39,271 bases of DNA from an uncultured Pelosinus sp. (GTDB taxonomy: Bacteria; Bacillota; Negativicutes; DSM-13327), in assembly GCA_946415545.1 (NCBI GenBank), contig CAMKSY010000002.1, forward strand, positions 1 through 39,271, in the 5' to 3' direction. Shown here piece after piece: positions 1 to 39,271 of the stretch; position 1 is the stretch's first letter; every line of letters starts with the position of its first letter. Made by a program: the position numbers and the translations under genes. A model generated the notes under the pieces. It was not told where the DNA came from. It did no database searches and saw nothing but the letters and a program-made list of their open reading frames with translations.

Positions 1-305
1 CAATAAGGGAGCGGGAAAATCCTACCATTAGCGAACTTGCTGAGATGTTTGGAGTGCAAAGATCAACCGTTACCGTTGCAGTTAATAAGTTATTGCAGCG
101 TGGCTTTGTTGAGAAATCCTCATCGCAAAATGATCTGCGAGTCGTGTACGTACGCTTGTCCGAGAAAGGAAAGCACATAATTCAGATCGAAGATTTGGGA
201 TACTATGAATTCGCAGATCTCATTATGGAGACATTGGATGAAAGCGAAAGAGAAACCTTTACATTTCTTTTAAATAAAGTTACTAATACGATTACCCGCA
301 ATTAA
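1..305 (+). CDS. MarR-family transcriptional regulator, 5'-truncated by the window edge
   Basis: An open frame runs from base 3 without a start, so the gene begins upstream of the window. The visible part reads as the second half of a MarR winged helix: a helix-turn-helix around TISELAEMFGVQRSTVTVAV (the recognition helix), then a wing with the pattern K-S-S-S-Q-N-D-L-R-V-V-Y-V-R-L-S-E-K-G, which is the usual MarR D-R/K-R...L-T/S-x-K-G signature with a modified start. A C-terminal dimerisation helix follows. The internal ATG at base 45 lies inside the helix-turn-helix and is not the real start. The stop codon lies inside a small GC hairpin. The family normally represses neighbouring genes; the palindrome at 323-354 is a plausible operator. 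The ligand is unknown. Confidence 0.85.
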   Translation, partial: IRERENPTISELAEMFGVQRSTVTVAVNKLLQRGFVEKSSSQNDLRVVYVRLSEKGKHIIQIEDLGYYEFADLIMETLDESERETFTFLLNKVTNTITRN

Positions 306-314
306 GCGGGTTTT
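294..314 (+). terminator. Short intrinsic terminator overlapping the marR-like stop
   Basis: ACCCGC (294-299) pairs with GCGGGT (306-311) across a 6-base loop and is followed by TTTT. It is short but correctly placed; the stop codon sits in the loop. Confidence 0.5.
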
Positions 315-322
315 AAAATAAA

Positions 323-354
323 TATATAGTTAGTTTCATGAAACTAACTATATA
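323..354. promoter_or_regulatory. Perfect 32-bp palindrome, candidate MarR operator
   Basis: The left half TATATAGTTAGTTTCA (323-338) is the exact reverse complement of the right half (339-354). It sits between the MarR-like gene and the next gene and overlaps A/T-rich -10-like sequence (TATAAA near 351). There is no T-run after it, so an operator is more likely than a terminator. MarR proteins bind palindromes of about this size; which protein binds here is inference. Confidence 0.55.
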
Positions 355-379
355 AAATATGAATTTAAGGAGGCTAATA

Positions 380-964
380 ATGAAGAAAATAGTTGGTTTT
401 TTAAGTGTTTCTTTAGCTATTTTAATTAGTTTTGGGACAGCATTTTCTTGCTTCGCCAATGATACCCAGAGTGTGTCTAATCAAGGGGTTCTTTTGCTTA
501 TTGCAGATCAATCGAAAGAAACCTATGGCAGCCAGCTGCAGAGTGAGGTATTTAGGCAATTAAAGCAACAATTAATGGCCGCAGTGATGAAAGAAAGTGA
601 GCCGATGAATCAAAGCAGCTATGAGATTGATGAAATAGCGAAGGCTGAGCAGCCCGAATTATTAGAGCTGGCTAAGAAGACAGGTGCAGATCAAGTATTA
701 GTCGTAGAGATATTGCCCATTAAGTCTGACTTTAGTGATATTGTATTTTATAAGGCGATACGATCAGATGCTACATTAAGGATTCGTTTATATGACGCAG
801 CAAGAAAACAATATGTGCTGTCTGAAGACGTGGCAGGTACAGATACTAATAAAACTTTCATTCCGTATACATCTGTAGGAAAGAAGGTAACGGTACTGGA
901 AGCAATCCATAAAGCGACTGACATAGCAGCACAAAAGATAAATCAACATGCAAAAAGCGATTAA
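380..964 (+). CDS. Secreted protein of unknown function, paralogue of the protein at 4521
   Basis: I chose the ATG at 380 because AAGGAGG lies at 367-373; the upstream in-frame ATG at 359 has no such site. The 194-residue product starts with a signal peptide (MKKIVGFLSVSLAILISFG..., cleavage near CFA-ND). The mature part has a predicted alternating alpha/beta pattern: a strand around VLLLIAD, a helical Gln/Lys-rich stretch, then LLELAKKTGADQVLVVEI, a segment resembling LRIRLYDAARK and a C-terminal helix of the form A-I-H-K-A-T-D-I-A-A-Q-K-I. The same order appears in the protein at 4521 (KETNADYVVAMEI, LRYKFYNAEKDK), so the two are paralogues. I do not recognise a named family. It precedes the Acg-like gene by 38 bases and is probably co-transcribed with it. 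Confidence 0.85.
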   Translation: MKKIVGFLSVSLAILISFGTAFSCFANDTQSVSNQGVLLLIADQSKETYGSQLQSEVFRQLKQQLMAAVMKESEPMNQSSYEIDEIAKAEQPELLELAKKTGADQVLVVEILPIKSDFSDIVFYKAIRSDATLRIRLYDAARKQYVLSEDVAGTDTNKTFIPYTSVGKKVTVLEAIHKATDIAAQKINQHAKSD

Positions 965-1002
965 TACGTATAGCTAAAGTCTCTGCCCTATGGAGGTGGC
1001 TT

Positions 1003-2112
1003 ATGAATAGGAGGCAATTTATTAAGTGGAGTGGTGCAGGTCTTGCCGCAGCAGGAGGAGTGGCTTTATTTCACTCCCTGGCGCAGCTAAAAGAAGTAGC
1101 TAGAGACAATTTTTATAATCATGTCCAAGGATTAGAACAAGAGTATGGAGAATTGCTATATCTAGCATCTTTAGCGCCCAGCGGGCATAATACGCAACCA
1201 TGGACAGTAAAGTGTATTACCTGTCATCATTGGATTATCGGTACAGATGCTGCCAGGTGGCTGCCTGTTGTAGATCCAGAGAATCGGGAAGCAATGATTT
1301 CTATTGGTGCTTTCTTGGAGAATCTAGCTGTAGCGGCAAGGGCAAAAGGGTATGAGATAGAGTTTCAGGTGAAAGCACAAAGTTCCAAAGACAAAGAAAT
1401 AGTGGATGTGCAGCTATATAGAGTAGGTCAGACAAATCCTTTTGATATTGAGAAGATTCAATTACGCAGAACAGTAAGAAATAACTTTCTTACGAATGAA
1501 TTATCCAGTGAAGATATTCGATTACTTACTGAGGAAAGTAAAGAGCCGTTCTTTTATTTCTCTAGGCGGGGCAAGGAAGGTAAGTACCTAGCCCAAGGGA
1601 CTGTTCTAGCAAACAAAATACAGACGGATCGAGATTCTACACAAGAAGAATTAGCAAAATGGATTCGATGGTCAAATGAAGAGAGTAAGAAGTATCAAAA
1701 CGGTTTGACAGCCGAAACAATGGAGATTGAGGGAATACCACGATGGTTTGTTAAGAATTTTTACTCCCGTCAATCTGCATTAGCAAAACATTTTCGTGAA
1801 GCAACCATTCAGAAAATACAGGAGCAGGTGGCAACCGGTAGCGGATGGCTGCTTCTTACGAGTAAGGATTCTTCTATTTCCGAGTTGATTAATGTGGGGA
1901 GAAAGCTTCAGCGAATATGGCTTGCGGCAAGAGATAAAAAAATTGCAATTCATCCGATGACGCAGATGATTGAAGAGGTAGCAATGCGAGATGAGCTTTC
2001 TTCCGCGTTAGGGATTGCAGAGGAGATCCAACTCCTATTACGAGTTGGCTATATACATGATTATCCAAGTCCTGTGAGTATGAGGATGCCCCTACAGAGC
2101 TTCGTCATATAG
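1003..2112 (+). CDS. Acg-family FMN-binding oxidoreductase (nitroreductase-like), Tat-exported
   Basis: The 369-residue protein begins MNRRQFIKWSGAGLAAAGG, a twin-arginine signal (RRQFIK) followed by a hydrophobic segment, so export by Tat is likely. Next comes a nitroreductase-type FMN-binding start, LASLAPSGHNTQPW (about residues 53-66), the S-G-H-N-T-Q-P-W pattern that contacts FMN. LRRTVRNNF (about 153-161) and a C-terminal substrate-side lobe (AIHPMTQMIEE) match the double-domain Acg architecture. The start is supported by TGGAGGTGG seven bases upstream. Acg-type proteins bind FMN but several do not reduce nitroaromatics; the substrate here is unknown. It shares an apparent transcript with the secreted protein at 380. 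Confidence 0.85.
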   Translation: MNRRQFIKWSGAGLAAAGGVALFHSLAQLKEVARDNFYNHVQGLEQEYGELLYLASLAPSGHNTQPWTVKCITCHHWIIGTDAARWLPVVDPENREAMISIGAFLENLAVAARAKGYEIEFQVKAQSSKDKEIVDVQLYRVGQTNPFDIEKIQLRRTVRNNFLTNELSSEDIRLLTEESKEPFFYFSRRGKEGKYLAQGTVLANKIQTDRDSTQEELAKWIRWSNEESKKYQNGLTAETMEIEGIPRWFVKNFYSRQSALAKHFREATIQKIQEQVATGSGWLLLTSKDSSISELINVGRKLQRIWLAARDKKIAIHPMTQMIEEVAMRDELSSALGIAEEIQLLLRVGYIHDYPSPVSMRMPLQSFVI

Positions 2113-2154
2113 AGATGCTGATTGTAGAGTTATCATAAAAAATATGGATATGAT

Positions 2155-2190
2155 AAGAGACAGACTGAATCAATTCAATCTGTCTCTTTT
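2155..2190 (+). terminator. Intrinsic terminator after the Acg-like gene
   Basis: GAGACAGACTGAAT (2157-2170) pairs with ATTCAATCTGTCTC (2173-2186), with one mismatch and a 2-base loop closure, followed by TTTT. Confidence 0.85.
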
Positions 2191-2232
2191 GTTGTGAAAC
2201 TGTATTTCAGAGATAAGTGTTAGGGAAAAAAA

Positions 2233-2261
2233 TTGACAAATGAAATGATCTAGTGTATTAT
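2233..2261 (+). promoter_or_regulatory. Sigma-A promoter of the GntR/ABC operon
   Basis: TTGACA at 2233-2238 and TATTAT at 2256-2261 are separated by 17 bases. The -10 lies inside the GntR operator palindrome, so repressor binding would block RNA polymerase directly. Confidence 0.85.
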
Positions 2262-2280
2262 CAAACTAATACACTAGATC
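2247..2280. promoter_or_regulatory. YtrA-type GntR operator (perfect inverted repeat)
   Basis: Arms GATCTAGTGTATTA (2247-2260) and TAATACACTAGATC (2267-2280) are exact reverse complements around TCAAAC. The AGTGTA...TACACT core matches the operator type I recall for YtrA-subfamily GntR repressors. It overlaps the -10 box of the operon whose first gene encodes such a repressor, so autoregulation is expected. Confidence 0.8.
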
Positions 2281-2310
2281 GGAGATGTAGCAAGCTAAGG
2301 AGATGAAGGT

Positions 2311-2688
2311 ATGGATTTAGAATTTGATGATAAGATGCCCATATATCTACAGATTATGGACCACATAAAAATGGATATTGCTACAGAAAAGTTAAAAGCA
2401 AATGATAAATTGCCTTCAGTACGGGAAATGGCAATGACCTTAAAGGTAAATCCCAATACCCTGCAAAGAGCCTATCAAGAACTTGAGAGGCTTGGGATTG
2501 TCTATACCCAAAGAGGTATGGGAACATTTGTGGGAGAGCGAAAGCATATGATAGATGATTTGAAACAGGAAATGGCAAAAGAAGTTATAGATGCTTTCAT
2601 CCTGCGAATGAAACGTCTGGGGTTTAATGAGGAAGAGATCATTGAAAGTATTTCTAAAAATATAGCAGAGGTGAACAAAAATGTATAA
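2311..2688 (+). CDS. GntR-family repressor, YtrA subfamily
   Basis: A 125-residue protein with an N-terminal GntR winged helix (about residues 10-75): PIYLQIMDHIKMDIATEKL, then DKLPSVREMA, VNPNTLQRAYQELERLG and the wing QRGMGTFV. Only a short helical tail follows (about 80-125), the hallmark of the YtrA subfamily, which lacks a large ligand domain. The ATG follows AAGGAG. The stop overlaps the ABC ATPase start, so the two are translationally coupled. It very probably represses its own operon through the palindrome at 2247-2280. In related systems the inducing signal is cell-wall or antibiotic stress; that is not shown here. Confidence 0.92.
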   Translation: MDLEFDDKMPIYLQIMDHIKMDIATEKLKANDKLPSVREMAMTLKVNPNTLQRAYQELERLGIVYTQRGMGTFVGERKHMIDDLKQEMAKEVIDAFILRMKRLGFNEEEIIESISKNIAEVNKNV

Positions 2689-3376
2689 TGTATTGGAAGC
2701 TGAAAACTTATGCAAATCCTATTTAAATAAAAGAGCATTGCAAGGAGCAAATTTAACAATACAACAAGGTAAAATCCTGGGTCTTCTTGGTCCGAATGGT
2801 AGTGGTAAAACTACATTTTTAAAAATAGCGGCAGGCATATTGCACCCTTCCTCAGGAAAATTGCTTATAGACGGCAAAGAGCCTGGGGTGTACACAAAGT
2901 CTATCGTTTCGTATCTGCCTGACACAGAGTATTTATTCAAATGGATGAAAATAAAAGATGCAGTTCAATATTTTAAGGATTTCTATACGGACTTTGATGA
3001 AAAGAAAGCATTAGCGCTGCTGGAGTTTATGAAACTAGATGCCAATAGCAGTGTTAAGAGTCTATCAAAGGGCATGAAAGAAAAATTAAAACTAACCTTG
3101 GTGCTTTCGCGAAAAGCTAAGCTATATATACTGGATGAGCCTCTTGGTGGAGTAGATCCTACTGCTCGAGAAAAAATACTAGATGCAATTATCAATAACT
3201 TTAGTGAAGATAGTTCCATGATCATTACGACTCATCTTGTAAATGATATTGAACGAATTTTTGATGATGTGGCATTTATATCCGATGGAGAAATCGTATT
3301 GCAAGGCAATGCTGAAGAATTAAGATTAAACAAGAATAAATCCATTGACGAATTGTATAGGGAGGTGTTCCAGTAA
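2681..3376 (+). CDS. ABC transporter ATP-binding protein (YtrB-like)
   Basis: A 231-residue ABC ATPase. Walker A GPNGSGKT is at about residues 38-45, the Q-loop region is replaced by SYLPDTEYLFKW, the signature is LSKGMKEKL (about 128-136), Walker B is LYILDEPLGGVDP and the switch histidine is in TTHLVND. LSKG instead of LSGG is common in drug and membrane-stress exporters of this type. It overlaps the GntR gene by 8 bases and the permease by one base, giving a tight three-gene operon. Role: energises the membrane partner at 3376; substrate unknown. Confidence 0.92.
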   Translation: MYNVLEAENLCKSYLNKRALQGANLTIQQGKILGLLGPNGSGKTTFLKIAAGILHPSSGKLLIDGKEPGVYTKSIVSYLPDTEYLFKWMKIKDAVQYFKDFYTDFDEKKALALLEFMKLDANSSVKSLSKGMKEKLKLTLVLSRKAKLYILDEPLGGVDPTAREKILDAIINNFSEDSSMIITTHLVNDIERIFDDVAFISDGEIVLQGNAEELRLNKNKSIDELYREVFQ

Positions 3377-4080
3377 TGTTTCATCTTATAAAATATGAAT
3401 TAAGAGGAAAGTTGTTAACTATACTTGGTATTTGCCTAACGGTTATAATCGGGAATCTCTTTTTAATGACTAAGATAGAATCCTGGCAAATTGGAGTACC
3501 TGTGCTATCGGGTTTCTTAGGGGGAGCAGCTTTAGTGGTTATTTGTATATCTTCGTTAACACTAATGAGTGATTATTTGTATGAGGAACAAGGGTATCTC
3601 CTATTTACACTTCCCCAGTCAGGTGTATCAATTATGGCATCGAGATTAATCGCAGCCGTAATTCAAATAAGCTTTGTTGCACTTGTATCTGCAACTATGT
3701 TTGGTGTACTTGATCAGGGGAGATTACTCAATGCTATTTTTAATCAAGTTGGGCTGCATGAATTAGTATATTCTATCTTTTTACACCTATGGGCCATCAT
3801 TTCAACATTGACATTTATATATTTTTGCATGGTGGTTGGCAGAATTGCCTTGAAAGGAAAAAAGATAGGGAAAATTGGCTCGTTTATTATTTTCGTTCTT
3901 CTTAGCGCAGCAAAGGCAGGGCTAACAGTAGGAATTCTAAACTCCTTTCCCCAGGTGGTACAAATCCAGTCTATCACAACAATGACAATGAATGTTGGCA
4001 GTGTTGTCTTTGATTTTGTTACCTTTATACTATTATTTACAGCTACTTCCTATTTATTAGAACATAAAGTCGATCTATAA
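3376..4080 (+). CDS. ABC-2 type permease protein
   Basis: A 234-residue membrane protein with about six hydrophobic segments: LLTILGICLTVIIGNLFLM, VPVLSGFLGGAALVVICISS, LIAAVIQISFVALVSATMFG, YSIFLHLWAIISTLTFIYF, IGSFIIFVLLSAAKAGL and VVFDFVTFILLFTATSYLL. It carries the conserved LMSDYLYEEQGYLLFTLP stretch typical of this exporter group. The start ATG overlaps the ATPase stop (TAATG). It forms the membrane half of the transporter with the ATPase. About 440 bases follow before the next gene; they hold the leader RNA described at 4187. Confidence 0.88.
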   Translation: MFHLIKYELRGKLLTILGICLTVIIGNLFLMTKIESWQIGVPVLSGFLGGAALVVICISSLTLMSDYLYEEQGYLLFTLPQSGVSIMASRLIAAVIQISFVALVSATMFGVLDQGRLLNAIFNQVGLHELVYSIFLHLWAIISTLTFIYFCMVVGRIALKGKKIGKIGSFIIFVLLSAAKAGLTVGILNSFPQVVQIQSITTMTMNVGSVVFDFVTFILLFTATSYLLEHKVDL

Positions 4081-4156
4081 TAGGGAATGTATGTGAGCTG
4101 TTGGCATTGCAAGATAATATAATAATTTAGAAGCTTTTCCTTTGTGAGAATTATTA

Positions 4157-4185
4157 TTGACAATATAATCAAATAAATTCAATAA
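4157..4185 (+). promoter_or_regulatory. Possible promoter of the structured leader RNA
   Basis: TTGACA at 4157-4162 is a perfect -35; 17 bases on lies CAATAA (4180-4185), a poor -10. The placement would start transcription just before the folded region. Confidence 0.45.
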
Positions 4186-4186
4186 A

Positions 4187-4329
4187 GCCCTGCAAAGGAG
4201 AGCAGCTAAATATAGGTAAGCCGTCAATACGAGTGCAGACTCCGGCTTCCTGGCAATGTAAGTTGTATGTGAGACCTTTGCCTATGAGAAGAACAATCAA
4301 ATTGTCTCTTCCATGGGCGAGGTTTTTTC
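4187..4329 (+). ncRNA. Structured leader RNA, candidate riboswitch (possibly Moco-type)
   Basis: The stretch folds into several helices. AGGTAAGCCG (from about 4215) pairs with CGGCTTCCT (to about 4252). A long imperfect hairpin pairs ACCTTTGCCTATGAGAAGA (4274 on) with TCTTCCATGGGCGAGGT (to 4323) and runs into TTTTTT. This multi-helix layout, with CTCCGGCTTCCTGGCA followed by GCCTATG...CATGGGCGAGG, resembles what I remember of the molybdenum-cofactor (Moco) RNA motif. I am not certain of that match. A leader that ends in a terminator fits a riboswitch or attenuator. What follows is only a 12-codon ORF and then a secreted-protein gene 190 bases on. Confidence 0.45.
4274..4329 (+). terminator. 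Terminator hairpin of the leader RNA
   Basis: A long imperfect stem (arms about 4274-4297 and 4301-4323) is followed by six T residues. It may be the expression platform of the structured RNA or part of its aptamer. Confidence 0.65.
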
Positions 4330-4352
4330 TTGATGTAAAAGGAGGGATAGGA

Positions 4353-4391
4353 ATGAATGTTACAATTGTAGTAGAGTATACTTGGATGTAG
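4353..4391 (+). CDS. 12-residue mini-ORF after the leader RNA
   Basis: ATG at 4353 follows a strong AAGGAGGG site (about 4338-4345) and encodes MNVTIVVEYTWM, then TAG. The good ribosome site next to the leader RNA suggests either a leader peptide or the decayed start of the gene the RNA once controlled. No homology is recognisable at this length. Confidence 0.35.
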   Translation: MNVTIVVEYTWM

Positions 4392-4520
4392 TGATTGAAA
4401 AGAGATGACTCTAAGGGGTAATTTCTAAGTGATATTTTAATCGCCTTCTTCGTTCGACAAAATTTGACTATTGATAAAGGTATAATTAACAGGGATTAAA
4501 TAAGTAAATGGAGTGGAACT

Positions 4521-5135
4521 ATGAGAAAAATATCGATTATCGCAATTCTATGTCTTTTTGTAATGTCAATGACCACCATTGTATCTGCTGATGAGATGAT
4601 GACTCCGCAACCCACAAAAAACGATGCTGCTCAAGCGGTCGTTAAGACATCGTATCGCCTCGCTATTGTTCCTTATATTAACTCTACAGAAGAAAACAAA
4701 GGTTACATACAAGAAATTGTCGATGGTAAATATACGGAACACTATTCCAGCAAAAATTTTCAGATCATTCCCTTAGAGGAGGTTCAAAAGGCTCTAAATA
4801 GTACGGGCTATGATATTTCAAATCGGGAGCTTGCTGAAAAAGACATATTAGCTTCTGTTGCGAAGGAAACAAATGCGGATTATGTGGTTGCCATGGAGAT
4901 ATCACAATTAATAACTACAAGGCATATGAGCTTTTTTCAAGCTAAAGTAGTAACAAAAGCAAAGCTGCGTTACAAATTTTATAACGCAGAAAAGGATAAA
5001 GTTGCTTCATTCCAAGTGACGGGACTTTCGGAAAATAAAACGGTGTTTGGAGATGTTGGATACAAAGATCCAATTACAAAAGCGTTGAACCAGGCAATGG
5101 ATGATGCTAATGAAAAAATAAAAAGTTACTTATAA
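4521..5135 (+). CDS. Secreted protein of unknown function, paralogue of the protein at 380
   Basis: The 204-residue product has a clear signal peptide (MRKISIIAILCLFVMSMTTI, cleavage near VSA-DE). The mature part begins with a strand YRLAIVPYINSTEENKG, contains EHYSSKNFQIIPLEEVQKAL, then SVAKETNADYVVAMEI, KAKLRYKFYNAEKDK and a C-terminal helix of Asp/Asn/Lys-rich residues. NADYVVAMEI followed by a strand and Y-N/D-A is shared with the protein at 380, so both belong to one family. The early strand plus I-P-L-E-E-V-Q-K-A-L is reminiscent of periplasmic proteins that sense or bind at the cell envelope, but I can assign no function. A -10-like TATAAT lies at 4481-4486. Confidence 0.85.
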   Translation: MRKISIIAILCLFVMSMTTIVSADEMMTPQPTKNDAAQAVVKTSYRLAIVPYINSTEENKGYIQEIVDGKYTEHYSSKNFQIIPLEEVQKALNSTGYDISNRELAEKDILASVAKETNADYVVAMEISQLITTRHMSFFQAKVVTKAKLRYKFYNAEKDKVASFQVTGLSENKTVFGDVGYKDPITKALNQAMDDANEKIKSYL

Positions 5136-5146
5136 GAACTTAATTC

Positions 5147-5183
5147 AATCCCGACTGGCAAAATTGCTGATCGGGATTTTTAT
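5147..5183 (+). terminator. Intrinsic terminator
   Basis: AATCCCGA (5147-5154) pairs with TCGGGATT (5171-5178), followed by a T-rich run. Confidence 0.8.
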
Positions 5184-5299
5184 ATTTCCTCGGAAATTTC
5201 CTAAAAAATAAAGAAATCAAATCGATCATGTTATAATAGAGTAAGATCTGTAAATGTTTTATTAGTATTTATAGAAAAGATGACGAGGAAGGTGGAACA

Positions 5300-6610
5300 A
5301 TGAACGTAGATATTAAAGAAGCTGTGAAACAGATGGAGGAGCAAATTATTGCTTGGAGAAGAGATTTTCACAAATATCCGGAGGCGGCCTGGACTGAGTT
5401 TCGTACCGCTGACAGAGTGGTGAAAGCATTGAAGAGTTTTGGTTATGATGTTCAATATGGCAGTGAGGTTGTTAAAGAGGCTGCTATGATGGGGGTGCCG
5501 ACTCAGGATGTTCTAGAAAATAGCTCCAAGAGGGCAATCGAAGAAGGCGCAGACAGTGCAGTAGTTGAAAGTATGGCAGGTGGAAAAACAGGTGTCGTTG
5601 GCACATTATATACTGGTCGCCCCGGTCCCATAGTGGCGCTGCGTTTTGATATGGATGCTAATGACGTACAGGAAAAAACAGATGAGAAGCATCGACCTTG
5701 GCAAGAAGGATTTGCCTCTCTTCATGCTGGTGTTATGCATGCTTGTGGTCATGACGGACATACAGCTGTTGGACTGGGAGTGGCAAAAATCTTACAAGAA
5801 CAAAAAGCGAATCTTTGCGGAACAGTCAAACTGATTTTTCAGCCAGCTGAAGAAGGGGTGCGAGGAGCCAAAGCAATGGTTGAAGCTGGAGTCGTTGATG
5901 ATGTAGATTACTTATTTGGCATGCATTTAGGTTTTTTGGCTGGGAGCAGTGATCGCTTCATTTGTGGTACTGACGGTTTTTTAGCTACTACAAAATTTGA
6001 TGCTCACTTTTCTGGCGTACCTGCCCATGCTGGAGCAGCGCCCCAGGAAGGACGCAATGCATTGCTTGCTGCCGCTCAGGCTGCCATCAGTCTGCATGGG
6101 ATTCCTCGTCATGCTGCTGGTGTATCGCGCATTAATGTTGGAGTATTAGAAGCAGGCAGCGGACGCAATGTTATTGCTGATAAAGCGGTTCTAAAACTGG
6201 AAACTCGTGGCGAGACTTCATCCATAAATGGCTTCATGCAGGAGGAGGCTCTGCGAATCATTCAAGGAGCTGCTGCGATACAAGGTGTGACTGTGACCAT
6301 TCGTGAAATGGGTGGAGCTTCCGGCGGTCAAAGTGATACTGCAATTGCAGAGCGCTTACGGCAAGCGGCAGAGACTTCAGGTTTATTCGCCGTGATTGAG
6401 GATCGTGGCAGTTTGGGAGCCAGCGAAGATTTTACATGCTTTTTAGAACGGGTGCAAGAACGCGGCGGACAGGGCGGATATGCCATGGTCGGAATTAATC
6501 GAGCTGCCGGGCATCATGATGGGGCATTTGATTTTGATGAAGCTGCCTTATCAAATGCTGTGACGGTCTTGACATTAGCGGTATCGGATCTTTTACAAAA
6601 AACGCGTTAA
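5300..6610 (+). CDS. abgA: p-Aminobenzoyl-glutamate hydrolase subunit A (M20D amidohydrolase)
   Basis: At 436 residues this has the same length as E. coli AbgA and matches it along its length as I remember it: WRRDFHKYPEAAWTEFRTA near the start, TGRPGPIVALRFDMDA, MHACGHDGHTA (metal ligands), LIFQPAEEG with the catalytic Glu, ATTKFDAHFSG and AAGHHDGAFDFDE at the C-terminus. The insert VVKEAAMMGVPTQ is also AbgA-like and absent from simple M20D amidohydrolases. The enzyme hydrolyses p-aminobenzoyl-glutamate, a folate breakdown product, to p-aminobenzoate and glutamate, as a binuclear metal enzyme with subunit B. No abgB or abgT lies beside it here. The start follows GAGGAAGGTGG; a TATAAT lies at 5232-5237. 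Confidence 0.85.
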   Translation: MNVDIKEAVKQMEEQIIAWRRDFHKYPEAAWTEFRTADRVVKALKSFGYDVQYGSEVVKEAAMMGVPTQDVLENSSKRAIEEGADSAVVESMAGGKTGVVGTLYTGRPGPIVALRFDMDANDVQEKTDEKHRPWQEGFASLHAGVMHACGHDGHTAVGLGVAKILQEQKANLCGTVKLIFQPAEEGVRGAKAMVEAGVVDDVDYLFGMHLGFLAGSSDRFICGTDGFLATTKFDAHFSGVPAHAGAAPQEGRNALLAAAQAAISLHGIPRHAAGVSRINVGVLEAGSGRNVIADKAVLKLETRGETSSINGFMQEEALRIIQGAAAIQGVTVTIREMGGASGGQSDTAIAERLRQAAETSGLFAVIEDRGSLGASEDFTCFLERVQERGGQGGYAMVGINRAAGHHDGAFDFDEAALSNAVTVLTLAVSDLLQKTR

Positions 6611-6629
6611 ACGCATAAATGAGTTAGTT

Positions 6630-6672
6630 AATTCCTGCAAGGACTGAAAAAAGCCTTGCAGGAATTTTTTAT
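6630..6672. terminator. Terminator between convergent abgA and EamA genes
   Basis: AATTCCTGCAAGG (6630-6642) pairs exactly with CCTTGCAGGAATT (6654-6666), followed by TTTT. It serves abgA and lies at the end of the convergent transporter gene. Confidence 0.85.
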
Positions 6673-7685
6673 TGCTGTTCATGTATTGTTTCTTCTTGGT
6701 GCCTGCCTAAAGAGACGGCGCTATTTTGATTGGTGACATATACACCTATAATGACAAATAAGCCGCCTAACACAATAGATAGAGTCAGTTTATCATCAAA
6801 AATCATTATACCGGCTATTGTAGCCATAATTGGATTAAAATAGCTGAAGATTGCTGTTTTCACGGCACCAATTTTTGCGATTCCCAGATACCAGATAAAG
6901 TATGAATAAACGGAGCAAAAAATAGCTAAATACGCTGAGGCTAAAAAGGTAGCCTTGCTAACCGTAGGAAGTTGCTGCAACAAAGTTGTTTCAGCTAATA
7001 CTGTTGGAACAATTGCAAATGGCAGTAAGAGAATGGTTCCAAAGATGTGAATATAAGCCATTGCAATAAATGGACTATACTTTTCTAATACTGTTTTACC
7101 TTTAAGAGTAAACCAGGCCCAAACGAGTGCATTTAAAACCAGTAAACCATCTCCTAAGAGGGTCTTTTGGTGGAATACGCTGGAAATTTGTCCTTGGCTT
7201 ATGACTAGCAGAACACCGAAGAAAGCAACACATATTCCTAATCTGCTGCGAGTAGTCACTTTTTCTTTTTTGGTAATGATGCAAAATAAAGCAGCAAAGA
7301 CCGGAGTAGTTGCCATAATAAGACCAGCATTCGTACTGGTTGTATATTGCAAACCTGTATAATGAATATAAAAAAATGAAGTTATAGCAAAAAAACCTAG
7401 AAGGAGAAACTGAGGTATATCCTTTTTATCAATGCAGCTAGTTCCCTTCTTAAGCAAAAGAATGAGAGTAAAGACAAGAGACGCAATTACAAACCTTAAA
7501 ATAACCAAGTTCATAGGAAGTACGTCACGCATTCCAATTTTAGCTGCAACATAAGATGTTCCAAGAAATATAGGTACAGTCATTAAAAGCAAATATATAT
7601 TATGAAATTTTCTCCAAGGAGAAGGTTTAGTACATGTAATTCCTTTAATGTTAAAGTTGTTACAAAGAGTAGTTTGCTCATTCAC
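6669..7685 (-). CDS. EamA/DMT-family membrane transporter
   Basis: About ten hydrophobic segments in two EamA repeats, for example IYLLLMTVPIFLGTSYVAAK, LVILRFVIASLVFTLILLL, LIMATTPVFAALFCII, and in the second half LNALVWAWFTLKGK, IFCSVYSYFIWYLGIAKIG and FSYFNPIMATIAGIMIFDD. The P-x-x-A-x-L and N-P pattern in the last repeat is typical. I chose the GTG at 7685 because GGGAG lies eight bases upstream; the GTG at 7694 overlaps that site. It is divergent from the LysR gene at 7800 across a 114-base gap, which suggests control by that regulator. The family exports amino acids or other metabolites; the substrate here is unknown. Confidence 0.88.
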   Translation of the reverse strand: MNEQTTLCNNFNIKGITCTKPSPWRKFHNIYLLLMTVPIFLGTSYVAAKIGMRDVLPMNLVILRFVIASLVFTLILLLKKGTSCIDKKDIPQFLLLGFFAITSFFYIHYTGLQYTTSTNAGLIMATTPVFAALFCIITKKEKVTTRSRLGICVAFFGVLLVISQGQISSVFHQKTLLGDGLLVLNALVWAWFTLKGKTVLEKYSPFIAMAYIHIFGTILLLPFAIVPTVLAETTLLQQLPTVSKATFLASAYLAIFCSVYSYFIWYLGIAKIGAVKTAIFSYFNPIMATIAGIMIFDDKLTLSIVLGGLFVIIGVYVTNQNSAVSLGRHQEETIHEQQ

Positions 7686-7799
7686 TTCGATCACTCCCAG
7701 TCTTTACTAATCATATTTGTTGCAATTATAGCATGATGCAAACTATAATAAAATTATTAATATAATATACGTCCTATATCTGAAAATATATAGTACGAG

Positions 7800-8690
7800 G
7801 TGAGAAAAATAGATATTCGGGACATGAAAAATTTTTACGCCATCGTTGAAGAAGGAAATATCAGCAATGCAGCGAAGCGGCTTAATATAGCTCAGCCACC
7901 CCTTAGTAAGCAGATGAAACAGTTAGAAGATAATCTTGGAGTCCAATTGTTCGAGCGCGGAAGTCGTAGAATCAGGCTGACAGAAGCTGGAGAGTTATTA
8001 CGGGAGAGAGTAGAGCAAATATTAGGGCTAGTCGATGGTACAATTAAAGAAATTACAGAGCTGAATTCGGGCTTAGTTGGTGCGCTTTCAATCGGTACGG
8101 TGAGTACATCGGGAGCTACATTGCTTCCAAACCTGCTGCATCAATTTCATACTTTATATCCGAAGGTCACATTTCAGCTATGGGAAGGGGATGGTAATCG
8201 AATTTTAGAGCTGCTAAATAATCGAGTCATTGAAATTGGCATTATACGTGCTCCCTTTGATCTGGAAATATATGAATCAATCACTTTACCCGATGAGCCA
8301 TTAGTAATTGCGATGAAAAGAGATGGACATTTTTGTGGAATGGATCCTGAACATATTCGGATGATCGAGCTTGCGAATCAACCATTAATTATTCCACTAA
8401 GGTGGAAAGCTATGTTTGTTGAATGGTGCAGAAAAGCCGGTTTTAAGCCGAACATTGTATGTATAAGTGATGGGATTTTACTCAATATAATATGGACGAA
8501 ACTAGGACTCGGCATGGCCTTAGTGCCAAAGTCTACCCAGGAACTTATTTCTGATCCAGAATTGATGTATAAGACCATTGTAGAGCCCACCGTATCAACG
8601 AAAACAGTAATTGTCTGGTCGAGAAATCACAAACTGTCTGCTAGCAGTAAGCACTTTTTGGATTTGTTAAAAGCAACCCTTCTTAAGTAA
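7800..8690 (+). CDS. LysR-family transcriptional regulator
   Basis: A helix-turn-helix at the N-terminus (NFYAIVEEGNISNAAKRL, AQPPLSKQMKQLEDNLGVQL) is followed by a linker helix and a two-lobe effector domain (from about residue 90, starting LSIGTVSTSGATLLPNLL). The family acts as a tetramer activating a divergent gene in response to a small molecule, here probably the EamA transporter. The start is uncertain: GTG at 7800 is itself part of a GAGGTGAG ribosome site, and family alignment would place the first residue at 7809, an ATA codon, or at ATG 7824. Confidence 0.9.
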   Translation: MRKIDIRDMKNFYAIVEEGNISNAAKRLNIAQPPLSKQMKQLEDNLGVQLFERGSRRIRLTEAGELLRERVEQILGLVDGTIKEITELNSGLVGALSIGTVSTSGATLLPNLLHQFHTLYPKVTFQLWEGDGNRILELLNNRVIEIGIIRAPFDLEIYESITLPDEPLVIAMKRDGHFCGMDPEHIRMIELANQPLIIPLRWKAMFVEWCRKAGFKPNIVCISDGILLNIIWTKLGLGMALVPKSTQELISDPELMYKTIVEPTVSTKTVIVWSRNHKLSASSKHFLDLLKATLLK

Positions 8691-8827
8691 TACAGGGATT
8701 GTGAGCTAAATCTTTTGGGATGTGAAAATGTCTAAGGGAATTGTGTAGAATAGTTGTCGACTACATTAAATAAAAGGTAGTATAGCAGAAGGTATTGTAG
8801 CCTCTGTAATACTGAAAGGATGATTTT

Positions 8828-9673
8828 ATGAGTACTACAAGACAAATACGCAAAATTGTAACTGGAACAACTCAGCTTGACGGGGCAGGAGTGAAACTGG
8901 TGCGGGTTATTGGTCATGATGACACAAAGGAGTTCGACCCGTTTCTAATGCTGGATGCCTTTGATTCACGGAATCCTGATGACTACACTAAAGGCTTTCC
9001 CTGGCATCCTCATCGAGGTATCGAAACGGTAACGTATTTAATTGCCGGTGACATTGAACATAGTGACAGTCTGGGAAATAAGGGACGGATATTAGACGGA
9101 TGCTGTCAATGGATGACTGCAGGAAGCGGTATCCTTCATCAAGAAATGCCTCAGCCCTCAGAACGGATGCTAGGTGTTCAGCTCTGGTTGAACCTTCCTC
9201 GCAAAAACAAGATGACACATCCTCAGTATCGGGACATTACCGATTCAATGATTCCCAAAGTACAGCAGGATGGCAGTACCGTCGCTGTTATCGCAGGTCA
9301 TTATAAGGACACACAAGGAGCTACACAAGGGGATTATGTAAAAACATTAGCCCTGGACGTTCAACTGGAACCAAAAAGCCAGTGGAATATTCCAACAGAT
9401 ACAGAAGCAACGTTGTTTATCTATATTGTTGAAGGTGCCGGTTATTTTGATGCCGACAGGCAAACGATGATCGAAAGCCATAGAGCAGTGCTTTTTGATC
9501 AAGGAGATTCATTTGCTATCCAGGCGGCAGATTCGGGAATCCGCTTCCTGCTATTTTCTGGACTTCCCCTCAGGGAGCCCATCTCATGGGGCGGTCCCAT
9601 TGTTATGAATACGCGGGAAGAACTGCAGCAGGCTTTTCGTGAAATTGACAACGGAACTTTTATCAAGAAATAA
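8828..9673 (+). CDS. Pirin-family protein (bicupin)
   Basis: A 281-residue protein with both pirin metal-site motifs: HPHRGIETVTYL (about residues 59-70) and WMTAGSGILHQEMP (about 95-108), giving the three histidines and one glutamate that bind Fe. A second cupin follows (YIVEGAGYF, LFSGLPLREPISWGGPIVMN), the last part being the conserved C-terminal pirin signature. Pirins can act as quercetin dioxygenases or redox-dependent regulators of metabolic enzymes; the role here is not evident. A possible promoter is TTGTCG (8754) with TAGTAT (8778), 18 apart. Confidence 0.92.
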   Translation: MSTTRQIRKIVTGTTQLDGAGVKLVRVIGHDDTKEFDPFLMLDAFDSRNPDDYTKGFPWHPHRGIETVTYLIAGDIEHSDSLGNKGRILDGCCQWMTAGSGILHQEMPQPSERMLGVQLWLNLPRKNKMTHPQYRDITDSMIPKVQQDGSTVAVIAGHYKDTQGATQGDYVKTLALDVQLEPKSQWNIPTDTEATLFIYIVEGAGYFDADRQTMIESHRAVLFDQGDSFAIQAADSGIRFLLFSGLPLREPISWGGPIVMNTREELQQAFREIDNGTFIKK

Positions 9674-9678
9674 TATAA

Positions 9679-9712
9679 GTACCGATTCCCAGGATTCATT
9701 GGGAATCGGTAC
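9679..9712. terminator. Hairpin between convergent pirin and sigma-54 regulator genes
   Basis: GTACCGATTCCCA (9679-9691) pairs exactly with TGGGAATCGGTAC (9700-9712). T-runs are weak on either side, but the position between convergent genes fits a bidirectional terminator. Confidence 0.7.
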
Positions 9713-9727
9713 CTATCTATTGCAGGA

Positions 9728-11692
9728 CTATTTAACCAACAGCCCTTTTCTTCCTTTAGTGACCTCAATGAACCCTTCCTGCTGCAGGTACGTTAATGAT
9801 TTTCTTACTACACTCTCTGGCAACGCTAACGCTATAGCTAATGATCTTCGCCCCACGGGTGTTTCCTGCTTATTATATTTAGCTATTGTGGTGACAATTA
9901 GGGAATGAATATCACGATTGTCATTTCCATGGACGTTGACCCTATCTGAGTGCAGTTCTTCGGACAGCATATCGGGCGAAGGAGGATGAGAAGGACAAAT
10001 GGTAAGAAGATATTCGATTACATTCTGCAGTTCTCTAATGTTCCCAGGCCAGTCATATGAAACAAAGTGGGAAGCAATAAGGCTAAAATACATGTCAGAC
10101 GGAATTGCATTTTCCTGCTGACGGCAATGAACCTCGTAGAATTTTTCTGCCAATAGAAGAATATCTGCTTTTCTGTCTTTTAATGATGGCATCTTTATAG
10201 GTAAGACATTCAAGCGATAATATAAATCCTGGCGAAACATATTTTTTGCAATTAGCTTTTTTAAATCCCTATTGGTAGCGGTAATGATTCGAACATCAAT
10301 TGGAATAATTCGTGATCCTCCGATACGACGTACTTGCTTTTCTTGGAGCACTCTTAACAGTTTGACCTGAAAGGGTAAAGGAGCATCGCCGACTTCATCT
10401 AAAAAAATGGTTCCCTTATGAGCCTGTTCGAATAGACCAGCAGATCCACCTTTGCGGGCACCGGTAAAGGAACCTTCCTCATAACCAAAAAGTTCGCTTT
10501 CTAACAAATTTTCTGTCATTGCTGCAAAATTTACGGCGACAAACGGGCCAGTTTTTCGTGGTGAAGCATTGTGAATGCCTTGGGCTAAAAGCTCTTTTCC
10601 TGTGCCGCTTTCTCCAAGAATCAAAATGGGAGCATCAGATACGGCCATTTTGCGTGCCAGCTCTAAGGTGTGTTTTATTTCCTGGCTTTTTCCTTGAATG
10701 TGGGTAAAAGCGTAACGTGCAATGTGAAGCTGACTGACTAATTTGCGTCTGAGTTCTTCTTCTAGTCTTTGGATTTCTGAAATATCTTTAAAGGAATATA
10801 CAGTACCTAAGTCAGGATCCTCTTCGTGAACCTTTGCAACATTTACTATCACATGGTGGTTGTTGATTTTAGCAAAGGTTTCATTTTCATGGCTCAGCAT
10901 AAGATTTTTGCAGCCGGGTAATTGGTCTATTGTACTTCCGACAACTTCTATAGCCTTCAAACCAAATAAAGTTTCTGCTACTGGATTAAATACAGATATA
11001 CGTTTCTCATTATCGACTGCAATGATTCCGTCATGTACGGTGTTAATAATTGTTTGCAGTTGATTTTTTATTTTATTACTGATAGTTGTGCTGGCTTTAC
11101 TCTTTTTTATTAATCCGATAATGTCACGCAAATAGTTTGCAGACAGATAATTAGCCTTATCATCTAGAATGGACAATTTCTGAAGAATTTCAGTTAGAGT
11201 GGTGATATCGATAACTCTAGTTTTAATGTTAATCACATGTTTCACGCATGGCGGTATTGAATCGACTTCACCCGGAGTTATTGCTATTTTCAGGCGGGGA
11301 TAATCTTTCAATCCGGGAGCGTAAGGATGATATCTTATATGGTCGATACCTAAAGCAATCAATAATTCAATGGTCTCCTGAGCGGAAGAGATAAGATCGT
11401 TAACAAGCAGAACATCCGTGTTGGCAGGTAAATCAAATAATTGATCTACCTCATGGTAATTAATGGCTCGTCTTGCTAGAATGATCGGACATTTAGGGTT
11501 AATTCGAGGCAGCGCTTCTTTAAAGGAGTGTTTCCCTGAAACTACCACAACATCACCACTGATCGTATCAGCCATGTTTCCATTGACGTAATATCCTAAA
11601 ATGCTTACCCGGGCACCTAGTAAATTTTTAAGTTGCGTTTGTAATGCCAAGCATGTGTTTTTTCCCTGAGAAACGATAGCTAGACTTTTCAT
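9728..11692 (-). CDS. Sigma-54-dependent enhancer-binding regulator (N-terminal sensor, PAS, AAA+, wHTH)
   Basis: I chose the ATG at 11692, which follows TTGGAGG; a TTG 12 bases earlier is inside that site. The 654-residue product has an N-terminal domain (about 1-165) resembling the PrpR/receiver-like sensors, a PAS domain (about 210-305, DGIIAVDNEKRISVFNP), then a sigma-54 AAA+ module with Walker A GESGTGKE (about 360-367), sigma-54 loop GSFTGA (about 407-412, a variant of GAFTGA), Walker B GTIFLDEVGD and YDWPGNIRELQN. The C-terminus (RRSLAIALALPESVVRKSLT) is a winged helix, not the usual Fis-type helix. It faces a -24/-12 promoter at 11828 and almost certainly activates the DcuC-type carrier and iadA. 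The signal may be a dipeptide or amino acid, by inference. Confidence 0.9.
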   Translation of the reverse strand: MKSLAIVSQGKNTCLALQTQLKNLLGARVSILGYYVNGNMADTISGDVVVVSGKHSFKEALPRINPKCPIILARRAINYHEVDQLFDLPANTDVLLVNDLISSAQETIELLIALGIDHIRYHPYAPGLKDYPRLKIAITPGEVDSIPPCVKHVINIKTRVIDITTLTEILQKLSILDDKANYLSANYLRDIIGLIKKSKASTTISNKIKNQLQTIINTVHDGIIAVDNEKRISVFNPVAETLFGLKAIEVVGSTIDQLPGCKNLMLSHENETFAKINNHHVIVNVAKVHEEDPDLGTVYSFKDISEIQRLEEELRRKLVSQLHIARYAFTHIQGKSQEIKHTLELARKMAVSDAPILILGESGTGKELLAQGIHNASPRKTGPFVAVNFAAMTENLLESELFGYEEGSFTGARKGGSAGLFEQAHKGTIFLDEVGDAPLPFQVKLLRVLQEKQVRRIGGSRIIPIDVRIITATNRDLKKLIAKNMFRQDLYYRLNVLPIKMPSLKDRKADILLLAEKFYEVHCRQQENAIPSDMYFSLIASHFVSYDWPGNIRELQNVIEYLLTICPSHPPSPDMLSEELHSDRVNVHGNDNRDIHSLIVTTIAKYNKQETPVGRRSLAIALALPESVVRKSLTYLQQEGFIEVTKGRKGLLVK

Positions 11693-11703
11693 ATATACCT
11701 CCA

Positions 11704-11759
11704 AAGGGAATAATAAGGGAATATTAATGGGAATGGAAATGGTTCATCCCATTCCCATT
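11704..11759 (+). promoter_or_regulatory. Candidate upstream activating sites for the sigma-54 regulator
   Basis: Three direct copies of A-A/T-GGGAAT lie at 11704, 11715 and 11727, about one helical turn apart. The last is part of an inverted repeat, AATGGGAATGG (11726-11736) and CCATTCCCATT (11749-11759). The block is about 70-120 bases upstream of the -24 element, the normal distance for enhancer-binding proteins. Confidence 0.65.
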
Positions 11760-11827
11760 CTACATTCTTATCGTAATTCCTTTACGCAGTACTGGGAAGA
11801 TAAAGCGGTTGACTCATTGCTTATAGT

Positions 11828-11843
11828 TGGTATGAATATTGCA
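11828..11843 (+). promoter_or_regulatory. Sigma-54 (-24/-12) promoter
   Basis: TTGGTATGAATATTGCAT contains GG (11829-11830) and GC (11841-11842) with exactly 10 bases between, and the TTGCAT end of the consensus. Transcription would start near 11854, about 65 bases before the carrier gene. Confidence 0.8.
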
Positions 11844-11918
11844 TAAGTGTAGAGGTAAATAAAAGAAAGGAGTAGTAAACGTTTTTTATCTCGGTAATTA
11901 TGGAATAGGAGGTTGTTT

Positions 11919-13292
11919 ATGTTTATGGCACTTTTGCTTACATTGGTCGTTATTATTATTGTTGGTTATCTGGTTTTTAAAAATTATAAAGCACAAACGG
12001 TCTTGTTTCTAGGTGGAATCGTATTAATGGCTGGAGCTATTATACTAGGAACGGGTCAAATCTTGCCAGCCAAGAGCAGTACTGGGCTGCCATGGTTTGA
12101 TATATATGAATTTATCAAAAATACTTTTAGTAGTACAACTGCCAGTTTAGGCTTGATGATTATGGCAGTTGCCGGCTTTGCACGTTACATGGAGGAGATT
12201 GGTGCTAGTAAAGTACTTGTAAAATTGGCTGTTAAACCGTTAAGTAAAATACATGCTCCTTACTTAGTATTATCCGCTACCTATATTCTCGGTCAATTTC
12301 TGGCTCTATTTATTCCAAGTGCCTCGGGACTGGGAGTGCTGTTGATGGTAACCGTTTATCCTATTCTTATCAGTCTGGGGGTAAGTAAGTTAAGTGCAGT
12401 GGCGGCTATTGGTACTACTCAGTCTCTTGATATCGGTCCGGCATCAGGAAATAGTGTGTTGTCAGCAAAGAATGCAGGTATGGATATTGCATCCTACTTT
12501 ACCAGCTACCAGATTCCCGTAGGGATATGTATCGTCGTTACAGTTGCTGTGCTGCACTATCTGGTACAACAATGGTTTGATAAAAAATCAGGTCATGTTG
12601 TGAAAAAAAGTGACTTGATAGCAGCGGATTCAAATAAAGAGGAGGCATATCCGCCACTTATTTATGCCATACTGCCAATAATTCCTCTGGGGTTAATATT
12701 AACGTTCAGCAAAATAGGTATTGCAGCGATAAAGATGGATGTTATTACAGCGATGCTGATCAGCATATCCATCAGTATGTTATTTGAGTATATTCGTTAC
12801 AGAGATGCTAAAAAAATATTTTCCAGTATTCAGGTATTCTTTGATGGTATGGGAGTGCAATTTGCTACAGTCATAACCCTAATTGTTGCTGGTCAGGCTT
12901 TTGCCGAAGGGTTAATAAAAATTGGAGCAATTGATACACTCATCTTATTTGCACAGTCCTCCGGGCTTGGGGGTACTGCCATGATCGTCGTAATGACCGC
13001 AATAATAGCCGGCTCTGCTATACTTATGGGTTCTGGCAATGCGCCATTTTTCGCTTTTGCTGCTTTGGCTCCAACCGTTGCCGCAAAAATGTCACTAAAT
13101 GCTGTACAAATGCTGCTGCCTATGCAATTTGCGGCAAGTATAGCTCGGAGCGTTTCACCGATAACAGCTGTTATTGTAGCGGTTTCCGGTATTGCAAAAG
13201 TATCTCCGTTTGATGTAGTGAAACGTACCGCCATTCCTATGGCAGGTGCTATGATTGTGAATCTGATTGCCACCTTTTTGTTAGTAAAATAG
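11919..13292 (+). CDS. DcuC-family anaerobic C4-dicarboxylate carrier homologue
   Basis: The ATG at 11919 follows AGGAGG (11907-11912). The 457-residue protein has about 12 hydrophobic segments and family motifs such as GFARYMEEIGASK, FLALFIPSASGLGVLLM, LDIGPASGNSVL, an internal repeat ending in GSGNAPFFAFAALAP and ASIARSVSPITAVIVAVSG. DcuC-type carriers exchange or take up aspartate, fumarate and succinate under anaerobic conditions; some paralogues move other acids or peptides. Linkage to iadA 35 bases downstream suggests it imports isoaspartyl dipeptides or exports the aspartate they release. Transcription from the sigma-54 promoter is likely. Confidence 0.85.
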   Translation: MFMALLLTLVVIIIVGYLVFKNYKAQTVLFLGGIVLMAGAIILGTGQILPAKSSTGLPWFDIYEFIKNTFSSTTASLGLMIMAVAGFARYMEEIGASKVLVKLAVKPLSKIHAPYLVLSATYILGQFLALFIPSASGLGVLLMVTVYPILISLGVSKLSAVAAIGTTQSLDIGPASGNSVLSAKNAGMDIASYFTSYQIPVGICIVVTVAVLHYLVQQWFDKKSGHVVKKSDLIAADSNKEEAYPPLIYAILPIIPLGLILTFSKIGIAAIKMDVITAMLISISISMLFEYIRYRDAKKIFSSIQVFFDGMGVQFATVITLIVAGQAFAEGLIKIGAIDTLILFAQSSGLGGTAMIVVMTAIIAGSAILMGSGNAPFFAFAALAPTVAAKMSLNAVQMLLPMQFAASIARSVSPITAVIVAVSGIAKVSPFDVVKRTAIPMAGAMIVNLIATFLLVK

Positions 13293-13327
13293 CAATAGCA
13301 TAAAAAAGAAAATGAGGAGGATGTTAT

Positions 13328-14494
13328 ATGTTTAAAATTCTAAAAAACGGGCATGTCTATGCGCCCCAGGATATGGGTATAAAAGACGTTTTACTGGCTG
13401 GTGATAAGGTTGCTTTGATTGCAGATACAATTGATGCAGCTCCTGAGTATGGAGACACGGAAGTGTATGATGTGACGGGGTGTTTTGTCGTCCCTGGCTT
13501 TATTGATCAACATGTTCACTTAATCGGCGGCGGAGGAGAAGGCGGATTTTCTACCAGAACCCCGGAGGTGATGCTGAGTGAACTTACCACTGCTGGGATT
13601 ACTTCAGTGGTAGGAACGTTGGGAACGGATAGTGTGACAAGACATATGGAGTCTTTACTGGCAAAGGCTAAGGGATTGGAAGAGGAAGGAATATCTACCT
13701 GGATATATACGGGGGCCTACGATGTTCCGGTACCGACGATTACAGGCAGTGTACGTTCTGATATTATTCTTATCGATAAAGTTGTTGGTGTGGGTGAAGT
13801 TGCAATGTCTGATCATCGTTCTTCTCAACCATCAAAAGAAGACTTTGCGCAACTAGCTGCACAGGCGCGAGTCGGTGGAATGCTGTCGGGAAAAGCGGGA
13901 GTCTTGCATATCCATTTGGGAGATGGAAAGGGAAAGCTGGATTGGGTGTTCGACATCATTAAGCAAACAGACTTGCCAATTACACAATTTACTCCTACTC
14001 ATTTCAATAAAAATAAAGAATTGTTTCTGGAAGGGATACGATTTGCAAAAGCTGGTGGTATGATAGACATAACCACCAGTAGTGCAACGGTATCTCCCGG
14101 ACGTATACAACCGCCCGAAGCAGTGAAAATGTGCATTAGAGCCGAAGTGCCTCTAGAGAAGGTCACTATGAGCTCAGATGGCAACGGCAGCTTGCCTGTT
14201 TTCAGTAAAAATGGTGAATTGACTGGCTTGATGGCAGCATCACCACACAGTTTGTATCAAGCTGTCCGTAATATTGTTGAGGCAGGAATTTTGCCTTTAG
14301 AAGATGCCATCAAATTAATAACCATTAATCCGGCCAGATCTTTAAAATTACCTAAGAAAGGCATGATAGCAAAAGGGTATGATGGGGATATTGTAGTGCT
14401 TGATAATACGCTGATGATTCGTCATGTATTTGCCAAAGGATGTTGTATGGTCAAAGAGCAGCAGCCAGTTAAAAAAGGTGTATTTGAAAAATAA
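13328..14494 (+). CDS. iadA: Isoaspartyl dipeptidase
   Basis: The 388-residue protein follows E. coli IadA along its length: PGFIDQHVHLIGGGGEGG (metal His62 and His64), ITSVVGTLGTDS, GAYDVPVPTITGSV, His194/His196 in GVLHIHLGD, PTHFN (His225) and MSSDGNGS (Asp284). It hydrolyses isoaspartyl dipeptides formed by protein damage, releasing aspartate. The bridging carboxylated lysine of E. coli IadA (Lys162 in memory) aligns with Glu157 here (GVGEVAMSDHRS). The start follows AGGAGG. It is second in the sigma-54 operon with the DcuC-type carrier. Confidence 0.9.
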   Translation: MFKILKNGHVYAPQDMGIKDVLLAGDKVALIADTIDAAPEYGDTEVYDVTGCFVVPGFIDQHVHLIGGGGEGGFSTRTPEVMLSELTTAGITSVVGTLGTDSVTRHMESLLAKAKGLEEEGISTWIYTGAYDVPVPTITGSVRSDIILIDKVVGVGEVAMSDHRSSQPSKEDFAQLAAQARVGGMLSGKAGVLHIHLGDGKGKLDWVFDIIKQTDLPITQFTPTHFNKNKELFLEGIRFAKAGGMIDITTSSATVSPGRIQPPEAVKMCIRAEVPLEKVTMSSDGNGSLPVFSKNGELTGLMAASPHSLYQAVRNIVEAGILPLEDAIKLITINPARSLKLPKKGMIAKGYDGDIVVLDNTLMIRHVFAKGCCMVKEQQPVKKGVFEK

Positions 14495-14511
14495 ATCATA
14501 ATAGTCAACAA

Positions 14512-14559
14512 AGAAAGCCCGGAAGTTCTTCTATAGAAGAACTTCCGGGCTTTCTGACT
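14512..14559. terminator. Strong terminator between convergent iadA and pbuX
   Basis: AGAAAGCCCGGAAGTTCTTC (14512-14531) pairs exactly with its reverse complement at 14536-14555 around a 4-base loop. It can serve both strands. Confidence 0.85.
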
Positions 14560-14577
14560 TTTGGCAATTTATTATAA

Positions 14578-15867
14578 TTACGCTTTAGGGGCACTTGGCA
14601 GCTTTCTTTGCCCCATATTCAGGATGATGTTCAAAATAACAGCAGTTAACGCACCGGTTACAATTCCGTTTTCAAAAAACATTTTTAGAAGCGGAGGGAA
14701 CTTAACAAAGAGATTAGGTACGACGGTGACTCCTAGACCTAAAGCAACAGAGCAGGCAATCACCAGTAAATTTTCATTGCTGGCAAAATCGACTTTACTA
14801 AGCATTTTAATTCCTGAGGCAACAACGATTCCAAACATGGCAATCATGGCTCCACCCAGTACTGAATTTGGAATAATCATAGCTAATGCTGCAAACTTAG
14901 GTATCAGTCCTAAGAAGATGAGCATAAAACCAGCAACAATGGTTACATTAGCTGTCTTAGAATTGGAAAGCTGCACGAGGCCGACATTTTGAGAGAATGT
15001 GGTATAAGGAAAAGAATTGAAAATACCTCCCAGGATTACAGCAATTCCTTCGGCTCGATAGCCGCGAGTCAAATCGCTTTCGGTTATTTTCTTGCCGCAA
15101 ATCTCACCGAGTGCCATGAAAACTCCTGTTGATTCAATCATGCTGACAATTGCAACAACGATCATGGTGATAATTGCACTTGGCTCAAAGGTAGGCATCC
15201 CGAAATAGAAAGGAGTGATCATATTAAACCATGATGCTTGGGCAATGCTGCTGAAAGAAACATTGCCCATCATTGCCGCGACAATGGTTCCGGCAATTAA
15301 CCCTAGTAAGACGGAAATAGAACGGATAAATCCTGTGGTAAAACGATTTAATAAAATAATAAATAATAACACGCCAAACGCGAGAGCAAAGTTGGACAAG
15401 GAACCAAAATCTGCACTTCCTACCCCGCCAGCTACATTGTTAATAGCGACTGGAACCAATGTAATGCCGATGATCGTCACGACAGAACCCGTCACGACAG
15501 GCGGAAAGAACGTAACCAGTTTTGAAAAATAGTTTGCGATGAGTACGACGAAAAGACCGGAACATATGATAGAGCCGTACATAGCTGTCATACCATACTG
15601 GCTTCCAATGCTGATCATGGGAAAAACAGCTGTAAAGGTACAGCCAAGTACAACCGGCAAACCAATTCCAGAGAAAGGATTTCGCCATGCTTGCAGCAAA
15701 GTAGCAAGACCGGAAGTTAGTAAATCGGCTGCAATAATATAACCCATTTGCTCAAAACTTAATTTAAGAGCGCCGCCAACAATAAGGGGAACGATAATCG
15801 CACCAGCGTACATGGCAAGTACGTGCTGAGTGCCAAGCAAATACGTTTTCCCAACAGAGTTTTTCAT
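14578..15867 (-). CDS. pbuX: Xanthine permease (NCS2 family)
   Basis: A 429-residue NCS2 permease: QHVLAMYAGAIIVPLIVGGA at the start, the family motif with SQNVGLVQLSNSKT, SGIGLPVVLGCTFTAVFPM and about 12 hydrophobic segments. NCS2 members carry purines or pyrimidines with protons or sodium ions. It lies 24 bases downstream of xpt under a guanine riboswitch, as xpt-pbuX does in B. subtilis, so xanthine is the likely substrate. The start has AGGAGG just upstream. Confidence 0.92.
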   Translation of the reverse strand: MKNSVGKTYLLGTQHVLAMYAGAIIVPLIVGGALKLSFEQMGYIIAADLLTSGLATLLQAWRNPFSGIGLPVVLGCTFTAVFPMISIGSQYGMTAMYGSIICSGLFVVLIANYFSKLVTFFPPVVTGSVVTIIGITLVPVAINNVAGGVGSADFGSLSNFALAFGVLLFIILLNRFTTGFIRSISVLLGLIAGTIVAAMMGNVSFSSIAQASWFNMITPFYFGMPTFEPSAIITMIVVAIVSMIESTGVFMALGEICGKKITESDLTRGYRAEGIAVILGGIFNSFPYTTFSQNVGLVQLSNSKTANVTIVAGFMLIFLGLIPKFAALAMIIPNSVLGGAMIAMFGIVVASGIKMLSKVDFASNENLLVIACSVALGLGVTVVPNLFVKFPPLLKMFFENGIVTGALTAVILNIILNMGQRKLPSAPKA

Positions 15868-15891
15868 ACATAATCCTCCTAATGATACTGA

Positions 15892-16479
<588 letters not shown>

Positions 16480-16486
16480 TTAAAAT

Positions 16487-16550
16487 AAAAAAAGCCCTGA
16501 TAGGGAATCTCCGCTTTGTAGACAATGAGCGAAAATTCCCCAACAGGACT
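16487..16550 (-). terminator. Riboswitch-controlled terminator of xpt-pbuX
   Basis: On the minus strand, paired blocks CCTG/CAGG, GGGAAT/ATTCCC and CGCT/AGCG form a long interrupted stem ending in GCTTTTTTT before the xpt ribosome site. The platform lies about 125 bases downstream of the aptamer. Confidence 0.75.
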
Positions 16551-16674
16551 TTTATCCTTGGGTGTGGTGTATGATCACCAGTATCATGAGGCACGACTGC
16601 AAAGGAAATTTACCAATAAGTAAAGAAGCTAACAGTAAATTTGAACAGCAGCGTAAACCTTAGATACACTTTCA

Positions 16675-16740
16675 CTCGTAGACAGGCATTTTACGGCTGC
16701 CGGTAGAAACTTCTGGGCCATATCCCCAAAATTATACGAG
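16675..16740 (-). ncRNA. Guanine-class purine riboswitch aptamer
   Basis: Read on the minus strand, the RNA has P1 CUCGUA/UACGAG, the conserved UAUGG, AAGUUUCUACC and GUAAAAUGCCUG parts and the two kissing loops of purine aptamers. The specificity base preceding P1 on the 3' side is C (position 16681 as G on the plus strand), as in guanine rather than adenine riboswitches. Binding of guanine or hypoxanthine would favour the terminator at 16487-16550 and shut off xpt-pbuX. Confidence 0.95.
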
Positions 16741-16758
16741 ACTATTTACATGTGGTTT

Positions 16759-16787
16759 ATTGTAGCAGTCTCAAATCCCATTGTCAA
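16759..16787 (-). promoter_or_regulatory. Promoter of the xpt-pbuX operon
   Basis: On the minus strand TTGACA (16787-16782) and TACAAT (16764-16759) are 17 bases apart. Transcription would start a few bases before the riboswitch aptamer. Confidence 0.88.
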
Positions 16788-16858
16788 TAAAGAGTAACGC
16801 TTATTTTGTCGAAAAAACATATATTTCTAATATTTAACTTTCTTCTCTTTTTCGATTC

Positions 16859-16888
16859 TTTACAATCCTGTTGCATATCAATTATAAT
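16859..16888 (+). promoter_or_regulatory. Likely promoter of the dmsAB-like operon
   Basis: TTTACA (16859-16864) and TATAAT (16883-16888) are 18 bases apart, about 150 bases upstream of the oxidoreductase start. I see no clear FNR site. Confidence 0.5.
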
Positions 16889-17044
16889 ACGTCGTTATAA
16901 GGCATAAATTCTAATAAAAACTTGCAGGAATTTTGTCTTCTTATTGTAAATAAGGTAAACTAGTTGTTTATTTTTATTAAGGGACACTAAACTCTATGTC
17001 GTTGGAATCTATGTGCAAAAATGTAATTAAGGGAGCAAAGAGAT

Positions 17045-19312
17045 ATGACGGATACAACGTTCCAAGAAGAAACCATTATACGGACATCAGGCTCCCATAA
17101 TTGCGGTGGTCGCTGCATTGTTAAAGCTCATGTAAAAGACGGACGCATTGTTCGCATTACCAGTGATGATGAACGTCCTGATACGGATAAAAAACCCCAA
17201 TTGCGCGGCTGCCTTCGCTGCCGGGCCTACAGGAGCTATTTGTATCATAAGGATCGGCTGAAGTATCCGATGAAGCGAATTGGCAGACGGGGAGAAGGCC
17301 TATTTAAACGTATTTCCTGGGAAGAAGCCTTAGATACGATTGCAGATCATACGAAACGTATTATGGCTGAGTACGGACCAGAGGCCATTTATCTTTCCTA
17401 TGCAACAGGCAATGCCGGGAAAGCGTCGGAACAGGTTTGGATGAGACGGCTGCTGGCACTCTATGGAGGCTATTTAGATTACTATGGAACCTATAGCTCA
17501 GCTTGTACCAATGCTGCAACTCCATATACATATGGGACTGTCAATAGTGGCAGCAGCCGAGAAGATTGGGTTAATTCCAAGCTTATCATTCTGATGGGAT
17601 TTAACCCGGCGGCGACCATTCATGGAACAAATACAGCCTATTATCTAAAAAAAGCGAAGGAAGCAGGGGCAAAAATCATTTGCATTGATCCCCTCTATTC
17701 GGAAACCGCTATCGCACTGGCAGATCAATGGATACCTATTCGCCCTACCACTGATAGCGCTCTTTTAGATGCAATGGCCTATGTGATCATTACTGAAAAT
17801 CTGCAGGATCAGGTATTCTTGGATACCTATTGTCTTGGTTTTGATGAGGAGCATATGCCGGAAGGTATTCCAGCGGGAAATTCATACAAAAGTTATATTC
17901 TTGGTAAGGGTACAGATCAGATTTCTAAAACCCCTGCCTGGGCGGAAAGATCAACAGGTATTCCAAGGGAGATCATTATTCAGCTGGCTAGGGAATATGC
18001 TCTGAATAAACCGGGTGCGCTTATCCAGGGATTTGGACCCCAGCGCCATGCCTATGGAGAACAGCCGCCCCGCAGTGGGGCGGCACTGGCTGCAATGACA
18101 GGAAACATTGGCATAAAAGGAGGCTGGGCTTCTGGCTGCGGCTCACCGTGCCGCAAACAGTATGTTGGCTCAATTCCTATTCATAACCCCTGCAAAGCAG
18201 CGATCTCCATGTACATGTGGCCGCTGGCGATTCAAAAAGGGACTGAGCTAGGAAAAAGAGAGGGTGTCCGGGGCGTAAATAAGCTGTCAGCCAATATTAA
18301 ACTGATATTTAATCTGGCAGGCAACTGCCTGATTAATCAACACTCCGATACCAATGGAACGGCAGAACTGTTAGCCGATGAAAATTTAGCCCAATTTATT
18401 GTAGTCAGTGATCATTTTCTTACAAGCAGCGCCAAATTTGCCGATATCTTACTGCCGGGTGATAATTTCATGGAACGGGAAGATATTGTATTACCTTGGT
18501 CTGCTGGCGATTATGTATTGTTTATGAATAAGGCCGTAGATACGGTTTATGAATGTCGAAACGGATATGACTGGATCAGGGATTTAGCAGAAAGGCTGGA
18601 GCTTACGGCTGAATTTACTCAAGGGAGAACGCTGGAAGACTGGCTGCGTTTCATTGTCGATGAAACCCGCAAAGAAAATCCCGGTTTTCCTTCCTATGAA
18701 GAATTTAAAGAAAAAGGTATATATGACTGGGAGTATGAGGAACCTGCAATTGCCTTTAAAGAGCAGATTGAAGATCCCAAGCACCATCCATTTCCCACTC
18801 CTTCCGGAAAAATTGAGTTTTTTTCATCACGTTTATGGGAATTAGATCAGCCTGCTGAAGTGCCTGCCATTCCCCAATATATTCCCGCATGGGAAGGACC
18901 GGAAGATTCTTTGCGAGGGACGTATCCGCTGCAATGCATTGGCCATCATACCAAACGGCGTGTACATTCCATGTTTGACAATAACGACTGGATGGAGGAA
19001 ACAGAAGCACAAGTCATCTGGATTAGCGCTTATGATGCAAAAAGGCGAGGTATAAAAAATGGTGAAAAGGTTTGTATCTATAATGCCCGGGGGAAAGTCA
19101 TACTCACCGCTAAAGTCACTCCCCGCATAATGCCGGGGGTGGTTTCGATACCCCAGGGAGGCTGGTGGTCACCGGATCAGAAGGGCATCGATCACCGGGG
19201 CTGTATCAATACATTAACCAAATACCAGCCCACGCCACTGGCTTTTGCGAATCCTCAGCATACCAACCTGGTTGAAGTGGTGAAACTGGATCAAATGGAG
19301 GCAGAGAGATGA
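17045..19312 (+). CDS. Molybdopterin oxidoreductase, DmsA-like catalytic subunit without Tat signal
   Basis: At 755 residues it aligns with DmsA: DRLKYPMKRIGRRGEG, FKRISWEEALDTIADH, GGYLDYYGTYSSACT (the Mo-coordinating Ser lies in YSS), and a C-terminal dinucleotide-binding domain (WISAYDAKRRGIKNGEKV, IPQGGWW). It would bind bis-MGD and reduce an S- or N-oxide or similar compound. Two oddities: there is no twin-arginine leader, so it should stay in the cytoplasm, and the first Cys of the N-terminal [4Fe-4S] motif is Gly16 (SGSHNCGGRC) while an extra Cys59 follows Cys56. It overlaps its iron-sulfur partner by 4 bases. The substrate cannot be read from sequence. Confidence 0.85.
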   Translation: MTDTTFQEETIIRTSGSHNCGGRCIVKAHVKDGRIVRITSDDERPDTDKKPQLRGCLRCRAYRSYLYHKDRLKYPMKRIGRRGEGLFKRISWEEALDTIADHTKRIMAEYGPEAIYLSYATGNAGKASEQVWMRRLLALYGGYLDYYGTYSSACTNAATPYTYGTVNSGSSREDWVNSKLIILMGFNPAATIHGTNTAYYLKKAKEAGAKIICIDPLYSETAIALADQWIPIRPTTDSALLDAMAYVIITENLQDQVFLDTYCLGFDEEHMPEGIPAGNSYKSYILGKGTDQISKTPAWAERSTGIPREIIIQLAREYALNKPGALIQGFGPQRHAYGEQPPRSGAALAAMTGNIGIKGGWASGCGSPCRKQYVGSIPIHNPCKAAISMYMWPLAIQKGTELGKREGVRGVNKLSANIKLIFNLAGNCLINQHSDTNGTAELLADENLAQFIVVSDHFLTSSAKFADILLPGDNFMEREDIVLPWSAGDYVLFMNKAVDTVYECRNGYDWIRDLAERLELTAEFTQGRTLEDWLRFIVDETRKENPGFPSYEEFKEKGIYDWEYEEPAIAFKEQIEDPKHHPFPTPSGKIEFFSSRLWELDQPAEVPAIPQYIPAWEGPEDSLRGTYPLQCIGHHTKRRVHSMFDNNDWMEETEAQVIWISAYDAKRRGIKNGEKVCIYNARGKVILTAKVTPRIMPGVVSIPQGGWWSPDQKGIDHRGCINTLTKYQPTPLAFANPQHTNLVEVVKLDQMEAER

Positions 19313-19890
19313 GCAAGCAGATCGCATTTTATGTTGAGCAAAAACATTGTACGGGGTGCAGTGCCTGCCAAATTGCCTGTAAAGATAAGCATAATCTGCC
19401 TCTCGGTCAGAATTTTAGACAAATTCATGCCTATGAAGGCGGCGACTTTACCATTTCTGGCAATGTTGTTTATCAAAATACCTATGCCTATTGGATATCT
19501 GTTAGCTGTAATCATTGTGTAGATGCTCCTTGCATTGCCGTGTGTCCAAGTAAAGCGATCTACAAAAGACAAGAAGATGGATTGGTGCTGATTAACGAGA
19601 AGAGTTGTATTGGCTGCCATCGTTGTTTCGCAGTTTGCCCTTATCAGGCACCACAGTTTGATGCTGCCACCAGCAAGATGAAAAAATGTGACTTCTGCCA
19701 GGATCTCTTGCTGCAAGGAATCTCGCCGGCTTGTGTTTCAGCCTGCCCTATGCGTGTGCTGGGATATGGCGAGCTCGGTGAATTAGAGAAAAAGTATGGA
19801 AATACCAGCTGGGTAAAGGGATTGCCCAATACATCCAACATCAAACCTGCTTGGGTTCTGCTGCCCCACCGTGATGCAGTTGATGTATGA
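19309..19890 (+). CDS. DmsB-like four-cluster ferredoxin subunit
   Basis: A 193-residue protein with four complete cysteine groups: CTGCSACQIAC (residues 14-24), CNHCVDAPCIAVC, CIGCHRCFAVC and CDFCQ...CVSAC, as in DmsB. It would pass electrons to the DmsA-like subunit through four [4Fe-4S] clusters. The start overlaps the dmsA-like stop. No DmsC membrane anchor or DmsD chaperone follows; a terminator closes the operon. The electron donor must therefore be soluble or encoded elsewhere. Confidence 0.9.
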   Translation: MSKQIAFYVEQKHCTGCSACQIACKDKHNLPLGQNFRQIHAYEGGDFTISGNVVYQNTYAYWISVSCNHCVDAPCIAVCPSKAIYKRQEDGLVLINEKSCIGCHRCFAVCPYQAPQFDAATSKMKKCDFCQDLLLQGISPACVSACPMRVLGYGELGELEKKYGNTSWVKGLPNTSNIKPAWVLLPHRDAVDV

Positions 19891-19919
19891 TCAAGCAGGA
19901 ATTAGCGTTTGATGAAGAG

Positions 19920-19966
19920 AAGATACTCATACCTTACAGATTGTAGGTTATGGGTATCTTTTTTAT
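19920..19966 (+). terminator. Intrinsic terminator of the dmsAB-like operon
   Basis: AGATACTCATACCT (from 19921) pairs with AGGTTATGGGTATCT (to 19959) and runs into TTTTTT. Confidence 0.85.
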
Positions 19967-20150
19967 AGTAATAAAAAGTTATTTCTAAGATCGTATTGAT
20001 GCAAAGGAGTCTTGCATTATAAGAAGTGAATAGTTCTGATGTCTATTTAAATAAAATACCAGCGCAACGTCGTGGAATTTCAAGGGAATGTATAGGATTC
20101 AAATTGTCTGAATGCATAAGATTAAGGTGGAAAAATAGGAGGTGTTATTC

Positions 20151-21410
20151 ATGATTTGGATTGGCATTTTAATTGTCGCGTTCACATTTTTTGCTATCAT
20201 TAAACGTTATGAAACCAGGCTGGTTCTATTTGTAGCTGGCGTGACAATGGCTTTAGTTGTTGGTAAGCCTTTAGTAGCTATAGATGCCTTTGCTAAAACA
20301 ATGGTTAGTGGAGGACTTGTAACAACGATCTGTACAGTAATGGGCTTTTCTTATGTAATGAAACTAACGGGCTGTGATAGTCATCTCGTAAAATTATTAA
20401 CGAGTTTACTAAAACAAGCGAAGTTTATCCTGATACCAGGAGCGGTTATCGTAACATGGATCATTAATATTGCTTTACCGAGTACCGCCGGCTGTGCTGC
20501 CGCTGTTGGCGCCGTATTAATACCTACATTAATCGTATCTGGCGTACACCCTGCGATGGCTGCAGCTTGTGTCATGTCTGGTACCATTGGCAGTGTCATG
20601 AGCCCTGGTCTTGCACATAATCCATTTGTCGCAAAGTTAGCCAATGTTGATGTGATGACAGTGATTGCTGGCCATACGATTCCTGCCCTGATTTCACTTG
20701 CTGTTGCAGCAGTAATGCTGACAATTGTTTGCCATTTGCGAAATGAAGGCGCCAGCGCTGATCGGTCTACTAAAATTGTTAGTGATGATGAAAAATTTAA
20801 GGTTAACGTTATAAAAGCTGTAGTTCCCGTCATTCCTCTGGTCTTGTTGGTACTAGGGAGCAAAATGGTTGCTTTGATTCCCGAAATTACAGTTCCCCAA
20901 GCTATGATTATAGGTGCCATGCTTGGAGTTGTTGTAATATGGGGCAACGCGCAAGAAATATCTAGAAGCTTTTTTAAGGGGATGGGTGACTCTTATGGCG
21001 AAATAATGGGTATTATTATTTCAGCAGCAGTATTCACTCAGGGAATGGATACCATTGGGCTTACTGGTGCACTAATTGAGAATATGAAAGAATCACAGGA
21101 TGTAGCAAGATATGCAGCATCTATCGGTCCATTTTTCATCGCAGTTTTAAGTGGATCCGGTGATGCGGCTGCTCTTGCTTTCAATGGTGCAGTCACTCCT
21201 CATGCTGCGCAGTTTGGGTTTAAAATTACAGATATGGGCTCCCTCGCTACAATATCTGCTGGTTTAGGACGTACAATGTCTCCCGTTGCTGGTGGTGCCA
21301 TTGTATGTGCAACAATAGCTGGTGTAAATCCGATAGAGATCGCTAAACGTACCGCTCCGGGAATGTTTTGTGCCCTTGTTGCGGTCTTAATTGTTTCCTC
21401 ATTCAATTAA
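20151..21410 (+). CDS. DcuC-family dicarboxylate carrier homologue (second copy)
   Basis: The ATG at 20151 follows TAGGAGGTG; the GTG at 20142 is inside that site. The 419-residue protein has about 12 hydrophobic segments with DcuC-type motifs: SYVMKLTGCDSHLVKLL, NIALPSTAGCAAAVGAVL, SGTIGSVMSPGLAHNPFVA, SGSGDAAALAFNGAVTPHA and GLGRTMSPVAGGAIVCATI. It is well diverged from the carrier at 11919. It stands alone between two terminators, next to a LysR gene on the same strand. The substrate is probably a C4-dicarboxylate but is not proven. Confidence 0.85.
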   Translation: MIWIGILIVAFTFFAIIKRYETRLVLFVAGVTMALVVGKPLVAIDAFAKTMVSGGLVTTICTVMGFSYVMKLTGCDSHLVKLLTSLLKQAKFILIPGAVIVTWIINIALPSTAGCAAAVGAVLIPTLIVSGVHPAMAAACVMSGTIGSVMSPGLAHNPFVAKLANVDVMTVIAGHTIPALISLAVAAVMLTIVCHLRNEGASADRSTKIVSDDEKFKVNVIKAVVPVIPLVLLVLGSKMVALIPEITVPQAMIIGAMLGVVVIWGNAQEISRSFFKGMGDSYGEIMGIIISAAVFTQGMDTIGLTGALIENMKESQDVARYAASIGPFFIAVLSGSGDAAALAFNGAVTPHAAQFGFKITDMGSLATISAGLGRTMSPVAGGAIVCATIAGVNPIEIAKRTAPGMFCALVAVLIVSSFN

Positions 21411-21449
21411 CTGGCTGCTTAGCTCCAATGTCAGATATGATTTCTCATG

Positions 21450-21508
21450 AATAACAGGGCTCATTACTACAATGGTTGTATAAATCGTGGTAAATGAGCC
21501 CTGTTATT
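21450..21508. terminator. Long hairpin after the second DcuC-type gene
   Basis: AATAACAGGGCTCATT (21450-21465) pairs exactly with AATGAGCCCTGTTATT (21493-21508) around a 27-base loop. The T-run is poor, so it may act partly as a stabilising hairpin. Confidence 0.65.
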
Positions 21509-21628
21509 ATGCTGTTTGTTACATTTTAGCGTGAGTTGCCATATCATGGGATAGCGATTATAATTGCTTTGACATGAGTTATTTATTGCTACGGTTTAAG
21601 TTAGAACCCTTTTGTATAGGAGGTCAAA

Positions 21629-22576
21629 ATGGAGATACGACATCTGGAATATTTTATAGAGGTAGCCCGCCAAAAGAGTTTCAGTAAGGCGGCTGACCAA
21701 ATGCATATTTCTCAGCCGTCGATTAGTAAAATAATTAAAGAGATTGAAGGTCATTTTGGAGTGGTGCTGTTTTATCGTACTACAAAGTATGTAGAATTGA
21801 CTGACGCAGGTGAAATTATTTTGGAACAAGCAGAGAAGATTGTTTCATCTTTTCAAAATATAAATGCTAATTTAGTTGGAGGATCTAATTTAAAATCAGG
21901 GAAGATACGGATCGGTATCCCGCCAATTACAGGTCTGACATCCTTCTCCCGTTTATTTGGCCCGTTTAAAAGGTCTTATCCAAACATTAACATACAGTTA
22001 TTTGAGTGCGGATCGAAGAAAATTGAAACGGGTATATTAGATGGTACACTAGACGTAGGTATCCTATGTATCCCACCTAGTGATCAGGAACTTTATGAAA
22101 TGATCTGCAGTATCCAAGATCCTCTGCGGCTTGTCGTCCATCCAGAGCACCCTTTTGCAAAATGTGAAATCATTGACTATGCCAATCTGATCAATGAATC
22201 CTTTGTGCTGTATAGTAATGACTTTAGTTTAAACGACCTCATTATTGATCGGTGCATGCAAGCCGGATTTCGCCCTAATGTTATTTTTGAAACGCTGCAG
22301 CTTGAACTGATGACCCAACTGGTTGCAGATCATTTTGGTATCGCTCTATTGCCAAGTACTGTTTGTCAGCACCTGGACGCTAATGCACTGACCTCTCTTC
22401 CATTAGCAGATCCGCCTGTCTATTTACAATTAGGAGTAGCTTGGAAAAAAGACCGATATGTTTCTCACGCCACCAAAGCATGGCTGCAATTTGTAAAAGA
22501 CAAGATCGATTTCGATGATAAGAAACCTGATATTACGCGGCATCAATGGTTTTGGGATATTGCAGCTCCATCCTAA
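21629..22576 (+). CDS. LysR-family regulator with an added QWFWD-containing tail
   Basis: A 315-residue LysR protein: helix-turn-helix EIRHLEYFIEVARQKSFSKA, QMHISQPSISKIIKEIE, GVVLFYRTTKYVELT, then an effector domain starting IRIGIPPITGLTSFSRLFG. The usual domain ends near AWLQFVKDKI (about residue 295). About 15 to 20 extra residues follow and end DITRHQWFWDIAAPS. The same tail ends the 47-residue protein at 22786. The start follows AGGAGG. The upstream DcuC-type carrier or the small downstream gene are plausible targets. Confidence 0.9.
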   Translation: MEIRHLEYFIEVARQKSFSKAADQMHISQPSISKIIKEIEGHFGVVLFYRTTKYVELTDAGEIILEQAEKIVSSFQNINANLVGGSNLKSGKIRIGIPPITGLTSFSRLFGPFKRSYPNINIQLFECGSKKIETGILDGTLDVGILCIPPSDQELYEMICSIQDPLRLVVHPEHPFAKCEIIDYANLINESFVLYSNDFSLNDLIIDRCMQAGFRPNVIFETLQLELMTQLVADHFGIALLPSTVCQHLDANALTSLPLADPPVYLQLGVAWKKDRYVSHATKAWLQFVKDKIDFDDKKPDITRHQWFWDIAAPS

Positions 22577-22662
22577 ATAAAAACATTCATTTCATCTTTT
22601 ATCTGTATACATGGTAATTACCCTCGCCCTTTCCTGTGATCACTGCTTTTAGGCTACTTATT

Positions 22663-22691
22663 CCGAATCTAAATGCAATATATGCCGAATC
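22663..22691 (+). promoter_or_regulatory. Direct repeat upstream of the small-gene promoter
   Basis: CCGAATC occurs at 22663-22669 and 22685-22691, 22 bases apart (two helical turns), ending six bases before the -35. This is where an activator such as the adjacent LysR could bind. Confidence 0.35.
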
Positions 22692-22696
22692 CGTAT

Positions 22697-22725
22697 TTCA
22701 CTTCCGATTGTAAGAGGAATACAAT
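22697..22725 (+). promoter_or_regulatory. Likely promoter of the 47-residue gene
   Basis: TTCACT (22697-22702) and TACAAT (22720-22725) are 17 bases apart. The weak -35 fits an activated promoter. Confidence 0.5.
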
Positions 22726-22785
22726 AAGATCAAGGCAAGCGTTATAAGTATGCTAAGCAGCCAACTTACGATTAGGAGGGGTATT

Positions 22786-22929
22786 ATGAGCAGTTCAATC
22801 AATGTTCTAGATCAGAATATCTTTGATAAGCCAGAAGAAGAATCTTCTATTGAAGTTAAGAAAGATGAAGTGAAAGTTGTGGATATCACACAGCAGCAAT
22901 GGTTTTGGGATCAGGCAGTCATGTCATAA
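22786..22929 (+). CDS. 47-residue protein with QWFWD tail, unknown function
   Basis: The ATG follows a very strong TAGGAGGGG site six bases upstream, and the ORF has its own likely promoter (22697-22725) and a strong terminator (22974). The product is acidic and Lys/Glu/Val-rich in the middle (residues 15-33), looks disordered and ends DITQQQWFWDQAVMS. There is no signal peptide or membrane segment. The last 48 bases of the gene match the end of the LysR gene at 22529-22576 at 35 of 48 positions, including a 15-base identical block, so the tails share ancestry. I do not recognise the family. It could be a modified-peptide precursor, a small partner of the regulator, or a docking-motif protein; all three are guesses. 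Confidence 0.8.
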   Translation: MSSSINVLDQNIFDKPEEESSIEVKKDEVKVVDITQQQWFWDQAVMS

Positions 22930-22973
22930 AATCGTTTTTACTGTATTGTACAACAAAGCAATAGAAGTTTTAC

Positions 22974-23003
22974 AGGTTTGGCTCTTCTGCCAAACCTTTT
23001 TTC
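22974..23003 (+). terminator. Intrinsic terminator of the 47-residue gene
   Basis: AGGTTTGGC (22974-22982) pairs exactly with GCCAAACCT (22989-22997), followed by TTTTTT. Confidence 0.92.
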
Positions 23004-23015
23004 TACTTGTTATCT

Positions 23016-23043
23016 GGGACGCGGGGACAGGTTCCTTGTCCCA
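23016..23043. repeat. REP-like palindrome (GGGACAGG..CCTTGTCCC type)
   Basis: TGGGAC (23016-23021) pairs with GTCCCA (23038-23043) and GGGACA (23024-23029) with TGTCCC (23037-23042). The core GGGGACAGGTTCC is a repeat I recognise from many clostridial genomes, where it is linked with REP-associated tyrosine transposases. It marks the break point of the nitroreductase remnant. Confidence 0.6.
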
Positions 23044-23144
23044 ATTGGCTGCATCAAATATTTTGAGTAGATCTTCTCTTTTACCGGGTTCGTCTTATAC
23101 TTGCCAATGGATCTTCGTTTTTTTATTACCTCAAAAAATTCCAC
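23043..23144 (-). pseudogene. Nitroreductase N-terminal remnant, frameshifted and truncated
   Basis: On the minus strand a GTG at 23144, with GGAG nine bases upstream, opens (M)EFFEVIKKRRSIGKYKTNPVK, a textbook nitroreductase N-terminus. A two-base duplication (near 23070) then shifts the frame; the proper continuation EDLLKIFDAANW is found in another frame and stops at the REP-like repeat at 23043. The FMN-binding remainder is absent. The remnant is divergent from the HxlR regulator at 23271, the usual arrangement for HxlR-controlled reductases. Confidence 0.7.
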
Positions 23145-23204
23145 GATGATTCACTCCGATTCATTTTTCGGACTCTTGCATTAATAGTATCTTTATATGA
23201 TTTT

Positions 23205-23234
23205 TTGCAAGTACGCATATTTATATGATATACT
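23205..23234 (+). promoter_or_regulatory. Likely promoter of the HxlR gene
   Basis: TTGCAA (23205-23210) and TATACT (23229-23234) are 18 bases apart, about 30 bases before the start codon. Confidence 0.6.
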
Positions 23235-23270
23235 ACTAAAAACAATACTATTGAGAAGGACACAAGAATT

Positions 23271-23627
23271 ATGGCAAAATTTCATATTCAAGAAGGAACT
23301 TGCCCAGTACTCGCCGTTCAAAATCTCATTACTGGAAAGTGGAAGCTTCTGATTTTATGGCAATTGAGTCAGGGAACGAAACGGTTTAATGAGCTGCAAA
23401 AGCTGCTGCCGGATATTTCCCAAGGAATACTTACCCACCAATTGCGGGAATTAGAGCAGGATGGGCTCGTTCATAGAGAAGTCTATAAGGAAGTGCCGCC
23501 TAAGGTTGAGTATTCATTAACCGAGATAGGGCAGAGCTTTGTACCTGTTTTGCAAGTTGTGTGCGAATGGGGAGCCGCGTATTTAAGTAATATAAAATCC
23601 TTAAATGAGAAAAATCCTGCAACGTAG
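23271..23627 (+). CDS. HxlR-family transcriptional regulator
   Basis: A 118-residue single-domain winged helix: [20 protein letters not shown] (about residues 12-31), then [20 protein letters not shown] and the wing [14 protein letters not shown]. The first Cys (C12) is the conserved, sometimes redox-active Cys of this family. HxlR regulators usually control a neighbouring divergent oxidoreductase; here that partner is the broken nitroreductase at 23043-23144. About 240 bases with no recognisable gene follow. Confidence 0.92.
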
Positions 23628-23870
23628 TGATCCATCTTTTCTTAGGTAAGAGGATGAAAATGTAATTAATGAACAAAATAAAAGTGCATACCCAAGCTGA
23701 GTAAGGGGAGGTCTGAAATTATACTTCAGCATATAAGCGTTGAACCATTTGGTGGAACTATGCTTCTTATCAATTATTTGATGATGCATAATTATTATGG
23801 CAAATGCCGCTATGCAGCAAGAGCTAATCTTTGTTTCTGCGGCTTATTCTATATAAAGTGAGGTTTGTAC

Positions 23871-24773
23871 ATGCAACAAGAACAACCAAAACAACAGAAA
23901 CAACCAAAACAACCAAAACAACCAAAACAACGGGTCTGGAAAGAAATAAAGCGATATATTATCCTTTTTATCGGTTCTGTTATCTACGCTGCTGGTCTGG
24001 AAATATTCTTAGTTCCCAACAACGTTATCGATGGCGGTGTGGTTGGTATTGCCATTATGGCGAGTCATCTGACGGGCTTGCCGCTGGGCGTATTCTTAAT
24101 TACCATAAATATTCCATTCATTTATTTGGGATATAAGCAAATTGGTAAAACTTTTACATTATCAACGATATTTTCGATTATCGTCTTGTCCTATTTCACT
24201 AAAATGTTCTTGCCGGTTCCCGGTTTTACAGATGATTTATTCTTAGCGTCAATCTTTGGCGGAATCATTTTAGGGATCGGTGTAGGACTCATTGTGCGTT
24301 ATGGCGGATCCTTAGATGGTTCAGAAATAGTAGCAATCTTGATGGACAAAAAAAGCAGCTTTTCTGTGGGCGAAATTGTCATGATTATCAACTTATTTAT
24401 CTTAAGTGCAGCCGGATTGGTATTTGGCTGGGATCGAGCCATGTATTCTTTGGTCACATATTTTATCGCTTCGAAGGTAATTGATATCGTCATTGAAGGT
24501 CTGGATGAATCAAAAGCTGTTATTATTGTTTCAGATCATTCGGCATCTATTGCCGAAGCCCTCATGGCCCGTCTGGGAAGGGGTGTGACGATCTTACATG
24601 GAGAAGGTGCCTATAAAGGTGACGAAAAACATATTCTCTACACAGTGATTACTAGGCTGGAGATAGCAAAATTTAAATCGCTTGTTTCAGAGATTGATGA
24701 AGATGCTTTTATAACGATCAACGATGTGCATGATGTAATGGGTGGCACGTTTAAAAAGAAAGCCATTCACTAA
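23871..24773 (+). CDS. YitT-family membrane protein (DUF161 and DUF2179)
   Basis: I chose the ATG at 23871 after AAAGTGAGG; a TTG six bases upstream is less likely. The 300-residue protein starts with a Gln-Pro-Lys repeat (about residues 5-20), then about five hydrophobic segments containing YAAGLEIFLVPNNVIDGGVV and YGGSLDGSEIVAI, and a cytoplasmic C-terminal DUF2179 domain of about 80 residues (KAVIIVSDHSASIAEALMAR, GRGVTILHGEGAYKG). The conserved GG/DG motifs of YitT are present. Family function is not settled. Confidence 0.9.
   Translation: MQQEQPKQQKQPKQPKQPKQRVWKEIKRYIILFIGSVIYAAGLEIFLVPNNVIDGGVVGIAIMASHLTGLPLGVFLITINIPFIYLGYKQIGKTFTLSTIFSIIVLSYFTKMFLPVPGFTDDLFLASIFGGIILGIGVGLIVRYGGSLDGSEIVAILMDKKSSFSVGEIVMIINLFILSAAGLVFGWDRAMYSLVTYFIASKVIDIVIEGLDESKAVIIVSDHSASIAEALMARLGRGVTILHGEGAYKGDEKHILYTVITRLEIAKFKSLVSEIDEDAFITINDVHDVMGGTFKKKAIH
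23883..23930 (+). repeat. Five 9-base tandem units encoding Gln-Pro-Lys
   Basis: CAACCAAAA is repeated five times (one copy CAACAGAAA) from 23883 to 23927, then CAACGG. It lies just after the start codon and codes QPK QQK QPK QPK QPK. Copy number could change by slippage without shifting the frame. Confidence 0.75.
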
Positions 24774-24875
24774 ACGAAAAATAGGTGACCAATACGGTGA
24801 TGAAAAATCATGTTCTTACTGTATCGGGATAAGCGTATCGTTGTAAGAGGTTGGGGATATCTGGTATGGAGTAAG

Positions 24876-24922
24876 GAGAAAGCTACCTGTGATCTACGTT
24901 TGTAGTAGCGGGTAGCTTTCTC
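24876..24922. terminator. Long hairpin after the YitT gene
   Basis: GAGAAAGCTACC (24876-24887) pairs with GGTAGCTTTCTC (24911-24922); an inner GATCTAC/GTAGT helix extends it. No good T-run follows. The rest of 24774-25042 shows no gene. Confidence 0.55.
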
Positions 24923-25042
24923 ATATCCTTTGTCATGGTTTGTGGCAAGTGGCATTGGCTGCTTCTAACATGTGTGAGTTGTGATTACTGGCACCACTAG
25001 CCGCTATCAGTGTTGTATTCCCAAGGAATAAAGATTTTCGCT

Positions 25043-26017
25043 TTAAAACTCAAACTTAATTGGTCTTAAAAACAAATCGATTAATTTTTCTTTTGGATCC
25101 ATATTTTCAAATACTATTTCGTATACAGCATTACAGATTGGAAGTTCCACCTCGTATTTTTGTCCTAAGTATTGTAAAGCCTTTACGGTAGAGACACCTT
25201 CCGCTAATTTATCAAAAGGTTCACCAGTTATTAATGCCTGCCCAAATTTTCTATTGTGGCTGTGCGGGGAAAAGAGGGTCGCCTCATAATCCCCCAGATG
25301 GCTTAATCCATATATTGTTGTATCATTTCCGCCCATGGCTCTTACAAGACGTGAAATTTCTCGTGTACCTCTTGCCATAAGCGCACCCTTTAGACTGCTA
25401 TAACATAGCCCATCTAACATTCCTGCAGCGATTCCTATCACATTTTTGGCAGCAGCTCCAATTTCGTTCCCAATCAGATCCTGACCATAATAAAATCGTA
25501 TTAAAGAACTATTAAGAGATTCAACTATTTTTTTTGTCACTTCAATATGATCTGAACCGATAACCATACAATTTGGTATTTCCTTAACAAAATCCTGTAC
25601 ATGCCCTGGTCCGACCCAGATCCCTATATTAGAGCTTATTCCTATTTCTTCGCTGAACACTTGGGATAAGCGCTTGCCGCTACTTGCTTCAATACCTTTC
25701 ATACATAAGACAAATATCTTATCTTTTAGACCTTCTTGTAAACTTATGCTATGTGCAAAGGAGCGCAGTTCTTGGGCGCTAATGGAAATAATAATAATTT
25801 CACCGAAAGAGATTGCTGCCTCCAGAGAATTACTTAACAGGATGTCTTTCGGCAATGTCACATAATTATTCATTCTAGATTCTTTTAATTGTAAATAATG
25901 TTTCGAGGACTCTCTGCCCCATAACATTACCTCATGCCCAACTCGATTTGCATACCAAGCTAGAAATGTTCCCCATCGTCCGCATCCTAAAACTGAAATC
26001 TTCACCTGTATCACCAT
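25043..26017 (-). CDS. Divergent GpsA-like NAD(P)-dependent glycerol-3-phosphate dehydrogenase
   Basis: The 324-residue protein has the GpsA fold: nucleotide-binding GCGRWGTFLA (residues 11-20), MKGIE with Lys107, the catalytic-Lys region GAAAKNVIGIAAGM (Lys191), ALMARGTREISRL and NRKFG near residue 255. It departs from typical GpsA at WVGPGHVQDF in place of a GPSFA motif and at GLSHLGDYEATLF in place of GLAGLGDL-T. It may be an accessory paralogue with a related substrate. The ATG at 26017 has only a close AGG site, so the start is uncertain. It is divergent from the DUF1874 gene. Confidence 0.8.
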   Translation of the reverse strand: MVIQVKISVLGCGRWGTFLAWYANRVGHEVMLWGRESSKHYLQLKESRMNNYVTLPKDILLSNSLEAAISFGEIIIISISAQELRSFAHSISLQEGLKDKIFVLCMKGIEASSGKRLSQVFSEEIGISSNIGIWVGPGHVQDFVKEIPNCMVIGSDHIEVTKKIVESLNSSLIRFYYGQDLIGNEIGAAAKNVIGIAAGMLDGLCYSSLKGALMARGTREISRLVRAMGGNDTTIYGLSHLGDYEATLFSPHSHNRKFGQALITGEPFDKLAEGVSTVKALQYLGQKYEVELPICNAVYEIVFENMDPKEKLIDLFLRPIKFEF

Positions 26018-26250
26018 CCTACCATCATTGTCCCAATCGTAAATAATCGCCCTTCAGGCGTTGCATTTCTTGTATCTATTCCAGATACTCTCCACTGTTT
26101 CCTGCTATACTAGTGAGAAGACAAAAAACGGGATGTATATTTTTATGCCTCTCGGGGTTATTTACAATACAGGCAGGTCTTTTAAGAAGCTTGGCAGAAA
26201 GATAATAAACATAATTATTGAGAACGAGACGTTAGGGAGGAGAAATAATA

Positions 26251-26586
26251 ATGGAAAGTAATCAACCCATTGCTATCTTAAATGGTGCTATTATTACAGC
26301 AGATGGAGAATATTCCTGCCGGACAATCAGCTTGGAAGAGTGCAAAAAATTAATTCAATCTGCATCTGAAATTATTTCTGCAGTAGGGCATAAGGCAACA
26401 GCAGAAATAATTACCGACCTCTTAGAGAGAGAAGTTACTTTGAATCGAATTGACTTTCACCAAGAAGCAGGGCAGCAGGCACTGGTATTCAAGCTCAACA
26501 GGCGTCCTCCTGAGGGAATCATCCTCACCAGGGATGAAATTGAAGCATTCGGATACCAGTTCCAGTTACTATCCAGGAATTCGTAA
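26251..26586 (+). CDS. DUF1874 family, Crn2/AcrIII-1-type ring nuclease homologue
   Basis: A 111-residue protein. It matches the viral AcrIII-1 pattern from memory: an opening strand (IAILNGAII), SAVGHKATAEIITDLL with His47, strand NRIDF, ALVFKLNRRPPEGIILTRDEI with Arg85 and Glu88, and a final strand. His47, Arg85 and Glu88 fall at the same residue numbers as the active-site residues I remember for SIRV1 gp29. That family degrades cyclic tetra-adenylate, the second messenger of type III CRISPR systems, and occurs in viruses, mobile elements and, as Crn2, beside type III loci. No cas gene is in this window. The ATG follows AGGGAGGAG; an extended -10 TGCTATACT is at 26103-26111. Confidence 0.8.
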   Translation: MESNQPIAILNGAIITADGEYSCRTISLEECKKLIQSASEIISAVGHKATAEIITDLLEREVTLNRIDFHQEAGQQALVFKLNRRPPEGIILTRDEIEAFGYQFQLLSRNS

Positions 26587-26656
26587 TTCAGGTGTTGTGT
26601 AAAGAAATCTACAATGAAATGATGATGGGAAAAAATCTTTGGAGGATACTTTACAG

Positions 26657-27355
26657 ATGCTTAACTTCATTGGCAGCGGAAGTGCTTTTAATACGCAATT
26701 AGGAAATACGAGTGCTTTTATAAAGAAAAAGGATAGTTTATTACTTATTGACAGTGGTGGAACAGTCTTTCACAGGCTTCGAGAATTAAAGATACTTGAA
26801 GAATTGAAAAAAATATACATTATCATTACTCATACTCACCCTGACCACGTAGGAAGTCTTGGAGAGGTAATTTTTTATTCCTATTACATTCTAGGTCATA
26901 AGCCAACTGTATTGTTCCCTAATGATGAACTAATGAAGAGTTTTTTGACGAATATAGGAGTCAGCCAGGAAATGTATTTACTGGAGAGTAGCTTTAACGT
27001 TACCTTCGCAGATGAAAACTTGGGAAAGATAGATATTAATTTTCTGCCAGTCTCACATGTAGAAACCATTCCAGCATACGGCTTTGTTATGAGGGAAAGA
27101 GAAGGTGTGATTTACTATAGCGGAGATTCAAATCATATAGAGGATGAAATTATTTCGAAACTAAAGAATGGAAAACTTGATCGCCTCTATCAAGATACCT
27201 GTGGACTTGATTATGAGGGTAACAGCCATATGTCATTAAGAAAGCTGAAAGAGACAATTCACTTCGACTTACGAAATAAGGTTTATTGTATGCATTTAGA
27301 CCAGCACATTGACATAGAAGAGGTTGTACATCAAGGTTTTCAGGTTGTGAAGTAA
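26657..27355 (+). CDS. Metallo-beta-lactamase-fold hydrolase
   Basis: The 232-residue protein starts at the ATG at 26657 (GGAGGA 11 bases upstream; the TTG at 26639 is inside the ribosome site). FIGSGSAFNTQLGNTSAFI, LLIDSGG, the metal motif THTHPDHVGS (His59, His61, Asp63, His64), SHVET, YSGDSN and MHLDQH near the end match an RNase Z/phosphodiesterase-like MBL fold. It lies about 70 bases behind the DUF1874 gene on the same strand, with a shared terminator, so the two probably form an operon. The substrate is unknown; a phosphodiester is likely. Confidence 0.85.
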   Translation: MLNFIGSGSAFNTQLGNTSAFIKKKDSLLLIDSGGTVFHRLRELKILEELKKIYIIITHTHPDHVGSLGEVIFYSYYILGHKPTVLFPNDELMKSFLTNIGVSQEMYLLESSFNVTFADENLGKIDINFLPVSHVETIPAYGFVMREREGVIYYSGDSNHIEDEIISKLKNGKLDRLYQDTCGLDYEGNSHMSLRKLKETIHFDLRNKVYCMHLDQHIDIEEVVHQGFQVVK

Positions 27356-27364
27356 TCTTGAAGA

Positions 27365-27401
27365 AAATCCTGCAAAGTTTAAACAAACTTTGCAGGATTT
27401 G
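27365..27401 (+). terminator. Terminator of the DUF1874-MBL pair
   Basis: AAATCCTGCAAAGTTT (27365-27380) pairs exactly with AAACTTTGCAGGATTT (27385-27400). Downstream, 27402-27605 shows no gene. Confidence 0.8.
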
Positions 27402-27605
27402 TATTTTCTCAAATGTCATTATGTCTCATACAAAAGGTACAGTAGGTAGAATGGCAAAATCGCTTTAGGGACATTCTATAAATAATCGGTTTCAAATGTA
27501 AAAAGGTCTTCGAAGATGACGGTGGTTTAGATAGAATGACTTAATACCGGCTATAGCTTAAGAAGAGAAAAGATTCTAAAGTTTATGCAGTGAAGGCGGG
27601 TTCTT

Positions 27606-28817
27606 ATGAGTCGAGAAAAAAGGTTGAAAATAAAAAAAGTTGGTGTAGAACATTTAGAGCAATACAATCAGTTGCTGCGATATGTATTCCAGGTAACGGA
27701 TAATGATTTACACAAGATAGGCTGGAAAGAAAGAGATATGATCCTGGCTAAATCTCCAGTGCTGGAACAAGCAGATGTACTTGGATGGTTTGATGGAGAA
27801 AAACTGGTATCTCAGGTTGCTGTCTATCCTTTTCAAGTACGTATATTTGATACGATTTATGATATGGGAGGGCTTACGGGAGTCGGAACCTTCCCAGAGT
27901 ACTCTAATCAGGGTTTAATGCACAAGCTGCTCCGCCAGGCACTGGCGAACATGCGGGAGAAAAAACAGTCCATCTCTTACCTGTATCCCTACTCAATTCC
28001 TTACTATCGCCGCAAAGGATGGGAGATCATTTCAGACAAAATAACATTTGAAGTCAAGGATTATCAATTACCAAAAAATAAACAAGTGTTCGGAGAGGTT
28101 GAACGAATTGATATTGAAAATAGCGACTTAAAGGCAGTTTATGAACGTTTTGCCTATCAAAGCCATGGAGCCATGCTGCGCAACGAGTTAGCCTGGAATG
28201 AATATTGGCGGTGGGATATAGATGATCTGACAGCTGCAATTTATTACAATGAAAACAGGCAGCCTGACGGGTATGTGCTGTATTGGATTTCAGATGAAGT
28301 GTTTCATATTAAAGATATGATTTTCATTAATGAAGAAGCCCGCAGTGGGCTGTGGAATTTTATCAGTGCTCATTTTTCTATGATTTCAAAGGTTATAGGC
28401 AATATTTATACGGATGAACCGTTAGCTTTTCTCCTGGAAGATGGGGATATCAAGGAAACGATTTCTCCTTATTACATGGCTCGAATTGTAGATTTGGAGC
28501 AGTTTATTACCCAATATCCTTTTAAGCCTAATACTGAAAAACGCGTATGGACATTCACTCTTGACGATCCACTGTTGCCGTGGAATCAGGGCACTTTTAC
28601 TATATGCATTCATCCGAATGGTAAAGGTGAGGTGGCGAGGGTAGGGGAGCGAAGCAAGTCACAGATTGATATTCAAACCATGACAACTATGTTGCTTAGT
28701 TATAAAAGTCCCAGCTATCTCCATAAGATAGGCCGCCTTTCATGTAGTTTGGAAGTCGTGAAAATGCTGGAAGATGCGATTTCTCAGCAAACTCTTTATT
28801 TTTCGGATTACTATTAG
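27606..28817 (+). CDS. Eis-like GNAT-family N-acetyltransferase
   Basis: A 403-residue protein with the three-part Eis layout. The first GNAT domain (about 10-130) holds the acetyl-CoA loop GVGTFPEYSNQGLMHKLL. The next features are LYPYSIPYYRRKGWE, a second degenerate GNAT domain (about 155-290) and a C-terminal sterol-carrier-like domain ending in an aromatic residue (FSDYY). Eis proteins acetylate amines, including aminoglycosides, on several positions. The natural substrate here is unknown; a resistance role should not be assumed. It stands as a single gene. Confidence 0.85.
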   Translation: MSREKRLKIKKVGVEHLEQYNQLLRYVFQVTDNDLHKIGWKERDMILAKSPVLEQADVLGWFDGEKLVSQVAVYPFQVRIFDTIYDMGGLTGVGTFPEYSNQGLMHKLLRQALANMREKKQSISYLYPYSIPYYRRKGWEIISDKITFEVKDYQLPKNKQVFGEVERIDIENSDLKAVYERFAYQSHGAMLRNELAWNEYWRWDIDDLTAAIYYNENRQPDGYVLYWISDEVFHIKDMIFINEEARSGLWNFISAHFSMISKVIGNIYTDEPLAFLLEDGDIKETISPYYMARIVDLEQFITQYPFKPNTEKRVWTFTLDDPLLPWNQGTFTICIHPNGKGEVARVGERSKSQIDIQTMTTMLLSYKSPSYLHKIGRLSCSLEVVKMLEDAISQQTLYFSDYY

Positions 28818-28939
28818 CAGGCTTATGGTAAAGCCTACAGAACGTGTCATGCCCTAGTTGCAGCAGAAAAAAGGTGTTGCTGATTTTCTTTGAGCAGTGG
28901 ATCAGCAACTGTTAGTAAGACTTTCTCATATTTAGCATA

Positions 28940-28976
28940 GCCGACTCATGTTTATAAACGTGAGTCGCTTTTTTGT
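28940..28976 (+). terminator. Intrinsic terminator upstream of the TetR gene
   Basis: CGACTCATGTTTA pairs with its near-complement ending TGAGTCG (one G-U), followed by CTTTTTTG. Confidence 0.8.
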
Positions 28977-29030
28977 AAACACCCAAACAATAGAAATCGG
29001 AATTAATGTTTCGTTTAATGCTGCATAAAT

Positions 29031-29059
29031 TTGACAGAAAAATATTTCTCTAGTAAAAT
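29031..29059 (+). promoter_or_regulatory. Promoter of the TetR/aldo-keto reductase operon
   Basis: TTGACA (29031-29036) and TAAAAT (29054-29059), 17 bases apart. Confidence 0.85.
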
Positions 29060-29073
29060 TAATCTTATAAAAT

Positions 29074-29091
29074 GGAATGAACGTTCATTCC
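29074..29091. promoter_or_regulatory. TetR-type operator
   Basis: GGAATGAACGTTCATTCC is a perfect 18-base palindrome just downstream of the promoter and 33 bases before the TetR start. Its TGAACGTTCA core is a common TetR-family site, so autorepression is expected. Confidence 0.8.
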
Positions 29092-29123
29092 TGAAATATT
29101 GAACCTTATTTTTGGAGAATACA

Positions 29124-29696
29124 ATGAAAGAAAAGGTACAGAATAAAAAAGCGGCTGTGCTGCAAGCTGCTCTTGGACTATTATCTGAGCAAGGATTGCA
29201 AGGTTCCCCGATGTCCCAGATTGCTCAAAGAGCCAATATTGGGGTAGGTACCATTTATCGTTACTTTTCCAGCAAAGAAGATTTGATCAATGATTTGTAT
29301 CTTGATGTCAAGACCCGTCTTGCACAGTATATCCTGCGAAATTACTCAGCGAGCCGGGATGTTCACGCAAGTTTCTTAGTGCTGTTACGTAATATAGTTG
29401 ATTATTATATTGAAAATCCCGCAGAATTGATTTTTATGGAGCAGTATGCAAATTCTCCCCTTATTACTGCTGCTGCCCGGGAAGAAGGCTTGCGTCTGTT
29501 TGCACCAGTCAATCACTTATTTGAACGTGCCAAAGAGGAAGAATTACTGAAAGAACTTCCAATGGAAATGCTAAGCACTCTTGCTTATGGATCAACAATT
29601 TCTCTTGTTAAACTTAAGTTATTCGGCAAGGTTAAGCTAGATGGGGCAACCATTGATGCAGGAATGGAGGCAATCTGGGATACAATTAAGCGGTAA
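29124..29696 (+). CDS. TetR-family transcriptional regulator
   Basis: I chose the ATG at 29124 (GGAGA seven bases upstream). The 190-residue protein has the family helix-turn-helix at about residues 10-55 (LLSEQGLQGSPMSQIAQRA, GVGTIYRYFSSKEDLINDLY) and a helical ligand domain. It probably represses itself and the aldo/keto reductase 84 bases downstream through the palindrome at 29074-29091. The inducer is unknown. Confidence 0.92.
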   Translation: MKEKVQNKKAAVLQAALGLLSEQGLQGSPMSQIAQRANIGVGTIYRYFSSKEDLINDLYLDVKTRLAQYILRNYSASRDVHASFLVLLRNIVDYYIENPAELIFMEQYANSPLITAAAREEGLRLFAPVNHLFERAKEEELLKELPMEMLSTLAYGSTISLVKLKLFGKVKLDGATIDAGMEAIWDTIKR

Positions 29697-29779
29697 AGGA
29701 ATGCCAATCCAATTTGCCGCTGATTTTCAAAATAATTTTAGTTTCAAGGACGATTTAAGAACATGAGGGAGGAATTGTC

Positions 29780-30928
29780 TTGCTGTACAGAAAGTTTGGT
29801 AAAACCAAGGAAATGGTGTCTGCTTTAGGGTTTGGCTGTATGAGGCTTCCCATTATTGGTAGCGATCCAACGAATATTGATGAGGAGAAAGCTACCGACA
29901 TGATAAGGCATGCAATTGATGCTGGTGTAAACTATATTGATACTGCTTATCCATATCATGGTACCGGTTTTACTCATGGTGGCGCCAGCGAGCTTTTTGT
30001 TGCCAAAGCCTTAAAGGACGGCTACAGACAGAAGGTTAAGTTAGCAACCAAGCTTCCTAGCTGGTTAATTAAAACAAGAGAAGATATGGATAAGTACTTA
30101 AATGAACAATTAGAACGACTTGAAACCGATTCCATTGATTTTTACTTAGTACATTCACTGAATGAAAATGTTTGGCCTGTATTAAAAGAGGCTGGAATCA
30201 GCGAGTTTTTAGAGCAAGCGATCAAAGATGGAAGAATCAAATATGCAGGATTTTCTTTCCATGATCAAATCGGATTGTTCAAAGAAATTGTGGATTATTA
30301 TGATTGGTCATTCTGTCAGATTCAATATAACTATTTAGATGAGAAATACCAAGCTGGCAGAGAAGGTTTAGAGTATGCAGCGAAAAAAGGTTTAGGGATT
30401 GTTATTATGGAGCCCCTTAGAGGCGGTAACATTGTAAATCTTCCCAAAGAAGCAATCGAGATTATTGATCAAGCAGATGTGAAAAGAACACCGGCGGAAT
30501 GGGGCTTACGATGGGTATGGAACCATCCGGAAGTCTCTGTAGTTTTAAGTGGTATGACGACGATGGATCATGTTACAGAAAATATAAAAGTAGCGCATGA
30601 GGCAGAAGCCAATTCACTGACAAGCAAAGAACTGAATATCGTCAATAAAGTGAAAGATCTCTTCGAGCAAAGAATTAAAGTGAACTGTACAGGATGTGCA
30701 TACTGCATGCCTTGTCCTGCAGGTATCAATATTCCTGGATGCTTTTCTACTTATAATGATCATTGGGTTTTTGATGCCACTCCTGCGGCAAAGAAATCCT
30801 ATGAGATCCGCACGAGGCTTACAGCTCCCGCATCGAAATGTGTAGAATGTGGTAAGTGTGAAAGCCATTGTCCTCAAGGTATTCCAATCCGTACGGAATT
30901 AAAGAATGTTAAGGAACTATTCGAATAA
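29780..30928 (+). CDS. Aldo/keto reductase with C-terminal ferredoxin domain
   Basis: The start is TTG at 29780, with GGGAGG seven to ten bases upstream. Residues 1-285 form an aldo/keto reductase barrel with the full catalytic set Asp54, Tyr59, Lys91 and His125 (NYIDTAYPYHG, KLATKLP, FYLVHSL). The C-terminus adds two cysteine groups, CTGCAYCMPCPAGINIP and CVECGKCESHCPQGIPI, for two [4Fe-4S] clusters. This fused form is common in strict anaerobes and may couple ferredoxin and nicotinamide. The substrate is unknown. It probably shares the TetR promoter. Confidence 0.92.
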   Translation: MLYRKFGKTKEMVSALGFGCMRLPIIGSDPTNIDEEKATDMIRHAIDAGVNYIDTAYPYHGTGFTHGGASELFVAKALKDGYRQKVKLATKLPSWLIKTREDMDKYLNEQLERLETDSIDFYLVHSLNENVWPVLKEAGISEFLEQAIKDGRIKYAGFSFHDQIGLFKEIVDYYDWSFCQIQYNYLDEKYQAGREGLEYAAKKGLGIVIMEPLRGGNIVNLPKEAIEIIDQADVKRTPAEWGLRWVWNHPEVSVVLSGMTTMDHVTENIKVAHEAEANSLTSKELNIVNKVKDLFEQRIKVNCTGCAYCMPCPAGINIPGCFSTYNDHWVFDATPAAKKSYEIRTRLTAPASKCVECGKCESHCPQGIPIRTELKNVKELFE

Positions 30929-30944
30929 ATAAAAGTATTTTAGA

Positions 30945-30984
30945 AGGATCGCCGTCTATTTATAATTAGATAGACGGCGATCCT
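30945..30984. terminator. Hairpin between the aldo/keto reductase and convergent AraC gene
   Basis: AGGATCGCCGTCTAT (from 30945) pairs exactly with ATAGACGGCGATCCT (30970-30984). The T-run is weak. Confidence 0.7.
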
Positions 30985-31058
30985 AGTGTAATCTTAAAGC
31001 ATTTATTGTTGCTTGCAATTTATTGGTGGGAGGGTTATTAATTATTGAAATACTTGGG

Positions 31059-31889
31059 TCAGAGTGCCTTACGCGATATGAAATTTCCGCGCAGTGTAGT
31101 GGGGCAAAACCCTGTGCGCTTTTTAAATAATTTACTGAAATAATAAGGATCAGAGTAACCTATGCAAGAAGAAATTTCCGATATTGAGCGAGGTGTGGTG
31201 CATAATAGCTCCCGGGCACGCCGCAACCGATGCTCAATCAAATATTCAAGGGGTGCCATACCAGTATGCTTTTGAAATAGATAGGAGAATTGTTTGCTTT
31301 TTAGGTCATACTGGCCAGCCAATTTGGCTACTGTAAGTGGTTCCATGTAGTGATTCTTCATATATTCTACGGCTTGCTCCACCAATTCCCGGCCCCATTC
31401 GCTGTGACGACCCTCAGCGCGGGTCAAACTTTCATCCAGAATATTGAAAAACAGCAATTTGGCCTTCAGGGCGGACAAATTGCCCGGCGTTATGCAGACG
31501 TTATACAGCCGATGCAGTAAATCATTAATGCGGGTGCTGTAACCCGAATTAATCTGATAATGGGAAAAGGCCTGGGGGAACTCGATTTTGGCATTTGCGT
31601 CAACTTGATAATGAATGATCATATAATCCCATTTCGTGCACCCCACCACTTCTTTGTCCAGAGCAATATTGGGGCCCCCGTGAAAAATTTTCCCCGGCTC
31701 CATCTCATAAGGCACACCGTCAAAGGACATCCTCGCCCGTCCTTTTATGGGAAAAATCAGACCCGAGAACGGCGGAGTGAAGACACCAAAACATTTTTTC
31801 CCCGGCGGCACGCTCGCTCTGATCACATCAATGATTTGGAATTCAATTCGGGAAAAGTTTCCCGCTAGTTGATTGATATCTACGTGCAT
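31059..31889 (-). CDS. AraC-family regulator, probably of the iron-chelate uptake locus
   Basis: A 276-residue protein: N-terminal cupin-like sensing domain (about 1-150) and a C-terminal AraC double helix-turn-helix (about 175-270) with LTVAKLAGQYDLKSKQFSYL and ISEISSCIGYSDPYYFSKLF. The ATG follows GGGAGGATG. It is divergent from the TonB receptor and is transcribed from a perfect consensus promoter inside the Fur palindrome (32052-32080). AraC activators such as PchR and YbtA control siderophore uptake genes in the same layout, so activation of the receptor operon is inferred. Confidence 0.88.
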   Translation of the reverse strand: MHVDINQLAGNFSRIEFQIIDVIRASVPPGKKCFGVFTPPFSGLIFPIKGRARMSFDGVPYEMEPGKIFHGGPNIALDKEVVGCTKWDYMIIHYQVDANAKIEFPQAFSHYQINSGYSTRINDLLHRLYNVCITPGNLSALKAKLLFFNILDESLTRAEGRHSEWGRELVEQAVEYMKNHYMEPLTVAKLAGQYDLKSKQFSYLFQKHTGMAPLEYLIEHRLRRARELLCTTPRSISEISSCIGYSDPYYFSKLFKKRTGFCPTTLRGNFISRKAL

Positions 31890-32023
31890 CTTTCATCCTC
31901 CCAGTATACCTGCGGTTCTGCTCAATATATCCTGGATGTGTTGAATTTTCCCGGCTTCATGCGCTTAAAATTATTGTCATAGGCAATAAAATAACATATT
32001 TGCTTTATTATAAATATAAGTTG

Positions 32024-32060
32024 CATTATAATAATGATATTGATTATCATTATTATAATG
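32024..32060. promoter_or_regulatory. Fur box overlapping a divergent promoter
   Basis: CATTATAATAATGATA (32024-32039) is the exact reverse complement of TATCATTATTATAATG (32045-32060), around TTGAT. The centre TGATATTGATTATCA is close to the Fur consensus. TATAAT occurs on both strands within it. Confidence 0.85.
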
Positions 32061-32080
32061 AGTTTAGTATTCGATGTCAA
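32052..32080 (-). promoter_or_regulatory. Consensus promoter of the AraC regulator gene
   Basis: On the minus strand TTGACA (32080-32075), 17 bases and TATAAT (32057-32052) form a perfect consensus. The -10 lies inside the Fur palindrome, so iron-loaded Fur would shut it off. The leader to the ATG is about 155 bases. Confidence 0.8.
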
Positions 32081-32174
32081 ACCTTTCGCCAATCTTCTTT
32101 GCCATGATATTCCTGGGAAAAATCGTCTGTATTCTCAGCTATCTCTGGAATAAAAATATCCTATTTTTGAATTT

Positions 32175-32269
32175 TGTCCATTTAGTTAGCGTTTTTACTT
32201 GGAATGATGATCATTTACGCCACTTTTCTATTTAGAACTCTGTCCATTTACTCCAACTTTTTTACTTGG
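32175..32269 (+). promoter_or_regulatory. Two direct repeats, candidate AraC sites upstream of the receptor
   Basis: TGTCCATTTA-N7-TTTTTACTTGG occurs at 32175-32202 and again, with one extra base, at 32241-32269, 66 bases apart (about six helical turns). The second copy abuts TATAAG (32275-32280), a possible -10. No other start signal of quality lies between the Fur box and the receptor. Confidence 0.5.
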
Positions 32270-32382
32270 TATTCTATAAGTACTAGTTTTGCGCAGGGTC
32301 TTGAAGCTCAATGACTTAGCGGTATTGGGGCTTAAAACAGCTATGTGGCAATGGATTTCCACAAGTAAAGGAGTTGACACTA

Positions 32383-34650
32383 ATGAAAAAAAATATATTT
32401 CCTGCCAGAAGCCGATTGCTTTACGCCTTGGTTGGCAGCAGCCTGCTTTGGAATACGTCGGCAATTGTCTACGCTGAGGATGCGGCAGAATTTGTTACGA
32501 ATACCAGCCAGACCGATACGCAGCGGATTTCTTCCGCTAAAGCGACTGTCGGTCAGGGGGAATTTATCCTAGAAGGAGTCGAAGTGACTGCCAGACGTGA
32601 AACTTTGCCCCCGGTCTACCCTGGTGGACAGGTGGCCCGCGGCGCCAGTCTCGGCGTATTGGGCAACAAAGATTTTATGGATACGCCTTTTCATATCACC
32701 AGTTATACAGCCAAGACCATAGAAGATCAGCAGGCTAATACACTGTACGATGTACTTATTAACGATTCGTCTGTCCGCTTCACTACCCCCACAGGACAGG
32801 CTGCTGAATATTACAAGATTCGCGGACTGGACGTTGCGATGGAACACCTTTATTTTAACGGTATGCAAGGAGTGGCGCCATACTATCGTGTTCCTGTTGA
32901 ATTTCTCGAACGGGTAGAAGTGATCAAGGGGCCCAGTTCTCTGCTCTACGGCGGAGTAAATGCCTCGGTGGGCGGGGCGATCAACTTGGTGCCCAAACGG
33001 GCCGGAGAAGAGGATGTCACCAGCTTTACGACAAGCTATACTTCTTCGTCCCACTTTGGAGGACATCTCGACATTGGCCGACGCTTCGGACAAAACAAAG
33101 AATGGGGTATTCGTTTCAACGGTCTGTACGCGGATGGTGACACTGAAACTGACGGTCAGTCTAAGGAACGACTGTTGGGCTCTTTGGGTGTGGATTACCG
33201 CGACGACCGCTGGCGGCTGTCTTTGGATGCCTACGGCTCACAGGAGAAGTATGAAAACGGTCTTATTTCCATGTATCAGTTGCAAAGCAATCATATTAAA
33301 GCGCCTCATGGCTCAACCAATCTGTTTAAAGGTACCTCGGGCGCGGCTAGGAATAATGGCATTCTGTTTAAAGGCGAATATGACATTATGGACAACCTAA
33401 CCGCTTACGCCGGCTTCGGAAAAGCCGCTTCCAGGGCTACCGGCTTCATCAACGGCAATCATATTTTACTTGTCCAAGCCAACGGAAGGGCTTATCCCCG
33501 CAATCTTTTTAAACAAAACTTTTGGAACGATGCCACTTCAGCCGAAATGGGATTGCGCGGTGATTACCAGACTGGTTCGGTCAAGCATCAATTGGTCTTA
33601 AGCTCCAGCTTTCTCGATAATGAGTATTCCAGCACGTTTAACCGTTTTGTTGCTACCCCTTACATGAGCGGCTTTCCCATCAGTATCTATGATGATTCGT
33701 TCTCATTTGCTGATTATTTTAATAGTGTGGCCTGGAAGGGCAAAGGCGGTAAGACGTCTACCACGAAGCTGTCCAGTTATCTTTTGGCTGACACACTTTC
33801 CTTCAATAAGGAAAAGGTGCAATTGACCTTAGGGGTAAGCCGGCACAGTGTGAACACGAAAAGCTTTAACGCTACTACTGGCATCCAGCTTGCACAGCAT
33901 GATGCTGATAAAACGCTGCCGCTAGTTGGCTTTGTGGTAAAACCCTGGGGAAAGTCGGTTGCCCTTTATGGAAACTACATTGAAGCTCTTTCTCCCGGAG
34001 CTGAGGTCGGAGCCACCTTAGGCTATACCAATTCTGGTCAGCTAATGGCGCCATATACCAGTAAACAAAAAGAAATCGGCGTTAAATGGGATAGAGGAAA
34101 ATTTGCCAATACGCTGTCTTTATTTCAAATTAACCGACCCAATACAATGGTTGTCACAAATGACCTAAACGAAAAAACGCAGACCTATGACGGCGAACAG
34201 GAAAGCCGCGGTGTGGAATGGAATGCTTTTGGCGGAATAGGCAAGAACCTGCGCTTGTTGGGTGGAATCAGCTATCTAAAGGCTGAAATAAACGAAGCAA
34301 CTGTGGCTGCAACAAAAGGCAATATTCCCTTTGGCGTACCCAAATGGACGATGAATGCCGGTGTTGAATGGGACACGCCATGGAATCATGATCTAACGCT
34401 TTCACTGCGGGCAGTATATACAGATTCTCAGTATCTTAATAATGCCAACACCATCAAAATACCGAGCTGGGTGCGTTATGACATCGGCGCACGCTATAAA
34501 ACTGAGATTAAGAACGTTCCGGTTACCTATCGTCTCAGTGTGGAAAACCTGTTTGATAAACAATACTGGGCAGGTGCTTTCAGCATGGAAGGGTTTGCGA
34601 CATTAGGTGGCCCCCGCACTGTTAAGCTATCGGCGACTATGCAGTTCTAA
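32383..34650 (+). CDS. TonB-dependent outer-membrane receptor (siderophore/metal-chelate type)
   Basis: The ATG at 32383 follows AAAGGAG; the TTG at 32374 is in the ribosome site. The 755-residue protein has a signal peptide (cleavage near VYA-ED), a TonB-box-like EGVEVTARRE, a plug domain (about 60-200) with YYKIRGLDV, RVEVIKGPSSLLYGG and GGAINLVPKRA, and a beta-barrel ending in SATMQF with the terminal Phe of outer-membrane proteins. It would take up an iron(III)-siderophore or a similar large chelate. It heads a run of six same-strand genes of clearly higher GC than the rest of the window. Confidence 0.93.
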   Translation: MKKNIFPARSRLLYALVGSSLLWNTSAIVYAEDAAEFVTNTSQTDTQRISSAKATVGQGEFILEGVEVTARRETLPPVYPGGQVARGASLGVLGNKDFMDTPFHITSYTAKTIEDQQANTLYDVLINDSSVRFTTPTGQAAEYYKIRGLDVAMEHLYFNGMQGVAPYYRVPVEFLERVEVIKGPSSLLYGGVNASVGGAINLVPKRAGEEDVTSFTTSYTSSSHFGGHLDIGRRFGQNKEWGIRFNGLYADGDTETDGQSKERLLGSLGVDYRDDRWRLSLDAYGSQEKYENGLISMYQLQSNHIKAPHGSTNLFKGTSGAARNNGILFKGEYDIMDNLTAYAGFGKAASRATGFINGNHILLVQANGRAYPRNLFKQNFWNDATSAEMGLRGDYQTGSVKHQLVLSSSFLDNEYSSTFNRFVATPYMSGFPISIYDDSFSFADYFNSVAWKGKGGKTSTTKLSSYLLADTLSFNKEKVQLTLGVSRHSVNTKSFNATTGIQLAQHDADKTLPLVGFVVKPWGKSVALYGNYIEALSPGAEVGATLGYTNSGQLMAPYTSKQKEIGVKWDRGKFANTLSLFQINRPNTMVVTNDLNEKTQTYDGEQESRGVEWNAFGGIGKNLRLLGGISYLKAEINEATVAATKGNIPFGVPKWTMNAGVEWDTPWNHDLTLSLRAVYTDSQYLNNANTIKIPSWVRYDIGARYKTEIKNVPVTYRLSVENLFDKQYWAGAFSMEGFATLGGPRTVKLSATMQF

Positions 34651-34704
34651 ACAATCATCTAGGCTTGCAGATCTCAGATTATAATCCTATTTGGAGGAGA
34701 TAGA

Positions 34705-35670
34705 ATGAACAGACTGATGGGAATGATCGTCTCACTCGTGCTTGTAACCGGGCTGCTGGCTGGCTGCACCGGGACCTCTGAGACTGCTGTGCATTCGCCG
34801 CAGTCAGTAATCGGCAATAATCTCCAAAAAGCCGGGTGGCCGAGAACAATTACAGACGCAGCAGGCAACAAAATTGTTTTAGCAAAACAACCGCAAAGGA
34901 TAGCCATTCTTCACTCCTTGTATTTAGAATACTTTTTTGCTCTGGGAACGCCTCCTATCGCGTCTATGGGGGCTTCGACGGGAAATGCGATGAAGGCTTT
35001 GAACGAATGGGAAACCCTTAAACCCTATGCGGGAACTGCTGAAATTATGGACTTAGGCAGTTCTCGGGATTTGAATTTAGAGGCAATTTTAGCAGCGAAA
35101 CCTGATGTTATTGTTACATTTAAAGGGCAGGGTCATGTAGCGCAGATGTATGATCAACTTGTGCAGATTGCTCCTGTCATTCAAGTGGATTTTAACACCT
35201 CCTGGCAGGAACAGACAGTAGCCTGCGCCGAAATTGTCGGGAAGGAAGTTTTTGCTCAAGCATTTATCAAAGAAACAGAGACAATCATTTCTTCCGCAAA
35301 GAATAAGTTGAGTAAACATAAAGGCAAAACCATTGCTCTTTTCCGCACGGATGGAAAATCATTTATTTCACGGGGGACTACAGAGTATTATGAAACTTTC
35401 GGAATTGCTAAGCCAATTGGTTATCCGGATCATTATCAAACCTTATCTTTAGAGGCAGTTGCTGAGATGAAGCCTGATTATATTGTTTTTCAGGACTCTG
35501 TCCAAAATGCACAAACATTTGTAGAGGCTCAGGAATCTTCCGCAGTATGGCAGTCATTAGATGCAGTAAAAAATCGAAATGTACTCTATTTTGACGACTC
35601 TCTTAATACATTTGGACCTCTTGCCATGCGGATTACCGCTGATAAACTGATGCAGACATTTCCAGAGTAG
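34705..35670 (+). CDS. Periplasmic iron-chelate-binding lipoprotein (FecB/FhuD-like)
   Basis: A 321-residue protein with a lipobox LLAGC (Cys at about residue 21), so it is anchored in the cytoplasmic membrane. RTITDAAGNKIVLAKQPQRI and DLNLEAILAAKPDVIVT are typical of class III binding proteins for siderophores, haem and cobalamin, as is the C-terminal DYIVFQDSVQNA. GGAGGAG lies upstream. It would hand the chelate to the FecCD-type permeases that follow. Confidence 0.92.
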   Translation: MNRLMGMIVSLVLVTGLLAGCTGTSETAVHSPQSVIGNNLQKAGWPRTITDAAGNKIVLAKQPQRIAILHSLYLEYFFALGTPPIASMGASTGNAMKALNEWETLKPYAGTAEIMDLGSSRDLNLEAILAAKPDVIVTFKGQGHVAQMYDQLVQIAPVIQVDFNTSWQEQTVACAEIVGKEVFAQAFIKETETIISSAKNKLSKHKGKTIALFRTDGKSFISRGTTEYYETFGIAKPIGYPDHYQTLSLEAVAEMKPDYIVFQDSVQNAQTFVEAQESSAVWQSLDAVKNRNVLYFDDSLNTFGPLAMRITADKLMQTFPE

Positions 35671-35797
35671 TAATGAAGAAAACACAGTAGTACCGCTCCT
35701 ATAAAGGTTTGTTTTTTCTGGATTTTGTACGACGGCTGTGGTGCTGGAGCGATACCAGACCCAGGCCGGGGCGTAGCAGAAGGGAGGAAGCACCGGA

Positions 35798-36835
35798 GTG
35801 AATCAGATAAACAAACCGCCGATTGAAACCAGAAAAAAAAGTCACACGTGGACAGCTTGGTTCATTATCATAATGGGGTCGGGGCTGTTGGCCCTGCTTA
35901 TGGCGTTTTCCATCACCAAGGGTGCAGCGAAAATTCCGCTGTCCTTGGTATGGGACGCCCTGTTTCGCTTTGACGAGAAGAATACTCAACATTTAATTGT
36001 TATTGATCTGCGCCTGCCTCGTGTGATTGCTAGTGCCTTAGTTGGTGCTGCTTTCGCCGTAGCGGGAGCCATTATGCAGGGTGCGACTAGAAATCCCATG
36101 GCGGATTCTGGGCTGATGGGTCTGAACGCTGGGGCAGGTTTTGCCCTATCCATCTGCTTTGCTTTCTTTCCCGATCTGGTGTATTTGCAGATCATTCTTT
36201 TTTCCTTTTTGGGTGCAGCATTAGGCGCGGCACTGGTAGGAAGTATTGCTTCCCTGCGGCGGGGAGGCGCTACCTCCATAAGACTTGTATTAGCTGGTGC
36301 CGCTGTCAGCGCGCTGCTGGCAGCACTCAGCCAGGGAATTGCCCTATACTTCGGCGTGGCCCAGGATATGATGTTCTGGACAGCGGGCGGCGTGGCCGGT
36401 TCCAATTGGGAGCAAATTAGAATTATGGCACCGTGGATACTTGGTGCGCTTTTGGGAGCCATTGCCCTTGCACGTTCTGTCTCTTTGCTGAGCCTTGGCG
36501 AAGATGTGGCCAAGGGATTGGGAATGAATACGACGGTGAGTAATGTACTGTGCTTCCTGACCGTACTGATACTGGCGGGTGCTTCCGTTTCCGTTGTGGG
36601 TGCTGTGGGCTTTGTGGGCCTTATCATCCCCCATCTAGCACGGTATTTTGTAGGCGTAGATTACCGCTGGGTTATTCCTTCTGCAGCAATATTGGGGGCG
36701 CTTCTCATGGTGCTGGCCGATTTGGGCGCGCGAACGCTCAATCCGCCTTTTGAAACCCCCATTGGCGCGCTGATTGGTCTTGTCGGTGTTCCCTTCTTTT
36801 TGTATCTTGTTCATAAGCAAAGGATGGCACTGTAA
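35798..36835 (+). CDS. FecCD-family permease, first subunit
   Basis: The GTG at 35798 follows GGGAGG. The 345-residue protein has about ten membrane segments and the family motifs LRLPRVIASALVGAAFAVAG, NPMADSGLMGLNAGAG and VGFVGLIIPHLARYFVG, the last contacting the ATPase. It pairs with the overlapping permease at 36835. An alternative class of members carries cobalamin (BtuC) or haem, so the chelate is not fixed by the family. Confidence 0.93.
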   Translation: MNQINKPPIETRKKSHTWTAWFIIIMGSGLLALLMAFSITKGAAKIPLSLVWDALFRFDEKNTQHLIVIDLRLPRVIASALVGAAFAVAGAIMQGATRNPMADSGLMGLNAGAGFALSICFAFFPDLVYLQIILFSFLGAALGAALVGSIASLRRGGATSIRLVLAGAAVSALLAALSQGIALYFGVAQDMMFWTAGGVAGSNWEQIRIMAPWILGALLGAIALARSVSLLSLGEDVAKGLGMNTTVSNVLCFLTVLILAGASVSVVGAVGFVGLIIPHLARYFVGVDYRWVIPSAAILGALLMVLADLGARTLNPPFETPIGALIGLVGVPFFLYLVHKQRMAL

Positions 36836-37875
36836 TGATCAACCAACTGCAAAAAAACGAAAACTATAAAAGAAAAATCGCTTTGCGTAATACGACCATC
36901 GTCCTCGGCTGTGCGGTTCTGCTGATCATCTCCTTTGTCATCAGTATGAACACCGGATACACGAAACTGTCTCCGCCGGATACGCTGCGAACTTTGTTCG
37001 GTGGCGGTGCGCCCAGAGAAAACCTCATTTTGTTCGAGTTCCGGCTGCCACGTATTATGATCTCCATTCTAGTGGGGGCAGGCCTTGCCTTATCTGGCTG
37101 CATCATACAGGGGGTTGCCAAAAACGCGTTAGCTGACCCAGGTCTGCTCGGCATTAATGCGGGCGCGGGACTGATGGTCGTTTTGTATGTGCTGTTCTTT
37201 GGGGCGAATTCATTCCTGTTGGTATTCACTCTACCGTTTCTGGCGCTATTTGGCGCAGGAGTAACGGCGGGTATCATCTATGCACTGGCTTTCAAAAAAG
37301 GAGAAGGCATTGCACCTCTGCGTCTGATTTTAACCGGTGTGGCAGTACAGGCAGGGCTTTTCTCTCTGACAACCGTGCTGGTGGTCAAGCTGGCTGATAC
37401 CCAGTTTGATTTTTTTGCGACATGGCAGGCAGGGAGTATCTGGGCAAGTAACTGGAAATTCGTGCTGGCCCTGCTGCCGTGGTTGCTGTTCTTAATCCCC
37501 TATGTATTACTTAAATCCCGTGTGCTGGATGTGCTAAATCTAGGGGATGATGTAGCTTACAGCCTGGGAGCCTCCGTAGAGCGGGAGAGGCGCAGACTGC
37601 TTGCTGCATCGGTAGCGCTGGCAGCTTCTTGCGTAGCGGTCAGTGGCAGCATCAGCTTTGTGGGGTTGATTGCACCTCATCTGGCGCGGCGGCTGGTAGG
37701 GCCGAGGCACCGGATTCTGCTGCCTGTCTGTGGGCTTACGGGCGCTGTATTGGTCTCGGCGGCAGATACCATCTCACGGGTAGTTGCCCAGCCCGCGGGA
37801 ATTCCTACCGGTATTATGGTGGCCATCATTGGCGCTCCGTACTTTCTCTATCTTTTAGCGAAAAGCAGATACTAA
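36835..37875 (+). CDS. FecCD-family permease, second subunit
   Basis: A 346-residue paralogue of the preceding permease with FRLPRIMISILVGAGLALSG, KNALADPGLLGINAGAG and ISFVGLIAPHLARRLVG. The stop of the first permease overlaps its ATG (TAATG). Two different permease subunits suggest a heterodimeric channel, as in FecCD and FepDG. Confidence 0.93.
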   Translation: MINQLQKNENYKRKIALRNTTIVLGCAVLLIISFVISMNTGYTKLSPPDTLRTLFGGGAPRENLILFEFRLPRIMISILVGAGLALSGCIIQGVAKNALADPGLLGINAGAGLMVVLYVLFFGANSFLLVFTLPFLALFGAGVTAGIIYALAFKKGEGIAPLRLILTGVAVQAGLFSLTTVLVVKLADTQFDFFATWQAGSIWASNWKFVLALLPWLLFLIPYVLLKSRVLDVLNLGDDVAYSLGASVERERRRLLAASVALAASCVAVSGSISFVGLIAPHLARRLVGPRHRILLPVCGLTGAVLVSAADTISRVVAQPAGIPTGIMVAIIGAPYFLYLLAKSRY

Positions 37876-37885
37876 TGAAAGGGTG

Positions 37886-38716
37886 ATGAAGCTGAACAGC
37901 ATTGCAACAGAGAATTTAGCTGTCGCCTACGAGGATAACCTTGTAGTAAGTGGTTTGAATATGCAGATTCCCCAGGGGAAAATTACGACTATCATCGGTC
38001 CAAACGGCTGCGGTAAGTCTACAGTGTTAAAAGCAGTGGGGCGTATACTGAGGCCCAACAACGGCATGGTATATTTAAATGGTAATGATATCAGGCGTTT
38101 AACCACTAAGGAGATTGCTCAGAAGATGGCAATTCTTCCCCAGTCTCCCCAAGCTCCGGCTGGTTTGACTGTGGGCGAGCTGGTGGCCTACGGACGATTT
38201 CCCTATCAGCGGGGCTTGGAAAAATTAAAGCTTGAGGATAAAAAAATTATCGCCTGGGCGCTGGAAGTTACAAAACTCACGGATTTGGAAATCACAGCGG
38301 TAGACAATCTTTCTGGCGGTCAGCGTCAGCGGGTCTGGATCGCGATGGCCCTTGCACAGCAAACCGATTTGATTTTGCTGGACGAGCCTACCACCTATCT
38401 CGATTTGTCCTACCAACTGGAAGTACTGGAACTACTCTATCGTCTAAACCGGGAGCAGGGCTGCACCATTGTGATGGTGCTCCATGACTTAAACCTTGCC
38501 GCACGCTTTGCTGACTACATGGTGGCGATTCGCTGCGGAAAGATTATCTGCCATGGTGCGCCAGAAGAAATAATGACCACAAAAGTACTGCGGGAGACGT
38601 TTCGCATCGACGCAACAATCATAACTGAACCCCGCACGGGCAGACCGACCTGCATTTCCTATGACCTCATCAAAGACAATAAACCGATTACTCGTTTAAA
38701 AACAGACTCTACATGA
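37886..38716 (+). CDS. Iron-chelate ABC transporter ATPase (FecE-type)
   Basis: I prefer the ATG at 37886 over GTG at 37883; both have a close AAAGGG site. The protein has Walker [10 protein letters not shown], the Q-loop LPQSPQAP, signature [17 protein letters not shown], Walker [14 protein letters not shown] and the H-loop [13 protein letters not shown]. These are typical of the FecE/FepC/BtuD group. It follows the second permease by ten bases and precedes the NifH-like gene by 13. Confidence 0.93.
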
Positions 38717-38729
38717 AAGAAGGTGCAAC

Positions 38730-39271
38730 ATGAAAAAAATTGCAATTTACGGCAAGGGTGGTATCGGAAAATCGACCACCGTGTCCAACGTATCCGCAGC
38801 TATGGCAGCACTGGGGCTGACCATACTGCAAATCGGCTGCGACCCTAAGGCCGATTCCAGTCGTACGCTGACTGGCGGAAAAAACATTCCCACAGTACTA
38901 AATACCTTGCGGAAAAAGGGTGATGCAGAGCTTGACGACCTCGTGGTAAAAAGCAGTACAGGCGTGCTGTGTGTGGAATCCGGTGGTCCTGTTCCGGGGG
39001 TGGGCTGTGCCGGGCGCGGTATCATCACGGCTTTTGAAAAGCTGGAAGAGCTGGATGCCTACGGAATTTACAAACCAGATGTGGTTCTTTACGACGTGCT
39101 GGGTGATGTGGTCTGCGGCGGCTTTGCCATGCCCATCCGGGGCGGCTATGCTGATGAGGTGTGCATTGTTACTTCCGGTGAGATGATGGCCCTCTATGCA
39201 GCGGCGAATATTGCCCACGCAGTCAAAAGTTTTGGCAAGCGGGGTTATGCCTCTCTGCGAGGGCTGATTCT
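38730..39271 (+). CDS. Nitrogenase iron protein (NifH)-like ATPase, 3'-truncated by the window edge
   Basis: An open frame of 180 codons runs to the last base. It starts [17 protein letters not shown] (Walker [10 protein letters not shown], residues 8-16), then [26 protein letters not shown] (Cys93 ligand and Arg96, the position ADP-ribosylated in NifH) and [16 protein letters not shown] (Cys129 ligand), and [14 protein letters not shown]. Both cluster Cys and all switch regions of a NifH-type [4Fe-4S] reductase are present. It diverges from true NifH in residues 45-80 and is therefore more likely a nitrogenase-like reductase. It lies directly behind the ABC transporter, so it is probably co-transcribed with chelate uptake. 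The catalytic NifDK-like partner would lie beyond the window. Confidence 0.88.

Follow-up and report, generated by a model that had tools for sequence, protein, structure and literature searches.

A solitary DUF1874 gene resident in the chromosome of Pelosinus and its relatives encodes a predicted ring nuclease

Introduction

Descriptions of DUF1874 ring nucleases cast them either as anti-CRISPRs of viruses or as components of type III CRISPR loci. A stretch of 39,271 nt from an uncultured Pelosinus (Negativicutes, Sporomusaceae), termed the window (contig G000:C2 of genome G000), carries a gene of this family, and its setting raises the question of what such a gene is doing there. The genus assignment agrees with named relatives that share 91 to 92% protein identity. 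A preliminary description, made from the sequence alone, had reported a solitary DUF1874 gene at positions 26251 to 26586, lying among ordinary metabolic genes and without cas genes, and had proposed that it was either a captured anti-CRISPR or a housekeeping Crn2. It had also suggested an HMM search, structural modelling and a search of the genome for a type III locus, all of which were carried out.

Gene, protein family and fold

An open reading frame with an ATG start, encoding 111 amino acids, is present on the forward strand at 26251 to 26586, preceded by a ribosome-binding site read from the sequence (GGGAGGAG, 26235 to 26242, forward strand). The protein belongs to PF08960, as the preliminary description had assumed, with a score of 100.1 bits (E 8.4e-29) against a curated cut-off of 26 bits and with the whole domain covered (profile positions 1 to 100 of 101). 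It also matched PHROG 5063 (2e-20) and the PADLOC Csx16 model (8e-17), and the solved structures found by sequence were AFV3-109 (9e-15), the Marinitoga Csx1-Crn2 fusion, STIV B116 and SIRV1 ORF114a/gp29. An AlphaFold2 monomer model built with 16 homologues as input had a mean pLDDT of 88.6. The top Foldseek matches of this model were 2j6b (TM 0.85), 8y7g (Csx1-Crn2 with cyclic tetra-adenylate, cA4; 0.87), 6scf (AcrIII-1; 0.81), 2j85 and 2x4i, and the search returned no scoring match from any other fold. The gene product is thus a DUF1874 (STIV_B116-like) protein with the AFV3-109/AcrIII-1 ring-nuclease fold.

Active site and N-terminal motif

His47, Arg85 and Glu88 had been matched in the preliminary description to the residue numbers of the SIRV1 gp29 active site. 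The profile alignment to 2x4i (SIRV1 ORF114a) bears this out, since it spans residues 37 to 99 in both proteins and positions 47, 85 and 88 therefore carry the same numbers. All three residues are invariant in 36/36 aligned homologues, as are Asn11 and Arg66, so that the active-site His and the conserved Arg and Glu of a DUF1874 ring nuclease are in place. We take Arg85 and Glu88 to be positioned at the scissile phosphate. Catalysis by SIRV1 gp29 depends on His47, and the H47A variant of AcrIII-1 still binds cA4, the residue being required for cleavage and not for binding (PMC7213978); its equivalent in Csx1-Crn2, H495, is required there (PMC7293037).

The N-terminal 'LNTSI' motif, by contrast, has changed in the Negativicutes copies, in which its near-invariant Thr-Ser pair is replaced by Gly-Ala. 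Residue 12 is Gly in all 12 copies and residue 13 is Ala in 11 of them, whereas outside the clade (n=24) residue 12 is Thr in 23 sequences and Ser in one, residue 13 is mostly Ser or Thr, and Gly12 or Ala13 occurs in none of these 24 aligned sequences. The floor of the ligand cavity of AFV3-109 is formed by the beta1-beta2 loops (PMC1796864). In our model a strand at residues 7 to 10 ends just before residues 12 and 13, and we infer that these two residues sit in the beta1-beta2 loop. Loss of the Thr-Ser pair may alter binding and weighs against a role in quenching cA4; AFV3-109 itself has Ser-Ala at these positions, so the Gly-Ala change need not abolish binding.

Genomic neighbourhood

The earlier statement that the gene lies among ordinary metabolic genes and apart from cas genes holds within the window. 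In four Pelosinus genomes it is flanked by a gpsA-like gene and an MBL-fold hydrolase gene, and the gene content between these two markers differs among the four; in G006 and G007 it begins 2 nt past a dienelactone-hydrolase gene. The annotated neighbours in other genera (diaminopimelate dehydrogenase, coat-type genes, an acyltransferase, TctC) are likewise ordinary chromosomal genes. Neither in the window nor in other bearers with annotated neighbours was an integrase, phage or transposon gene recognised beside the DUF1874 gene, except in G040, where it is adjoined by a large serine recombinase (L061, 7779 to 9266, reverse strand), the sole such copy in the clade. A MazE/ParE-type toxin-antitoxin pair lies near the gene in G139.

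An older context is suggested by W06 (window 4521 to 5135, forward strand), which encodes a 204-amino-acid predicted secreted protein without a known Pfam or NCBIfam family. It lies 0.9 kb from the DUF1874 gene in genus g10 (G017, G035), 5.7 kb from it in Anaerospora (G115) and 22 to 36 kb from it in four Pelosinus genomes (G000, G002, G004, G005). Allowing for the 39 genes of the window and genomes of 4 to 5 Mb, the chance of such proximity in three lineages was roughly estimated as below 1e-6. Because this is hardly coincidental, the DUF1874 gene was probably already present in the common ancestor of these three lineages, and W06 probably marks its ancestral neighbourhood. When G001 and G003 were compared as empty sites, G001 lacked an ortholog of the gpsA flank, and in G003 this flank sat at the edge of a contig. 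The upstream regions of all copies were mostly not alignable.

A link to sporulation was considered and dropped: Coat_F or DUF3231 genes adjoin the gene in G017/G035 and G095 but are absent there in G040 and G139, and the upstream elements are of the ordinary extended -10 type. Elsewhere in the window, a purine riboswitch aptamer was recognised at 16659 to 16759 on the reverse strand (Rfam RF00167, E 1.9e-11), and the N-terminus of a YitT-family protein opens with a repeat rich in Gln, Lys and Pro (QPKQQKQPKQPKQPKQ, 23865 to 23930, forward strand), its start possibly having been called too early.

Transcription signals and the MBL-fold neighbour

A candidate extended -10 promoter of the pattern TGnTATAMT (TGCTATACT) is located at 26103 to 26111 on the forward strand. 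The pattern occurs upstream of 7/12 copies, namely the window copy and all six copies outside Pelosinus, compared with 4.7% of control upstream regions, and was absent from the 250 nt upstream of the copies in the other five Pelosinus genomes. Most copies outside Pelosinus are followed by a terminator-like hairpin, and the DUF1874 gene is a self-contained single-gene unit with a candidate promoter of its own.

In the window an MBL-fold hydrolase gene (26657 to 27355, forward strand) starts 70 nt downstream of the DUF1874 gene and may be co-transcribed with it. The start is placed at ATG 26657, after GGAGG at 26641 to 26645, the listed open reading frame beginning at TTG 26639. A transcript covering both genes in this genome would probably end at an intrinsic terminator-like hairpin with a 16-bp stem and a T-rich tail (27365 to 27400, forward strand). 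The best PDB match of the hydrolase was 7fct (E 7e-56), an entry named 'Metal beta-lactamase'. The protein is related to Apyc1-type cyclic-nucleotide phosphodiesterases (phmmer 8.5e-12 against Apyc1 7u2r) and falls short of Apyc1 membership (PF23023, 39.9 bits against a cut-off of 50). In four Pelosinus genomes, then, a ring-nuclease homologue is neighboured by a relative of cyclic-nucleotide phosphodiesterases. The MBL gene was rejected as a conserved functional partner, as it lies elsewhere in G006 and G007 and no close copy of it sits near the DUF1874 gene in the other genera.

Distribution, phylogeny and selection

The gene was found in 6/8 Pelosinus species genomes and, above the PF08960 cut-off, in 12 of 381 Negativicutes genomes belonging to six genera, with a protein length of 111 amino acids in every copy. 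In a tree of these 12 copies with 19 viral or phage, one plasmid and four other bacterial sequences, the Negativicutes copies formed one group (support 100/99) containing no viral member. Within it the Pelosinus copies formed a group of their own, and the copies of G006 and G007, which occupy a different locus, were sisters. Identity inside the clade is 68 to 92%; the viral copies are mostly 40 to 59% identical over their length, the closest at 59%, and all records in a separate phage set were below 60% identity. Pairwise dN/dS was approximately 0.03 to 0.22 for pairs with estimable dS, and the Negativicutes copies are under purifying selection. The GC content of the gene tracks that of its host from 0.417 to 0.556. 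The DUF1874 gene is a long-settled resident of the chromosome.

CRISPR and cyclic-nucleotide systems in the bearer genomes

The search for a type III locus found none in G000 (85% complete, 412 contigs), where Cas10 (PF22335) had no match. Weak PF22335 matches of 22 to 24 bits, under the cut-off of 27 bits, were obtained in four of the 11 other bearers (G007, G040, G115, G139) and are probably GGDEF proteins. No RAMP (PF03787) was found in any of the 12 bearers, and the positive controls G055 and G031 were detected in both searches. Four near-complete relatives (G002, G004, G006, G007) carry the gene without RAMPs and without Cas10 above the cut-off. SMODS CD-NTases and the Card1 nuclease were likewise not found in the bearers.

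The CRISPR system present in G000 is of another type. A locus on a separate contig (L113, G000:C6:14000-32916) is type I-B-like, with the gene order Cas6-(584 aa)-(321 aa)-Cas5b-Cas3-Cas4-Cas1b-(94 aa) and about 50 repeats, and its Cas5 and Cas1 are assigned to type I-B by the models. Two diverged repeats are situated across the cas genes from the array (L113:18469-18568). A mutual exclusion of DUF1874 and Cas10 was considered and dropped, since strong Cas10 matches (E < 1e-29) in 0/12 bearers versus 26/189 others, with about 1.6 expected, do not by our estimate differ significantly; what is claimed for the bearers is the absence of Cas10, not its avoidance.

Proposed role and alternatives

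A vertically kept single-gene lineage in genomes where no type III system was detected points to a stand-alone quencher of cA4 or to a substrate outside CRISPR. We lean, with modest confidence, towards the former, in which the DUF1874 protein is a predicted cA4-cleaving ring nuclease that quenches incoming type III signalling; the dimer, substrate, chemistry and role are all predictions. The protein would form a homodimer with a central cavity that takes up cA4, where His47 would serve as the general acid protonating the leaving group, with Arg85 and Glu88 acting at the scissile phosphate; cleavage of the ring would yield linear A2>P or A2-P. Whenever a type III system or another cA4-making element acted in the cell, cA4 would be destroyed and the cell shielded from toxic CARF nucleases. 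The biochemistry of the family (PMC7293037, PMC7213978, PMC7371418) includes protonation of the leaving group by the His general acid (PMC7371418) and the products A2>P and A2-P (PMC7293037). A standing quencher of transferred type III signalling appears the most economical role where no resident source of cA4 is known, and such an enzyme would blunt type III systems gained by gene transfer. By the same token, with no cA4 source known in the bearer genomes, it would be mostly idle, a state hard to reconcile with strong purifying selection; the patchy occurrence across the Negativicutes also counts against it.

In the main rival reading, the Negativicutes clade may have been retuned, keeping the catalytic His, Arg and Glu while acting as a housekeeping enzyme on another host ligand, for example some other cyclic oligonucleotide or RNA 3' ends rich in purines. 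Purifying selection although no Cas10 or CD-NTase was detected, the clade-specific Gly-Ala replacement and the reported trimming of RNA 3' ends by Csx1-Crn2 (PMC7293037) speak for such an enzyme; the catalytic residues are unchanged, however, AFV3-109 likewise has Ala at position 13, and no conserved operon partner indicates a pathway, and we regard this alternative as possible but on the unlikely side. A more specific proposal is that a DUF1874 enzyme working independently of CRISPR is maintained in Sporomusaceae-type bacteria, its altered N-terminal motif being suited to an undescribed endogenous cyclic or oligonucleotide signal. It is offered tentatively and is doubtful; were it true, ring nucleases would be housekeeping enzymes as well as immune brakes or viral weapons.

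Of the two possibilities proposed in the preliminary description, recent capture is not supported. A captured viral AcrIII-1, stranded in this strain by a prophage or an integrative element, would suit the finding that most other family members recovered belong to phages, viruses of archaea or mobile elements (PMC1796864) and the recombinase in G040, but is improbable given a single clade spanning six genera and present in most of the genus Pelosinus, a closest viral copy outside that clade, gene GC matching host GC, and the lack of recognised mobile genes beside any other annotated bearer copy. The quencher explanation leaves room for an ancient capture. 'Housekeeping Crn2' came closer, yet no type III system was found in G000, its near-complete relatives or any Negativicutes bearer. 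An ordinary Crn2 whose type III system was missed through incomplete assembly or by the searches is conceivable for a draft genome in 412 contigs, but the near-complete relatives, the detected controls and the type I-B nature of the G000 locus make it extremely improbable. The protein might, finally, be a binder (a sponge or a nucleic-acid-binding protein) and not an enzyme, as AFV3-109 bound dsDNA in vitro (PMC1796864); the invariance of His47, which AcrIII-1 needs for cleavage but not for binding (PMC7213978), renders this very unlikely.

Comparison with known systems

The AcrIII-1 proteins (SIRV1 gp29/ORF114a, 2x4i and 6scf; AFV3-109, 2j6b; phage THSA-485A) have the same fold (TM 0.71 to 0.85) at 19 to 34% identity in structural alignments, and the catalytic H47, R85 and E88 of the SIRV1 protein share their numbers with the Pelosinus protein. 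The Pelosinus protein differs in its Gly-Ala, where Thr-Ser is the norm for the N-terminal motif. The AcrIII-1 proteins are encoded by virus genes, whereas the Pelosinus gene is chromosomal, in a clade for which no viral members were found, and is not carried by a recognisable virus, prophage or mobile element in the window. Upstream of the DUF1874 gene of two Fusobacterium phages, phiFN37 and Fnu1, lies a gene for a radical-SAM protein (L122, 2130 to 2882; L125, 88 to 867), possibly a counter-defence partner and in one of the two annotated as a GTP 3',8-cyclase.

Crn2, including Marinitoga Csx1-Crn2 (8y6z, 8y7f, 8y7g), is a cellular DUF1874 protein with the same active site and 24 to 28% identity, but what defines it is its association with type III CRISPR loci, and no such locus was found around the Pelosinus gene or in the bearers. 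Csx16, which reportedly resembles 2j6b in structure and cleaves cA4 (PMC12409355), is known from type III loci; its PADLOC model matches the Pelosinus protein, which is STIV_B116-like by Pfam. YddF, of Bacillus subtilis ICEBs1 and a plasmid family, is a bacterial DUF1874 protein like the Pelosinus one, but is borne on an integrative element or plasmid, and the plasmid copy is 34% identical and joined to the clade by a very long branch. Bacterial homologues were earlier placed in proviral elements (PMC1796864). In a 2025 survey of ring nucleases, 7 type III loci had Crn2 and 36 phages had AcrIII-1; the survey covered only the surroundings of Cas10 or type III loci and phages (PMC12409355), so that solitary chromosomal copies fell outside it. 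The Pelosinus gene represents a solitary resident DUF1874 lineage that is neither a classic AcrIII-1 nor the Crn2 of a type III locus.
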